NCBI GenBank assembly: GCA_001802645.1
Contig: MGZJ01000043.1
Span: 14,030 to 78,029, forward strand
Length of the DNA stretch: 64,000 nucleotides
Reading direction: 5' to 3'
From: Geobacteraceae bacterium GWC2_53_11
GTDB taxonomy: Bacteria > Desulfobacterota > Desulfuromonadia > Geobacterales > Pseudopelobacteraceae
Under the pieces are notes generated by a model. It did no database searches, was not told where the DNA came from, and was given only the letters and a program-made list of their open reading frames with translations. Position numbers and translations under genes: made by a program. Below are positions 1 through 64,000 of this stretch, piece after piece. The stretch's first letter is position 1; each line of letters opens with the position of its first letter.

Positions 1-714
1 CCGCAGGATACCCCCCGTTTTCAACAACTGCTTGGGGATGGCACTCAATGGGGACTTGCTCTAAGCTATGCCATTCAGCCCAGTCCGGATGGCTTGGCCC
101 AGGCTTTCATCATTGGTGAGAATTTCATTGGTCAGGATCGTTGTGCGTTGGTGCTGGGAGACAACATTTTTTATGGCCATGACTTTCATCACCTTTTGGC
201 TAATGCCTGCCAGCGAGAGCAAGGTGCCAGCGTGTTTGCCTATCACGTACAGGATCCGGAGCGTTACGGGGTTGCCGAGTTTGATTCCACAGGCAAGGTT
301 CTTACCCTCGAAGAAAAGCCGGAACAGCCTAAATCCAACTATGCAGTCACCGGGCTGTACTTCTACGACAGCCAAGTTGTCGAACTGGCAAAAAACCTTA
401 AACCATCGCCACGAGGTGAACTGGAAATTACCGACCTGAACCGGCTGTATCTCCAGCAAGGCAATCTTTCTGTTGAGATTATGGGGCGTGGTTATGCCTG
501 GCTCGACACCGGCACACACGAAAGCCTGCTGGAAGCCAGCCAGTTCGTTGCCACGCTGGAAAACCGTCAGGGGTTGAAAGTTGCCTGTCCGGAGGAAATT
601 GCCTGGCGGCATGGATGGATTGATGATGAGCAACTCAACCGGCTTGCCAGTCCCTTGGCAAAGAATGGGTATGGGAAATATCTACTATCTTTAATAAAGC
701 AGAGTGTTTACTAA
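1..714 (+). CDS. rfbA: glucose-1-phosphate thymidylyltransferase, 5'-truncated by window edge
   Basis: Frame 1 is open from base 1 ([40 protein letters not shown]...); closely matches the complete copy at 15553-16440; [28 protein letters not shown] motifs. Confidence 0.93.
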
Positions 715-733
715 GTAAACGGAGATTAACGGT

Positions 734-991
734 ATGGAACGCATTATAAATCTGCATATAGAAAAACTGCCTGAAGGTTACTATTTAGCCACATCCGATG
801 ACATCCAAGGGCTTGTCGCTCAGGGGCGAACTGTTTCAGAGACAATGGAAATAGCGAGGGATGTTGCTCGCCGCTTGATAGAGGCACAAAAGGAGCGTAA
901 GCATGCCACTAAACTGCGTCCGGTCGCCAAACGATTAAGTTGCAGAAGATCGAATCTGGGTTACGTCTTGTGCTGGGATTGTAATTCATGA
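734..991 (+). CDS. HicB-like antitoxin, C-terminus possibly frameshifted/degenerate; no HicA seen
   Basis: IEKLPEGYYLATSDDIQGLVAQGRTVSETMEIARDVARRLIEAQ resembles the HicB N-terminal fold; C-terminus unlike HicB. Confidence 0.5.
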   Translation: MERIINLHIEKLPEGYYLATSDDIQGLVAQGRTVSETMEIARDVARRLIEAQKERKHATKLRPVAKRLSCRRSNLGYVLCWDCNS

Positions 992-1116
992 GTGATGCTA
1001 TGGAGGAGAGGAGTTGGGGGCTAAAGTAGCCTGTCTCCCTCAGAGGCCTCAATTTCTCTAATTACTCCCTTAGGACGAACCAGAAGTCCTTTGCAAGATT
1101 GTGATGGAGGTAAAAT

Positions 1117-1476
1117 ATGGCAACAGTCAATTTAAAGCAGCAACAGTACGGTGAATTGATCGCACCAGAAACTATTGATGCTGTTGCAAAAGTTATTGCC
1201 GAAAATTTCCATCCTGAAAAAATAGTACTCTTTGGTTCCTACGCCACTGGCACCGCTACCCCAGAAAGTGATTTGGATTTTTTGGTGGTGATGAAAACGG
1301 ATCAACCAAGAAATAAGCGTTCTGTGCCTATCCGATTGATGTTCAACCCCGCTCCATGCGCGATGGATATTCTTGTCTATACACCTGATGAAGTAAAAAA
1401 ATGGAATGGGGCAACCAATCATATTGTGACGGAAGCATTCCTGGACGGGAGGGTGCTCTATGACCATAGACAATGA
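1117..1476 (+). CDS. MNT-type nucleotidyltransferase domain protein (MntA-like antitoxin)
   Basis: IVLFGSYATGTATPESDLDFLVV = GSxxxGxxxxxSDxD minimal nucleotidyltransferase motif. Confidence 0.85.
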   Translation: MATVNLKQQQYGELIAPETIDAVAKVIAENFHPEKIVLFGSYATGTATPESDLDFLVVMKTDQPRNKRSVPIRLMFNPAPCAMDILVYTPDEVKKWNGATNHIVTEAFLDGRVLYDHRQ

Positions 1477-1746
1477 ACTTGCACTGGAGTTTTTACGCAA
1501 GGCGGAACATGATCTTGGTTCTGCCCGATCTGTTTTAAGAAGGTTCATGATCTCGATGTGTTACTATCACTTCTTGATGATCCAGATTTCAATTCCGTCA
1601 GGAGTTACGCCTTGATATTGAATTCATACGCAGTTGATGCCCGTTATCCTGGTGATTATGTTGAGCCTGAGCAGGATGAAGCTGAAGAAGCTCTACGAAT
1701 GGCTGTTGAAATATATGAACTTGCCATAAGGAAGATTGCCCTTTGA
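1460..1746 (+). pseudogene. HEPN-domain protein (toxin partner of MNT) with internal deletion and frameshift
   Basis: Frame from ATG 1460: MTIDNELALEFLRKAEHDLGSARSVL; the HEPN C-terminal part KKVHDLDVLLSLLDDPDFNSVRSYALILNSYAVDARYPGDYVEPEQDEAEEALRMA continues in another frame from ~1537. Confidence 0.75.
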
Positions 1747-1884
1747 CATAGGAATCAAGACTTGATGTGTGGTAGTTTTGCGGAGTAAATTCAGAAGCTG
1801 AATCGCTGAATCAAGTTGAGATTGGAAATACGGGGAGTGTCCCGCATTTTCCCCCATGGTATGGCATTTGATTTGTTGAATAAA

Positions 1885-1898
1885 ATACAAGCATGTAT
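1885..1898. promoter_or_regulatory. inverted repeat ATACA-AGCA-TGTAT upstream of vapB, possible autoregulatory operator
   Basis: Perfect 5-bp inverted arms, 53 bp before the AbrB-like start codon. Confidence 0.3.
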
Positions 1899-1950
1899 TA
1901 CTATCAGTGTGCGGTATTACATCGCCACTAAAGTGCGGCAGGAGATCAGC

Positions 1951-2196
1951 ATGCTCTCAAATGTAACAACAAAAGGTCAGATTACCATTCCGGCGGAAAT
2001 ACGAACCCGCTTTCATATCAGGCCAAACGATAGAGTTGACTTTTTTGTTGATGGCGAACGGATTATCATCACCCCTGTCAGAACGCTCAAACAACTGAGA
2101 GGCTCTGTTGCCGCAGCGGGCTCAGGCGACTTTAATACAGAGCGCGAAGAGGCAAAACGCGTGGTTGCAGAGCGGGTTGCCGGAGAAAACTCGTGA
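1951..2196 (+). CDS. AbrB/MazE-family antitoxin (VapB-like)
   Basis: MLSNVTTKGQITIPAEIRTRFHIRPNDRVDFFVDGERIIITPV; listed ORF start 1816 is probably too far upstream. Confidence 0.85.
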   Translation: MLSNVTTKGQITIPAEIRTRFHIRPNDRVDFFVDGERIIITPVRTLKQLRGSVAAAGSGDFNTEREEAKRVVAERVAGENS

Positions 2197-2603
2197 ACAG
2201 ATGTTTTGTCGATACCAATCTTTTCATTCGCTATTTTACAAACGACGATCCCATTCTGGCAGATCGGGTGGAACAGTTGCTGGATGACGCTGCAGCCGGA
2301 TCTGCGCAGCTTGTGACCACTGAGCTGGTAATGGCCGAAGCAGTCTGGGTGCTTGAATCTTCATATCATTTAAACCATGTCCAAATAGCACCGTTAATAC
2401 GCGGTATTCTGGCTACGCCGGGGATGGAAGTTATAAACGGGGATATTGTCGGCAAAGCTCTTGTTATGTATGAATTACAGAATATTGACTTTGTGGATGC
2501 GTATATCGCGGCCCTGATGGAAAAACAGGGGATAAAGGATATATATTCTTACGACAAGAAACACTTGTCACGAGTCAAAACCATCCATCGTAAAGAGCCT
2601 TGA
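2193..2603 (+). CDS. PIN-domain ribonuclease toxin (VapC family)
   Basis: MNRCFVDTNLFIRYFTNDDP...ELVMAEAVWVLE...FVDAYIAALM: PIN acidic residues; overlaps the antitoxin stop by 4 bp. Confidence 0.88.
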   Translation: MNRCFVDTNLFIRYFTNDDPILADRVEQLLDDAAAGSAQLVTTELVMAEAVWVLESSYHLNHVQIAPLIRGILATPGMEVINGDIVGKALVMYELQNIDFVDAYIAALMEKQGIKDIYSYDKKHLSRVKTIHRKEP

Positions 2604-2657
2604 GCAGCTATTAGCTGAACCCCGCATCAGGGTTAACCGCCGGAAAGACTTTATGCA

Positions 2658-2686
2658 ACCGCAGATGAGCGCAGATACACGCAGAG
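2658..2686. repeat. orphan CGCAGA array (3 units, 10-bp period)
   Basis: ACCGCAGATGAGCGCAGATACACGCAGAG; same style as the ends of the GxxExxY units at 18.0-18.9 kb. Confidence 0.6.
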
Positions 2687-3002
2687 AAGGCATGAAGCAA
2701 GGGGTTTAAGGCTTTATCTGACCGATTCAAACTGGTTTCATTGCAAGACGAACCTCAAACTACATAACCACGTAAATTTGACAGGATCGTTTTCAAGATA
2801 ATTGAAGATGAGGCTGTATATTTTATTGAAATTAGCGGCCACGATGTATGCTACTGATTTTATTCCAGCGATAACTGGGGAGTGTCCCTAATTACCGTCG
2901 TACTGCTTTCGCAGGCGGAATTATTCTAATAATGCCGGGTTGTTGTATTCGCTACAATAGATGCGGGACTGAGCAGGTATTAATTCTAAAGGGGAAGTTA
3001 TT

Positions 3003-3776
3003 ATGAAAGTTGTAATTTTAGCCGGCGGGTTTGGTACGCGTATAAGTGAAGAATCACATTTGAAACCGAAGCCGATGATAGAAATTGGTGAGCGTCCGAT
3101 TCTGTGGCATATCATGAAAATCTATTCCAGCTATGGATTCAATGATTTCATTATCTGCCTTGGCTATAAGGGGTACTGCATCAAGGAATATTTTGCCCAT
3201 TATTTTCTGCATGAATCAGATGTTACCTTCGACTTCAAGAACCATAATGAACGAATGGTTCACCACCATTCCGCTGAGCCCTGGTCAGTAACACTCGTCA
3301 ACACCGGTGGTGAGACCATGACAGGCGGACGGGTCAAACGGGTACAGGAATATATCGGCAATGAGCCGTTTCTGCTGACCTATGGTGACGGTGTTGCAGA
3401 TGTCAATATTGCAGAACTTGTCGCCTTTCATAAATCTCATGGCAAACTCGCAACGGTTACATCCATTCAGCCGGCGGGTCGATTTGGTGCTTTGGATCTG
3501 GACAGCCAAGACCTTGTCCACGGTTTCCAGGAAAAGCCCAAGGGTGATGGAGCGTGGATTAACGGTGGTTTTTTTGTCTTGGAGCCTGAGGTTTTGAACT
3601 ACATTTCCGGAGACTCTACTATACTGGAAAAAGAGCCTCTGGAGGGCCTGGCAAAGGATCAGCAGCTTGTTGCCTATAAACATTCCGGATTCTGGCAACC
3701 GATGGATACTCTGCGGGATAAGAATTATCTGGATGATCTCTGGAAGTCAGAAAATGTGCCGTGGAAGGTGTGGTAA
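3003..3776 (+). CDS. rfbF: glucose-1-phosphate cytidylyltransferase
   Basis: [57 protein letters not shown]. Confidence 0.95.
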
Positions 3777-3780
3777 GTCA

Positions 3781-3880
3781 GTTGAAACGTTGAAGGTGAT
3801 GCGTTGAGAAGTTGAGGGATTGAATTTGTTTTGTTCAACAATTCAACGGATTTGTTTGATTCAACCTTTCAACGATTCAA
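3781..3880. repeat. TCAACNNN/NNNGTTGA inverted array (left end beside the S23 gene)
   Basis: gttgaaacgttgaagg...gcgttgagaagttgaggg...gttcaacaattcaacgg...gattcaacctttcaacgattcaa: GTTGA units followed by TCAAC units, able to form a long hairpin. Confidence 0.8.
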
Positions 3881-3902
3881 AAGGGACCGTTAAGGGGTTT
3901 AA

Positions 3903-4238
3903 ATGGCTGAAAGTCAGGATCATAAGTTGCCATTTGAGAAGCTTCTTGTCTGGCATTCGGCGAAGGACTTTACAATAAACATCTATGGTATAACCAAAAG
4001 TTTTCCTCCGGATGAGCGATTTGGTTTGACCAATCAGATGAATCGCGCAGCCGTTTCGGTGATGTCTAACCTCGCCGAAGGGAGTGCCCGCACGAGCAAA
4101 AAAGATCAGGCCCATTTTTCTCAGATAGCTTACAGTTCACTGATGGAAGTCGCCTGTCAAATACAACTCGCCCATGAACTTGGTTATTGTGCTCTTGAAT
4201 CATTTCAACGGATCAGGGAGCAAATTCTCGAGCTGTAG
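3903..4238 (+). CDS. S23-family four-helix-bundle protein, ends at an in-frame TAG; frame then open to 4283
   Basis: KLLVWHSAKDFTINIYGITKSFPPDERFGLTNQMNRAAVSVMSNLAEGSARTSKKDQAHFSQIAYSSLMEVACQIQLAHELGY is typical of the 23S intervening-sequence/four-helix-bundle family. Confidence 0.9.
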   Translation: MAESQDHKLPFEKLLVWHSAKDFTINIYGITKSFPPDERFGLTNQMNRAAVSVMSNLAEGSARTSKKDQAHFSQIAYSSLMEVACQIQLAHELGYCALESFQRIREQILEL

Positions 4239-4286
4239 TCAAAAATTAACGCGTTACGTCGATCACAACTAAAAGAGGTATAGATA

Positions 4287-5420
4287 GTGTTCAACAATTC
4301 AACAATTCAACAATTCAACGACGACTTTTACCGAGGTAAAAAAGTTTTCCTAACCGGCCACACCGGTTTCAAAGGGAGCTGGCTTTGCCTATGGCTCCAC
4401 AAACTTGGGGCAGAGGTGCATGGCTACGCCCTTGAGCCACCGACAACACCGAGCCTGTTTGAACTGGCGAAGGTTTCCGAACTGCTCTGCTCACACCGGA
4501 TTGCAGATATGCGTGATGCCGCCGCTCTGGCAGAAGCCATGGAACAGGCACAGCCGGAGATTGTCATCCACATGGCTGCTCAGCCCTTGGTGCGTGATTC
4601 CTACAAGATTCCGGTAGAGACATATGCCGTCAATGTCATGGGAACCGTTCACCTGCTGGAGGCGGTGCGCCGGTGTCCTACCGTAAAAGCCGTGGTCAAT
4701 GTTACCACCGACAAATGCTACGAAAACCGTGAATGGGTCTGGGGCTACCGTGAGAACGAGCCGATGGGCGGTTTTGATCCATACTCCAACAGTAAAGGCT
4801 GTTCCGAACTGGTAACCGCCGCCTACCGGCAATCATTTTTCAACGCCTCAACATCTCAACAGTTCAACTCCTCAACTCCTCAACACGGCGCAGCAGTAGC
4901 CACCGCACGGGCTGGAAACGTTATCGGCGGAGGGGACTGGGCAACAGACAGGCTGATACCCGACTGTATAAATGCATTACTTGCTGGAAATCCTATCCGT
5001 ATTCGCAACCCTAATTCAATTCGTCCCTGGCAGCATGTGCTTGAACCTCTTAGCGGCTACCTGACCCTTGCCCAACGGCTGTACGAGTCAGGTGCGGAAT
5101 TTGCGGAAGGGTGGAACTTCGGCCCTGCGGATAATGATGCAAAGCCGGTAGAGTGGATCGTGCAGCAGATGTGCTCGTTCTGGGGCAAAGATGCCCGATA
5201 CGAGATTGATGCCGGTGATCATCCCCATGAGGCCCATTATCTCAAGCTTGATTGCTCAAAAGCTCAGATGCGCCTTGGCTGGAACCCGCGCTGGAATCTT
5301 GAAAAAGCGTTGCATAGCATCATAGAGTGGGTTAATGTGTACAGCTCTTCAGGTGACCTGCGAAGGTGCTGCCTGGAACAGATTGAAACCTATGAAAAGC
5401 TTCAACAGGAGACACTGTGA
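4287..5420 (+). CDS. rfbG: CDP-glucose 4,6-dehydratase
   Basis: [43 protein letters not shown]; true start uncertain because the N-terminus is repeat-derived. Confidence 0.93.
4291..4319 (+). repeat. TCAACNNN array, 4 units, 8-bp period
   Basis: TCAAC at 4291, 4299, 4307, 4315. Confidence 0.9.
4840..4887 (+). repeat. TCAACNNN array, 6 units (48 bp), inside the rfbG coding sequence
   Basis: TCAAC at 4840, 4848, 4856, 4864, 4872, 4880; encodes about [15 protein letters not shown]. Confidence 0.9.
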
Positions 5421-6760
5421 AAAATGAACTCGAAAAACAACTGCGTAAACAGGCCATTGAGGCGGCCATTGCCTATTATCAGCACGCCCACGGCCCCAAA
5501 AAAACATTTGCTCCGGGCGATAGAATTCCGTATGCCGGACGCGTTTTTGATGAAGCAGAAATAACCAACCTCATTGATTCCTCTCTCGATTTCTGGCTTA
5601 CGACCGGACGGTATGCCGAGCAGTTTGAAAAAGAATTTGCCGGCTTTCTTGGTACTCAGCACTGCTCGCTTACCAACTCCGGTTCATCTGCCAATCTGCT
5701 CGCCTTTATGGCGCTCACCTCCCCTAAGCTGGGAGAGCGCCGCATCAAACCCGGTGATGAGGTTATAAGTGTTGCTGCTGCATTCCCGACAACCGTAGCA
5801 CCCATAATTCAGTACGGCGCCGTGCCGGTATTTGTCGATGTTAGCCTGCCCACGTACAATATTGATGTTACCCAACTGGATGCCGCCCTCTCCGAAAAAA
5901 CCAAAACGGTCATGGTTGCTCACACCCTGGGCAACCCGTTTGACCTGGCCGCAGTCAAGGCCTTTTGCGACAAGCACAACCTCTGGCTGATCGAGGATAA
6001 CTGCGATGCCCTGGGTTCGCGCTATCTGTACAACGGTTCCTGGAAAAATACCGGTACCATCGGTCACATCGGCACCTCCAGTTTTTATCCTCCTCATCAC
6101 ATGACCATGGGGGAAGGGGGTGCGGTGTACACTGACGATACCCTGCTCAAACGGCTGGTGGAATCGTTCCGTGATTGGGGTCGCGACTGCTGGTGTCCTT
6201 CCGGCAAGGACAACACGTGCAGCAACCGTTTCGGCCAACAGTTCGGTGAACTGCCGTTCGGTTACGATCACAAATATGTCTATTCGCACTTCGGCTATAA
6301 TCTGAAAGTCACCGACATGCAGGCCGCCATCGGCTGCGCCCAGTTGGAGAAGTTACCCGGATTTATCGAGGCGAGGAAAAAGAACTGGAAGCTGCTGCGT
6401 GAAGGGCTTGCCGGGCTGGAAGATAAATTCATCTTGCCGGAAGCGACTGAAAACTCCGATCCTTCATGGTTTGGGTTCCTGTTGACGGTGAGGGAGGGAA
6501 GCGGCCTTACGCGTGACAAAATCGTAAATAGACTTGAGAGCAAAGGAATCCAGACCCGCATGCTCTTTGCCGGTAACCTGATCAAGCATCCCTGTTTTGA
6601 CGAAATGCGTCGGGAAGGAAGGGGTTACCGGGTTGTTGGAGATCTCAACACCACTGACAGGATTATGAATGACACGTTCTGGGTGGGCGTTTACCCAGGG
6701 ATGACAGAGGAGATGGTGGGATACATGGCAAAAACTATCATAGAAATGGTTGTCACGTAG
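5417..6760 (+). CDS. rfbH: CDP-6-deoxy-L-threo-D-glycero-4-hexulose-3-dehydrase (PLP/[2Fe-2S] E1)
   Basis: RfbH/DdhC-like DegT/DnrJ family; [32 protein letters not shown] (His in place of the PLP Lys, as in E1). Confidence 0.93.
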
Positions 6761-6763
6761 GTC

Positions 6764-7315
6764 ATGATGAATATTGAATCGACTGTTATCTTCGGCTGTT
6801 TTCAGATAATCCCGAAAGTTTTTACCGACAATAGGGGCAGCTTTGTAAAGACCTTTCACCGGGATCTGTTTGAGCAGCAGGGGTTAGAGACCGACTGGCG
6901 GGAGGAATATTACTCGACCTCCTACCAAGGGGTTTTACGGGGGCTTCACTTTCAGCTACCACCCCATGATCATGCCAAGTTGGTGTACTGCACGTCCGGT
7001 GAAGTGTTGGATGTTGTGCTTGACTTGCGTATTGATTCCCCTTCATACGGCACTCATGCGATGTTTCAACTCAATGCGAAAGATGCTCATATGGTCTATA
7101 TTCCCAAAGGGTGTGCTCATGGGTTTTATACCGTGAGCGAACAAGCGACCATGATGTACAAGGTCAGTACCGTGTATGCTCCAGCTCACGACGCCGGACT
7201 GCTTTGGAATTCGGCCGGCATTCCGTGGCCGGATGTAAATCCGACAATGTCAGATCGGGATAAAGCTTTTCCGTCCTTTGCAGAGTTTACGACAAATCCA
7301 TTCACCTACAGGTAA
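6764..7315 (+). CDS. dTDP-4-dehydrorhamnose 3,5-epimerase-family protein (AscE-like candidate)
   Basis: YYSTSYQGVLRGLHFQLPPHDHAKLVYCTSGEVLDVVLDLR; RmlC cupin motifs. Confidence 0.88.
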   Translation: MMNIESTVIFGCFQIIPKVFTDNRGSFVKTFHRDLFEQQGLETDWREEYYSTSYQGVLRGLHFQLPPHDHAKLVYCTSGEVLDVVLDLRIDSPSYGTHAMFQLNAKDAHMVYIPKGCAHGFYTVSEQATMMYKVSTVYAPAHDAGLLWNSAGIPWPDVNPTMSDRDKAFPSFAEFTTNPFTYR

Positions 7316-7324
7316 GTATTCCCC

Positions 7325-8239
7325 ATGACAATTCATAAAGCATTGATAACTGGTGGAACCGGCTTTGTCGGTTCCAATCTCGCTCGGAGACTTGTTCGTG
7401 ATGGTTGGCAGGTTGGCATCATCACCATACCCAATGACAATCTTGATCAGATTAAAGATTTTGCCGATCAGGTGAAGCTGTATGTTCACGACGGCAGTAC
7501 AGATAGAATGCATGCGATAGTGGCTGAAGCACAGCCTGATGTTGTCTTTCACCTGGCATCACTGTTTCTCTCTGAACACACGCCAGCAGATATTACCAGG
7601 CTTGTCAGTAGCAATGTTCTCTTTGGCACTCAGTTGCTCGAAGCAATGGCCGCCCAGGGAGTTGCAAAAATAGTCAATACCGGTACATCATGGCAGCATT
7701 ATGAGAACAAGCCGTATTCACCGGTAAATCTGTACGCTGCGACGAAGCAGGCTTTTGAGGATATTTTGCAGTATTATGTTGAAGCAAGAGATGTACAAGC
7801 CATTACCTTGAAATTGTTTGACACCTACGGCCCAAACGATCCTCGGCCAAAGCTGTTTCATTTGCTGGATAAGATTGCCAGAGAAGGTACGACCCTCGCT
7901 ATGTCGCCAGGTGAGCAGATGATAGATCTGGTTCATATTGATGATATTGTGCGGGCATTTGTGATGGCTGCTGAGAGGTTGATGGCCGGAGAAGCATCAG
8001 GGCATGAAAAATATGGAGTGTCTTCTGAAAAGCCAATGCCACTTAAGGAACTGGTTGAATTATATGGCTGTATGATTGGTAGCCAACTACCGATCGAGTG
8101 GGGTGGGAGACCGTATCGGGATAGAGAAGTAATGGTGACATGCACATCTTTATCCATTTTAGCAGGATGGTCTCCTGAAATTCGACTAGAAGACGGTATT
8201 AGAAGTGTTTCATCATATTGCATTTCCTATGTTTCATGA
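7325..8239 (+). CDS. NAD-dependent epimerase/dehydratase-family reductase (CDP-sugar reductase candidate)
   Basis: ALITGGTGFVGSNLARRLVRDGW; Y/K SDR motif YAATKQAFE. Confidence 0.85.
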   Translation: MTIHKALITGGTGFVGSNLARRLVRDGWQVGIITIPNDNLDQIKDFADQVKLYVHDGSTDRMHAIVAEAQPDVVFHLASLFLSEHTPADITRLVSSNVLFGTQLLEAMAAQGVAKIVNTGTSWQHYENKPYSPVNLYAATKQAFEDILQYYVEARDVQAITLKLFDTYGPNDPRPKLFHLLDKIAREGTTLAMSPGEQMIDLVHIDDIVRAFVMAAERLMAGEASGHEKYGVSSEKPMPLKELVELYGCMIGSQLPIEWGGRPYRDREVMVTCTSLSILAGWSPEIRLEDGIRSVSSYCISYVS

Positions 8240-9645
8240 TCAGTACCGATAATATAATACGCAAAATATCTAGAAATGCTTTGTTGATGACCTGTTTTGA
8301 GATGGTTGTCAGATATGGTATTACTATAATAGTATTACCTGTTGCGTTGAAAAAGCTTGAAAACGCCGAGCTTGCATACTACCTGTTCATTAGCACGCTC
8401 ATGGCACTTTCATTTTTAGCAGACAGCGGATTTTCGCAAACAATTGTGCGATGTACTGCCTATTTCAAAGCCGGTGCTATGGAAATCCCCGAACGGGTAA
8501 CAGAACTCTCGCTTGCTGAAACACAAAATATGCCAAACTGGCAAGCGATTGGTCGGCTGATTGCGACGAGCAATCGCATCTACATTATAATAGGGCTCGC
8601 CGCAACGGTTCTTCTTTCCACTTTCGGTGTAGGTGCAGCTTTAAACATAGTATCTCAGCAAAAAAACCAATTATATGCTTGGATTACATATTCTCTTCTC
8701 ATAATACTCTCCTTTATCATATTGCAGGTATCACGTTGGTCTTCAATCCTTCAGGGGCTAAATGAAGTTGCACGTGCAAAGCGTATAGAGCTTGTTGTTG
8801 GTGTAATCAAATTAAGTGGTACCGCATCTGCTCTGCTTGCCGGTTTTGGCGTTCTTGGTGTCGTTTCTGTTATGATTGCGGCATCAGTTCTTAATCTAAT
8901 CCTTACAAGAATGGCTGTTCGCCAAATCTCCCTTGAAAATGGAGTGCATAAAGAATACGAAATATATGACGCCGAAATGCTTAAGAGGCTTTGGCCAGCA
9001 ACTTGGAGAATGGGTGTGATTTGTTGGGGGGCTTACCTTATCTATTATGGCAGTTCGCTTGTGATATCTCAAATACCTGATGCAAAGCAGATTGCCTCTT
9101 ATTTACTGACATTTCAGGTTGTGACGCTGCTATATCGTTTTTCTACATCACCGTCTTTAGTTTATCAGCCTCAGATTGCAGCTGCGATGTCTAGAGGTGA
9201 TTTGACTGTTGTAAACAATCTCACTTTGAAAATTGTGAGATACTCTTTTGCAATGTACCTAATTGGTGGTGTGCTGATTTACATTTTTTCAGCAGATATG
9301 CTTAATCTTATTAAGGCTAAATCACAACTGTTGAATGGCGATATTTTGCTCATCATGTTAGTAATGTATTTGCTGGAAATGCACCATGCTATACACGCAG
9401 GTATTTACATGTCGTCAAACCACATTCCATTCATGATGCCGGCGATATATTCCGGTGTAGCAATCATTGTAGCAGGTTATTTTTCAGTACAATATTGGGG
9501 AGTTTATGGTGCCGTACTCTCACAATTATTTGTACAGGCAGCATTCAATAACTGGTACCCCATTTACTTGTCACTGAAAATACAGAAACTATCTTTTGCT
9601 AATTATTCTAAAAGTATATTTTTGTGGAGTCGAGATGTTCGGTAA
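8236..9645 (+). CDS. polysaccharide biosynthesis flippase (Wzx-like)
   Basis: Multi-TM protein within an O-antigen-type cluster; ATGA overlap with the preceding gene. Confidence 0.7.
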   Translation: MISTDNIIRKISRNALLMTCFEMVVRYGITIIVLPVALKKLENAELAYYLFISTLMALSFLADSGFSQTIVRCTAYFKAGAMEIPERVTELSLAETQNMPNWQAIGRLIATSNRIYIIIGLAATVLLSTFGVGAALNIVSQQKNQLYAWITYSLLIILSFIILQVSRWSSILQGLNEVARAKRIELVVGVIKLSGTASALLAGFGVLGVVSVMIAASVLNLILTRMAVRQISLENGVHKEYEIYDAEMLKRLWPATWRMGVICWGAYLIYYGSSLVISQIPDAKQIASYLLTFQVVTLLYRFSTSPSLVYQPQIAAAMSRGDLTVVNNLTLKIVRYSFAMYLIGGVLIYIFSADMLNLIKAKSQLLNGDILLIMLVMYLLEMHHAIHAGIYMSSNHIPFMMPAIYSGVAIIVAGYFSVQYWGVYGAVLSQLFVQAAFNNWYPIYLSLKIQKLSFANYSKSIFLWSRDVR

Positions 9646-10483
9646 AATGAGTAAACTCGTTTCAGTCTGTATTCCAGTGTACAATGGCGAAAAATATATT
9701 GGCGAGACTATACAATCAGTATTGGACCAAAATTACACAAATATTGAAATTCTAATCCAAGACAACGCGTCTACTGATGGCACATGGAAACTGCTTCAAG
9801 AGTATGTTCGTAATTATTCAAACGTTTCTATCCAATGTAATCCCCGCAACTACGGTATGGCAACAAACTGGAATATTGTAACAAGTCGTGCGCAAGGCGA
9901 GTATTTACTACTACTAAGTGCCGATGATACACTAGATGCTGAATTTTTAACCCGATGTTTAAAAATGTTTGCCGAATGTGATACGGATATCGTAACTACA
10001 AATCATTATTATCTGCGCAATGGAAAGCGTGACCCACGCCCACAGCTAGTGCCAGCTGGTGAGTATGCCTATTTTGCTCACTTGGTGCTTAAAAACAATC
10101 CGTTCTCGATTAACTTTACCTTGTTTAGTCGGAATGCAATACATCAATTAAGCCATAATGGGAATCTCTTTCGGCGAAGGCTTCTGACCTGTGACTACGA
10201 TTTATGGTTACGAGTATCTTTTTATAGGTTACGCGTGTGCTATTTGAATGAGTGTCTTGCGAGCTACCGAATGCACAGCGATAATCTTTCTCGGCAAGCA
10301 AAGCGTATGCTACGTCATACGGGATTAGTGATTTTATCCCATAAAAAAAGGCTCAAGGAATCTGCAAATATCGCGTATCGTATGACTATTCTTCGATTTT
10401 TATACCGTTATATGAGGCTAGTATTAAAAAGGGAGTACGACCCTCGTATGTTTAGGACCCTTTGGTGCGAGCTGTGGCGATAA
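9635..10483 (+). CDS. glycosyltransferase family 2
   Basis: LVSVCIPVYNGEKYIGETIQSVLDQNYTNIEILIQDNASTDGT; LLSADD. Confidence 0.93.
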   Translation: MFGKMSKLVSVCIPVYNGEKYIGETIQSVLDQNYTNIEILIQDNASTDGTWKLLQEYVRNYSNVSIQCNPRNYGMATNWNIVTSRAQGEYLLLLSADDTLDAEFLTRCLKMFAECDTDIVTTNHYYLRNGKRDPRPQLVPAGEYAYFAHLVLKNNPFSINFTLFSRNAIHQLSHNGNLFRRRLLTCDYDLWLRVSFYRLRVCYLNECLASYRMHSDNLSRQAKRMLRHTGLVILSHKKRLKESANIAYRMTILRFLYRYMRLVLKREYDPRMFRTLWCELWR

Positions 10484-10485
10484 TA

Positions 10486-11604
10486 ATGAAACTACTTATG
10501 ATCACGGGGTCATTTCCGCCAATGCCATGTGGTGTTGGTGATTATAGCGCGAAGCTTGCGGGCGCCCTTGCTGCGCGTGGTGATCTATCTGTAATTGTTC
10601 TAACCGACCAAAGGGCGGCATTAAATACACCTCCAGCCGGAGTTACTGTGCTTCCTTGTGTGAAGGACTGGACTTGGCGCGGTGTTGCGCATTTACTGCG
10701 ACTTGTGCATGAACAAAACCCAGATATTGTTCATATTCAATACCCTACCGCTGGGTATGGCACTGCTTGGGGGATCCAGTTTGTGCCATTTTTACTGCGT
10801 ATTGTTGGGGTTCGTGTTGTGGAAACTTGGCATGAACCAACGCGTTTTCGTTGTTTACCAAATTCCTTATCCGGCAGACAGCCCATCATTGTTGTAGAAC
10901 CTGACTATGTAATGCGCGTGCGTTTCTATTACCGCCCACTGATTACACAGCGCATACGTTACATTCCTTTGGCGCCTAGCATTCCAAGTGCTACAATAAG
11001 TGTGGCTGAAAGCAGCGAGTTGCGGGCAAGCTATGCATCGCCAGATGAGCGCATTTTGGTTTATTTTGGTTTTGCTATACCTAACAAGGGAATAGAGCAA
11101 ATCTTCGAAGTAGCGGACCTCAAGAGAGATATAATTATTCTAATTTGCTCGCTGGATTCAGATAATGCCTACCATCGTAAGCTGTTGGCTTATATCGCAT
11201 CATCTTCATGGTCAACTAGAACTGTTATTACAGGTTTTTTGGAGCCGGAGAATGTGGCGAATTTGCTTCGAATTGCGGATGCTGCTGTTTTTCCGTTTGT
11301 TGAAGGGGTCGGGATGAGAAATACATCTGTTTTAGCGGCCAAGCTCCAAGGTACGTTTACGTTGACCACTGCACTACATAGGCAGGGATATGATGATGGG
11401 GAAAATGTATTCTATGTACTGCCTGGAGATTGCGCTGCAATGCGAGCTGCTCTAAATCAATATGCTGGCTGCCGCAGCACATCCTCAGTTGATTCAGTGC
11501 AGTCTTGGATAACAATTGCCATGAAGCATGTAGCTGTTTATGAAGAACTAAAGTTCAACAATTTTACGTGTAAGGATACATCCCATGTTGTTGATGGCGG
11601 TTAA
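10486..11604 (+). CDS. glycosyltransferase family 4-like
   Basis: MKLLMITGSFPPMPCGVGDYSAKLAGALAARGD; PDIVHIQYPTAGYG. Confidence 0.85.
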   Translation: MKLLMITGSFPPMPCGVGDYSAKLAGALAARGDLSVIVLTDQRAALNTPPAGVTVLPCVKDWTWRGVAHLLRLVHEQNPDIVHIQYPTAGYGTAWGIQFVPFLLRIVGVRVVETWHEPTRFRCLPNSLSGRQPIIVVEPDYVMRVRFYYRPLITQRIRYIPLAPSIPSATISVAESSELRASYASPDERILVYFGFAIPNKGIEQIFEVADLKRDIIILICSLDSDNAYHRKLLAYIASSSWSTRTVITGFLEPENVANLLRIADAAVFPFVEGVGMRNTSVLAAKLQGTFTLTTALHRQGYDDGENVFYVLPGDCAAMRAALNQYAGCRSTSSVDSVQSWITIAMKHVAVYEELKFNNFTCKDTSHVVDGG

Positions 11605-11667
11605 CATATTTATTTCATGTGTGTGTCGATGCTTATAATACCGATCTGGTCGCTAGGACAGTAAATA

Positions 11668-13089
11668 ATGGAAGTTACGTGGATAGGGCTGATAATACTT
11701 CCTTTGGGGCTACTACTCGCATTCCTATCACCTCGATGGCTATATTACCTGACGGTATTTTCGATACCTTTTTCGGCGACTGCACTTTTAAATTCTGGCT
11801 CGGAGTCTTCAAAGTTTGCAGTGCAATATCTCGGTATGCTCTGGATGATTCGTTACTGGATAACTCGAGGAATGCGGTTGATTCAGATTCCAACATTGCG
11901 AATTAACAAGGAAAGTTTTGCACCATTTTGGCTATGGTTTTTTGGGGTAGTTGTTACTGCCTCCATGATCATGCCTTACTTAATAAGGGGCAAAGATTCA
12001 GTAATTTTTGGTGAACCTTCATATAGTTCAGTCTGGGTTCCAATTGAGTTGACTTGGGAAACTGCAAAATATCCGGTACCGGTTCTTTTTGGCATATTGT
12101 TCGCGACTACAATCGCTATGGAAAATGCAAATGCCATGAAATTACGAAATACACTTCGTGTTTATGTTTTATCCGGCGTATTTCTTGCAGCTTGGGGAAT
12201 GGTTCAGTTTTTGTGTTCAAATGTGCTACATTTGCCCTATCCAAGTTTCGTTTTCAACACCTCAGAGCTTACTACTACGCAAGGTTATCTACAGATGACC
12301 GAAAGTGGAATAAATAGAATTGCATCGGCATCACGTGAACCTTCGATGTTCGCCAAGCAATTATTAGTAATTCTTCCTTTGTTATTGTATGGATTATTTA
12401 CTCGTACAAGGCTGTTTAGCAGGTCTTTGGATCTTTATTTTTTGGTATTTATGGCTGTTATGATTTTATTATCGACGGCATCGTCAGGATATATTGGATT
12501 GCCAATAGTTTTTGGGTTGAGCGTGGCAGTTCTTATGTTTTCTGGGAATAAATTATTAGCTTTTCGGATAATCTGTATTATTTCTCTAGTGATAGTCGTC
12601 GGATTTTTATGTGCGTATATGTTGATGCCAGAAACAATAAATAGTATTTTGAGTGAAACACTATTTAATAAGCAAGAGTCGGGCTCAATGTTTGTACGAT
12701 TAGCTTCATTAGCATATGCTTGGCCTTATTTTGAGAAATATCCAATAATCGGAGCTGGGTGGAATTTTGTAACTAGCTATGATCTCATAGTTTGTTTACT
12801 TGCGAATGTAGGCATTGTAGGTTTATCAGCCTTTACGATATTCGCTATTCAACCAATAATTCGTACGATGAAATTGTTAAAAAATATACCCTCAGATATT
12901 CTATTAAATTCTAATCCAGTCATAACGTATGCAATTGGCACAGCAATTTCTCAAGTGCTTTTACTTGTACTTGCGATTATTGGAGGATATGAATTTTACC
13001 TTGTATATTCATATATGACGATAGGTCTGCTATATGCAGCAAACTCTCAACTACATTTGATTAATGTGGCGACTAGAATTAAAAATTAG
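11668..13089 (+). CDS. O-antigen polymerase/ligase-like membrane protein (Wzy candidate)
   Basis: Multi-TM; RIASASREPSMFAKQLLVILPLLLYG; STASSGYIGLPIVF. Confidence 0.7.
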   Translation: MEVTWIGLIILPLGLLLAFLSPRWLYYLTVFSIPFSATALLNSGSESSKFAVQYLGMLWMIRYWITRGMRLIQIPTLRINKESFAPFWLWFFGVVVTASMIMPYLIRGKDSVIFGEPSYSSVWVPIELTWETAKYPVPVLFGILFATTIAMENANAMKLRNTLRVYVLSGVFLAAWGMVQFLCSNVLHLPYPSFVFNTSELTTTQGYLQMTESGINRIASASREPSMFAKQLLVILPLLLYGLFTRTRLFSRSLDLYFLVFMAVMILLSTASSGYIGLPIVFGLSVAVLMFSGNKLLAFRIICIISLVIVVGFLCAYMLMPETINSILSETLFNKQESGSMFVRLASLAYAWPYFEKYPIIGAGWNFVTSYDLIVCLLANVGIVGLSAFTIFAIQPIIRTMKLLKNIPSDILLNSNPVITYAIGTAISQVLLLVLAIIGGYEFYLVYSYMTIGLLYAANSQLHLINVATRIKN

Positions 13090-13124
13090 AGTTTATTGTA
13101 TGGCTAATAATTAATTGGATATTT

Positions 13125-14114
13125 ATGAAGCTACTTATAGATAATAGATGGTTCGGAGAGACTGGAATTGGACGTTACGCACATGAAATTATTAAACGTA
13201 AACCTGATGAAATAGAAGTTACGTATCTCAAGCGACATTGGAAAATAAAAAATCCTGTGTCGCCTTGGTTACTTGCTATGGATATAAATTCCAGTAAAAC
13301 CGACTTGTTCTGGAGTCCCGGTTTCATGCCACCAGCTTGTGGTCTGATTCCTTACGTAATAACCGTTCACGATTTGATTCATCTTCACTATGGCAGCTCT
13401 CTTCACCGGTTTTATTACAATCAAATCATACGTAGACTATTGCATAATGCAGCATCGGTTTTGACAGTCTCTGAATATTCACGAACTGAATTGCTTAATT
13501 GGTCGGGTCTTTCTCCAGAAAAAGTCGTTGTCACTTATAATGCAGTTGGTGCTGATTTTTGTTATAGCGGGATCGCATATCGCCCTGGTTTTCCATACAT
13601 ATTATATGTTGGTAACAGGAGAAATTATAAAAACATTCATCGCTTGATTGAGGCGTTCGGGTTAGGGTGTGCTAACCCTGAAGTAAAACTTGTTCTTTCT
13701 GGGATGGAAGATCCAGAACTTTTGGCTTTAGCTAAAAGAGCCAAGATGGATAATAGAATTGTTTTTCTTGGCAAAATCAAAGAAGAGGATTTACCTGCTG
13801 TATATCGCGGTGCACTTGCTGTTGCGTACATATCACTTTATGAAGGTTTTGGATTGCCACCATTAGAAGCAATGGCATGTGGAATCCCTGTGATTGCTTC
13901 AAACGTTACATCAATACCTGAAGTTGTGGGTGATGCCGCCTTGTTGGTTGACCCTTTGGATATAGAGGAAATAGCAAATGGGTTAAAACTACTAACAGAA
14001 GACAATGAGTTGCGTGCTAATCTAAGACAAGCAGGTTTAAAAAGAGCGCAAATGTTTAGCTGGGACAGAACTGCAGACCTTACTTGGAAAGTGTTGAATG
14101 AGGTCGCTAGATGA
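13125..14114 (+). CDS. glycosyltransferase family 4
   Basis: GIGRYAHEI, YEGFGLPPLEAMACGIPVIASNVTSIPEVVGDAALLVDP. Confidence 0.95.
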   Translation: MKLLIDNRWFGETGIGRYAHEIIKRKPDEIEVTYLKRHWKIKNPVSPWLLAMDINSSKTDLFWSPGFMPPACGLIPYVITVHDLIHLHYGSSLHRFYYNQIIRRLLHNAASVLTVSEYSRTELLNWSGLSPEKVVVTYNAVGADFCYSGIAYRPGFPYILYVGNRRNYKNIHRLIEAFGLGCANPEVKLVLSGMEDPELLALAKRAKMDNRIVFLGKIKEEDLPAVYRGALAVAYISLYEGFGLPPLEAMACGIPVIASNVTSIPEVVGDAALLVDPLDIEEIANGLKLLTEDNELRANLRQAGLKRAQMFSWDRTADLTWKVLNEVAR

Positions 14115-15022
14115 ATGTGGCTTTAATTTGCCCCACTCTTAATGCGGGGAAAACTACAGACAATTTTTTCAACGCTCTTAAAAAACAATCGATAAAACCA
14201 GATACTTTACTAGCAATAGACTCATCGTCAGATGACAATACGTTGGATCTCTTTAAAAGTAATGAATTCCTCATTCACCAAATACCCCGCACTTCCTTCA
14301 ACCATGGCTTTACACGCCAATTAGCCCTGTCGCTTTGCCCAGATGCAGACATATTTATCTACATGACTCAGGATGCTGTACTTACAAGTCCTCACTCAAT
14401 CAAAAATTTGCTGGCACCATTTGAAGACAAAAATATTGGAGCCGTTTGTGGCCGCCAGTTGCCTCATGAGAATGCAATGCCAATTGCTGCCCACGCAAGG
14501 TTGTTTAACTATCCTGCCAACTCATCAATCAAATCAAAAGATGATATTCCACGAATTGGTATAAAGGCAGCATTTCTTTCTAACTCTTATTCGGCATACC
14601 GACGCACAGCTCTTATGGATGTAGGTGGTTTCCCTTCGAATGTTATTCTAAGCGAAGATACCTATGTTGGAGCTAAAATGTTACTAGCCGGTTGGAAGCT
14701 TGCCTATTCAGCAGATGCTACCTGTAACCACTCGCACAATTACAGCATGATAGAGGAGTTTCGCCGCTATTTTGATATCGGGGTTTTCCATGGCCGTGAA
14801 TATTGGTATTTAGAGTTACTTGGGAAGGCGGAGGGAGAGGGTAAAAAATTTGTATTGTCTGAACTAAAATATTTAGCACAAAATGCCCCGTGGCTGATTC
14901 CATCAGCTATTGTGCGTACTGGAATGAAGCTAATTGGATATAAACTAGGCCAGTGCGAGCGGAGTATGCCGCTGTGGCTAAAACGTAAATTGAGTATGAA
15001 TAAGGGATATTGGAAAGATTGA
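14111..15022 (+). CDS. glycosyltransferase family 2 (rhamnosyltransferase-like)
   Basis: ALICPTLNAG..KQSIKPDTLLAIDSSSDDNT; FNHGFTRQLA; YMTQDA. Confidence 0.88.
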   Translation: MNVALICPTLNAGKTTDNFFNALKKQSIKPDTLLAIDSSSDDNTLDLFKSNEFLIHQIPRTSFNHGFTRQLALSLCPDADIFIYMTQDAVLTSPHSIKNLLAPFEDKNIGAVCGRQLPHENAMPIAAHARLFNYPANSSIKSKDDIPRIGIKAAFLSNSYSAYRRTALMDVGGFPSNVILSEDTYVGAKMLLAGWKLAYSADATCNHSHNYSMIEEFRRYFDIGVFHGREYWYLELLGKAEGEGKKFVLSELKYLAQNAPWLIPSAIVRTGMKLIGYKLGQCERSMPLWLKRKLSMNKGYWKD

Positions 15023-15084
15023 AACAACAGCGAATGTTTGAGAAGTAATTGATACTAAGATTCTACGAAGGAACTCGAAATATA

Positions 15085-15551
15085 ATGAAGAAAAAAATAC
15101 TTGTAACGCCCTGCATGGTAAGCCGCTACCGGTCTATGGCAACGGAGAGCAGGTACGTGACTGGTTGTTTGTTGAAGATCATGCCCGCGCTTTAGTTGTG
15201 GTTCTTATGAAAGGTGAGGTGGGTGAAACATACAACATTGGCGGGCATAATGAACAGACGAATCTTCATGTGGTTCATACGATATGCGAACTCCTTGAAG
15301 AGTTAGTGCCTGATCGCAAGGCTTCAGGCCTTGTCAACTATCGCGACCTGATAACTTTCGTAAAAGACAGGCCCGGTCACGATGCACGCTATGCCATAGA
15401 TGCCAGTAATATTAAGCGAGAGCTGGGATGGACTCCGCAGGAAACATTTGAAAGCGGTATGCGTAAAACAGTGCAATGGTATCTCGATAACAAAGCATGG
15501 TGGCAGCGGGTCATCAGCGGCGACTACAAGCTTGAAAGGTTAGGTGCATGA
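15085..15551 (+). pseudogene. rfbB: dTDP-glucose 4,6-dehydratase with large internal deletion
   Basis: ATG-AAG-AAA-AAA-ATA-CTT-GTA-AC (RfbB-type N-terminus MKKKILVT) is joined out of frame to [34 protein letters not shown]...[23 protein letters not shown]. Confidence 0.9.
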
Positions 15552-15552
15552 T

Positions 15553-16440
15553 ATGAAGGGTAGAAAAGGGATTGTCTTGGCAGGCGGCACCGGATCCCGA
15601 CTGCACCCGGCGACGTTATCGGTTTCAAAACAATTGTTGCCGGTTTTTGACAAACCGATGATTTATTACCCCCTCTCTACACTCATGCTGGCAGGAATTA
15701 AAGAAATACTGATTATATCCACGCCGCAGGATACTCCGCGTTTTGAGCAACTACTTGGTGATGGCAGCCAATGGGGAATGAAGCTGCAGTATGCTGTGCA
15801 AGCCTCTCCTGACGGTCTTGCACAGGCCTTTATCATTGGCGAAACGTTTCTGAACGGTTCGCCTTCTGCTCTTGTGCTGGGCGACAACATTTTCTATGGC
15901 CATGATTTTCATCACCTGCTTGAAAATGCAATGAATAGTCAGCAGGGTGCCACCGTGTTTGCTTATCATGTTCACGACCCCGAGCGTTATGGTGTTGTTG
16001 AATTTGATACTGCAGGGATGGCAATAAGCCTGGAGGAAAAGCCAAGCAAGCCAAAATCCCATTATGCCGTCACCGGTCTATATTTTTATGACGAAACAGT
16101 TGTCGACCGTGCCAAAGCACTGAAGCCTTCACCACGCGGTGAACTGGAGATCACCGACCTGAATCGCCTATATCTTCAAAATGGTAACCTGTCGGTTGAA
16201 ATCATGGGGCGTGGCTATGCATGGCTAGATACCGGCACCCATGAAAGTCTACTGGAAGCGGGCCAGTTCATAGCTACGTTGGAGAAGCGGCAAGGACTTA
16301 AAGTAGCCTGTCCGGAAGAGATTGCCTGGCGCCACGGCTGGATAGACGATGCCAGGTTAATGGAGCTTGCCCAACCTCTTTCGAAAAACGGTTATGGTCA
16401 CTATCTGAGTAATTTATTACAGGACGGGATTCAATCATGA
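15553..16440 (+). CDS. rfbA: glucose-1-phosphate thymidylyltransferase
   Basis: [45 protein letters not shown]. Confidence 0.97.
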
Positions 16441-16979
16441 AAATAATTTCAACCAATATTCCCGATGTGTTGATTATCGAGCCAGCCATTTATGGTGATG
16501 ATCGTGGTTTTTTTTACGAGAGCTTCAATCAGAAACAATGGCATGAAGCTACTGGCTTGAATACCACGTTTGTTCAGGACAATCATTCTCGTTCCAGTAA
16601 GAGCGTTTTGCGTGGTTTGCATTATCAGCTCCAAAACCCGCAGGGCAAACTGGTGCGGGCCACGGTTGGCGAAGTTTATGATGTGGCGGTTGATATGCGC
16701 CAAAAGTCGCCCACGTTTGGGCAATGGGTTGGAGTTACTCTTTCTGCCGAGAACAAGCGTCAGTTATGGGTGCCCGAAGGTTTTGCCCATGGCTTTGTAG
16801 TGGTGTCGGACGTAGCTGAGTTTCTGTATAAAACTACGGATTACTGGTACCCCGAATTTGAGCGAAGCATTATCTGGAATGATCCGCAGTTGGCTATTAA
16901 ATGGCCTGTTGAAGGTGAGCCATCACTGGCGAAGAAAGACGCTCATGGGTTGTCATTTGCTGAGGCGGAGAAATTTTAG
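16437..16979 (+). CDS. rfbC: dTDP-4-dehydrorhamnose 3,5-epimerase
   Basis: [44 protein letters not shown]. Confidence 0.96.
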
Positions 16980-17033
16980 AAGTTTTGTTGTAGTGAATTA
17001 TTTTAAGCTTTGAGGAACCAGAGGAACAACATA

Positions 17034-18008
17034 ATGGCACAAAAGAAAGCTTTGATAAGTGGCATATCGGGCCAGGATGGCGCTTACCTGGCCAAACTAT
17101 TGCTCGAAAAAGGGTATGAAGTTCATGGTACGGCACGTGACGCCCAGATGTCCACGTTTTATAATCTTCAATTAATTGGCATCAAGGATCAGATTACCTT
17201 TCATTCCATGGCGCTTAATGACTTCAGGAGTGTTTTACAGGTATTGGACAAGGTAAAACCGGACGAGATATATAACCTTGCCGGGCAGAGCTCGGTGGGT
17301 CTATCTTTCGATCAGCCGGTGGAAACGCTCGAAAGCATCAGCGTCGGAACGCTCAACCTGCTGGAGGCGATCCGTTTTACCGGAAGATCCATAAAGCTGT
17401 ACAACGCGGGTTCAAGCGAATGCTTCGGTAATACCGGCGGCCATCCGGCCGATGAAGAAACCCCCTTTCGACCCCGCAGCCCTTATGCTGTTGCCAAGGC
17501 GACAGCCTTTTGGGAAGTAGCCAATTACCGCGAGGCCTATAACCTCTTCGCCTGCACCGGAATTCTCTTCAATCATGAATCACCATTACGGCCTGAACGC
17601 TTTGTAACAAAAAAGATCGTCAAGGCAGCTTGTCGTATTGCAGCAGGAAGCAGTGAAAAACTGCATCTTGGCAATATCTCCATCGCCCGCGACTGGGGGA
17701 GTGCCGAGGAGTATGTCGAAGCGATGTGGCTGATGTTGCAGCAGGATCAGCCGGAAGACTTTGTCATCGCCACCGGTGAGACCAATACGCTGGAAGATTT
17801 TGTTGCAGCGGTGTTCGAGGCTGTTGGTTTGAATTGGTGTGAGCATGTTATCAGCGATCCGTCGCTTCTTCGCCCTTCTGAAATTATGGTAAGCAGGGGC
17901 AATCCAGCCAAGGCACTGCAAAAGTTGGGATGGCAGGCAAAACGCAAAATGCGGGATGTCATTGAGTTGATAATTGATGCTGAGCAGAAGTCGAAAATCG
18001 AGGGCTGA
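17034..18008 (+). CDS. GDP-mannose 4,6-dehydratase family protein
   Basis: ALISGISGQDGAYLAKLLLEKGYEVHGTARDAQ; NHESPLRPERFVTKKI. Confidence 0.92.
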   Translation: MAQKKALISGISGQDGAYLAKLLLEKGYEVHGTARDAQMSTFYNLQLIGIKDQITFHSMALNDFRSVLQVLDKVKPDEIYNLAGQSSVGLSFDQPVETLESISVGTLNLLEAIRFTGRSIKLYNAGSSECFGNTGGHPADEETPFRPRSPYAVAKATAFWEVANYREAYNLFACTGILFNHESPLRPERFVTKKIVKAACRIAAGSSEKLHLGNISIARDWGSAEEYVEAMWLMLQQDQPEDFVIATGETNTLEDFVAAVFEAVGLNWCEHVISDPSLLRPSEIMVSRGNPAKALQKLGWQAKRKMRDVIELIIDAEQKSKIEG

Positions 18009-18011
18009 TTC

Positions 18012-18217
18012 ACCGCAGAGTACGCGAAGAACGCAGAGGAGAACCACAGGGAGTGGACCAATTATCTGAAAAAGTCATAGGGGCTGCAATAAAGGTTCAC
18101 CGTGAAATTGATCCAGGCCAGCTTCCCTTGGTCTGATAATCAATGTTCACTCGATGGCATCAAGAGGTTAGTTCATAACTTTTAGGGATTCTCGGCGTTC
18201 TCTGCGCTCTTTGCGGT
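18012..18217 (+). repeat. internally deleted GxxExxY-unit copy A
   Basis: ACCGCAGAGTACGCGAAGAACGCAGAGG ... CGGCGTTCTCTGCGCTCTTTGCGGT ends; internal part joined at ...ATCCAGGCCAGC/TTCCCTTGG... Confidence 0.88.
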
Positions 18218-18243
18218 AAGTAAGAAGTACAAGAACAATGATA

Positions 18244-18688
18244 ACCGCAGAGTACGCGAAGAACGCAGAGGAGAACCACAGGGAGTGGACCAATTATCTG
18301 AAAAAGTCATAGGGGCTGCAATAAGGGTACACCGTGAACTAGGTCCGGGCCTTCTTGAATCGGCCTATGAAATTTGCCTTGCGTATGAACTGCAAAACGC
18401 AGGGCTGATGATTGAGATTCAAAAGCCGCTTCCCGTGGTGTATCGAGGTGTTAAGCTCGATTGTGGCTATCGGATGGACATTGTTGTTGAAGGGAAACTT
18501 GTTCTCGAATTAAAGGCGTTAGAAAAAATTCTTCCCATACACGAAGCACAACTGTTGTCATATTTAAGACTCTCAGGAATATCCCTTGGTCTGATAATAA
18601 ATTTTCACTCACAATTACTTAAAGACGGCATCAAGAGGTTAGTCCATAACTTTTAGGGTTTATCGGCGTTCTCTGCGCTCTTTGCGGT
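18244..18688 (+). mobile_element. full-length GxxExxY unit copy B (candidate mobile/repeat unit with imperfect inverted ends)
   Basis: Same ends as copies A and C; contains the complete GxxExxY ORF. Confidence 0.55.
18285..18656 (+). CDS. GxxExxY protein (PD-(D/E)XK nuclease-like)
   Basis: GPGLLESAYEICLAYEL (GxxExxY) and RMDIVVEGKLVLELKAL (D-x(n)-ExK); GTG start lies just inside the left repeat end. Confidence 0.93.
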   Translation: MDQLSEKVIGAAIRVHRELGPGLLESAYEICLAYELQNAGLMIEIQKPLPVVYRGVKLDCGYRMDIVVEGKLVLELKALEKILPIHEAQLLSYLRLSGISLGLIINFHSQLLKDGIKRLVHNF

Positions 18689-18716
18689 AAATAAGAAGTA
18701 CAAGAACAATGTGATA

Positions 18717-18931
18717 ACCGCAGAGAACGCGAAGTACGCAGAGGAGAACCACAGGGAGTAGACCAATTATCTGAAAAGTCATAGGGCTGCAATAAAGGTT
18801 CACCGTGAAATTGATCTAGGCCAGTTTCCCTTGGAATGATAATCAATTTTCACTCTCAATTACTTAAAGACGGTATCAAAAGGTTAGTCCAACATCTAGG
18901 GATTCTCGGCGTTCTCTGCGCTCTTTGCGGT
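18717..18931 (+). repeat. internally deleted GxxExxY-unit copy C
   Basis: Same ends and same deletion junction as copy A (GGCCAGT/TTCCCTTGG). Confidence 0.88.
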
Positions 18932-19105
18932 AAATAAGATTGATACCCGCAGTTATTTACACTGACTTCGTCAAAAATGGGCCAGTAACGTAAAGATGAA
19001 TGTTACACGGCCTGTTTTGTCTTTAATGCCCGCCTTTATCTTTGTCTCAATTTGTGGTATACGGGGGACTTCGGAATCGATTTTACTTTCTTCGGGACCT
19101 AATCC

Positions 19106-20518
19106 ATGCTGAAACAACAAGCTCGCCTTTTTACAAAAATATCCGTTCTTCTGGACGTTGCTACGCTTGTCACGGCATTCTGTCTTGCATATGTTCTCCT
19201 CCAACTTACATACGATCGGTTACAAGATATCCTCGAATATGCCTGGGCGTTGCTTATTATTCTGCCAACGTGGCTGTTACTGCTCTCCTATTCCGGCATA
19301 TATGGTTCCATGCGCACCAAACGATTCGGCGAGATATTTGGGCAGCTGTTCAAGGTCCACATGATTGGCGGCATGGTTATGACGTCTTTTATCTATATGC
19401 TGGATTCAAAGGGATTCAGCAGGATGCTCATCGGAGCGTTTATGCTCATCTCCCTTGTCCTGATGGCTACCACCAAGGCCACGGTCAAGCAGGTACTAAA
19501 ATATTTTCGTAGAAAAGGGTATAACATCCGGAATATTCTTATTGTTGGCAATGGCGAGAAGGCGCGCCACTTTGCGCAGCTTGCGCAAGATCATGCCGAC
19601 TGGGGCCTGGCTGTTATCGGCTTTATCCCCTTTTGTGATGTTAATAAAGAAGAAACAACTCAAGATTGTATAAAAATAGGTACTATTGATAGCCTGAATG
19701 ACATATGCAAGCAGAGACTGGTTGATGAAGTTGTTTTTTCGCTCCCCACTGAACAGATGCCCCTGATTGACGACCATATAGCCTCACTCCAGGAAATGGG
19801 TGTAACTGTCAGGATGGTGATTGACCTTTACGACATTCCAACGGCCCGCAAAGAAATTACCCTCTTCCATGATGAGCTTCCCATGCTTACCTTTTATGGC
19901 AAGGCGTTCGATTCTGAGCAGCTTTTTTTGAAACGCTGTCTGGATATTGTCGGCTCCCTGGTGGGGCTGTTTATCACGGGCTTGCTGCTGCCGTTTATTG
20001 CCTTGGCGATCAGAATAGAATCGAAAGGTCCGCTGTTCTTCAGCCAGAATCGCGTTGGTGAGAATGGCCGTATTTTCAAATGCTGGAAACTTCGATCCAT
20101 GTTCGTGGACGCAGAGGAGCGCAAAAAAGAACTGATGGGCCTGAACGAGATGAATGGTGCCATGTTCAAAATCAAGGATGATCCGCGGGTTACCAGGGTG
20201 GGGAAATTTATCCGCAAGACCAGTATTGATGAACTGCCGCAGTTCTGGAATGTGTTCTGCGGCGAAATGAGCCTGGTTGGCACGAGACCGCCGACGCCGG
20301 ATGAGGTGGCAACATACCAAAATTGGCACAGAAAGCGGATCTGCATCAAGCCGGGCATTACAGGCCTCTGGCAGGTGAGTGGCCGTAACCAGATAGAGGA
20401 CTTCGACGAGGTGGTCAGACTTGATATTCGTTACATTGAAGAGTGGTCGCTCTGGTTGGATATTCAGCTGCTGGCGAAAACCGTCTGGGTAGTTGTGGCA
20501 CGTCGGGGAGCTTCTTGA
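19106..20518 (+). CDS. undecaprenyl-phosphate sugar phosphotransferase (exopolysaccharide polyprenyl glycosylphosphotransferase)
   Basis: KRCLDIVGSLVGLFITGLLLPFIALAIRIESKGPLFFSQNRVGENGRIFKCWKLRSM; SLVGTRPPTPDEV. Confidence 0.95.
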   Translation: MLKQQARLFTKISVLLDVATLVTAFCLAYVLLQLTYDRLQDILEYAWALLIILPTWLLLLSYSGIYGSMRTKRFGEIFGQLFKVHMIGGMVMTSFIYMLDSKGFSRMLIGAFMLISLVLMATTKATVKQVLKYFRRKGYNIRNILIVGNGEKARHFAQLAQDHADWGLAVIGFIPFCDVNKEETTQDCIKIGTIDSLNDICKQRLVDEVVFSLPTEQMPLIDDHIASLQEMGVTVRMVIDLYDIPTARKEITLFHDELPMLTFYGKAFDSEQLFLKRCLDIVGSLVGLFITGLLLPFIALAIRIESKGPLFFSQNRVGENGRIFKCWKLRSMFVDAEERKKELMGLNEMNGAMFKIKDDPRVTRVGKFIRKTSIDELPQFWNVFCGEMSLVGTRPPTPDEVATYQNWHRKRICIKPGITGLWQVSGRNQIEDFDEVVRLDIRYIEEWSLWLDIQLLAKTVWVVVARRGAS

Positions 20519-20526
20519 GGTAATTA

Positions 20527-22200
20527 ATGCTCTGGATGTTGAATGGAAGATCCGTGAAAATAAACATTACAAAATTCATAATTCACAATTCAGAATTAGT
20601 CATTGTTCTCGTTTTCATATCCACACTGTTGTTAACCTCTTCGCCCCTGTATGCTCTCTCCTCCGCCAATATTCCCCTCGACAGCCCGGTGTATCTCCAT
20701 CTGGAAAAACTGGCCGGGCTCGGTTTTATCACCAGTGACATCAAAGGCCTCAAGCCTTTCAGTAAATCTGAGGTAGCTCGCCTGGTTGCGGAGGCGGAAC
20801 GTAACCTGGCGTCTACCAGTGTTAACGTGCCTGAACTGGCGAGAGAGCTTGTGAAAAAAACACAGGAAAGCATTCCGCGTGAACAATCGGCGCTACATAA
20901 ACCTGCTACACAGCCACCGCTCTTCGACTACAACCCTCTATCATCCCTACGTCTGCGCTACGTTTTTGTTGACGGCGCTCCGCGAGATTATAACCGAACC
21001 TCTTGGGATCCTGCGCATCAGTCGGCCTTTGGCATTTTTGGCGGCGATCTCAGGCCACTGGGTAACGGTGGTCCGGTTCGGGTTACCGGCACGGAAGGGA
21101 CGCCGTTGCTGGAGAACAACAATGGCATCATATATCACCGCGGGAGTAGTGGAGAATTGCGCTGGACGGCTGAGGGGTATGTGAGCGATGCGGCTGCGGT
21201 GCTGCTTGAGCCGGTTGTTCTGGCAACAGGAGACGAGGCTTCGATTCAACTTAACCGTGGGTATGTCAAGCTGGGTGGCGGCGGTTTAGAACTTGAGGTT
21301 GGCCGCGACGAAAACTGGTTCGGTCCGGGGTATCGTGGCACGACAACCTTGACGAATAACGCCAAAAACTTTGACCTTGTCAAGGTTTCCAGCCCGGAAC
21401 CTTTAACTGCTGAGTGGGCCAGGCGGTGGCTGGGCAATGTCAAATATTCGCTGAGCGTAGCGCGGTTTGATGAAACTGATGTAGGAACCATAGATCACCG
21501 CCGCCCCTATTTTATCGGCGCCAAGCTGGCGATAAAACCGAACAGCTCGTTCGAGTATGGCGCCAATTTTGTGAGGCAGACGAGCGGCCCCGGTTTTACC
21601 GGCACCCCGGATACGTTTTTGGGGGGCGGACAAAATGACCATTCAAACTCGATTGCCGGTTTTGATGTGCGCTGGCGCATTCCCTCCTTGAGAAATACCG
21701 AGCTGTACGGAGAATATTCGGGTGAGGATAATGCGGGTGGGGTCTGGCCGATTGTGGAAAGCTACGTGGCCGGTCTGTTTGTGCCCTGCGTGACTGATTC
21801 GTGCCGGGATGACTTCCGTTTTGAGTATTTTTTCGGCAGTGTCATGCTGTACGGGGACTGGCAGTTTCCCCGTGGGTATGTGTATCACGACATGACTCCG
21901 GGGCATTCACAGGGTGGCGCCGGGGTGCAGGATGTTTTTGTCAGGTATTCCCATTGGTTTGATGTGCGGAACCGCCTGGCGCTAGAATATTTTTATACCG
22001 AGCGGGGGCGTTGGTATCGTACGGCGAACCAGGTGATGGAGTCGAAACATGCGGGGCGGATTTTCTGGGATCTGCCGCTCTCTACGGAACTGGATGCGCA
22101 ATTCGGTTATGGGGTTGAAAGCATCAACAACTTGAATCTTGTAGACGGGGTTGAGCGGACTAACCAGTTGGTTAAGTTTGAAATTAAATACAAATATTAG
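20527..22200 (+). CDS. capsule assembly Wzi-family outer membrane protein
   Basis: N-terminal hydrophobic segment; beta-rich; LELEVGRDENWFGPGYRGTTTLTNNAKNFDLVKVSSPEP. Confidence 0.85.
   Translation: MLWMLNGRSVKINITKFIIHNSELVIVLVFISTLLLTSSPLYALSSANIPLDSPVYLHLEKLAGLGFITSDIKGLKPFSKSEVARLVAEAERNLASTSVNVPELARELVKKTQESIPREQSALHKPATQPPLFDYNPLSSLRLRYVFVDGAPRDYNRTSWDPAHQSAFGIFGGDLRPLGNGGPVRVTGTEGTPLLENNNGIIYHRGSSGELRWTAEGYVSDAAAVLLEPVVLATGDEASIQLNRGYVKLGGGGLELEVGRDENWFGPGYRGTTTLTNNAKNFDLVKVSSPEPLTAEWARRWLGNVKYSLSVARFDETDVGTIDHRRPYFIGAKLAIKPNSSFEYGANFVRQTSGPGFTGTPDTFLGGGQNDHSNSIAGFDVRWRIPSLRNTELYGEYSGEDNAGGVWPIVESYVAGLFVPCVTDSCRDDFRFEYFFGSVMLYGDWQFPRGYVYHDMTPGHSQGGAGVQDVFVRYSHWFDVRNRLALEYFYTERGRWYRTANQVMESKHAGRIFWDLPLSTELDAQFGYGVESINNLNLVDGVERTNQLVKFEIKYKY
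20571..20600 (+). repeat. ATTCANA array, 7-bp period
   Basis: aaaATTCATAATTCACAATTCAGAATTAGt. Confidence 0.75.
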
Positions 22201-22304
22201 AAGCAGAAAGTCGGCCTCACACAAAGCCGCTGAGAACGTGGGGTCAGGTAATTACATCGAAACTGTCGTAAGCTGATTAGTGTAAGTATCAACGTATTGA
22301 ATTT

Positions 22305-22332
22305 CTCCGCGAGCTCCGCGACTCCGCGTGAG
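22305..22332. repeat. orphan CTCCGCG array
   Basis: CTCCGCGAGCTCCGCGACTCCGCGTGAG. Confidence 0.55.
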
Positions 22333-22374
22333 TAACTTTCCTTGTTAGATAATACAAGAAATCGGTTCTCATTC

Positions 22375-22402
22375 TTGACATTATGGGCTTGTTGCATATA
22401 AT
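22375..22402 (+). promoter_or_regulatory. consensus sigma70 promoter TTGACA-16-TATAAT for the Xre/AbiEii pair
   Basis: TTGACA 22375-22380, TATAAT 22397-22402; overlaps inverted repeat GCATATAATG...CATTATGC. Confidence 0.75.
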
Positions 22403-22412
22403 GGGAAGCATT

Positions 22413-22904
22413 ATGCCAGCTAAAGCACCTATCACCACCTGCATTACTGCAAACCAGCTGATTGCTCTGGGGCAGCAGATTCGCGCTCATCGCAAGGCAC
22501 TACGAATAAGCGCCACCACGGCAGCGGAAGCTGCGGGCATGTCGCGGGTAACTGTGCACCGCATCGAAAAAGGCGAACCGGCCGTGACCATGGGAGCCTA
22601 CGTGAATGCCATGGCAGCGCTGGGCTTGAACTTCGGACTGGTTGCGCCTGCTGAGTCGATCGAATCGCATGATGCAGTGAACCGGGAAGGGTGGATACCC
22701 GCGCGCATTCGCTTGATGGATTATCCTCAGCTGAAGCTACTCGCCTGGCAGGTGCAGGGTGCGGTGACCTTGTCACCCGCGGAGGCTTGGGGCATCTACG
22801 ATCGCAATTGGCGTCACATGGACGAACAAGCCCTTACGGTGCATGAACGGCAACTTATCGATGCGTTGCGTTTGGCGTTTGGGGGTGGTGATAGCCATGT
22901 TTGA
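22413..22904 (+). CDS. Xre-family HTH antitoxin partner of an AbiEii-like toxin
   Basis: IRAHRKALRISATTAAEAAGMSRVTVHRIEKGEPAVTMGAYVNAMAALG; start chosen downstream of the promoter. Confidence 0.85.
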   Translation: MPAKAPITTCITANQLIALGQQIRAHRKALRISATTAAEAAGMSRVTVHRIEKGEPAVTMGAYVNAMAALGLNFGLVAPAESIESHDAVNREGWIPARIRLMDYPQLKLLAWQVQGAVTLSPAEAWGIYDRNWRHMDEQALTVHERQLIDALRLAFGGGDSHV

Positions 22905-23607
22905 GCGTCCGCTCCACCAACGCATTGCCAAGGTTCTCGGTGCCTTGAATGGGGCACTGTTGAAAGAGCACAGTTGCCTGTTCGGTGGCGGAACGGTGAT
23001 TGCGCTCCGCTTTGGCGAGTACCGCGAGTCAGTTGACATCGACTTTTTGCTGTCGGATATGACCCACTACCGAAGCTTGCGTCAATTGCTGACAGGCACT
23101 GATGCTATCAACGCCATTTTACTGCCCGGGCAGCCGCCCTTGACGCAGTTGCGCGACATAAGGGCTGATCAATATGGCATCCGTACAATGCTCTCGGTGG
23201 CCGGTCAGCCTATTAAATTCGAGATCATCCTGGAAGGGCGCATCGAACTGGCCGCTCCAACAGCGAAGGATGTGGTCTGTGGCATTCCCACTCTGACGGT
23301 TCTGGACATGGCGGTGAGTAAGCTCTTGGCGAATTCCGACCGTTGGGCCGACGACGGGGTTTTTAGTCGAGATGTGATTGATCTGGCTATGATGCAGACC
23401 AGATTGCCCTTGTTGCGCCAGGCCATTACCAAAGCCGAGGATGCTTATGGGCAAGCTATCCGCGTTGATTTGGAAAAAGCAATTCACCGGCTTCAGCAGC
23501 GTCAAGGCTGGCTTGAACGCTGCATGCAGACGATGGCCATGACGCTTCCGAAAGCGCTGGTCTGGCAGCGGGTGCGTAATTTGCACAAGGCTTTGTCAGC
23601 AAGCTAA
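22897..23607 (+). CDS. nucleotidyltransferase, AbiEii/AbiGii toxin family
   Basis: LFGGGTVIALRFGEYRESVDIDFLL (GG..T..S.DID); overlaps the Xre stop by 8 bp. Confidence 0.88.
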   Translation: MFERPLHQRIAKVLGALNGALLKEHSCLFGGGTVIALRFGEYRESVDIDFLLSDMTHYRSLRQLLTGTDAINAILLPGQPPLTQLRDIRADQYGIRTMLSVAGQPIKFEIILEGRIELAAPTAKDVVCGIPTLTVLDMAVSKLLANSDRWADDGVFSRDVIDLAMMQTRLPLLRQAITKAEDAYGQAIRVDLEKAIHRLQQRQGWLERCMQTMAMTLPKALVWQRVRNLHKALSAS

Positions 23608-23987
23608 CACCTGTTTTGGCGTGAATTTATCAATATGTTGACGTTCCCACTTCTCCTGACGTATTATTCCCCGTTTCTAACACGTTACAAATACACGACT
23701 TGCCTCATAGGAGCATGTTGATGCAGAAGTTGAACTTATGGGATATTGTTTTGGGCGTTGGCAGGACAAAAGTCGGTGTACGCTAGGTGTGTCATGTGAT
23801 GTCCGGTATTGACGAACATCTAAACCGCTGAAGCACCTTTTGATCATGTCGTAGAGATTCCCGCCATCGCTTGGTGTATCATTTAAGGCCGATACCTTCT
23901 TTGTAAAATGCCGGGATCTATTATTGAGATTTTTTTATTTTGAACTTTGATTGAACTTACACAAAAAGTAACAAGGAGTTTTTTTAC

Positions 23988-26489
23988 ATGTTAAGAATAA
24001 TGGCAAATAGTCTTATATTCCTGCTGATTAGCTGTAGTGCTGTTTTTGCGGTATCTGAAACCATTGCCCAACAAGGCGCTACCGTGAACCCGTCAGATCT
24101 GACACCGGAACAGTTGCAAAAATACACTGCACTACAGCAAGCTCAAAAATCATCAAAAGATGAACCACCGAAACCTGTACCCTCTGCCGCAGGGGAAACA
24201 GTTAAAAAAGACCCCGTCACCAAACAGCAGCAACTTTCATCGCCACTGGTAGACAGAATTCCTTCCCGGCTCGAGAAAGCCTTTCTTAAACAAAATACCA
24301 CTATGCTGGATATTCAAAAACCAGAGGAGTTGCAGCGAAATTTAAAGCAATTCGGCTACGATTTTTTTGAAAATTCCGGTCAGCTTTCTCAGGCTATTGA
24401 CACTCTGCCAGATAGCTCTGAATACATTCTTGGGCCTGGGGACATCGTCAAACTAAGTGTATGGGGTGCTGTTGATCTTAGGCAGGAATTAACGGTTGAT
24501 CGTAATGGTGAACTGATGATTCCGCGTGTGGGACTGGTTCGTGTCTGGGGGGTGAGTTTCGACAAAGCCAAAGTGGCAATAAACGACGCAATTAAGCGTC
24601 TGTATCGTAACTATGAAATGAATCTTACTCTTGAAAAACTCCGTTCCGTTCAAGTGTATGTTGTTGGAGAGGTTGCAAAACCGGGGCGTTATCACGTCAG
24701 TGCACAAGGTACTATTATTAACGCTTTGGCTGCTGCTGGTGGACCTTCCGCCAACGGATCGCTACGCAGCATACGGATAACCCGTGGTAATCAGCTGATA
24801 GAGACGGTGGATTTATACGATATGTTGTTGAGCGGGGATCGTAGCAAGGATGTACGGTTGCAGAACGGTGACACAATTTTTGTCTCCGTGATCGGACCGG
24901 TGGTGGCCGTTGCTGGTGAAGTCGGGCGTCCGGCGATTTATGAGCTGAAGGGAAAAACATCTCTGTCACAGGTGCTGAAGATGGCTGGGGGCATATCTGC
25001 CAGCGGATCATTGGCGCGGATACAGGTGGAGCGCCTTGAAAACAACAGCAGAAGGATCGCTCTTGACTATGAGTCAAAAGAAGAAAACCCAGAGATGGCT
25101 CTTGCTTCTGTCGAATTGAGAGACCAGGATATGGTAAAGGTTTTTCCTGTGCCTGCCACGGTCCGTCAGGTGGTGGTACTAAATGGCAATGTGCAGCAGA
25201 CGGGAAAGTATCAGTTTCGACCCGGAATGCGGTTGACGGATCTGATTCCCTCTACCCAGGCCCTGCTGCCGGAATCTTACCTCGATTCAGTGGAGATCAC
25301 CCGTTTCTCGCCACCCGACTATCAGCGTGAATTGATAACTGTCAGTCTGCGGCGCGCATTGGCGGGTGACCAGGCGGACAATCTGGTTTTACAGGAACAG
25401 GATACGGTCAAGGTTTTCTCGCGCTGGGAGATGGAAGAAAAGCCAAAGGTAGCCGTTAATGGCGCTGTGGTCAACCCTGGTACATACCTTTACTATCCCG
25501 GCATGTCGGTGCGGGATCTGGTGACCGCTGCCGGCAGTGCCAAGAGGAATGCTTTTCTCGATCAGGCGGAGCTGAGCAGGGTTGTTGTTTCAGGTGACAA
25601 GGCACAGTCAAACAGGATCCAGCTTGATCTTGGCAAGGCGCTGGCCGGTGACGCCGCCCATAATCTCCCCCTGCAGAGTGACGATGTTCTTATTGTTCGC
25701 AGCATTATCGATTGGCAGGATGCCACCGACAAGTTTGTGACCCTGACCGGAGAGGTGCGCTTCCCCGGTGTGTATTCGGTGGCGCGCGGCGAGAAACTGA
25801 GTTCGGTGATTGCCCGTGCGGGCGGTTACACGGAGAAGGCGTATCTGCGCGGCGCCAAGTTTACCCGGCGTTCCGTAAAAGAGATCCAGCAGAAGCGTAT
25901 GGAGGAGATACTTGTCAAGACGGAGCGGGATATCATGCAGAAGCAGGCGACCCTGACCGCCACGGCAACGTCGAAAGAGGAGCTGGAAGCGACCAAGACT
26001 GCTCTGGAGGCGTTGCAGAAGAATACGGAGAAACTGAGACTGCTGAAGGCGGAAGGGCGCATTGTTATCAAGCTCAGTAACGATAAGGAATATAACGAGA
26101 GCGAATACGATCTTGTCCTGGAAGGGGGCGATGCCCTGGATGTGCCGCCCCGTCCCAGTGTCGTGAATGTGATGGGCTATGTCTACAACCCCAACTCCTT
26201 TGTCTATCAGAATGGCCATGATGCTGAATGGTATCTCGACAAAACCGGCGGTCCGGTGGCCGATGCCGAGAAGTCAGAGATGTATATAATCCGGGCCGAT
26301 GGTACGGTCTTCAGCCGCCAGCAGTCATTTTTCGGCAGTTTTCTCTCCAGTTCGCTGGAGCAAGGGGATACGCTGGTGGTGCCACAAAAACTGGAAAAAA
26401 TTGCCTGGATGCGTGAAATCAAGGATATTACGCAGATTCTCGCCAATGTTGCCATTACCACGGGCACCGTTTTGCTCGGCTTGAGGTAG
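23988..26489 (+). CDS. SLBB-domain polysaccharide export protein (Wza-like, multiple SLBB)
   Basis: YILGPGDIVKLSVWGAVDLRQELTVDRNGELMIPRVGLVRVWG; repeated GxVxxPGxY motifs. Confidence 0.93.
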   Translation: MLRIMANSLIFLLISCSAVFAVSETIAQQGATVNPSDLTPEQLQKYTALQQAQKSSKDEPPKPVPSAAGETVKKDPVTKQQQLSSPLVDRIPSRLEKAFLKQNTTMLDIQKPEELQRNLKQFGYDFFENSGQLSQAIDTLPDSSEYILGPGDIVKLSVWGAVDLRQELTVDRNGELMIPRVGLVRVWGVSFDKAKVAINDAIKRLYRNYEMNLTLEKLRSVQVYVVGEVAKPGRYHVSAQGTIINALAAAGGPSANGSLRSIRITRGNQLIETVDLYDMLLSGDRSKDVRLQNGDTIFVSVIGPVVAVAGEVGRPAIYELKGKTSLSQVLKMAGGISASGSLARIQVERLENNSRRIALDYESKEENPEMALASVELRDQDMVKVFPVPATVRQVVVLNGNVQQTGKYQFRPGMRLTDLIPSTQALLPESYLDSVEITRFSPPDYQRELITVSLRRALAGDQADNLVLQEQDTVKVFSRWEMEEKPKVAVNGAVVNPGTYLYYPGMSVRDLVTAAGSAKRNAFLDQAELSRVVVSGDKAQSNRIQLDLGKALAGDAAHNLPLQSDDVLIVRSIIDWQDATDKFVTLTGEVRFPGVYSVARGEKLSSVIARAGGYTEKAYLRGAKFTRRSVKEIQQKRMEEILVKTERDIMQKQATLTATATSKEELEATKTALEALQKNTEKLRLLKAEGRIVIKLSNDKEYNESEYDLVLEGGDALDVPPRPSVVNVMGYVYNPNSFVYQNGHDAEWYLDKTGGPVADAEKSEMYIIRADGTVFSRQQSFFGSFLSSSLEQGDTLVVPQKLEKIAWMREIKDITQILANVAITTGTVLLGLR

Positions 26490-26497
26490 GGGAGACC

Positions 26498-27706
26498 ATG
26501 AACGAGAGAGAAAACATTCGTCCTGAAATCGAAGCGGAAGAAGAGATCAACCTGCTGGAACTGCTGCGGGTGGTGGTTCGCAACCTGCCGTTGATTGCAA
26601 AGATCACGGCGGGGGCTGTGCTGCTCTCGGTGCTTTATTCGCTGAGCCTCAAGAACATCTATACCGCAAAAGCAACCCTGCTGCCGCCGCAGAAGGATTC
26701 CGGCGGCGGGGCGGCTGCGCTGCTCGCCTCCATGGGGGGGGGGCTGGCCGGGTTGGCCGGTGGTTTGGGGGGGTCGGCCGATTTGTATCTTGAAATCCTG
26801 AAAAGCCGCTCCGTTGCCGATGCGGTGATCAAGCGGCTTGACCTGCATACCGAACTGAAGTCCAAGAATGCCGATAACACCCGTAAAAGACTGCAAGGTT
26901 TGGTCAAGTTTCAGGCCGGAAAGAATGGTATCATTACCATCACCGCCGATTACAAGGATCCAGCCAAGGCGGCGCTGCTGGCCAACACCTTCATCGATGA
27001 GCTCCAGAAAAAAAGCCTGCAGCTGAATCTGACCAAGGCCAGCACCGAGCGGAGTTTTCTGGAAAAGCGGCTGACCGTGGTCAAGCAGGATCTGAAGACG
27101 GCTGAAGAAGAGATGAGAAGTTTTCAGGAGAAGAACAAGACCATCAAGGCCGACAGCCAGGCGGCGGCGGCCATTGAGGGGATCGCCCGGCTGCGGGCGG
27201 AGATCGTTTCCAAAGAGGTACAGCTGGCGGCATTGCGTAATTCCATGACCGATGAGAGCTCTGAAGTCAGCACGCTGCTGGCGGGAATTTCGCGGCTGAA
27301 AAAGCAGCTGGCTAGCATGAGCGGTTCGGGTGACGGGGGTGGCGTCATTCCATCCGTCGGCAGTGCTCCCGGGATTGGCGTCGAATACGTGCGCCGGTTG
27401 CGGGAACTGAAGACGCAGGAAGCGCTTTTTGAGCAGCTCACCAAACAGTATGAGCTGGCCAAGATCAGCGAAGCACGCGATTCATCATCGCTACAGGTAT
27501 TGGATGACGCGGTGGCGCCGCTCCGCAAGAGCAAGCCGAAGCGCTCCATGATCGTAATTCTGGCTACGGTGACAGCCTTTTTCGGCTCGATTTTTCTGGT
27601 GTTTATCAAGGAATATCTGGCCAAGCTGTCGCCTGAGGATGGTGCCATCATGACTGATATGAAGGATACGTTGAAAGGGATGCTGCGGAGAAAGAAGGCG
27701 ATTTGA
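26498..27706 (+). CDS. Wzz/GumC-type chain-length determinant protein
   Basis: EEEINLLELLRVVVRNLPLIAKIT ... YTAKATLLPPQ; C-terminal TM with APLRKSKPKR. Confidence 0.92.
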   Translation: MNERENIRPEIEAEEEINLLELLRVVVRNLPLIAKITAGAVLLSVLYSLSLKNIYTAKATLLPPQKDSGGGAAALLASMGGGLAGLAGGLGGSADLYLEILKSRSVADAVIKRLDLHTELKSKNADNTRKRLQGLVKFQAGKNGIITITADYKDPAKAALLANTFIDELQKKSLQLNLTKASTERSFLEKRLTVVKQDLKTAEEEMRSFQEKNKTIKADSQAAAAIEGIARLRAEIVSKEVQLAALRNSMTDESSEVSTLLAGISRLKKQLASMSGSGDGGGVIPSVGSAPGIGVEYVRRLRELKTQEALFEQLTKQYELAKISEARDSSSLQVLDDAVAPLRKSKPKRSMIVILATVTAFFGSIFLVFIKEYLAKLSPEDGAIMTDMKDTLKGMLRRKKAI

Positions 27707-27708
27707 AA

Positions 27709-27853
27709 GAAATTTTGAATTTTGGATTATGAATTTTGAATAATAAAAGGGAACAGTATTCCTTTAACTGCACTTCAGTAATACCTCTGTCGGCGTGTGT
27801 CGGCGGTAAGCCCATGAAAAATCCAAAATCCAGAATTCATAATTCAAAATTAG
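27709..27853. repeat. inverted pair of ATTCANA-type arrays around the VanZ start
   Basis: aattttgaattttggattatgaattttgaataat (27711-27744) versus aaaatccaaaatccagaattcataattcaaaattag (27818-27853). Confidence 0.75.
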
Positions 27854-28212
27854 TTTCTGCCCTCGCCTGTGCTGCTCTGACGCTTCTGATCCTCTGGCTG
27901 GCACTGATACCGGCGGTTTCTGCGCCTTCGGGTCTGGGGTGGGATAAGCTGAATCATGCCGGAGCAATTGGGGTGGTGACATGGCTTGCATACCTGTCGT
28001 TTCAACAGCGGGGCCGTGCTGCTCAGGCTGCATTTCTGTACGGTATTGCTCTCGGTGTTTTGATAGAGCTGCTGCAAGGCTCATTGGCAACCGGCAGATC
28101 AGCCGAGTGGAGTGATGTTGCTGCGGATCTTGTCGGGGCCGGGTGTGTTTGGGGCTCGATTAACCTGCTTAAACGTCGAAAACCTGCAATCCGGCCTGGA
28201 AACGGCTGTTGA
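27814..28212 (+). CDS. VanZ-family membrane protein
   Basis: GWDKLNHAGAIGVVTWLAYLSF; LQGSLATGRSAEWSDVAADLVGA. Confidence 0.88.
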   Translation: MKNPKSRIHNSKLVSALACAALTLLILWLALIPAVSAPSGLGWDKLNHAGAIGVVTWLAYLSFQQRGRAAQAAFLYGIALGVLIELLQGSLATGRSAEWSDVAADLVGAGCVWGSINLLKRRKPAIRPGNGC

Positions 28213-28341
28213 ACCGCCGAACACGCCGAGGAACGCCGATGAAACCTTGCTTCTAGAAAAATACAGCCAACTTTTTTGGTTAAACCATCCGTGTATTCCA
28301 TGCCTTTGATTTGTCGGCGTATATCGGCGTTCATCGGCGGT
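28213..28341. repeat. CGCCGA-type element with inverted ends, no ORF inside
   Basis: ACCGCCGAACACGCCGAGGAACGCCGATGA ... TCGGCGTATATCGGCGTTCATCGGCGGT. Confidence 0.8.
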
Positions 28342-28530
28342 TAACTGATTTTTGTGGTTAATCAAAGATTTTGATTACGTTGCGTCTTGGCGTGAGGTGA
28401 ACTGCTCGTTCTGGATTTATAGAACTCCGCAAAACAACAGCAGAGCGGTGCCTATCCCCCTATTTCCCTCCTTGCCTTCACTATCACAAACAGGCATAAT
28501 GCCCCACATTTTACACGTGGAGTTTACCGT

Positions 28531-30012
28531 ATGGCATTGCGTATGTATAACACCCAGACGGGTGAAAAAGAGCTGTTCGTTCCCCTGACCCCCGGCAAAG
28601 TTGGCATGTATGTCTGCGGGGTGACGGTCTACGATTATTGCCATATCGGCCATGCCCGTGCCGGTGTGGTGTTTGATATTGTCTTTCGCTATCTGAAATA
28701 TGCCGGGTACGATGTCACCTACGTGCGCAATTATACCGACATCGATGATAAAATCATCAACCGCGCCAATCAGGAAGGGACCGATTACCGGACGATTGCC
28801 GACCGGTATATTCAGGCGTTTGATGAAGATATGGCGCTGCTCGGGTTGGCCAAGCCGACAGTAGAACCGAAGGCCACGGACCACATCTGCGGCATCATTA
28901 CTATCATTGAGGCGCTGATCGCCAAGGGGCATGCGTATGTTTCCGAAGGCGATGTGTATTATGCCGTGGAGACGTTTCCCGGCTATCTGAAGCTTTCTGG
29001 ACGCAATCTGGAGGATATGCAGGCGGGCGCCCGGGTCGAGGTGGGGGATAAGAAGCGCCACCCGATGGATTTTGCCCTCTGGAAGGGATCGAAACCGGGG
29101 GAACCGTGGTGGCAATCGCCGTGGGGTAATGGCCGTCCCGGCTGGCATATCGAATGCTCGGCCATGAGCATGGAGTTTCTGGGCTCCACCTTTGACATTC
29201 ACGGCGGCGGGAAAGACCTGGTGTTTCCTCACCATGAGAATGAAATCGCCCAGTCCGAAGCGGCCAACGGCTGCCAGTTTGTGCGCTACTGGCTGCATAA
29301 CGGTTTCGTCAATATCAACGCCGAAAAGATGAGCAAGTCGCTGGGCAACTTTTTTACCATTCGCGAGGTGCTGAAAAAATACGATCCGGAAACACTCCGT
29401 TTTTTCATCCTTTCGGCTCATTACCGCTCGCCGATTGATTTCTCGGATCAGAATCTTGATGAGGCCCAGTCCGGACTGGAGCGGATCTACAGCTGCCTGG
29501 CTGCTGTGGACGATGTTCTGCAAGGGCATGCTCCTTCTGATGAAGTTGCTGTTATTGAAACTCTGTCGCAGGTTGGCCAGGAGCTGCAGGAAAAAGTTGA
29601 CCAGTTCTTGCCGCGCTTTGTTGAAGCGATGGACGATGATTTTAATGCAGCTCTGGCGCTTGGTGTCCTGTTTGAAACGGTCCGAGCCACCAACCGTTTC
29701 CTGGCGGAAACGAAGGGTCTTACTCCGCTTTCGTTACAGTTGGTTGCCACGGTCCGCCATCTGTTCGTTGAGGCCGGGAGTGTCCTGGGACTGTTTGGTT
29801 CCGAGCCGTCCGTCTGGCTGGAACGGATCAAGAGTGCCAAGAGCGGCCAGATCGATATTACACACGAAGAGATCGAGCGGTTGATTGTCGAGCGTGCCGA
29901 AGCTCGGGCAACCAGAGACTTCAAGCGTGGCGACGAGATTCGGGACCTTCTGCTGGCAAAGGGAATCGTGCTGCTGGATTCTGCGCAGGGAACAACCTGG
30001 AATGTAAAGTAG
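28531..30012 (+). CDS. cysS: cysteinyl-tRNA synthetase
   Basis: [61 protein letters not shown]. Confidence 0.99.
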
Positions 30013-30013
30013 G

Positions 30014-30088
30014 CTTCGACTCCGCTCAGCCTTCGGGGGCTGCACTTCACAGGTCACTCAGCTCCAGGCGCCCTGAGCGAAGTCGAAG
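30014..30088. repeat. CTTCGACTCCGCTCAG / CTGAGCGAAGTCGAAG inverted repeat
   Basis: 16-bp arms with one mismatch at 30014-30029 and 30073-30088. Confidence 0.9.
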
Positions 30089-30212
30089 GGTTGCATACTT
30101 CATATTGCCTGTTATACTGTCTCTACCCCTGAAACCAGGATACGTGCGTTACGGGAGAAGTTTTTCCGGATAAGCCGATTGCTGACGTACGACAACGACT
30201 GAGAGGTTTTGT

Positions 30213-31841
30213 GTGGATCGGGAGTGTTGCTGCTGGAACAGGGATGACATTGAGCAGGGTGGCTGCCCGAATGTTGGTGAGGGAGAAGAGGATCTGCTCG
30301 CTTCAAAGCGACAGCGCAATCTGGAGAAGTGCGGTGAGTGTCCAACCTTCATCAATGATCTGAAACGCTTGCAGGACGAAGCCAACCCCCTGGCTCCGAT
30401 TCTGGCCGGTTTTCTTGCGGAGTACCGCCGTCAGAAGGCCCAGGTCCAGTCCCTGGTAAGTTTTCTCGATAACAAAACCCTTGAAATCCGCTTTCTCCAC
30501 GAACTCGGCTATGTCCTGCAAAGCTCGGTTGATCTTGATGAGGTTCTTTCCGTAGCCCTGACCGCGATTACCGCAGGTAAAGGGTTTGGTATGAACCGGG
30601 CCTTTCTGCTGCTCTGTGATCGTGAAGCAGGGATGCTCAGGGGGTATCTGGGGATCGGCCCCCGCAATATGGAAGAGGCCAGCCAGGTCTGGAACGAAAT
30701 CCTCCAGAATGACATGGATTTAAAAACGCTGGCGCAGAACTTCCGCTTGAACAAACTCTCCTCCGAACGGGCAAAATTCCACGATGTCCTGGAACAGCTG
30801 ACGGTTCCGCTCTCACAAAAAGATCACATTCTCATCAAGGCGCTGGATGGCAAGCGACCGTTCATGGTCGAAGGAGCTTTTCAGCACCCGGATGTTCCTC
30901 CCGAACTGGCCCGGTTGCTGGAAGTTGACACGTTCCTGTTAATGCCTCTGATTTCGCGCAACCGCCGGGTCGGCATGATTATCGCCGACAACTGCATTAC
31001 GCACCGCACCATTACCGAAGAAGATATGCATTCGCTGGAAACATTCGGTTTTCCGGTCGCTTTTGCCATCGAACGCGCCTCGCTGTATGACAAGCTGCAG
31101 GTCGAACTAAATCGGGTTACGGAAGCGGGTAAAAAGCTGCGGGAGCAGCAGGAACTCATCGTCAGAATGGAAAATATGGCGCTGGTCGGGCGCATAACCT
31201 CAAGTATTGCCCACTCGGTACGCAATCCCCTGATGATTATCGGCGGGTTTGCCCGCTCAATGCTCAAAAACAGTTCCGAGGCAGACCCCCGCCGGTCCTA
31301 CATCGAATCGATTGTGGCCGAAACCAGACAGCTGGAAGGGGTGCTGGATGAAATTCTCAATTATTCCGATTCGCTTTATCCGACCCGAGATTTCTGGGAT
31401 GTCAACCAGCTTGTCGAAACCGCCCTGCGTGACACCGCGGACAGCATGATGTCCCAGGGATACGCCACCAGTTATGTTCCGGAACAGGATCTGCCGCTGG
31501 TATATATTGACTTTAAACAGCTCTCCTATTGTCTTCGCACCGCGCTTCAAAATGATATCAGCGGGTTCGGAGAAGAGAGGAGCATTGTGATCAGTGCCCG
31601 GAAGGGAACGGATTGCGTTGTTCTCACCATCGAGGATCGCAGCCGTCACATCTCTCAGACAGAGCTTGACCGGATTCTCGTGCCGTTTTCCGAAACCCGC
31701 GACCTGGGGGCCGGACTGGCGCTGGCGTTATGTAAGACCATGCTGGATAAACAGGGAATTCCGTTTGTTGCCCAGGGTGACCTGCACGAAGGAATTCTCT
31801 ATACCATCACACTTCCCACCCGCAAGGAGGATCAACCATGA
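30213..31841 (+). CDS. GAF-domain sensor histidine kinase with Cys-rich N-terminus
   Basis: MALVGRITSSIAHSVRNPLMIIGGFARS H-box; C-terminal GAGLALALCKTML. Confidence 0.9.
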   Translation: MDRECCCWNRDDIEQGGCPNVGEGEEDLLASKRQRNLEKCGECPTFINDLKRLQDEANPLAPILAGFLAEYRRQKAQVQSLVSFLDNKTLEIRFLHELGYVLQSSVDLDEVLSVALTAITAGKGFGMNRAFLLLCDREAGMLRGYLGIGPRNMEEASQVWNEILQNDMDLKTLAQNFRLNKLSSERAKFHDVLEQLTVPLSQKDHILIKALDGKRPFMVEGAFQHPDVPPELARLLEVDTFLLMPLISRNRRVGMIIADNCITHRTITEEDMHSLETFGFPVAFAIERASLYDKLQVELNRVTEAGKKLREQQELIVRMENMALVGRITSSIAHSVRNPLMIIGGFARSMLKNSSEADPRRSYIESIVAETRQLEGVLDEILNYSDSLYPTRDFWDVNQLVETALRDTADSMMSQGYATSYVPEQDLPLVYIDFKQLSYCLRTALQNDISGFGEERSIVISARKGTDCVVLTIEDRSRHISQTELDRILVPFSETRDLGAGLALALCKTMLDKQGIPFVAQGDLHEGILYTITLPTRKEDQP

Positions 31842-32221
31842 GCAGATTACTGGTAGTAGATGATGAGGCGAATATCCGGTTATTGTATTCCGAGGAGCTG
31901 CAGGACGAGGGGTATGAAGTCGTAACGGCGGCAAGCAGTGCCGAAGCAGTTGAAAAACTGGAAGTGGGCGCGTTTGATCTGGCTGTTCTGGATATCAAGC
32001 TGAAAAACGAAAGCGGTATCGAACTGCTGCAGAAACTGGTCAAGGAGCGCCATGACATGCCGGTAATCCTCAGTTCGGCCTTTTCCTGCTACAAGGACGA
32101 TTTTTCGGCGTGGCTTGCCGACGGGTACGTGGTCAAGTCGAGCGACCTGACCGAATTGAAACAGGAAATTGCCCGGGTGCTGGCCAAGAAGGCGCAGAAA
32201 ATCAAAGCGGCAATGGCGTAA
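31838..32221 (+). CDS. single-domain response regulator
   Basis: LLVVDDEANIRLLYSEELQDEGYEV...LAVLDIKL; VVKSSD. Confidence 0.95.
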   Translation: MSRLLVVDDEANIRLLYSEELQDEGYEVVTAASSAEAVEKLEVGAFDLAVLDIKLKNESGIELLQKLVKERHDMPVILSSAFSCYKDDFSAWLADGYVVKSSDLTELKQEIARVLAKKAQKIKAAMA

Positions 32222-32252
32222 AAGAAGGAGAGAGGTGCGAGGAGTTTTCAGG

Positions 32253-32301
32253 CTCGAACCTCGAACCTCGAAACTTTTGCCTCTAACCTCTTACCTCGAA
32301 C
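32253..32301 (+). repeat. CTCGAAC heptamer array
   Basis: CTCGAAC CTCGAAC CTCGAAA CTTTTGC CTCTAAC CTCTTAC CTCGAAC; partial complement gaggtgcgaggag upstream. Confidence 0.85.
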
Positions 32302-32319
32302 ATTCCAAGGAGTATTCAC

Positions 32320-34824
32320 ATGAAAGCCGTCATTATGGCGGGTGGCTTTGGCACCCGCATTCAGCCGCTTACCGGCAGCATGCCCAAACCGATGATTCCG
32401 CTCTTTAATCGTCCGATCATGCTTCATATCGTAGAGCTGCTCAAAAAATACGAGATCACGGAACTGGTTATGCTGCTCTATCACCAGCCGTTTTATATCA
32501 AAAACTTCTTTCGGGACGGTTCGGATTTTGGCGTCAAGATTACCTATGTCACCCCGATTGCCGATATGGGAACCGCCGGAGCGGTGAAGGCGGCGGAAAA
32601 GTATCTTGACGAACGCTTTCTGGTGATCAGCGGCGACCTCCTGACGGACTTTAATCTCAAAAAAATCATTGATTTTCATACCGACAACAAAGCCAAAGCC
32701 ACCATTACGCTGACATCGGTCAAGGATCCGCTCCAGTTCGGCGTTGTCATCACGGACAAGGAAAAACGGATTACCCAGTTTCTGGAAAAGCCGGGCTGGG
32801 GCGAAGTTATCTCCGATACCATCAACACCGGAATTTACGTGCTGGAACCGGAGATTCTCAAATACATTCCGGAAGGGGAAAATTTCGATTTTTCACAGGA
32901 TCTCTTTCCGCTCATGCTCAAAAAGAAGGATGCGCTGTACGGGGTGACGGCAAAGGGATACTGGCGGGATATCGGCAACACCGACTCCTATCGTGAAGCG
33001 TATCATGATATTTTCAAAGGCAGGATCAACCTGAAGATCGACGAGCCGAAGCAGGACCGCGTCGGCAAGGATCTGCGGATCGGCGCCGATGTGAAGCTTG
33101 AGAACGCGGGAGGTCTGGAAGGAACCGTGGTCATTGGCGACAACAGCCAGGTGCTGGGTGATGTGCGCATCAAGGATTCGGTCATCGGCCGCAACTGCAC
33201 CATCGAAGCGGGTGTCAGGCTCAACCGCTGCGTTATCTGGGACAATTCGTACGTCAAAAAAGGAGCGAAGATCACCGACAGCGTGATCTGTTCCAACGTG
33301 CGTGTCGGCCAGGGAGCTGTCCTGGAAGAGGGAGTTATTGTTGCCGACGACACCTCCATAGGTGATGAAGCGGTCATCAAGGCCGATGTCAAAATCTGGC
33401 CGAAGAAAACTATTGAGGCCGGCGCGACGGTGACCTCCAACATGATCTGGGGGGAGAAATGGAAAAAAGCGCTCTTTGAAGGTGCCATCATCAAAGGGCT
33501 TTCCAATGTGGAACTCACCCCGGAATTTTGCGCCAAGCTGGGCTGCGCCTACGGCACTTCGCTTCCCAAGGGAAGCTTCGTACTGGGAGGGCGCGATTCC
33601 AATCCCTCGTCCCGTATGCTCAAGCGCTGTTTCATGGGGGGGCTGCTTTCGGCCGGTATCAACGTGCGCGACATGAAGATGACGACCCTGCCGCTGGTTC
33701 GCTATAAATTGAAGACGTTTGGCGAGGTCGGCGGTGTTCAGTTCCGTCAGGCCCAGGATGATCCTGCATCAATGGAAATTGTTTTTCTGGATGGTGACGG
33801 CCTTGATTTTTCCAGCAACATGGGGAAAAACGTGGAGCGCACCTTTTTCAAGGAAAATTTCCGCCGTGCCCACCATACCGAGCCGGGGGTCATTACGGAT
33901 ATCAACAACGTCGGCGAGTTTTACCGTGAAGGTTTCCTGCGGACGCTTGACCGGGAGCTGCTGAAAAAATCGTCATTCACGGTGGTGGTCGATTTCAACT
34001 TTTCACCCTCCAGCCAGACGCTGCCGCAGCTGTTGAACGAACTCGGTTTTTCGGTCATTGCTCTCAACGCTTACGTTGATGAAGGGCGTGGAGTTCAGAC
34101 CAAGGAGAAAGATCAGGCACTGGGCCAGCTTGCGGCGATTGTCACCTCTCTTGGCGCCCAGGCCGGGTTCTGGCTCGATCCTTCGGCTGAGTCGATTACG
34201 CTGGTTGATGAAACCGGGCGAATCTGCACCGGCGTTGAACTGCTTTCCCTGACCGTGGCATTGTTGATGAAGAGCGGCCAGAAGGGAGCGATTGCCGTGC
34301 CGGTGCAGGCTCCTTCGACTATCGAACAGATGACGTCCCAGAAGGGATGCCAGGTTATTCGCACCAAAAGTTCGGATCGGGCCATGCAGGAAGGCGCGTT
34401 TTCTTCTGAAATTGTCCTGACCGGCACGACGGACGGCCGTTTTGCGTTTCCCCGATTTCAATCGGCCTTTGACGGCATGTTTGCCATAGCCAAGCTGATG
34501 GAATTGAGTGCGGCGGCCGCTACAACACTTTCTCAGGCTCTTGTGGATGTTCCGCGCACCGCATTTCTCCAGACCAGCCTCCCCTGCCCCTGGGAAATGA
34601 AGGGGGGCATCATGCGCAAGATGAGCGAGGACAGCCTGGAAAAAGAGGCCAGTTTTATCGACGGTATCAAGGTCCACCTGGGTGAAGAGTGGGTGCTGCT
34701 CCTGCCGGACCAGTATCTGCCGGTGGTGCATATCGTTGCCGAGGCGAGGGACCAGAAATCGGCGCAGCGGCTGCTGGGAGAGTACGAAAAGAAAGTCATC
34801 GCGTGGAAAAAGGAGATGGTGTAA
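32320..34824 (+). CDS. NDP-sugar pyrophosphorylase with left-handed beta-helix and C-terminal phosphomannomutase-like domain
   Basis: [46 protein letters not shown]; hexapeptide repeats; GGRDSNPSSRMLKRC PMM-like start. Confidence 0.93.
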   Translation: MKAVIMAGGFGTRIQPLTGSMPKPMIPLFNRPIMLHIVELLKKYEITELVMLLYHQPFYIKNFFRDGSDFGVKITYVTPIADMGTAGAVKAAEKYLDERFLVISGDLLTDFNLKKIIDFHTDNKAKATITLTSVKDPLQFGVVITDKEKRITQFLEKPGWGEVISDTINTGIYVLEPEILKYIPEGENFDFSQDLFPLMLKKKDALYGVTAKGYWRDIGNTDSYREAYHDIFKGRINLKIDEPKQDRVGKDLRIGADVKLENAGGLEGTVVIGDNSQVLGDVRIKDSVIGRNCTIEAGVRLNRCVIWDNSYVKKGAKITDSVICSNVRVGQGAVLEEGVIVADDTSIGDEAVIKADVKIWPKKTIEAGATVTSNMIWGEKWKKALFEGAIIKGLSNVELTPEFCAKLGCAYGTSLPKGSFVLGGRDSNPSSRMLKRCFMGGLLSAGINVRDMKMTTLPLVRYKLKTFGEVGGVQFRQAQDDPASMEIVFLDGDGLDFSSNMGKNVERTFFKENFRRAHHTEPGVITDINNVGEFYREGFLRTLDRELLKKSSFTVVVDFNFSPSSQTLPQLLNELGFSVIALNAYVDEGRGVQTKEKDQALGQLAAIVTSLGAQAGFWLDPSAESITLVDETGRICTGVELLSLTVALLMKSGQKGAIAVPVQAPSTIEQMTSQKGCQVIRTKSSDRAMQEGAFSSEIVLTGTTDGRFAFPRFQSAFDGMFAIAKLMELSAAAATTLSQALVDVPRTAFLQTSLPCPWEMKGGIMRKMSEDSLEKEASFIDGIKVHLGEEWVLLLPDQYLPVVHIVAEARDQKSAQRLLGEYEKKVIAWKKEMV

Positions 34825-34832
34825 CCACACGT

Positions 34833-37025
34833 ATGCCCGCTACCCCTCTCGATGTCGTCATTGTATGGCACATGCATCAGCCGTACTACAAAGATCCGCT
34901 TAAAAATGAATATGCCCTTCCCTGGACATATCTGCATGGCATCAAGGATTATTTTGACATGCCGGCTATTGTTGAAGATACGCCCGGAGCAAGGGCGGTC
35001 TTCAATCTGGTGCCGTCACTGATTGAGCAGTTGCTGGAGTACGCTTCCGGGACTGCCGTCGATCAGTTTCTGATCAAGGGAAAAGCGGCGCCGTCCGAAT
35101 TGAGTCATGATGACCGGATATTTCTGCTGGAGAACTTCTTCTCGGCGAACCGGCAAAACATGATCGAACCCTCCCGGCGGTATCTGGAGCTCCTCTATAT
35201 GGCTGGCGAGGGGAAACCGGGAAGTGCCCGCGAACGGGTCAGGCATTTCAGTGATCAGGATCTGCTGGATCTGCAGGTCTGGTTTTTTCTGGCCTGGACC
35301 GGAGAGGCAGCCAGGCGGCGTTATCCCGTTTTTGCCGAGCTGGTCGCCAAGGGGGAGGACTATACTGCAGAGGACAAGGAACGGCTCTTTGCCACGCAGC
35401 AGGAACTGCTGCAGGCGATAATTCCGCTGTACCGGCGTCTTCATGACGAGGGGCGGATCGAGTTGTCGGTTACGCCGTATTATCACCCGATTCTGCCGCT
35501 TCTGTGCGATATCCGTACTGCTCAGACCGCCATGCCGCGGGTTGCTCTTCCTGCGGCCGGTTTCCGCCATCCTGAAGATGCCCGTGCCCAGATCAAACGC
35601 GGCATAAGTTATTTTCAGGAAATATTCGGCTTTGTTCCAACCGGCATGTGGCCGTCGGAGGGTTCGGTCAGCAACGAGGCATTGGCAATCATTGCCGGGA
35701 GCGGTATCCGCTGGATAGCCACTGACGAGGAGATTCTGGAAAAAAGCATGGACGGCGGGCTTGGCGCCGGCAAGGAACGGCTCTACCGGCCATGGCGCTA
35801 CAGCAGCAGCCAGGGAGAGGTTGGCGCCTTTTTCCGGGACCATCAGCTTTCCGACCTGATCGGTTTTACCTATTCCCAGTGGGAGGCGGAACGCGCCGTA
35901 ACTGACCTGTGCGGGCGTCTGAATGCGATCAGGACACGGGTCGGAGGGAGCGGCCGTGTTGTGCCGATTATTCTGGATGGCGAAAACGCCTGGGAATATT
36001 ATACGAACAATGCCTATGATTTTCTGCAGGGGATGTACCGGGGTATTGCCGAATCAGCCACTCTTCGATTGACGACATGTGGCGACGTCCTGAAAAAGAC
36101 ACGTTTCGACGGCCGCCTGCATTCCATTTTTCCCGGCTCCTGGATCAACGGCAACTACGGGATCTGGATCGGGCACCCCGAGGAAAATCTGGCCTGGGAT
36201 CTGGTGGCCAAGGCCCGAGAGTGTGCGGTTTTAAACAACCCGCAGGTTGCTTCAGCTCTTGAAAGCGGAGAACCATCGGAGGACGTTGCTGCGGAGATGA
36301 TCTGCCGCTCTCTGTACGCCGCTGAAGGGAGCGACTGGTTCTGGTGGTATGGGGATGATCATTTTTCTCCCCACAGTGACCGTTTCGACCGCCTCTTCAG
36401 ACAGCATCTGATGAACGTTTACCGGCTGCTGGGGCAGGATGCTCCCCGCGAATTGCTGGAGCCGATCAAGAAAAAGAATCCGGCCGGATTGATTCGGGAG
36501 CCGGCTGCTTTTATCGATCCGGAAATCAACGGCAGGATCAGCGATTATTTTGAATGGCTGGCAGCCGGGCTGTATGACCTGACCCGCCAGGGTTCCGCCA
36601 TGCACTCGTCCGACCGGATGCTGCAGAGCCTCTATTATGGTTATAACGCGACCAACTTCTTTATCAGAATTGACGGAGTTCAGGATTTTTCCCGCCTGCT
36701 GAGGGATGACGATGTGCTGTACCTGCATCTGATCCATGACCGGGAATATCGGCTCCCCTTGCAAACGAAGAATGACGAAGGGTTGTTGCTGGCCAAAGAG
36801 AACGGCGTCTGGACGCCGACCGGCAGCCACTGCCGCTGGAAAATTGCCAAGACATGCGAGGTCAGTATTCCCCTGAGCAGCATCAAACTGACGGCGGGAA
36901 GCAAGCTGTTTGTTTCGGTGACGCTGATTCGCGAAAATGAGGAAGCCGGGCGCTGGCCGAGCGACGCGTCGCTGATGCTCTATTACGCCGGGTCAGATAT
37001 CGAACTTGATAACTGGCTGATATAA
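34833..37025 (+). CDS. glycoside hydrolase family 57 (DUF1957-like amylase/branching family)
   Basis: VIVWHMHQPYYKDP; GMWPSEGSVSNEAL; ILDGENAWEYY. Confidence 0.92.
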   Translation: MPATPLDVVIVWHMHQPYYKDPLKNEYALPWTYLHGIKDYFDMPAIVEDTPGARAVFNLVPSLIEQLLEYASGTAVDQFLIKGKAAPSELSHDDRIFLLENFFSANRQNMIEPSRRYLELLYMAGEGKPGSARERVRHFSDQDLLDLQVWFFLAWTGEAARRRYPVFAELVAKGEDYTAEDKERLFATQQELLQAIIPLYRRLHDEGRIELSVTPYYHPILPLLCDIRTAQTAMPRVALPAAGFRHPEDARAQIKRGISYFQEIFGFVPTGMWPSEGSVSNEALAIIAGSGIRWIATDEEILEKSMDGGLGAGKERLYRPWRYSSSQGEVGAFFRDHQLSDLIGFTYSQWEAERAVTDLCGRLNAIRTRVGGSGRVVPIILDGENAWEYYTNNAYDFLQGMYRGIAESATLRLTTCGDVLKKTRFDGRLHSIFPGSWINGNYGIWIGHPEENLAWDLVAKARECAVLNNPQVASALESGEPSEDVAAEMICRSLYAAEGSDWFWWYGDDHFSPHSDRFDRLFRQHLMNVYRLLGQDAPRELLEPIKKKNPAGLIREPAAFIDPEINGRISDYFEWLAAGLYDLTRQGSAMHSSDRMLQSLYYGYNATNFFIRIDGVQDFSRLLRDDDVLYLHLIHDREYRLPLQTKNDEGLLLAKENGVWTPTGSHCRWKIAKTCEVSIPLSSIKLTAGSKLFVSVTLIRENEEAGRWPSDASLMLYYAGSDIELDNWLI

Positions 37026-37036
37026 CCCCTCCCCCG

Positions 37037-37060
37037 CCTCCCCTTCTCAGGGGAGGAGCT
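37037..37060 (+). terminator. hairpin CCTCCCCTTCTCAGGGGAGG followed by T-rich stretch
   Basis: 8-9 bp stem then agcttttctccc just after the GH57 stop. Confidence 0.5.
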
Positions 37061-37115
37061 TTTCTCCCTTCATGGTAAAGGGAGCTGGTGAAGGTGGATT
37101 TTAAGGAGAATGTAA

Positions 37116-38141
37116 ATGTCCGAACTTCGCTGGGACCCGATAAAGCTGCACTGGGTAATTATTGCCACCGAGCGTGGCCGTCGTCCGCGTGATTTTCAGG
37201 TGGAACCTGAGCAGAGCGGCATGATCGCCTGTCCGTTTTGTTACGGAAATGAAGACAAAACTCCGCCTGAGATCTTTGCCATCCGGCCTGCCGGGTTACC
37301 CAATGCCGCAAATTGGCGGGTACGGGTGATTCCCAACAAGTATCCGGCGTTGCGGGTGGAGGGGGAACTCAACAACCGCGGCTATGGCATGTATGACGTC
37401 ATGAACGGCATTGGCGCGCATGAAGTAATCATCGAGACTCCCGACCACAACCAGACGTTGGCCGATTTGACGGTCAACGAGATTAATGATGTCCTGATTG
37501 CTTATCGCCACCGTTATCTTGATTTGCGCAAGGACTTTAGATTCCGCTATATGGTTCTGTTCAAAAACCACGGGACCCGCGCCGGAGCATCCCTTGCCCA
37601 TTCTCACAGCCAGCTTATAGCCGTGCCGTTGCTCCCTCCGGTGGCAAGTACATTGTTGAAAGTGTCCCGTACCTATTTCAGCGACAAGGAACGCTGCATT
37701 TTTTGCGACCTCATTGAATTTGAATTGCGTGAGGGGGTACGTGTCGTCAAAGAATTTTCCAATTTTGTAACCCTGACCCCCTATGCGTCCTGCTCACCGT
37801 TTGAACTGCGCCTCTATCCGAAACGCCACAGCCACGATTTCGCTTTGATGAACGATGCTCAGCTGGCCGAGCTGGCGGTGGCCTTGAAGGATATGCTGTT
37901 GCGGGTCAAAACAGTGCTGCGCGATGCACCGTATAATTTTATTCTGCATACGGCTCCTCCCATGCATCGCCGTCCCGGCAAGCCTGATCATTGGAACTCG
38001 CTGGAATACGATTACCACTGGCACATCGAGCTGGTGCCACGCCTGACCCAGGTGGCCGGATTCGAATGGGGCACCGGATTTTACATCAATCCAACCTCGC
38101 CGGAAGATGCTGCCGAGTTTCTGCGAGAGGCCGATGTCTGA
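37116..38141 (+). CDS. galT: galactose-1-phosphate uridylyltransferase
   Basis: RWDPIKLHWVIIATERGRRP; CPFCYGNE; NHGTRAGASLAHSHSQLIAVP. Confidence 0.95.
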   Translation: MSELRWDPIKLHWVIIATERGRRPRDFQVEPEQSGMIACPFCYGNEDKTPPEIFAIRPAGLPNAANWRVRVIPNKYPALRVEGELNNRGYGMYDVMNGIGAHEVIIETPDHNQTLADLTVNEINDVLIAYRHRYLDLRKDFRFRYMVLFKNHGTRAGASLAHSHSQLIAVPLLPPVASTLLKVSRTYFSDKERCIFCDLIEFELREGVRVVKEFSNFVTLTPYASCSPFELRLYPKRHSHDFALMNDAQLAELAVALKDMLLRVKTVLRDAPYNFILHTAPPMHRRPGKPDHWNSLEYDYHWHIELVPRLTQVAGFEWGTGFYINPTSPEDAAEFLREADV

Positions 38142-38997
38142 CATCAAGGCGACGCTTGATGCGCTCTATGCGTCCCGCTCTTACCATCATCTGGGCAATG
38201 ATCCTCTTTCATTCTGTCATCACTACCCTGACCCGGCCGATCGCGAGATCGTTGCGGTTATCGCCTCATCATTTGCCTATGGCTCAGTAGTTATAATCCT
38301 CCGTACCCTGGAAGCGATCTTCTCCGAATTGGGGAAATCTCCCCGAAGGTGTGTTGAAAACTTCAATCCCCAGGCCGGAATACGCACGTTTTCCGGCTTC
38401 AAGCACCGCTTTAATGATGGTCGTGATCTTTGCGCGCTGTTGTGGGGAATGCGACAGATGCTGGAGCGTACCGGCAGCATTCAAGCCTTTTTTCTACAAG
38501 GGCACCATGCTGCGGACGATGACGTGAGCAATTCGCTGAACCGGTATTCCGCTGCTGTACTCTCACTCGATTACACGGAGGTGTTCGGGACGCACATCAT
38601 CCCGACTGATTCCTACTTTCCGTTCCTGTTCCCGGCCCCCGTTTCCGGCAGTGCCTGCAAGCGGCTCTGCATGTTTCTCCGCTGGGTAGCCCGACCTGCG
38701 GACGGCATCGACCTCGGCCTGTGGAGCGGCATCTCACCGGCGCAGCTGGTTATTCCGGTGGACACGCATATCAGCCGCATCTGCCGCTATCTTGGCTTTA
38801 CCGGCAGAAAGTCAGCCGATTGGCGCATGGCCAGGGAAATTACGGCTGCCCTGCGTGAATATGACCCCGATGATCCGGTCAAATATGATTTCTCACTGGC
38901 TCATCTCGGTATCAGCGACGGGTGCGACGGCAAGGATACGCGTCTCTGTCCGGCCTGCCCGATTGTAGAAATATGTGCCCAAAACGTGACTAAATAG
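38134..38997 (+). CDS. TIGR02757/DUF2400-family protein
   Basis: DPLSFCHHYPDPADREIVAVIASSFAYG; C-terminal CPACPIVEIC. Confidence 0.88.
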   Translation: MSDIKATLDALYASRSYHHLGNDPLSFCHHYPDPADREIVAVIASSFAYGSVVIILRTLEAIFSELGKSPRRCVENFNPQAGIRTFSGFKHRFNDGRDLCALLWGMRQMLERTGSIQAFFLQGHHAADDDVSNSLNRYSAAVLSLDYTEVFGTHIIPTDSYFPFLFPAPVSGSACKRLCMFLRWVARPADGIDLGLWSGISPAQLVIPVDTHISRICRYLGFTGRKSADWRMAREITAALREYDPDDPVKYDFSLAHLGISDGCDGKDTRLCPACPIVEICAQNVTK

Positions 38998-39020
38998 TCG
39001 AAATGTTTCGGCGTAATGAT

Positions 39021-39049
39021 TTGACACCCTTTGGCCTTTCTGATATAGG
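39021..39049 (+). promoter_or_regulatory. sigma70-like promoter TTGACA-17-TATAGG
   Basis: TTGACA 39021-39026, TATAGG 39044-39049. Confidence 0.6.
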
Positions 39050-39114
39050 ACTAACGTAGTTTTATGTAGTTAGGTGCGTTTCCGCACTACGCTGTCATCA
39101 TCGAGGAGTTGCAG

Positions 39115-40593
39115 ATGATAATCCAATGTGAAAAATGTCAGACAAAATTCCGGCTTGACGACTCCAGGATCACCGAGAAGGGTGTCAAGGTCCGCTGTGC
39201 GAAGTGCAAACATGTGTTCATGGTAAAGCGGGAAGAGCCGGAGGCGGTTTTCTTTGAAACGGAGGAGCCGGCAGCTGCTCAGAACGACACGGCCGCGGCG
39301 GCTTTCGAAGAGAACTCTTTTGCTGCTGAACCGGCTCTCAACAGCGCGCCTGACGATGCGATTCAGTTTGGAGATGCACCGGTTGCGGACGCTTCAGCCG
39401 ATTACAGCTCCTTCGAAACGTCGTCATTTGATGCATCGTCAGTATCATTTGACTCCGACAATCTTGATGTTACCGGCACGGAAAATGTTCAGGAGCGTAG
39501 CGCTGAACCTGTTGCCGGAGGAGAGGTCGACTTTTCAAGTTTCGATTTTGGCGACAGCGCCCCCGAGCCTGATCAGGCTCCGCCTTCAAATCTTTCATTG
39601 GAAGATTTTTCTGATGATGCTGCGGAATCGATTCCCCAGGCTCCCCGGAAGGAGGCTTCCCAAGGTCTTGATTTTTCAGATGACGATATGTTCGGTGCTG
39701 TTGTCGAGGCTGCGCCCGAGCCGTCTAACGATGCTATTACATTTGATTTCGGGGAAGACAGTTTTGCCGAGTCGATGGATACAGGAAGTCATGATTCAGG
39801 CGGGAAAAGCGGTTCGCTCTTTTCATTGGATGCACCAGCGGATGCACCGTTTAATCTGGGGGAGATCGATTTTGGTGATGAACTGACGTCGGTAGCGGTT
39901 CAGCAGGTTAATCCCGACGATCTGAAGCCGTCGCAGGAACTCCTGTTTGCCCCTTTGGCTGAAGCTCAGGTTCAAGAACAGGATACAGCGGCTGATAATG
40001 AAATTACCCGCTCTTTTATTGGCGATGATTCATCAGCTGCACAGCAGGATCTGCCTCCGCTCTCGATTGCTTCGCGGCGCAAACAGAGTCCTCTCTTCAG
40101 CGGAGTGATTGCGGTCGTTGCCGTGCTGGTGGTTTCTGTTCTCGGGTATCTCGGCTACTCTTCTTTTTCCGCACCCAATGGCTCTGCTCCTCAGGAATCC
40201 GGTAAAATCAGCGTGCGGGGTGTGAAAGCTGCTTTCATACAAAATGATGAAGTCGGCGAATTATTGGTTGTGTCCGGAGAGGCGCTCAATGAATATTCAA
40301 AGCCCCGGGCGGCTCTGCAAGTCAAGGTAACTGTTTTTGATTCGGCTGGGCAGACCATCGCCACCAAAAGCGCATATGGCGGTAATCCGCTGACCGATGA
40401 ACAGCTGGAAAGCCTTTCGCTCGACAAGATAGAAGCTGCCATGGCTAATCAGTTTGGCGATTCGCTGGCAAATATGGAAGTGGCTCCGGGTAAGGCGATT
40501 CCGTTTGTTGTCGTCCTTGCGAACCTTCCGAAGGGCGCCAAGGATTATGGGGTACAGCCTGCAGGTTCAACGGTGGCTACCGGAAAACAATAA
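39115..40593 (+). CDS. zinc-ribbon/DUF3426 protein with acidic linker and one TM segment
   Basis: MIIQCEKCQTKFRLDDSRITEKGVKVRCAKCKHVF; TM LFSGVIAVVAVLVVSVLGYLGY. Confidence 0.93.
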   Translation: MIIQCEKCQTKFRLDDSRITEKGVKVRCAKCKHVFMVKREEPEAVFFETEEPAAAQNDTAAAAFEENSFAAEPALNSAPDDAIQFGDAPVADASADYSSFETSSFDASSVSFDSDNLDVTGTENVQERSAEPVAGGEVDFSSFDFGDSAPEPDQAPPSNLSLEDFSDDAAESIPQAPRKEASQGLDFSDDDMFGAVVEAAPEPSNDAITFDFGEDSFAESMDTGSHDSGGKSGSLFSLDAPADAPFNLGEIDFGDELTSVAVQQVNPDDLKPSQELLFAPLAEAQVQEQDTAADNEITRSFIGDDSSAAQQDLPPLSIASRRKQSPLFSGVIAVVAVLVVSVLGYLGYSSFSAPNGSAPQESGKISVRGVKAAFIQNDEVGELLVVSGEALNEYSKPRAALQVKVTVFDSAGQTIATKSAYGGNPLTDEQLESLSLDKIEAAMANQFGDSLANMEVAPGKAIPFVVVLANLPKGAKDYGVQPAGSTVATGKQ

Positions 40594-40620
40594 TAGTAAT
40601 TCACACTCTTTTAATAAAAA

Positions 40621-40659
40621 CAAAGGCCGTTGACAACTCTGTCAACGGCCTTTGTTTTT
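40621..40659. terminator. bidirectional terminator between convergent genes
   Basis: CAAAGGCCGTTGAC-AACTCT-GTCAACGGCCTTTG perfect 14-bp stem with flanking A and T runs. Confidence 0.93.
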
Positions 40660-40684
40660 GTACGAAGATTCTGCAGAATGGCAG

Positions 40685-41197
40685 CTAGAGAATTTCAACC
40701 AACCGGATGGCAAATGTCAGGTCACGTCCGGCCAAGGGATGATTGGCATCCAGTGTTATGGTAGTATCTGTTACGTCTGTTACCAGAACCGGCATTGGCG
40801 AGCCATCTTCAAGAATGACCTCCATCTGATGGCCCGGCTCGGGATTGATATCGTCAGGAATCTCACTACGCTCGATAACGGCGACCATCTCTTCGGCCCG
40901 CTGTCCGTAGGCATCATCGGCAGGTATGGTAATCGTGACGCTCTGTCCCGGCTCAAGACCGATCACGGCAGCTTCGAACTTCGGAATCAGTGTTCCTGCG
41001 CCAATTACAAATTCCATCGGCCCCATGGCCTCGCTGTCACAACCGCATCCGTCATCTTTGCCCTGCTTGCTGCCGCAGCCGCATGAAGACTCTTTCGGCT
41101 GATCGATAAACCCCTCCGAGGAGTCAAAAACAGAACCATCTTCAAGAGTGCCGGTGTAGTGAACTTTTACTGTATCGCCTGATTTAGCCTGTGCCAT
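40685..41197 (-). CDS. FKBP-type peptidyl-prolyl isomerase with Cys-rich insertion
   Basis: KVHYTGTLEDGSVFDSSEG..SSCGCGSKQGKDDGCGCDSEAMGPMEFVIGAGTLIPKFEAAVIGLEPGQ. Confidence 0.95.
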   Translation of the reverse strand: MAQAKSGDTVKVHYTGTLEDGSVFDSSEGFIDQPKESSCGCGSKQGKDDGCGCDSEAMGPMEFVIGAGTLIPKFEAAVIGLEPGQSVTITIPADDAYGQRAEEMVAVIERSEIPDDINPEPGHQMEVILEDGSPMPVLVTDVTDTTITLDANHPLAGRDLTFAIRLVEIL

Positions 41198-41209
41198 GGT
41201 TACTTCCTT

Positions 41210-41545
41210 TCAGTGTGTATGCCCTGAGTGCAGGGATCGTTCTAAAGATAAAATATGCTCCTCGAACTGGCCGGGTTCCTTAGTGAGAATACGCAATCGT
41301 TTATGGCGGGACGTTTCTCCGGAAATTATCTCGACCGAGGATTTTGAAACATGAAAGAGGTCTGCCACAAATTCACGACAGAGTTTATTGGCAGCGCCGT
41401 CAACCGGTGGAGAGGTGAGCCTGATTTTTAACTCTTCTCCCTGGATGCCGCAGACCTGATTCTTTGAGGCACGCGGCTGGACATAAACACTCAGAATAAG
41501 GTCGCCATTGATGGTGGTAATAAAAGGAAGCTCAGACCGGCTCAT
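41210..41545 (-). CDS. DUF167/YggU-family protein
   Basis: VYVQPRASKNQVCGIQGEELKIRLTSPPVDGAANKLCREFVAD. Confidence 0.95.
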   Translation of the reverse strand: MSRSELPFITTINGDLILSVYVQPRASKNQVCGIQGEELKIRLTSPPVDGAANKLCREFVADLFHVSKSSVEIISGETSRHKRLRILTKEPGQFEEHILSLERSLHSGHTH

Positions 41546-41984
41546 TGCAGGTAAGTTGCCGGCTGAAGCTTTCGAGCAGAGCCTTGAAGCTTATCTCAAA
41601 CTGAATCTTCTGACGGCGTATCTCCTCAATGTGGCTCTTCAGTTCTCCCAGCTGGCGTTCTGCATCGGCTACGATCCGCTCGCCCTTCAGCTCCGCTTCT
41701 GAAACAATCAGCTCAGCCTCTTTACGGGCGTTCGCCTTCATTTCTTCAATAACGCGTTGGGCGGAGAGCAGCGTTTCACGAAGTTCCCGCTCTTTTTCAG
41801 CTAAATCCAGCAACTCGCGATTCTGGCGGGACTGCTGCTCCTTCATCTCGTTGTTGTCGCGAATCAGACTTTCCATTTCACCGGCGACGGTTTGCAGAAA
41901 AGCATCGACGTCATCCGGGTCCAGGCCGCGAAATGTTTTAACTTTGAACTGTTGCTGCTGAATGTCGAGCGGTGAAATCTTCAT
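41532..41984 (-). CDS. DivIVA-domain protein
   Basis: MKISPLDIQQQQFKVKTFRGLDPDDVDAFLQTVAGEME + coiled coil. Confidence 0.95.
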   Translation of the reverse strand: MKISPLDIQQQQFKVKTFRGLDPDDVDAFLQTVAGEMESLIRDNNEMKEQQSRQNRELLDLAEKERELRETLLSAQRVIEEMKANARKEAELIVSEAELKGERIVADAERQLGELKSHIEEIRRQKIQFEISFKALLESFSRQLTCNEPV

Positions 41985-42074
41985 GTATAACTTTCCTCGT
42001 CAAATACGGATGAGATTACGTAAGGGGGATGAAGCACCGTTTCAATTGATCAGATGTAAGGTTTTGATGGCGTC

Positions 42075-42890
42075 TTACTGGGCAGACAACTTTAAATAAC
42101 ATTCCGCTTTGTATAATGTTGCATCGGCGGCTAAAGGAGAGCCTGAATTGTCTGCGAGGTAGCGGTCAAGCAGTTCAAGAGCTGTGCTGCAGTCGTCCTT
42201 GCGGTAAGCCTTCACGGCAGCTTCGAAAAGTTTCTGACCTGTTGCAGAATCAGCAGCAGAGACTGAGCCGGATGGGGAATCAGACACCGAAGCAGATCCT
42301 TCCGGTTTTGGCGGTGCTGGAACTGCTGCTGCGGACTTTTTTGTGGATGTCTTTTTCTTGTGGCGACTGGCGATGCCCTTTCCAGATCCGGTGGTTTTCA
42401 GATCACTCAGCGAGAGCTCCGTGCTGGCAGTTGAAGCGGGCGCAGCAGCTGGTTGACGGGAAGTGGCCGGTGACACCGCTTTAGCGGAACTCTTCTTATC
42501 TCCTGATGCTGCCTTGGCTTTTGGAGGAGCAGCCGGATATTTTTCTGTTCGTTCGGAAGCGCTTGCATCGCTCTGTGAGAGCGGAACTTTAAGCATTTTA
42601 CCCGCATAAATCAGGTTGGGGTTTTTAATTGAATTGAACAGCAGTATCTGAGGAAAATACATTCCTTTGCCATTATATTTGCGGGAAAGTCCGTACAGGG
42701 TGTCGCCCTTCTGAATCTCGATTTCCTGTACAAGAACGCCATCCTGACCGGGCGCTTTCTGGCCGGAGGCAGCAGGTTGAGGGGCATACAGCAGATAGTT
42801 TTGGCCCCAGGCAGGCAGTGCCAAACCGGCTGTGAGTACGATGACGGTAAATATTCGGGTGCTTGGTGTCATGTTAGTACCTGTTCCCAA
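42075..42890 (-). CDS. LysM-domain envelope protein
   Basis: VQEIEIQKGDTLYGLSRKYNGKGMYFPQILLFNSIKNPNLIYAGKMLKVP; C-terminal TPR-like repeat. Confidence 0.88.
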   Translation of the reverse strand: MGTGTNMTPSTRIFTVIVLTAGLALPAWGQNYLLYAPQPAASGQKAPGQDGVLVQEIEIQKGDTLYGLSRKYNGKGMYFPQILLFNSIKNPNLIYAGKMLKVPLSQSDASASERTEKYPAAPPKAKAASGDKKSSAKAVSPATSRQPAAAPASTASTELSLSDLKTTGSGKGIASRHKKKTSTKKSAAAVPAPPKPEGSASVSDSPSGSVSAADSATGQKLFEAAVKAYRKDDCSTALELLDRYLADNSGSPLAADATLYKAECYLKLSAQ

Positions 42891-45800
42891 GTTGGTCTTC
42901 GTAGGACAGAATGTTCTTTACCTGAATAGCGGTGCCGACACCGGTGCCAGGTTTAACCCTGAATGAAACCTTGATGCTTCGCTTTTCGGCGGAACCAAGT
43001 TCCTTGAAACGCCAGACCATGGTGCCATTGCTGACGGAACTTGTGGCAGGGTCGGCCGCTACCAGCTCAAGCTGCTCCGGCCAGGCACTCTGCAACTCGA
43101 CTACGCGTGCCAGGTTAGAGCCATTGTTCGTGATCGTCAGGTCAAATGAGGCAACATCACCCGGCTTCAATCGTCCGTCACGTCCGGCCATGGTCATCTT
43201 CAGCACGGGGCGTGAATAGGTTAGCTGGGTTGAACCAGATACTGAAAGCGCGCTGTTTCCTTCTGAAGTAAAGGAAATCCTGACGCTTCCCTGGCTGCCG
43301 TCAGCAGCATTCCGTGGAGTTTTAATTTCCACCACAACGCTTGCCTCTTCGCGTGGAGCCAACGGACCAATTTCCGTGATGACCGGCTCACTGGCTTGCC
43401 GCAATCCGTCCCGGTTAAGGTCATTGAAAATAACTGCGTCCTGAGCACCGGCGACGGCAGAAGTAATGGTGAACTTCTCCCGGACGTTGCCGGTGTTGGT
43501 GACAATAAATGGAACGCTTACGGTCTGTCCCGGAATTGCAACCAGACGGTCTGAACCGGTGCGCACAGAAATATTACGCTGTGCTTCAACATAAGCCATG
43601 TTTGAAACGAAAGCAGAAGTTGTTTTAAGTGTGTTGTTATTCAGCTCGGCCCTGGTTGACAATTCCTGTCCGGCCAGCGAGTCATCCTTGAGCTGGAAGG
43701 TAACGCTGAATTCGCGGCTCTCTCCGGATTTAACCTGCAAGCCGTCGAAAACCAGTGCGGATTTCATCTCCTGTCTGAAGCCGGCAGCAGCATAGTCAAC
43801 CGGTTCAAGTTGCGGCGGGAAATTGAGGCGGAATGTCACATCCTCGGCTATGGTTGAGCCGACGTTGAGAACGGCTACACGATAGACAACCTTGTCGCCC
43901 GGAAGCGGTTTCGTTTTGTCCGTGCGAAGAACGGCCCGCAGAAGTGGTGCCGATGCAACCAGACGGACTTCACGCGATTGGCTGGCTTCGGTCATCAGGC
44001 GCGAAGCGGCTTTAACCGGATGGATAATGCGCTTGCCATCGATGCTGTCAGGCGGAATGACGAGGTCGATGTTTCCTTTAAAGGATTGTCCCGGTGCCAG
44101 CTCAGGTGTTTGACTGATTGCCACGCCAGGTGCGGCTGCCGAGGCAAAACGGGCTTTAAAGTCAGCAGGAAAAGCGGACTCCAGGTAGAAAGAGTCATTG
44201 CCGTTGCCACGGTTGATAACTTCAAAGGGAACAGAAAACTGGCGACCGACTGTGAAGGCGTCGGGGCGCGTCAGCAGGTTAAATTCGAAACCGGCAAACT
44301 GTGCGACTTCAAGGCGTAGAACCTGAGCGTTCTCAGGAAGCGGCGCTTCGACGGGCCGTGCTGGTAATGCAACGGCTACCCCAAGTTCGCGAAGTTTGGC
44401 CGCAGCGGTAACGGCCGCGGTGGAAGCCGGAAACTTATCGATAATGGCTTTATATTGGCCGATTGCTTTTTCCCGATAGGACGATTTAGCAATTCGAGCA
44501 CTATCTTCGGCACGTTTTTGCTCAGCAAGACGGGCTTCATCAGCTTTAAGCGCCGCAAGACGGTTGCTTTCGGCTTCCCTGGCGGTGCGCTCGGCGGCTC
44601 TGTGATCTTCTTCCGCTTTCAGAGAAGCCAGTCGGGCGGACTCGGCGGCAGCTACAGCCTGCTGTGCTTCTTCAGCCTTGGTTTGTGCAAGCTGTTCACG
44701 TTCGGCTTTCTGAGCGGCAATGCGTGCGGTCTCCGCCGCAGCTTCCGCGCTTAGCCTTTCTTCTGCTTTAGCAACAGTAAGCCGCTCTTGCTCAGCTTTT
44801 GCGGCAGCGGCCAGTTTTGCTTCTTCTGTCTTGGCAGCCTCGATCCGTTCCTGTTCAGCTTTAATCGATGCTATACGCTCCAGTTCTCTTTTCTCGGCTG
44901 CAGCCATTTCCTCACTCTGCCTAAGAGCGGCAATACGTGCGGATTCAGCAGCGGCAGCAGTCGCCGCCGCAAGCTTTGCCTGTTCAGCTTTAGCCGCAGC
45001 TATGCGCTGCTGTTCGGCCAGTTCGGCTGCCTTGCGTGATTCTTCGCCTTTGAGAGCTGCAATTCTCTGCTGTTCAGCCTTCTCTCGGGCAGCAGCTTCC
45101 AGTGCGATTCGCTCCTGCTCGGCTTTGACAGCAGCAGCACGCTCCAGTTCTTTCTTCTCGAAAGCGGCTTTGTCCTCAGCCTGCTTGAGTGCGGCAATTC
45201 GTGCCGATTCGGCAGCTGCAGCAGTTGCCGCTGCAAGTTTTGCCTGTTCGGCTTTTGCCGTGGCAATGCGCTGCTGTTCAGCCAATTCAGCTGCTTTACG
45301 AGTCTCTTCAGCCTTGGCTGCAGCGATCCGTTCCTGCTCGACTTTAAGCGCCGCGACACGCGCCTGCTCACGTTTTTCTGCCGCTGAGTTCTCTTCGGCC
45401 TGTTTCAATGCTGCAATGCGGGCAGTTTCGGCAGCAGCAGCAGCTCGCTTGGCTTCTTCGGCTTTGGCTGCAGCGATCCGTTCTTTCTCGCTCTTTGCCT
45501 TCTGGGCAGCCAGACGATCCGGTTGTTTTGTCAGAGGCGGTCCGGAAGGCAGCTTTTCGCCTTTTTCGTAACGGGCGGCAAGAGTGAGAAGTTCATCCTC
45601 AACGGTGCTTTTCAGCGGATTATCAGGGTACTCTTTGGAAAATTGGGAAAGATAGCGGGCAGCCTCCTGCTGGTTGCCCGCTTTGAAGTATGATCGGGAC
45701 AGCCAGAACAGCGCCATGTCCCTGAGAGGTGTGTCGGGGTACTTTTGCAGTACCTCGTTCATCTTTTCAATTGAGGAAGCGTAATCTTTCTGCTGGTAGG

Positions 45801-45936
45801 CATTGAATCCGGCAATAAAAACCTGAGAATCCTCCGTTTCCTGACAATAGGCCGGAGGTATGACCAGAGATGAAATTATGACCAGGGCGACCAGAAGTCG
45901 TAAGAGGATGTTGCGGCATAATCTCAATAATATCAC
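42874..45936 (-). CDS. large envelope protein: TPR, long Ala/Glu/Lys coiled coil, DUF11/CARDB-like Ig domains
   Basis: DYASSIEKMNEVLQKYPDTPLRDMALFWLSRSYFKAGNQQEAARYL; repeated AEQERIAAAKAE blocks; TITNNGSNLARVVELQSAWPEQLELVAADP. Confidence 0.85.
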   Translation of the reverse strand: MILLRLCRNILLRLLVALVIISSLVIPPAYCQETEDSQVFIAGFNAYQQKDYASSIEKMNEVLQKYPDTPLRDMALFWLSRSYFKAGNQQEAARYLSQFSKEYPDNPLKSTVEDELLTLAARYEKGEKLPSGPPLTKQPDRLAAQKAKSEKERIAAAKAEEAKRAAAAAETARIAALKQAEENSAAEKREQARVAALKVEQERIAAAKAEETRKAAELAEQQRIATAKAEQAKLAAATAAAAESARIAALKQAEDKAAFEKKELERAAAVKAEQERIALEAAAREKAEQQRIAALKGEESRKAAELAEQQRIAAAKAEQAKLAAATAAAAESARIAALRQSEEMAAAEKRELERIASIKAEQERIEAAKTEEAKLAAAAKAEQERLTVAKAEERLSAEAAAETARIAAQKAEREQLAQTKAEEAQQAVAAAESARLASLKAEEDHRAAERTAREAESNRLAALKADEARLAEQKRAEDSARIAKSSYREKAIGQYKAIIDKFPASTAAVTAAAKLRELGVAVALPARPVEAPLPENAQVLRLEVAQFAGFEFNLLTRPDAFTVGRQFSVPFEVINRGNGNDSFYLESAFPADFKARFASAAAPGVAISQTPELAPGQSFKGNIDLVIPPDSIDGKRIIHPVKAASRLMTEASQSREVRLVASAPLLRAVLRTDKTKPLPGDKVVYRVAVLNVGSTIAEDVTFRLNFPPQLEPVDYAAAGFRQEMKSALVFDGLQVKSGESREFSVTFQLKDDSLAGQELSTRAELNNNTLKTTSAFVSNMAYVEAQRNISVRTGSDRLVAIPGQTVSVPFIVTNTGNVREKFTITSAVAGAQDAVIFNDLNRDGLRQASEPVITEIGPLAPREEASVVVEIKTPRNAADGSQGSVRISFTSEGNSALSVSGSTQLTYSRPVLKMTMAGRDGRLKPGDVASFDLTITNNGSNLARVVELQSAWPEQLELVAADPATSSVSNGTMVWRFKELGSAEKRSIKVSFRVKPGTGVGTAIQVKNILSYEDQLGNRY

Positions 45937-46121
45937 GTTAATTGACCTCTTTTGGCCGGTTACGCAACTGACGGCGCACGGAGAGCAGATAGAGTCTACA
46001 GGTAAAATGCCTCTTAAGTAGCACCTCTGTGCGCCATTGTCAACGAAAGAAACGGTGTGTCAATACGTTAGCAACCGTTGCGGCATGCGGGTTTTCAAGG
46101 GGTCTGAACGGTGTAAACTTT

Positions 46122-47342
46122 TCAGCGGATACTGTCCTCCGGATATGCTCCGATATTGTGGATTGAAACGTCTGCACCGTTGAACTCTTCTTCCTGGTCG
46201 AGGCGTATTCCGATAGTTTTGTTCAGGACCGTGTAGACAACGAAACTGCTGGCCAGGGCAAACACGACGGCAAGAAGGCTGCCGCCAAGCTGGGAAACAA
46301 AGCTGACGCCGCCTATTCCTCCCAAGGCTTTCTGTCCGAATATTCCGGCAGCAATTCCACCCCAGGTGCCGATTACTCCGTGTAGCGGCCAGACACCCAG
46401 CACGTCGTCAATCTTGAGCTTTTCCTGCTCGTAATGAAATCCATACACGAAAAGTACCGAAGCAATACAGCCAACCGCGAAAGCTCCCAGCGGGTGCATG
46501 ATGTCACTGCCGGCACAGACTGCAATAAGCCCGGCCAGGGCACCGTTGTGAATAAAGCCGGGGTCATTCTTTCCAGCAACCAGAGCGGCAAGAATGCCGC
46601 CAACCATTGCGAGCAGCGAATTGACAGCTACCAGGCCGGAGACTTTTTCCAGATTGCCGGCGCTCATGACATTAAAACCGAACCAGCCGATTGCCAGAAT
46701 CCATGAACCAAGTGCAAGAAAAGGGATGTTGCTGACCAGAATGGGGTGGGATTTACCCTTCACATAACGGCCCATGCGCGGTCCGAGGATGAGAACTGCC
46801 GGCAGTGCAATCCAGCCGCCTATGGAGTGAACAACTACCGAGCCCGCGTAGTCATGAAATTCTGCGCCCCCGACAGATTTGAAAAAAGCCTGCAGTCCTG
46901 AGGAGTTCTGTCCCCAGATGAAAGACTCGAACAGTGGATAGGAGAGCCCGGCAAAGATCGCTCCGGCTATTACTTGCGGCCAGAATTTGGCGCGCTCCGC
47001 AATGCCTCCGGAAATAATGGCGGGGATACAGGCTGCAAAGCAGAGCAGGAAGAAGTAATGAACCAGATCATACCCTTGTGTTTTGCCAAGCAGTTCTTCG
47101 GCAGGTTTCAAAAATGAAATGCCGTAGGCGAGCGGAAAGCCGATGACAAAGTAGACGACCGTGGAAACGGCCCAGTCGGTAAGGATTTTTACGAGAGCAT
47201 TCACCTGGTTTTTTTTGCGCACCGTGCCTACCTCAAGAAAAGCAAAACCGGCATGCATGGCGAACACCATAACTGCACCCAACATAAGAAAAAGAACATC
47301 GGCACTACTTTTGAGACCTGTCATCGTTGACATGGCTTCCAT
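46122..47342 (-). CDS. amtB: ammonium transporter
   Basis: DVLFLMLGAVMVFAMHAGFAFLEVGTVRKKNQVNALVKIL; DYAGSVVVHSIGGW. Confidence 0.97.
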   Translation of the reverse strand: MEAMSTMTGLKSSADVLFLMLGAVMVFAMHAGFAFLEVGTVRKKNQVNALVKILTDWAVSTVVYFVIGFPLAYGISFLKPAEELLGKTQGYDLVHYFFLLCFAACIPAIISGGIAERAKFWPQVIAGAIFAGLSYPLFESFIWGQNSSGLQAFFKSVGGAEFHDYAGSVVVHSIGGWIALPAVLILGPRMGRYVKGKSHPILVSNIPFLALGSWILAIGWFGFNVMSAGNLEKVSGLVAVNSLLAMVGGILAALVAGKNDPGFIHNGALAGLIAVCAGSDIMHPLGAFAVGCIASVLFVYGFHYEQEKLKIDDVLGVWPLHGVIGTWGGIAAGIFGQKALGGIGGVSFVSQLGGSLLAVVFALASSFVVYTVLNKTIGIRLDQEEEFNGADVSIHNIGAYPEDSIR

Positions 47343-47569
47343 ACAGAATTACCCCCGTTGGTGTCTGTCTGCCCGTCGTTGGGCACGAGGGATTAAGCAA
47401 GAATGCGGCCAAACCCATTGTGCGGTGTAACATGCTGATTATACTTGATTGTGCCTAGGTATGAGTGCGAGCATTGCCGTAATATTCATCATCTGCCTCA
47501 AATGTGGGCAGCGGCCTGTGCATGAAGTCGCTTCACATTCCGTATTCAAACGGGTAGGATTGCTCACTT

Positions 47570-49402
47570 ATGAGCCTTGAAGAGAAAATAGCGCAGTTGC
47601 CGGCATCCCCCGGGGTGTACCTGATGAGGGATGCCGCCGGCGAAATAATTTATGTCGGCAAGGCTCGCAGTCTGCGGAATCGTGTGCGATCGTATTTTAA
47701 CGCATCCGGTGATTCACGCTACCATGTCAAATTTCTGGTGGCAAAAATTGCCGATATTGAAGTAGTGCTGACCGATACGGAGAAAGAGGCCTTGCTGCTG
47801 GAGAATACTCTGATCAAGCAGCACCATCCTCGCTACAACCTTAGTCTGAAGGACGACAAAACCTATTTTTCGTTGCGGCTGGACCCTAATGAGGAATTCC
47901 CGCGTTTTACCGTTGTCCGCAAACGCCCCCATGACGGGGCACGGTATTTCGGTCCCTATTCATCCGGCTCGGCAGCGCGGGAAGTACTTCGGCAGATGAT
48001 CCGCATGTTTCCGCTGCGTCATTATCCTCTTGTCACCTGTATGTCCCGCAGGCGTCCCTGCCTGTACCACCAGATCGGTCAGTGCAGCGCCCCGTGCCAT
48101 GGTCTGATCACGGGAGAGGCGTACGCCGCTCTGGTTGACGGAGCCATGCTTTTTCTGGAGGGTAAAGGGCGACAGCTCGTCGCCGAGTTCAAGCGGCGTA
48201 TGAGCGATGCGTCCGAGCGCATGCTGTACGAAGAGGCGGCAAGATGGAGAAATCTGCTTCGCTCCATTGAGGTCACGGTTGAAAAACAGAAAGTCGTATT
48301 GCAGGGGGGCGACAGCGATGTGGTCGGTTTCTATCGTGACGGGAGCAGAATCGAGCTGGCTCTGCTGTTTATTCGTGCCGGGGTGCTCTCCGGGAGCCGT
48401 CTGTTCAGCTTTACCTGGGAACTGGACGACGCGGCGATCATTTCAGCTTTTTTGCAGCAGTATTACACCGGCGCTGTATTTATTCCGGAGGATATTCTGC
48501 TTCCGCTGGAAATCGATGATAATCAGGCGTTGGCCGACCTGTTCAGCGAGTTGAAAGGGAGCAGGGTGTCCCTTGTGGTTCCGCAACGGGGAACAAAACG
48601 GGAGTTGGTCGCGTTGGCCGGCAAAAATGCCATGTCTGCGTACCGGGAGCGGAGCGAGAGAAAGGCGTCCGCCGAAGCCGTGCTCGTTGATCTGTCAAAG
48701 AGATTGCAATTGACCCGAATCCCCTCCCGGATGGAATGCTATGATATTTCTACCATTCAAGGGCGCTTTTCCGTGGGGAGTTGCGTTGTTTTTACCTCGG
48801 GCACGGCTGACCGGGCAAAGTACCGGCGTTATCGCATCAGCACTGTTGAAGGGCAGGACGACTTTGCCATGTTGCGGGAAGTTTTTCTGCGGAGATTCCG
48901 GCTCGATAACAGGGAAAAGGAGGGCATGCCTGATCTTGTGGTCGTGGATGGCGGAATCGGGCAATTGAACGCGGTGCAGGAAATCGTTGCCGAATTGGGC
49001 CTGACGGGGAGCTTTGATCTGGTTTCACTCGCCAAGAGCCGCGTTCTGCATGATGTTACGGCAGCTGAGATCCGGAAAAGCGATGAACGGGTCTTTCTTC
49101 CCGGCAGAAAAAATCCGGTCGTGTTGCATCAGAACTCTGCACCGCTCCTTTTGCTGGCGGCAATCCGGGATGAGGCGCACCGTTTTGCCATAGGTTATCA
49201 CCGGAAAATACGTGGCAAGGAGGGGATCGCATCGGGTGTAGAGCAGATTCCAGGGGTCGGTCCCAAGCGCCGTACGGCACTGTTACAACAATTTGGCAGT
49301 CTGCAGCGTTTGAAGGAGGCCAGTGTGGATGAAATTCAGAGTACCCCGGGAATAAACCGGACAACGGCTGAAGCTGTTTATCGAGCGTTGCACCATGACT
49401 GA
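47570..49402 (+). CDS. uvrC: excinuclease ABC subunit C
   Basis: LPASPGVYLMRDAAGEIIYVGKARSLRNRVRSYF; MECYDISTIQG; C-terminal HhH. Confidence 0.99.
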   Translation: MSLEEKIAQLPASPGVYLMRDAAGEIIYVGKARSLRNRVRSYFNASGDSRYHVKFLVAKIADIEVVLTDTEKEALLLENTLIKQHHPRYNLSLKDDKTYFSLRLDPNEEFPRFTVVRKRPHDGARYFGPYSSGSAAREVLRQMIRMFPLRHYPLVTCMSRRRPCLYHQIGQCSAPCHGLITGEAYAALVDGAMLFLEGKGRQLVAEFKRRMSDASERMLYEEAARWRNLLRSIEVTVEKQKVVLQGGDSDVVGFYRDGSRIELALLFIRAGVLSGSRLFSFTWELDDAAIISAFLQQYYTGAVFIPEDILLPLEIDDNQALADLFSELKGSRVSLVVPQRGTKRELVALAGKNAMSAYRERSERKASAEAVLVDLSKRLQLTRIPSRMECYDISTIQGRFSVGSCVVFTSGTADRAKYRRYRISTVEGQDDFAMLREVFLRRFRLDNREKEGMPDLVVVDGGIGQLNAVQEIVAELGLTGSFDLVSLAKSRVLHDVTAAEIRKSDERVFLPGRKNPVVLHQNSAPLLLLAAIRDEAHRFAIGYHRKIRGKEGIASGVEQIPGVGPKRRTALLQQFGSLQRLKEASVDEIQSTPGINRTTAEAVYRALHHD

Positions 49403-50318
49403 AACGGCGACTCCGCGAGATATGCCGGTTGTTCTCGGTCCGACCGCTTCCGGTAAAACGCGTCTGGCGGTGGGGCTGGCGCGGGAGTTTGGCGGTGAGA
49501 TTATTTCTGCCGATTCGCGCCAGGTCTTCCGGGGGATGGACATTGGCAGTGGCAAGGATCTCCATGAGTATGGCGAAGTGCCGTATCATCTGATCGATAT
49601 CGTGGCCGCTGGCGAAGAGTTTAGTGTCTTCGAATTTCAACGCAGGTTTATAGATAGATACAGTGATATTTCAGCTCGCGGAGCGCTGCCGATTTTGTGC
49701 GGCGGGAGCGGTATGTACCTGGATGCCGTACTGCGCGGTTACCGCATGATTGAAGTGCCACATAATGAAGCGTTACGGGCCGAGTTGGCATCAAAATCTG
49801 ATGATGAACTGAAAGAAGAGCTTTGGCGTCTCAAGCCGGATCTGCATAATAGTACCGATCTGGTGGATCGGGCTCGCACCGTCAGAGCAATTGAAATTGC
49901 CCGTGGTGAGGCTGAAAGCGTTTTGAAAAGTGAACCGCTTCCGCCGGTGCAGGCGATTGTGATTGGAATACATTGGGAGCGTGAAATACTGCGCCAGCGT
50001 ATTACCGCACGGTTGCGAGAGCGGCTTGATAACGGTATGATCGAGGAGGTGGAGCATCTCCACGCTGGCGGCATAGCCTGGGAGCGGCTAGATTATTACG
50101 GGCTTGAGTACCGATTTGTGGGGGCTTACCTCCGGGGGGACATGGGCAAAAACGATATGTTTCAGAGATTAAACAGCGCCATTCATAATTTTGCCAAACG
50201 CCAGGGTAACTGGTTTCGGAGAATGGAGCATCATGGAGTCGTCGTACACTGGATTGACGGGAGCGGTGATCAGCTGCTGCAGGCCAGAGAAATTCTCCGC
50301 AGGGCAGGGATCCGCTGA
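49395..50318 (+). CDS. miaA: tRNA dimethylallyltransferase
   Basis: VVLGPTASGKTRLAVGLAREFGGEIISADSRQVFRGMDIGSGK. Confidence 0.97.
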   Translation: MTETATPRDMPVVLGPTASGKTRLAVGLAREFGGEIISADSRQVFRGMDIGSGKDLHEYGEVPYHLIDIVAAGEEFSVFEFQRRFIDRYSDISARGALPILCGGSGMYLDAVLRGYRMIEVPHNEALRAELASKSDDELKEELWRLKPDLHNSTDLVDRARTVRAIEIARGEAESVLKSEPLPPVQAIVIGIHWEREILRQRITARLRERLDNGMIEEVEHLHAGGIAWERLDYYGLEYRFVGAYLRGDMGKNDMFQRLNSAIHNFAKRQGNWFRRMEHHGVVVHWIDGSGDQLLQAREILRRAGIR

Positions 50319-50478
50319 CGGCTGTTACGTTAGCAGCTTTAAGTAAGGACGATCATATTAAATAAAAGTCAGATCATTTTTTTATTTACTTGACATCGTT
50401 TCCACGAAGCTGGTAAGTTACCAAAAGTTCGGATATTTCCGGATAAAATCATTAAGAAGAATCAGGAGAAGTAAGCAC

Positions 50479-50679
50479 ATGGTAAACGGAACAGTTAAAT
50501 GGTTTAACGACAGCAAGGGTTTTGGATTTCTTGAGCAGGAAGGTGGCGAGGATGTATTCTGCCATTTCTCCGCAATCGCAGGCGAAGGTTTCAAATCCCT
50601 TGCAGAAGGCGATAGAGTAACTTTTGAAGTAACAAAGGGTCCGAAAGGGCTTCAGGCCGCGAACGTAACAAGAATTTAA
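50479..50679 (+). CDS. cold-shock family protein
   Basis: [33 protein letters not shown]. Confidence 0.98.
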
Positions 50680-50701
50680 GCCTTACTTAGCTTTAAACCT
50701 C

Positions 50702-50734
50702 AAAAACCCCGGATATCCTCCGGGGTTTTTTTTT
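50702..50734 (+). terminator. rho-independent terminator after the csp gene
   Basis: AACCCCGGATATCCTCCGGGGTTTTTTTTT. Confidence 0.93.
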
Positions 50735-50799
50735 GGGATTTATTGAGCGGGATTTTTTCGTCGTGCTGCAATCAATGTGACTGAATGACACCGGGCAGG

Positions 50800-51126
50800 T
50801 CAGTTTCCCATTTTGAGGTTCATGCTGGCGCTGATCAGATAATGATAGGCGGTGTCAAAGACGATAATCTGCAGGATATAAATTCCGGCAAAGGCAACGA
50901 GCGGAGACAGGTCAAGCATGCCGGTGTCGGGCATATGACGGCGGATTCGCCGCAGTACCGGTTCGGTGACGCGGTGGATGAAATTGACCAGCGGGTTGTA
51001 GGGATCGGCGTTTACCCACGAGACGACAACACTGGCTAGCAGTATGTATTTGTAGAGAGTCAGAATTCCGCTGGACAGTTCAACCAGTTTGGCCAATGCC
51101 AACAGTATGTTTGCGAATAGAACCAT
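50800..51126 (-). CDS. YggT-family membrane protein
   Basis: VVSWVNADPYNPLVNFIHRVTEPVLRRIRRHMPD. Confidence 0.93.
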   Translation of the reverse strand: MVLFANILLALAKLVELSSGILTLYKYILLASVVVSWVNADPYNPLVNFIHRVTEPVLRRIRRHMPDTGMLDLSPLVAFAGIYILQIIVFDTAYHYLISASMNLKMGN

Positions 51127-51262
51127 TAGTAAGCTCCCGTGTGCAAGGTTAAGTCGCCCGTACTATGCCTCAATGCTTCAGCAAAGTCAAAACAGAAACC
51201 ATATCACCGGGTTGGGCGGCCAACAGGGCTCACCTGATGAATATTGATGAGGGACTCATATT

Positions 51263-51589
51263 ATGAATAAAAAAATAACGGCGCTGCTGCTTTCAGCTTT
51301 TGTGCTGCCGGGATTGGGACAACTCTATCTCGGGCGTAAACTGGTCGGAGGAATACTGATTGTGCTTGTCAATCTGGTGTTGTTGCTGGCTCTGTTTGTT
51401 GTGTTGAGAGGACTGTCGCCGGTCATCGCCTCGAAGATTGCCGGAGGAGCTATCACTATCACCCCCTCTGAAGTGATGAACGCACTTGATGGTGCCACCG
51501 GGTTTGGCAAGGCCGTTCTTGCCTCCTTTTGCCTGATATGGGTGTTTTCCGTCGTGGATATTCTTAAATTTAAAGAGAAAGCAGAATAG
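51263..51589 (+). CDS. small membrane protein
   Basis: LPGLGQLYLGRKLVGGILIVLVNLVLLLALFVV. Confidence 0.7.
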   Translation: MNKKITALLLSAFVLPGLGQLYLGRKLVGGILIVLVNLVLLLALFVVLRGLSPVIASKIAGGAITITPSEVMNALDGATGFGKAVLASFCLIWVFSVVDILKFKEKAE

Positions 51590-51716
51590 CCGTACGCTGA
51601 TTCTCATGAAAATCAGCGTGTGCCGATCTTGACAAACGGCGTTTTTTTATGAGATAGATAAAGAACTTTATCAATAATGAAATTCGCTCGATCTGGAGAG
51701 CGGAATCGGGGAAAAA

Positions 51717-52700
51717 ATGATCATTTCAAAAATCATCGGAAGCGGCTCATGTCTGCCGGACCGGGTGATACCTAACAGTCATTTCGATTATCTGGTTGAA
51801 AATGCCGACGAGTGGATATTCAGCCGTACCGGCATCCGCGAGCGGCGCTTTGCCCATGCCGATCAGGCCACTTCGGATCTTGCCTCGATTGCGGCTAAAA
51901 ATGCACTTGAATCTGCTGGTATCAGTGCTTTAGAGATCGACTGCATCATTGTCGGAACCTCAACACCCGATATGAGTCTTCCTTCAACCGGTTGCATTGT
52001 ACAGGAGAATATCGGCGCCAAAAATGCTTTTGCCTTTGATGTCAATGCAGTCTGTTCCAGCTTTGTCTATGCACTGGAAATTGCCGATAACTTCATAAAA
52101 AGCGGCAAATACAAAACAGTCATGGCAATCGGCGCTGACACCTATTCCAAAATCCTCGATTTCAATGACAAGAACAGCTGCCCACTCTTCGGCGATGGCG
52201 CTGGCGCGGCTATTTTAACCAGCGGCGGCGACGCGACAAAAGGGATTCAGCATACATACATGCGCAGTGACGGTGCGGGATGGCCACTGATCCAGGTCCC
52301 TTCTTCTGGATCACGCAAACCGGTTTCAGCCGCTTCGATAGAGGCTAAAGAGATCTTTTTCCAGATGGCCGGCAAGCAGGTCTACGTATTTGCGACCGAT
52401 GTTATTCCGGACATTATCAACACTCTCTGCGCGAAAGCGGGCATTACCCCGGCTGATCTGGATTACATCATTCCGCATCAGGCCAATATACGCATGATCG
52501 ACTTTATTTCCAAAAAGAGCGGCTTTCCAAAGGAACGCTTTCTGCTCAATCTTGATCGTTGCGGCAACACCTCTGCCGCCTCGGTGGCGCTGGTTCTGGA
52601 CGAGAACCTCCGCAATGGCACCATCAAGCCGGGTCATCTGATCCTTACGATGGGTTTTGGTGGTGGCCTGACCTGGGGCGGGTTGTTAATCAGGTTTTAG
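51717..52700 (+). CDS. fabH: 3-oxoacyl-ACP synthase III
   Basis: IIGSGSCLPDRVIPN; AFDVNAVCSSFVYALEIAD; IPHQANIRMIDF. Confidence 0.95.
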   Translation: MIISKIIGSGSCLPDRVIPNSHFDYLVENADEWIFSRTGIRERRFAHADQATSDLASIAAKNALESAGISALEIDCIIVGTSTPDMSLPSTGCIVQENIGAKNAFAFDVNAVCSSFVYALEIADNFIKSGKYKTVMAIGADTYSKILDFNDKNSCPLFGDGAGAAILTSGGDATKGIQHTYMRSDGAGWPLIQVPSSGSRKPVSAASIEAKEIFFQMAGKQVYVFATDVIPDIINTLCAKAGITPADLDYIIPHQANIRMIDFISKKSGFPKERFLLNLDRCGNTSAASVALVLDENLRNGTIKPGHLILTMGFGGGLTWGGLLIRF

Positions 52701-53726
52701 TCCGCCGAGACCTTCACCGGCTTCAAAAGAGTGCAGTCCGAACTGTTCAAAGAGTGCCCGCAGATTTTTCTGCGGGCATTTCTGTTTCCAGCCCCCATGA
52801 AAATTGTCGGCAGCCAGCAGCATGCCGTTTGGGGCAAGAAGGTTCACCAGGGTGCCGACGGTACGTACCATCTTTTCTCTGGAATTGATGATCGGCCCGC
52901 CGAGCAGTCCGTTGCAGATGATGAGATCGAAGTGCCTTTCCGTGGTCGGCGTGAGGTCACTATCAGTCAAATCTACGCAGCGAAAACGGATGCTGTTCTG
53001 GAGACCCTGCTCGATGAGAGTGGACGTCCTTTCGCGAAAGCGGATTTCACGGCCAGAGTCGTGCGGAAAGCGTTGGTGGGTGGCAGCCCATACCTCCAAA
53101 GGTTCCACGGTCCATCCTTCAATGCCGGTCCGGTCCGGAGAAAACCCTGTCTCTGACAGAAGAAGAGCCAGGCCGTAGGTGTCCTCGCCAGTACCGCAGG
53201 CGGCATCGAGGCAGCGCACGGTTCCAGATTTTCGAATACTTAGCCACTCCTTGATATACTGCTGCTGTTTAGGATAACGCCCGATGCCGCCATAAAATCG
53301 TTCCGGCAGGAATGAAGCGAACAGAAACCGGGTCAGAAGATCGCGGTCATCGAGCAGAGACTCCAGAAGCTGGGCCGGGTTGGGACTGAATTGGAAAGGC
53401 TGTGGCAGGGCGGCAAAAGTGTCTGCCCAGCTCATGCTACGGTAAAACGGGCTGCTTGACAGAACCGGCTGATAGGAGAGTACGGCAGAGTAGAGCCGGT
53501 TGAAGGCGGCAGTTATGTCGGCAATCGGCAGGTATCGCTCGCATTGGCTGCGGATTTCCGGAGTGACGATCAGTCCCGGAGCGGGGAGCGGTTCCGGGAC
53601 TGTAGTTGCGTAGATTTCGAACAGAGTGTACAGACGCCGGATGGCCCGGTGAAAGCTGTTTTTGTCAGGTGTCGTGAGCAGTCTGCCAAGTTCGTCAGAT
53701 TCAAGTGTTGGTGATTCAACGTGCAT
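52686..53726 (-). CDS. class I SAM-dependent (CheR-like) methyltransferase
   Basis: VRCLDAACGTGEDTYGLALLLSE; FDLIICNGLLGG. Confidence 0.8.
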   Translation of the reverse strand: MHVESPTLESDELGRLLTTPDKNSFHRAIRRLYTLFEIYATTVPEPLPAPGLIVTPEIRSQCERYLPIADITAAFNRLYSAVLSYQPVLSSSPFYRSMSWADTFAALPQPFQFSPNPAQLLESLLDDRDLLTRFLFASFLPERFYGGIGRYPKQQQYIKEWLSIRKSGTVRCLDAACGTGEDTYGLALLLSETGFSPDRTGIEGWTVEPLEVWAATHQRFPHDSGREIRFRERTSTLIEQGLQNSIRFRCVDLTDSDLTPTTERHFDLIICNGLLGGPIINSREKMVRTVGTLVNLLAPNGMLLAADNFHGGWKQKCPQKNLRALFEQFGLHSFEAGEGLGGLKPD

Positions 53727-54805
53727 CAGTAACTGCGGATAGGGTGATACAGGGTATCCCTTTCGACCGGAACTTTCCCGGCTTTGCCGATCAGACGGAT
53801 AATGCCTTCCTTGCTCAGCGACTGCGGGCTTGCGGCACCGGCATCATGGCCGATTTTCTCCTCGACGACGGTGCCGTCCAGATCGTTGACCCCGAAAGCA
53901 AGGGAAACCTGAGCGATCTTCTCGCCGAGCATGATCCAGTACGCCTTGATATGGTCAAAATTGTCGAGGAAGATCCGGGCAATGGCCAGGGTCTTCAAGT
54001 CGTCAAGGCCGGAGGTCCCCTTGATGTCCAGCTTCAGGTCGGAGTTTTCCGTCTGAAAGGCCAGCGGGATAAAGGCCTGGAAACCGCCGGTTTCGTCCTG
54101 CAGGTTGCGCAGCATCTCCATGTGCGCGATACGGTCGGCAGTAGATTCCACGTGTCCGTAGAGCATGGTGGCGTTGGTCTTCAGCCCGGCCAGATGGGCA
54201 AGCCTGATGATCTCCAGCCAGCGGGCACCCGGAATTTTTTCCGGGCAGATTTTCTGCCGGACATCCTCCACCAGGATTTCGGCACCGCCGCCAGGCATGG
54301 AGCCGAGTCCGGCGCTAATGAGACGCTCAAATACCTTCTCGATACTCAAGCCGGAAATGCGGGAAAAGTATTCGATCTCAACGGCGGTAAATGCCTTGAT
54401 GTGCAGCTTCGGCGCGGCGTTCCGGATGGCGCGCAGGGTCTCTTCGTAAAACTCGAAGGCCAGATCGGGGTGCAGACCGCCGACGATATGCACTTCGGTA
54501 GCCCCCTCACCTTCAGCTTCGCGTGCCCGGCGGCAGATTTCGTCCAGCGCCAGGGTGTAGGCGCCCTCTTCTCCGGCGGTTCGCGAAAAAGCGCAGAAAG
54601 CGCAGCGGTTGACGCAGACGTTGGTCGGGTTTATGTGCCGATTGACGTTGAAGTAGACGTTTTTGCCGTTTTTGCGTTCGTTGACTTCGGCAGCCAGCTC
54701 TCCGATGCCGAGCAGGTCATGTGAGGTGAACAGGAAGAGCGCTTCGTCGGGGGTGATGCGTTGACCGGCGCGGACTTTTGTCGATATGGTGGCGAAAGTT
54801 GTCAT
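53726..54805 (-). CDS. mqnE: aminofutalosine synthase (radical SAM, menaquinone pathway)
   Basis: NVNRHINPTNVCVNRCAFCAFSRTAGEEGAYTL; VHIVGGLHPDLAFEFYEE. Confidence 0.93.
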   Translation of the reverse strand: MTTFATISTKVRAGQRITPDEALFLFTSHDLLGIGELAAEVNERKNGKNVYFNVNRHINPTNVCVNRCAFCAFSRTAGEEGAYTLALDEICRRAREAEGEGATEVHIVGGLHPDLAFEFYEETLRAIRNAAPKLHIKAFTAVEIEYFSRISGLSIEKVFERLISAGLGSMPGGGAEILVEDVRQKICPEKIPGARWLEIIRLAHLAGLKTNATMLYGHVESTADRIAHMEMLRNLQDETGGFQAFIPLAFQTENSDLKLDIKGTSGLDDLKTLAIARIFLDNFDHIKAYWIMLGEKIAQVSLAFGVNDLDGTVVEEKIGHDAGAASPQSLSKEGIIRLIGKAGKVPVERDTLYHPIRSY

Positions 54806-54871
54806 GCATCGGAGTCTACGAAAAACAGGCGGGGACTGCAAGCGGAAAGCGGGGCGGTTTGGGCGGCAAGG

Positions 54872-55837
54872 TTAGAAAAGATCCTGTTCTTTTGTGTTGC
54901 GTCGTCGTTTCAGATCCGTTCTGATCTCAATATCTCCTTCATACCGCCCCACCAGGGCCGGGCTGTGCGGATCATGCTTCTTGAGGTTTTCCTCAATCAT
55001 CCGCTCATTGAAGTTGGCGTAGCAGTAGCTGCATCTGAAGGGGCAGCTGTTATAGCTGCCCATGTCTGCCGATTCAGCGCAGTTGCAGCCTGTCCGCTGG
55101 TTCTTGTCTTTGGCGACGGCGCCAATGCCGAACAGTCTCGTGAGCAGATCGCCGTCAATGCAGGCGCCCTGCCGGATGCCGAACTTCAGCAGATCAACTT
55201 CCTCGCAGCAGGTATATATCTCCAGGGCATAACGGTTGGTGATGCTTTGGAAGCCGCAGGCTATCCGCTCCAATGAATCCCTGTGAGCCGGAGCGGCGAT
55301 GTCTTCCAGTACAATGTTGCTCCCGTGCAGTGTCTTACTCAATCGCCCTTCTCCTCTGCCGTAAAAATCGTAGAAGCTGAACATCAGCCGCCGGGTGGCG
55401 CCTTCCAGCAGACCGGCAAGCCGTGCAGCCTGCTCCAGATGCCATTCGACCGGGGTGATGCCGGTGAGAATGACCGGATCATAGCGCCAGATCACCCGTT
55501 CCGGTCCGATGCGCCCAGCCAGTTCCCGAAATGCTGCGATTCGTTCGCCAAGCGGCGGCAGGTGAGGTTCAAACGTGGCTTCATAGGGATTCAAGGTGAA
55601 CTGGAAGTAGTAGTTCAGGCCGCGCCGGTCAAGTTCGGCCAGATGCGGCATGAGCGGGCGGGGATTCTTGGTCCAGAAACAGATGGCGTCCACATCCTCC
55701 CGCTTCAGGCTGAATCCGGTCACCTGCCTGCTGTTGAACGGGTTGACCCGGTAGAAGAATCCCTCTCGAACCCGGTTCATGAACCAGTCGGCGTAAAAGG
55801 CGGGGATATCGGTGCGTCTGCTGGCGGAGATGATCAT
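54872..55837 (-). CDS. DUF1848-family protein with C-terminal CxxxCxxC
   Basis: MIISASRRTDIPAFYADWFMNRVREGF...GCNCAESADMGSYNSCPFRCSYCYANFNE. Confidence 0.92.
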   Translation of the reverse strand: MIISASRRTDIPAFYADWFMNRVREGFFYRVNPFNSRQVTGFSLKREDVDAICFWTKNPRPLMPHLAELDRRGLNYYFQFTLNPYEATFEPHLPPLGERIAAFRELAGRIGPERVIWRYDPVILTGITPVEWHLEQAARLAGLLEGATRRLMFSFYDFYGRGEGRLSKTLHGSNIVLEDIAAPAHRDSLERIACGFQSITNRYALEIYTCCEEVDLLKFGIRQGACIDGDLLTRLFGIGAVAKDKNQRTGCNCAESADMGSYNSCPFRCSYCYANFNERMIEENLKKHDPHSPALVGRYEGDIEIRTDLKRRRNTKEQDLF

Positions 55838-55855
55838 GGCTGTGTGATTTCTGTT

Positions 55856-56848
55856 TTATGCCATCTTCACAGCCATTCTGATCGCAGCCAGAAGGCTTTT
55901 CTCTGACGCCTTGCCCGTGCCGGCCAGGTTGTAGGCGGTGCCGTGATCGACCGAGGTGCGGATGATCGGCAGCCCCAGCGTGACATTGACGCCGTCATCG
56001 AAGTGCAGCATCTTGAACGGGATCAGTCCCTGGTCGTGGTACATGGCCACGATGCCGTCATAGCGCCCCTGCAGGGCGAAGTGGAACAGGGTGTCGGCGG
56101 ACAGCGGTCCCTCGGCGTTGATCCCCTCCAGTCGGGCAGTCTTGACGGCCGGTTCGATGATATCCCTGTCCTGGGTGCCGAATTTGCCCCCCTCGCCGCA
56201 ATGGGGGTTGAGTGCCAGTACCGCCAGCTTCGGCGAGTCGATTCCAGTCAGGCGTGCGACCCCTTCGGCGGTAATACGAATGGTCTTGAGCACCTGCTCG
56301 GGAGTGATGAGAGCCGGGACATCGCTCAGCGCCTCATGGATGGTTACCAGGCTGACGCGCAACAGATCGCCGGCCAGCATCATAACGAAATGATCAGTGC
56401 CGCACAGTTCGGCCAGCAGTTCCGTATGGCCAGGGTAGTCGTGACCGGCCCGGTGCATGGCCTCCTTGCTGATCGGTGCTGTGGTCATGGCGTCTACCCG
56501 GCTGTCACGGCAGAGCTGCGCAGCATGGCAGATGTAGCGGAAGACCGCATCTCCGGTTGCCGCTGTCGGCGCGCCGTACGAGATGTCGGTCTCAGACAGG
56601 TGTGAGAGCGCTAGCAGGGGAATACTTCCCTCCGGCACCGTTCGGGCCGCTTCCGGCGTGGCAATTTCATGAATCGTTTGGGGTGAATTGTCGACGGCAA
56701 GCCCTCGCTCCAGTGCTCTTCGGTCGCCAATCACCAGGGGAATGCACAGGTTCTCGATTTCCTTGGAGTGCAGCGCTTTGCCGATGATTTCCGGGCCGAT
56801 GCCACAGGGGTCTCCCATGGTGATGGCGATAATCGGTTTAAGTGCCAT
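55856..56848 (-). CDS. pdxA: 4-hydroxythreonine-4-phosphate dehydrogenase
   Basis: PIIAITMGDPCGIGPEIIGKAL; GHTELLAELCG; YHDQGLIPFKMLHFDDGVNVTLGLPIIRTSVDHGTAYNLAGTG. Confidence 0.97.
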   Translation of the reverse strand: MALKPIIAITMGDPCGIGPEIIGKALHSKEIENLCIPLVIGDRRALERGLAVDNSPQTIHEIATPEAARTVPEGSIPLLALSHLSETDISYGAPTAATGDAVFRYICHAAQLCRDSRVDAMTTAPISKEAMHRAGHDYPGHTELLAELCGTDHFVMMLAGDLLRVSLVTIHEALSDVPALITPEQVLKTIRITAEGVARLTGIDSPKLAVLALNPHCGEGGKFGTQDRDIIEPAVKTARLEGINAEGPLSADTLFHFALQGRYDGIVAMYHDQGLIPFKMLHFDDGVNVTLGLPIIRTSVDHGTAYNLAGTGKASEKSLLAAIRMAVKMA

Positions 56849-56853
56849 GTCGA

Positions 56854-57948
56854 TTATCCCTCCTTGAGTTCCGCAATCGCCAGGGTGACATTCGCGGATT
56901 TGACTTTTTTCAACAGCAGGTGTCCTCCTCTGGAAGCAAGAAGTGCCGCAGGTTCTGCGACACCGGCGACGCCAACCGCTGCCAGGGCATGCTCCGAAGG
57001 GGGTGAGGGGAAGTGTACACGGCTCAACTCTTCGCTCTCAAAGCAGCGAAACGGGACGCCAAGGCGCTCTGCAAAGGCAATCAGGCCAGCCTCATTTTCT
57101 TTGGCAGCAACCGAGGCAATGCAGGAGACGCTCTTTGGTGCGAGGAACAGCCGCTTGAGGTGCAGCGTAACCAGCTCCTCTATTTCGTCAACAGGGGTGT
57201 TGCGGTTGCAGCCGATGCCGAGCACCAGATTGCGGGGGCGCAGGATCAGCAGGTTCTCCGGTGTCGTTTGTGGCGGGAGAAAGCGATTGGAGACAAGCAG
57301 AAAGCCGCGGGCGCTGCCGGCGGCGGCTTCGGCGATGGTCTGGTGGAACGTGACATTTCCCCGGCCATGAAGCCAGGCGCGGGTTTGGCCTGACGGGTCA
57401 ACTACGGCAATCTCTTCATTGTCGAGCAACAGGGAATTGAGAGTCTTGACCTTGCCGAGCTCTTCTATGGCCCACCCGTGCTGTTTGGCCAGCATGTCAA
57501 AGGAGGGGAGGTTGTTGACATCGGTGGCGGTGGTAATGACGGGGCGGGCTCCGGATGCGAAGGCGCACTGTTCGGCTAGCTCATTGGCTCCTCCCAGATG
57601 CCCCGAAAGAAGCGAAATGGCAAATTTCCCCGCATCGTCCATGACAACAATTGCGGGATCGGTTTCTTTCGATTCCAGCAACGGTGCGATCATGCGGACC
57701 ACAATGCCGGTTGCCATGATCAGAACGAGGCCGTCGTACGTACTCCAGAGCGACGCAATAAGCTGGCGTAATTCGGTTGACTCGAAACGGGTGCAGGCGC
57801 AGCCGCCCTGACCGGCATAGCGGCGCGAAACATGTAAGTGGAGACCGGCCAGATTTTTAAACAGTCTCTGCCCCAGGTGGGCGCCACCTCTGGTTATGGC
57901 AACGACTGCGATGCGCATATCAGGCCACGCATCCTTCCCGGAAGCCAT
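56854..57948 (-). CDS. cbiG: cobalt-precorrin 5A hydrolase
   Basis: IVMDDAGKFAISLLSGHLGGANELAEQCA; NLVLGIGCNRNTPVDEIEELV. Confidence 0.93.
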   Translation of the reverse strand: MASGKDAWPDMRIAVVAITRGGAHLGQRLFKNLAGLHLHVSRRYAGQGGCACTRFESTELRQLIASLWSTYDGLVLIMATGIVVRMIAPLLESKETDPAIVVMDDAGKFAISLLSGHLGGANELAEQCAFASGARPVITTATDVNNLPSFDMLAKQHGWAIEELGKVKTLNSLLLDNEEIAVVDPSGQTRAWLHGRGNVTFHQTIAEAAAGSARGFLLVSNRFLPPQTTPENLLILRPRNLVLGIGCNRNTPVDEIEELVTLHLKRLFLAPKSVSCIASVAAKENEAGLIAFAERLGVPFRCFESEELSRVHFPSPPSEHALAAVGVAGVAEPAALLASRGGHLLLKKVKSANVTLAIAELKEG

Positions 57949-58699
57949 GTGAAAAGTTGTTGTCGTAAAGGAGCGACTTGGCTTTCAGCCCCTCGCGGCG
58001 TGCGGCCAGCACATCGCCGACCACGATGAGCGCCTGGCGGTCGATGCCTGCCTCTCGTACCCGCTCGGCCAGATCGGACAGGGTGCAGCGGATAATCTGC
58101 TCGTCTTCCCACGAAGCGCGGCAGACGACCGCCGCCGGCGTGGCATCGGTATAGACTCCTTGCAGCAGCTGATCTACGACTTTCTCCACCATACCGACCG
58201 AAAGATAGATCACCATGGTAGCGCCTATTTTGGCAATAGCGCTTAACTGCTCCCGCTCCGGCACCGGAGTGCGCCCCTCGACACGGGTGAAAATGACGGT
58301 CTGGGAAAGCTCCGGCAGTGTCAGCTCCTGCTTTAGTGCCGCCGCCGCCGCAAAAGCGCTGGTGACCCCCGGTACGACCTGATATTCAATTTCCAGACGG
58401 TCGAGTGCTTCCATCTGCTCCTGAATCGCTCCATAGATACATGGATCACCGGTGTGCAGCCTGACGACACTTTTTTCCGAAGCAACGGCATCCATCATGA
58501 CAGTGATAACTTCAGGGAGGGTCATTCCGGCGGAGTCATAGATGTCCGCTCTGGTTGCGTAGAGTTGCACCAGTTTCCGGTCCACCAGGCTGCCGGCAAA
58601 GATGACGACATCGGCATGACGCAAGAGCCGTGCGCCACGGATGGTAATGAGATCTGACGCTCCCGGTCCGGCGCCTACAAAAGATATTATTGCTGCCAT
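57920..58699 (-). CDS. cobM: cobalt-precorrin-4/precorrin-4 C11-methyltransferase
   Basis: MAAIISFVGAGPGASDLITIRGARLLRHADVVIFAGSLV; listed ORF start at 58885 adds an implausible leader. Confidence 0.93.
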   Translation of the reverse strand: MAAIISFVGAGPGASDLITIRGARLLRHADVVIFAGSLVDRKLVQLYATRADIYDSAGMTLPEVITVMMDAVASEKSVVRLHTGDPCIYGAIQEQMEALDRLEIEYQVVPGVTSAFAAAAALKQELTLPELSQTVIFTRVEGRTPVPEREQLSAIAKIGATMVIYLSVGMVEKVVDQLLQGVYTDATPAAVVCRASWEDEQIIRCTLSDLAERVREAGIDRQALIVVGDVLAARREGLKAKSLLYDNNFSHGFREGCVA

Positions 58700-58884
58700 T
58701 GACGCTCCATCTTCAAAAATCATGAACTTCAGATGCTTCTTGTAGCGGTAAAGCGGAGCGGTGTCAAGCCGGCGACAACGCCTCAGACAGTCAGGAACGT
58801 GCATATTCACCATTACCAAACTCATGATTGTATGGTATAAGGTTCTTCTTATGTATGTTGAAAACTTTGCGGGAGGTTGGATCA

Positions 58885-59727
58885 ATGATCAAGCGTTTGC
58901 TGGTATATATTGCCGGGAGCATTTTTCTTTTGTCTGCCAGCGGTTGTCTGGTTGCAGAAAGCACCTATCTGAAAAAAGCCGAGGAGTATGATACGGTATC
59001 CAAGGAGCTGGCTGAACTACAGAAGACGCACCAGAAGCTTGTTCTGGAGAATGCGGCGCTGAAAACCAGATTTAACAGGCTTACCGAGGATGCTGCCGTC
59101 CTGGCCGCCGACAAGAAGCAGCTTGAAGGGATTCTTAAAGCCAAGTCGGATGTCCTGTCAAAAAATATCAGTGAGTTGCGGCAGCAGGTGGCCGAACTGA
59201 AAGTGGAAAACGGAAGATTGAATACTGATATCGCCGAGCTTCAGAAGGCCAAAGAGGAAAAGGTTAAAGAGGTGAGCGGCACGTACGAGAAGCTTCTTGC
59301 CAATATGAAGAACGAGATTTCCCAGGGGCAGGTTACCATTTCGGAGCTTAAAGGCAAGCTGACGGTTAATATGGAAGCGGCTATCCTCTTTGATTCCGGC
59401 AAGGCGGATGTCAAGCCGGAAGGTCTGGAAATTTTGAGCAAGATGGTTGAAACCTTGAAAAATGTGAACGACAAGGCGATCCGAATCGAGGGGCATACCG
59501 ATATCGTGCAGATTACGGGTGGGCTGACCCGCATTTTCCCGACCAACTGGGAGTTGTCCGCTGCCCGGGCTATAAATGTCACCAAGTTTTTACAGCAGGA
59601 GGGAATTAACCCCCTCAACCTGTCGGCAGCTGCTTTTGCCGAGCATAAACCGGTGGCGGATAACAACACTAAAGAAGGCCGGGCCAAGAACCGCAGAATT
59701 GAGATAACATTGGTGGCAAAGGATTAG
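58885..59727 (+). CDS. OmpA-family lipoprotein with coiled coil
   Basis: ISLLSASGC-type lipobox region (FLLSASGC); MEAAILFDSGKADVKPEGLEILSKM...GRAKNRRIEITL. Confidence 0.93.
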   Translation: MIKRLLVYIAGSIFLLSASGCLVAESTYLKKAEEYDTVSKELAELQKTHQKLVLENAALKTRFNRLTEDAAVLAADKKQLEGILKAKSDVLSKNISELRQQVAELKVENGRLNTDIAELQKAKEEKVKEVSGTYEKLLANMKNEISQGQVTISELKGKLTVNMEAAILFDSGKADVKPEGLEILSKMVETLKNVNDKAIRIEGHTDIVQITGGLTRIFPTNWELSAARAINVTKFLQQEGINPLNLSAAAFAEHKPVADNNTKEGRAKNRRIEITLVAKD

Positions 59728-59730
59728 CAC

Positions 59731-60438
59731 GTGGCAAAAAAGAAGCAACGGGAGCCAAGCCCCCCCAAACCGAAAGAATTTCACGCTACCCCTTTCAGCT
59801 CTCTGAAAGGGGTAGTTGCTATTGAGACAGCCAAGCCAGCTGTGACTTCAACTCCAAAACCGCCCGAAGTTGTTGAAAACGGAGCTGATCTGTTCCTTCG
59901 GGCTGTGGCGGATGTGCGCCCATTTAATCAATCCGCAAAAAAGCCGGTTCAGGCGGGTTCGCATCCGCTGCAGAAAACCGCCAGAAAAGCGGAAGAAGAG
60001 CTCCATGTTATTGAAGAAGGTGCTTTTCTTGAGGAAATCGGCAGGCTGAAGCTTGATACGAAATTCGTTGATTCCGTGCCTGACGAAGGTGAGCTGCAAT
60101 CGCTTTCCGGCAACCGTCTCCGTCAGGTAAAGCGAGGCATCGTTACCGTGAATTATCAGCTTGACCTCCATGGGTTGACCCGTGAGGAAGCGCTGGAGGC
60201 ATTGCCACGGTTTATACGTTCTGCCCAAATGAAGGAGCAAAAGGCAGTACTGTTGATCACCGGAAAAGGCCACCACTCGCCTGAAGAACCGGTGCTGCAT
60301 CAGGCGGTGGCTTCGTGGCTGCGCGATGCCGGGAAGGCAAGTGTGCTGGAATTTGCCCCTGCCCCCCGTGATATGGGAGGGAGCGGCGCCTATGTCGTAT
60401 TTCTTCGTCAGCTTCTACCAGTCAAGTCTGATCATTGA
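59731..60438 (+). CDS. Smr/MutS2-domain DNA endonuclease-like protein
   Basis: YQLDLHGLTREEALEALPRFI...VLLITGKGHHSPEEPVLHQAVASWL. Confidence 0.93.
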   Translation: MAKKKQREPSPPKPKEFHATPFSSLKGVVAIETAKPAVTSTPKPPEVVENGADLFLRAVADVRPFNQSAKKPVQAGSHPLQKTARKAEEELHVIEEGAFLEEIGRLKLDTKFVDSVPDEGELQSLSGNRLRQVKRGIVTVNYQLDLHGLTREEALEALPRFIRSAQMKEQKAVLLITGKGHHSPEEPVLHQAVASWLRDAGKASVLEFAPAPRDMGGSGAYVVFLRQLLPVKSDH

Positions 60439-60511
60439 CAGCGCTCCGGTGGCGTTGTATACAGAAAGCCCTGAAAATTGACTCCCCTACCTAGAAAGGA
60501 ACCAGACGTTC

Positions 60512-60802
60512 ATGATTACTCACATTGTTTTATTCAAACTGGCGAATCCGACTGCTGAAACCATCACACAGACTCGCGACAAGTTGCTCAGTATGGACGG
60601 GAAGATTGACCAGTTGCGTCACCTTGAAGTCGGCGTTGATGTGATCAGGTCTGAGCGTTCGTACGATATCGCTCTGACAACCCGCTTTGATTCACTCGAA
60701 GACCTGCAGGCCTACCAGATTCATTCCTACCATGCCGGTGAAGTTATCCCTCATATGAAATCAGTCTGTTCGTCTATCGTGGCGGTTGATTACGAAAGCT
60801 GA
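60512..60802 (+). CDS. Dabb (stress-responsive dimeric alpha/beta barrel) family protein
   Basis: MITHIVLFKLANPTAETITQTRDKLLSMDGKIDQLRHLEVGVDV. Confidence 0.9.
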   Translation: MITHIVLFKLANPTAETITQTRDKLLSMDGKIDQLRHLEVGVDVIRSERSYDIALTTRFDSLEDLQAYQIHSYHAGEVIPHMKSVCSSIVAVDYES

Positions 60803-60829
60803 AGAGGTATATTGTATACGCTTTTTAGC

Positions 60830-60858
60830 TTGACGAAGTATTAGCGTATGAGTAGAAT
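60830..60858 (+). promoter_or_regulatory. sigma70-like promoter TTGACG-17-TAGAAT
   Basis: TTGACG 60830-60835, TAGAAT 60853-60858, ahead of the CoA-transferase gene. Confidence 0.6.
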
Positions 60859-61003
60859 CCGGTTTTACTCAGGCTCCATATGGGCCTTTGTCACGGAATA
60901 TATGGGTATTATTACACGCAACCGTATTTATTTTCGATCGTAACATCGTTAATCAACGCAGGTTTTCTGCCTGTAAACACAAAAAACAAACAGGAGGTAG
61001 TAA

Positions 61004-62599
61004 ATGTCAGATTACGGAACTCTTCAAGATCGCGTGCGTCACAAGTCGCTCCTCTCAAAGGTTATGACTGCAGAGGAAACGATTCAGTTTTTCCAACCTG
61101 GTATGAATCTCGGCTGGTCGGGTTTTACCCCGGCTGGTTATCCTAAAGTAGTACCTATTGCCGTTGCAGAGCACGTTGAAAAGAACAATCTGCAGGGCAA
61201 ATGGAAGTTCAACCTGTTCATCGGTGCCTCCGTTGGTGCTGAAACCGAAAACCGCTGGGCAGAAAACGACATGATCGACCGTCGCTGGCCATATCAGACC
61301 GGCAAAAACATCGCCGCCGGCATCAACGAAGGGCGCATTCGCATGGGCGACAAGCACCTTTCCTTGTTTGCTCAGGATCTGGGCTACGGCTTCTACACCA
61401 AGGATACCCCGACCGGCAGGCTTGACCTGGCCATCATCGAAGTTTCCGCTATCACCGAAGACGGCAGCCTGGTTCCGACCTCATCCTGTGGTGTTATTCC
61501 CGAGATTCTGATGATGTGCGACAAGATCATCATTGAGGTCAACACCGGACAACCTTCTTTTGAAGGCATTCACGACCTGATCACCCCCGGCACCCCGCCG
61601 AACCGTCAGGTATTCAACATCACCAAGGCCGGCTCACGCATCGGTTCCACCTCGATTCCGTGTGATCCGAAGAAAATCGTTGCCGTGGTCGAGTCAAAAC
61701 TCCGTGACCAGGGTCGCGCTTTTGCCGAGCAGGATGATACGTCCGAAGCAATTGCCAACCACATCATCGACTTCTTCACTCATGAAGTAAAAGCCGGCCG
61801 TCTGCCGGATAACCTGCTGCCGATTCAGTCCGGCGTCGGTTCCATCGCCAACGCCGTTATCGGTGGTCTGGCCAAGGGACCATTCTACAACCTCTCCGTG
61901 TACACCGAGGTTCTGCAGGACACCATGCTCGACCTGTTTGACTCGGGCAAGCTTGACAGCGCTTCTTCCTGCTCACTCTCGCTTTCAGCATCACCAGGCT
62001 TCCCGAAATTCTTCGAGAACATGGACAAATATTTCGACAAGATCACCCTGCGTCCGCTCTCCATCTCCAATGCTCCTGAGCCGATTCGCCGTCTGGGTGT
62101 TATCGCCATGAATACTCCGGTTGAAATCGACATGTATGCACATGCCAACTCGACTCTGGTCGGCGGTACCCGCATGATCAACGGTCTGGGCGGTTCCGGT
62201 GACTTCCTGCGCAACGGTTTCCTCAAGATGATGCACACTCCGTCGAGCCGTCCGAGCAAGACCGATCCGACCGGTATCTCCTGTGTTGTACCGCACTGCT
62301 CGCATATCGACCATACGGAGCACGATCTGGACGTCGTTATTACCGAGCAGGGTCTGGCCGACGTTCGTGGTCTCTGCCCGCGCGACCGTGCCAAAGTTAT
62401 CATCGACAAGTGTGCACATCCTGACTACAAGCCGATCCTCACTGAATACTACGAGATGGCTCTGGCAGAATGTCTGCGCCGCAAAGTTGCTCATGAGCCG
62501 CAGCTGTGGGACCGCGCATTCAAAATGCATCTCAACCTTGAGAAGAACGGCACCATGAAAATCAAAAACTGGGATATCAAACTGGACCTTTGCGAATAG
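61004..62599 (+). CDS. acetyl-CoA hydrolase/succinyl-CoA:acetate CoA-transferase family
   Basis: FFQPGMNLGWSGFTPAGYPKVVPIAVAEHVE; ESKLRDQGRAFAEQDDTSEAIANHI; GGSGDFLRNG. Confidence 0.95.
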   Translation: MSDYGTLQDRVRHKSLLSKVMTAEETIQFFQPGMNLGWSGFTPAGYPKVVPIAVAEHVEKNNLQGKWKFNLFIGASVGAETENRWAENDMIDRRWPYQTGKNIAAGINEGRIRMGDKHLSLFAQDLGYGFYTKDTPTGRLDLAIIEVSAITEDGSLVPTSSCGVIPEILMMCDKIIIEVNTGQPSFEGIHDLITPGTPPNRQVFNITKAGSRIGSTSIPCDPKKIVAVVESKLRDQGRAFAEQDDTSEAIANHIIDFFTHEVKAGRLPDNLLPIQSGVGSIANAVIGGLAKGPFYNLSVYTEVLQDTMLDLFDSGKLDSASSCSLSLSASPGFPKFFENMDKYFDKITLRPLSISNAPEPIRRLGVIAMNTPVEIDMYAHANSTLVGGTRMINGLGGSGDFLRNGFLKMMHTPSSRPSKTDPTGISCVVPHCSHIDHTEHDLDVVITEQGLADVRGLCPRDRAKVIIDKCAHPDYKPILTEYYEMALAECLRRKVAHEPQLWDRAFKMHLNLEKNGTMKIKNWDIKLDLCE

Positions 62600-62624
62600 G
62601 CCGAACGGTACTCCACGTGTAATA

Positions 62625-62656
62625 AAAAACCCCGTCGGGAAACCGGCGGGGTTTTT
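62625..62656 (+). terminator. rho-independent terminator
   Basis: AAAAAACCCCGTCGGGAAACCGGCGGGGTTTTT. Confidence 0.93.
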
Positions 62657-62768
62657 ATGTGCCCTGCCGATTTTCGTACTTGAACTTGGCACGTTGTTAT
62701 GGTTTAAATAGCGAGGTTTATATTAGATTGTTGGATGTGGACGTTATCCCAGCAACAGGTTGGCAAAA

Positions 62769-63470
62769 ATGTCTCATAACGTAAGTGGATTTAAAGGTGC
62801 AGTAGCCGGTCTTTCTTTGACTGATGTCATTCAACTGAAGGGCCACAATAAATATACCGGGGCTATTTCCGTTGAATATGGAGAGAGCCAAGGGACTATC
62901 TATTTTGTAGACGGCGAGATAATTCATGCCGAGCTTGGTGATGAGATCGGCGAACAGGCAATTTACGAAATTATCAAGTGGCCGGGCGGCACGTTTAATA
63001 TCCATCCTGAAAAAACTTCCAACGTATGTACCATCCACTATCGTACTGATTTTCTCCTGCTTGAAGCACTGCGGCGCCTGGACGAAGAAAATGCGGGCGG
63101 AGCTGCGAATAAATCCGCCGGTCCCTCCGTGACTCCCCGCCGCACAATGAGCAAGATTGCCGCTCGTCTGCAGGAAATAAACAACATTACCTATGCCGTA
63201 TTACTCGATAAACAGGGCTCACCGGTTCAGGACTCCAGTATTGAAGCGGTGGCGCTGGCAGCCAAAGGTGTTTTTCTGGCCAAAACCGGTAACAGTGTCG
63301 GCGAGCTGATGGGATTGGGCGAAATCAGGGCTGCGGCAGTTCATACAAGCAACTACAACCTGCTGCTATATGATTCCAAACAGCACTATTTGAGTATTGC
63401 GGTCAAGCCGGATTGCAACCTGGACGGCGTTGAAGCTGAAATCAAGGCCGCATTTGTAGCGACAAAGTAG
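62769..63470 (+). CDS. DUF4388 + roadblock-like domain protein
   Basis: GFKGAVAGLSLTDVIQLKGHNKYTGAISVEYGESQGTIYFVDGEIIHAELGDEIGEQAIYEIIKWPGGTFNIHP. Confidence 0.88.
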   Translation: MSHNVSGFKGAVAGLSLTDVIQLKGHNKYTGAISVEYGESQGTIYFVDGEIIHAELGDEIGEQAIYEIIKWPGGTFNIHPEKTSNVCTIHYRTDFLLLEALRRLDEENAGGAANKSAGPSVTPRRTMSKIAARLQEINNITYAVLLDKQGSPVQDSSIEAVALAAKGVFLAKTGNSVGELMGLGEIRAAAVHTSNYNLLLYDSKQHYLSIAVKPDCNLDGVEAEIKAAFVATK

Positions 63471-63482
63471 GGGAGCCGTTTC

Positions 63483-64000
63483 ATGAAGGACATCCTGCAG
63501 CACATAAATAGCGTTGATGGGGTGATCGGCAGCGCACTCTTTAATCTCAAAGGGGACGTACTCGCTCACGCGTTCCCTGCACTGATTGATGCGGCTTCGC
63601 TCAAGAAGGCCGCTTCGCTGACCCAGGAGTGCTCTCACGGGCTTCAGATGGCGCAATCTCTTGACCTGCTTGATTTACGCTACTCGGATGGCCGTGTCCT
63701 CGTCAAGACGTTACCGGATGCAATGCTTTTTCTGCTCTGTGCCAATAGTATCAATATTCAGGTCCTGTCAATTACCCTTAACCTTGCCGTAAAAAAACTG
63801 GAAGCAAAGCTCACAAGCGAGCTTGCCGCGGCGACCCGGCAGCCTGCTGTTGAAGAGTCTGCACCGGATGACGGTTTGCTCCGGATGGGGATCAGCCATC
63901 TGGCCAATAAACAGGCCAGTGCCAGCTTTGATTCTCTCGGCATGGTTGCCATCAGTCAGCCAACTTCACAGTTGATTTCCGATTTTTATTCGACATCATT
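63483..64000 (+). CDS. roadblock/LC7-like domain protein, truncated by window end
   Basis: MKDILQHINSVDGVIGSALFNLKGDVLAHAFPALIDAASLKKAASLTQECSHGLQ..., open to the window edge. Confidence 0.75.
   Translation, partial: MKDILQHINSVDGVIGSALFNLKGDVLAHAFPALIDAASLKKAASLTQECSHGLQMAQSLDLLDLRYSDGRVLVKTLPDAMLFLLCANSINIQVLSITLNLAVKKLEAKLTSELAAATRQPAVEESAPDDGLLRMGISHLANKQASASFDSLGMVAISQPTSQLISDFYSTS

Follow-up and report, generated by a model that had tools for sequence, protein, structure and literature searches.

A GxxExxY nuclease gene between modular inverted repeats: evidence for a family of small, probably mobile bacterial elements

A small gene enclosed by inverted repeats, with a gene-less copy of the same unit on either side, raises the question of whether the unit is a mobile element and, if so, what moves it. 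Such an arrangement is present in the 64-kb stretch of DNA analyzed here (referred to below as the window), in which three units, designated A, B, and C, are flanked by a sugar-nucleotide dehydratase-like gene (17010-18008) and a sugar-transferase (glycosyltransferase)-like gene (19106-20518) of a polysaccharide-type cluster. The first-pass annotation of the window had interpreted A and C as a deletion derivative of B that propagated as a lineage of its own, with the enclosed putative nuclease as the candidate mobility function. We therefore consider the array itself, the wider family to which its gene belongs, and the explanations that can account for both.

The array and its gene

The three units form a real array in which they follow one another on the forward strand: A at 18012..18217, the full-length B at 18244..18690 (447 bp), and C at 18717..18931. 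The left end, expressed as a 27-base pattern, has three matches in the 64 kb, at 18012, 18244, and 18717, compared to an expectation of 0 from 100 shuffles, and the right end TCGGCGTTCTCTGCGCTCTTTGCGGTAA is the terminus of each unit. The left terminal repeat of B (18244..18271, forward strand) is composed of three 9-bp modules, CGCAGAGTA/CGCGAAGAA/CGCAGAGGA. The right terminal repeat (18663..18690, reverse strand) had been called an imperfect inverse of the left, and it matches at 20 of 26 positions, a score that none of 2000 shuffles equaled. Between the two repeats lies the GxxExxY gene (18285..18656, forward strand), which begins with GTG and encodes 123 amino acids.

Units A and C resemble B with one common internal deletion of roughly 220 bp; the ORF core is absent from both, and both carry the junction GGCCAG(C/T)TTCCCTTGG. 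A, which has kept both terminal repeats, has a second, small deletion. Neither unit retains the capacity to encode GxxExxY: A reads VDQLSEKVIGAAIKVHREIDPGQLPLV followed by a stop codon, and C is frameshifted and no longer has the GTG start. The spacer AAGAAGTACAAGAACAATG between A and B (18218..18243) is present again between B and C (18691..18716). These features had all been reported from the sequence by eye and were reproduced here. The further statement that A and C are closer to each other than to B was correct next to the deletion, where about 6 sites are common to A and C against B, and did not apply to the first ~75 bp, where A resembles B and not C; the array is thus a mosaic. Elsewhere in the window (22383-23607), a helix-turn-helix gene overlaps a nucleotidyltransferase-like gene, by eye possibly a toxin-antitoxin pair.

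The B protein is a complete member of the GxxExxY family, matching TIGR04256 across the entire profile (positions 1-116 of 116; 149.8 bits, cut-off 35; E=3.7e-44) and PF13366 (PDDEXK_3; 142.7 bits, cut-off 22; E=8.3e-42). In 39 homologues, E25, D65, E75-x-K77, and Q89 are among the invariant residues and Y93 is nearly invariant, which corresponds to the E/D/ExK/QxxxY motifs shared by Cas4 and lambda exonuclease. An AlphaFold model of the protein (pLDDT 94.6) has as its best solved matches in Foldseek SSO0001 (Cas4 family), the Cas4 protein Pcal_0546, LHK exonuclease, and lambda exonuclease, at probabilities of 0.91-1.00 and with moderate E-values (3e-3 to 2.5e-2). The earlier suggestion of a PD-(D/E)XK-like ORF is therefore borne out by the fold, and from the fold and the conserved catalytic residues together we predict that B encodes a minimal Cas4/lambda-exonuclease-like PD-(D/E)XK nuclease. 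The values of dN/dS for the gene, 0.03-0.23, indicate that it is under purifying selection.

A transposase fold was not matched by the model, and the sole gene of the unit falls, as a nuclease, outside the known classes of transposases and recombinases; a PDB sequence search with the B protein returned no match. GxxExxY proteins are common: of 297 genomes sampled from across the phylum, 112 have at least one. We considered and rejected a phage origin, given that tblastn found no match in 50,697 phage records and that no PHROGs family was found; a search of plasmids gave 7 weak matches. Assignment to a defense system was likewise rejected, as PADLOC offered no family for B and only weak Cas4 matches for one relative.

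Matching ends, gene-less units, and occupied sites

A check proposed in the first-pass annotation was whether GxxExxY genes as a rule lie between such ends; inverted repeats do enclose them systematically. At 85 loci, drawn from this genome and from 33 relatives within its order, the sequence upstream of the gene was aligned with the inverse of the sequence downstream of the same gene. The median score was 36, compared to 17 for shuffled flanks, and 75 of the 85 loci reached the 99th percentile of the shuffled scores, compared to 18% of mismatched left/right pairs assembled from different elements. In other phyla 46 of 54 GxxExxY loci passed, compared to 25% of mismatched pairs, and the controls were largely negative (2/61 for ORFs of the window, 2/23 for epimerase genes). 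GxxExxY loci, B included, thus have the terminal inverted repeats of a transposable element. Each repeat is typically built of three modules of 8-10 bp, as in CACGGAG-A-CACGGAG-G-CACGGAG, CGCAGAGTACGCGAAGAACGCAGAG (this window), CACGAAAAGCACGAAA, and ACGCAACGACGCAACG.

The two repeats of one element are alike, whereas those of different elements in the same genome are not, and the same holds in other phyla; pairs of elements from one genome have repeats no more similar than those of other pairs. When elements at different loci are compared, their repeats become less alike as the proteins diverge (Mantel r=-0.38, 0/2000 permutations), a co-variation that could be mere linkage. Left/right identity is 0.89 inside elements, compared to 0.63-0.69 among homologous elements at the epimerase site described below, and in a trio from the four-genome family f2 the repeats are 98-100% identical despite a synonymous gene divergence of about 0.5. 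Both observations point to selection acting on the two ends jointly, although conversion between the ends would also produce such agreement.

Units with ends of the same kind and no gene are dispersed in the genome, so the relationship between gene-bearing and ORF-less units that had been proposed does hold in general. We counted them in 1.12 Mb of the genome that carries the array (61 stretches, some picked because they hold GxxExxY copies), with block-shuffled sequence as the control. The sample contains 52 inverted pairs, compared to 6 in the control, and 23 pairs with periodic arms, compared to 0. Most of the periodic pairs are gene-less, 72-190 bp long, and built of the same module types as the gene-bearing copies of the genome. 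There are three cases in this genome of one unit nested within another.

A comparison of ORF-less copies with the presence of the gene, also suggested at the outset, gave a clear difference. Where GxxExxY is present (34 genomes), triplets of two module patterns average 11.8 per genome, compared to 0.4 in the 5 genomes that lack it (p=0.01), and triplet number correlates with GxxExxY copy number (rank correlation 0.52, 39 genomes), p-values here being optimistic because the 39 genomes are akin. One genome, G021, has 16 triplets of period 9, yet no GxxExxY copy with that repeat was seen in it.

Several features of the gene-less units are recorded here as separate observations. In order-level relatives, many combine two repeat classes in a concentric arrangement; L310, L313, L314, L317, L320, L321, and L332, all of family f2, have CACGGAG modules outside and CAGGGAT/ACAGGAT modules inside. 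Many ORF-less units carry AAAACGGCAnTT outside the modules on one side, and the motif [AG]GCA.TT occurs at 17 of 118 ends of such units, compared to 1.1 in shuffles; this sequence may belong to the element itself or to the target. Contig C79 of the genome under study has several CACAGAG-type units within 12 kb.

A site both with and without a unit, the signature that had been sought in relatives, was found between the genes for methylmalonyl-CoA mutase and epimerase. In several congeners this intergenic gap is 39-51 bp and empty, for example AAACAAT^AGAAAGG in G043; in G013, the sister of G043, it holds a GxxExxY unit of ~450 bp (AAACAATC-[unit]-AAAAAGG), and in G047 a gene-less unit of ~110 bp. 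Of the 29 sites that could be read, 12 in congeners hold a GxxExxY unit, whether complete or broken, and one holds an ORF-less unit. On a host tree of 35 genomes built from flanking proteins, the state of the site has changed at least 8 times; 3 of these changes are forced by well-supported branches, the tree being poorly resolved in parts. The GxxExxY proteins at this site belong to several lineages at odds with the host tree; those of G052 and G023 differ, although both genomes fall in the same well-supported host clade. This history fits a preferred site at which units were repeatedly inserted, lost, or replaced, although an exchange of the region between strains may have contributed the same pattern.

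Related elements at different loci allow the limits of the unit to be read from homology. In the clearest pairs, homology breaks off at the repeats or close to them. For L008/L073, the alignment covers the unit only and ends no more than 4 bp from the repeats; for L063/L074, L069/L056, and L043/L063, it stops close to the repeats at most ends. Ragged ends in some pairs are due to neighboring units that blur the boundary call. At orthologous loci, by comparison, the alignment continues past the repeats. Homology bounded in this way was found for relatives of B and not for B itself. No target-site duplication was recognized by eye in the flanks of GxxExxY or ORF-less units. Some known elements make none.

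What may move the units

On balance, we favor the interpretation that B belongs, as a full-length copy, to a widespread family of mobile mini-elements of ~450 bp, whose nuclease probably acts on modules of its own class. Such an element would consist of one gene, GxxExxY, and two enclosing terminal inverted repeats particular to that element, each with about three modules of 8-10 bp. Its nuclease would probably recognize and cut at modules of its own class, would act also on ORF-less units with matching ends, and would leave host repair or replication to finish the move. The mobility of the family is well supported, if indirectly, by the genomic comparisons above, in which the movement of a unit was not itself observed. 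From these patterns we infer the role of the nuclease as the mobility enzyme, its reading of the modules, and the manner in which strands are joined. A nuclease that moves its own class of units is the most economical reading, and a second class of units, those with PF05635 genes, is a real argument for caution.

In these genomes PF05635 genes (S23, encoding a four-helix bundle) also lie within inverted repeats, here mostly of 7-bp modules, and 19 of 21 score at least 23 in the flank alignment. The module length agrees with that of the heptamers, GACAGAT, before the S23 gene of Coxiella (PMC4990558). Since PF05635 proteins are not nucleases, a nuclease is not required for the architecture. Two features of the window belong to this class: an ORF-less unit at 27711-27851, whose inverted arms, 28 bp each, consist of 7-bp modules (AATTTTGAATTTTGGATTATG) of the PF05635-gene type, and a PF05635 gene at 3902-4250, which has an in-frame TAG near its C-terminus and around which a clear inverted repeat is absent.

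The PF05635 units are accordingly one reason to consider that a mobile unit carries GxxExxY as a passenger, perhaps a nuclease of DNA repair or defense, with the repeats recognized by an enzyme of the host or of another element. The presence of repeats without a matching gene copy in G021 agrees with this, as does a CACAGAG-type unit of the genome under study (L233:10361-10659, contig C79) in which the place of GxxExxY is taken by another small, zinc-ribbon-like ORF that has two CxxC pairs. We nevertheless judge a passenger role to be rather unlikely, because GxxExxY is the gene repeatedly met inside units of 8-10-bp modules, because triplets are nearly absent from the five genomes that lack it, and because a transposase gene was seen in none of the units examined.

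Paired repeats of this kind have been described before in a different light. In Geobacter metallireducens, 21 pairs of sites on opposite strands, each site with three TCTCCGTS[Y] repeats in tandem and the distance within a pair varying, were reported and recognition by IHF/HU was suggested (Aklujkar et al. 2009, PMC2700814). These class 2 sites (of classes 1-3) are nearly the CACGGAG repeat seen here, and in the part of that paper available to us they are given as predicted global regulator sites, with no link to GxxExxY or to mobility. If the repeats were chromosomal binding sites for regulatory or nucleoid proteins, the enclosed genes would be there by chance. This seems to us very improbable, as binding sites would not explain why the two repeats of an element match while those of other elements in the genome differ from them, nor the nested units, the empty and filled sites, the homology bounded by repeats, and the strong tie to one gene family.

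Selection for an RNA stem around the gene, kept for RNA processing as in the 23S rRNA intervening sequences that PF05635 (S23-type) genes with heptamer repeats form, and of which the Coxiella element is cut out of the RNA by RNase III (PMC4990558), was rejected as highly improbable: mismatches between left and right repeats show no excess of G-U over A-C (83 vs 75, p=0.58), ORF-less units occur in many unrelated places, and no credible Rfam match was found, the sole one being a sub-threshold microRNA family.

The history of A and C is a separate matter, and here the proposal that the deletion derivative spread as its own lineage was not upheld. Within the 4.28-Mb genome, the DNA of B had no matches outside A, B, and C, and the nearest sequence among 38 congeners was 67% identical; dispersed copies of B were found in neither. 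Likewise, A and C have no copy elsewhere in their own genome, where they are confined to the array and lack the dispersed copies expected of a MITE, and no close copy in the 38 congeners. The empty site of the array was not found in the 39 genomes checked because the flanking genes are not kept together in congeners. The protein closest to that of B (82% identical) is from an uncultured Geobacter genome (L235), at another locus and with a different flanking repeat; at this locus (L235:1930-2440) both repeat arms hold an inserted AGCGAAGCGAACGGGCGG stretch that breaks up the usual module block.

One could suppose that a deletion copy arose once and inserted twice beside B as an independent non-autonomous element, which would account for the junction that A and C share and would parallel the dispersed ORF-less units of other classes. 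The absence of such copies elsewhere, the spacer common to both sides, and the mosaic of B-like and C-like sequence in A make this scarcely credible, and the same three facts are explained by tandem duplication with conversion or unequal exchange. A single internal deletion, with later tandem duplication and conversion in the array, would suffice to make A and C local derivatives, and nothing in their sequences requires that either of them jumped.

Beyond the array, it is possible, and we advance the idea tentatively, that these units represent a new class of bacterial transposable element. In such a class the nuclease would be the only element protein, would read class-specific modules, and would mobilize both itself and gene-less copies; ends and protein would co-evolve, giving rise to many repeat classes per genome, and the S23/PF05635 units would be a parallel. 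Were this so, many unexplained short repeats of environmental bacteria, some of them listed as regulatory sites, would receive a single explanation. The GxxExxY family, so far annotated by sequence motif only, would gain its first functional hypothesis, one that is directly testable, and the mobility enzyme would be related to Cas4 and unlike known transposases.

Relation to known systems

In the open-licence literature, a body to which subscription journals mostly do not belong, we found no paper that ties GxxExxY to such repeats. The 23S rRNA intervening sequences (S23/PF05635) are similar in being units of ~430 bp with one small gene, inverted ends, and short tandem modules before the gene, and mobility was once proposed for them. 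They differ in their unrelated four-helix-bundle protein, in their 7-bp modules, and in that the rRNA cases are processed as RNA. B is not such a sequence, given its dehydratase-like and glycosyltransferase-like neighbors and its PF13366 protein.

The Cas4/lambda exonuclease family has the same fold and the same motifs (E, D, ExK, QxxxY) as GxxExxY, which is half the size of these proteins and stands alone in repeat-bounded units; in addition, iron-sulfur cysteines were not seen in the B protein. Cas4 is a nuclease of CRISPR spacer acquisition, and the relatives of lambda exonuclease digest DNA ends and do not transpose. With MITE-like pairs of gene-less and gene-bearing units, the present elements have in common short, dispersed ORF-less units with terminal inverted repeats and a gene-bearing unit with the same ends. 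They are distinguished by a Cas4/lambda-exonuclease-like nuclease in place of a known transposase, by repeats made of tandem modules, and by the lack of a visible target duplication. The Chunjie MITE of Geobacter uraniireducens is said to be such a short element and may be a related unit. Finally, in REPIN/RAYT systems, short palindromic repeats are mobilized in trans by a single chromosomal gene, as is proposed here for the ORF-less units; the RAYT protein is an HUH transposase, unlike the PD-(D/E)XK fold of GxxExxY.
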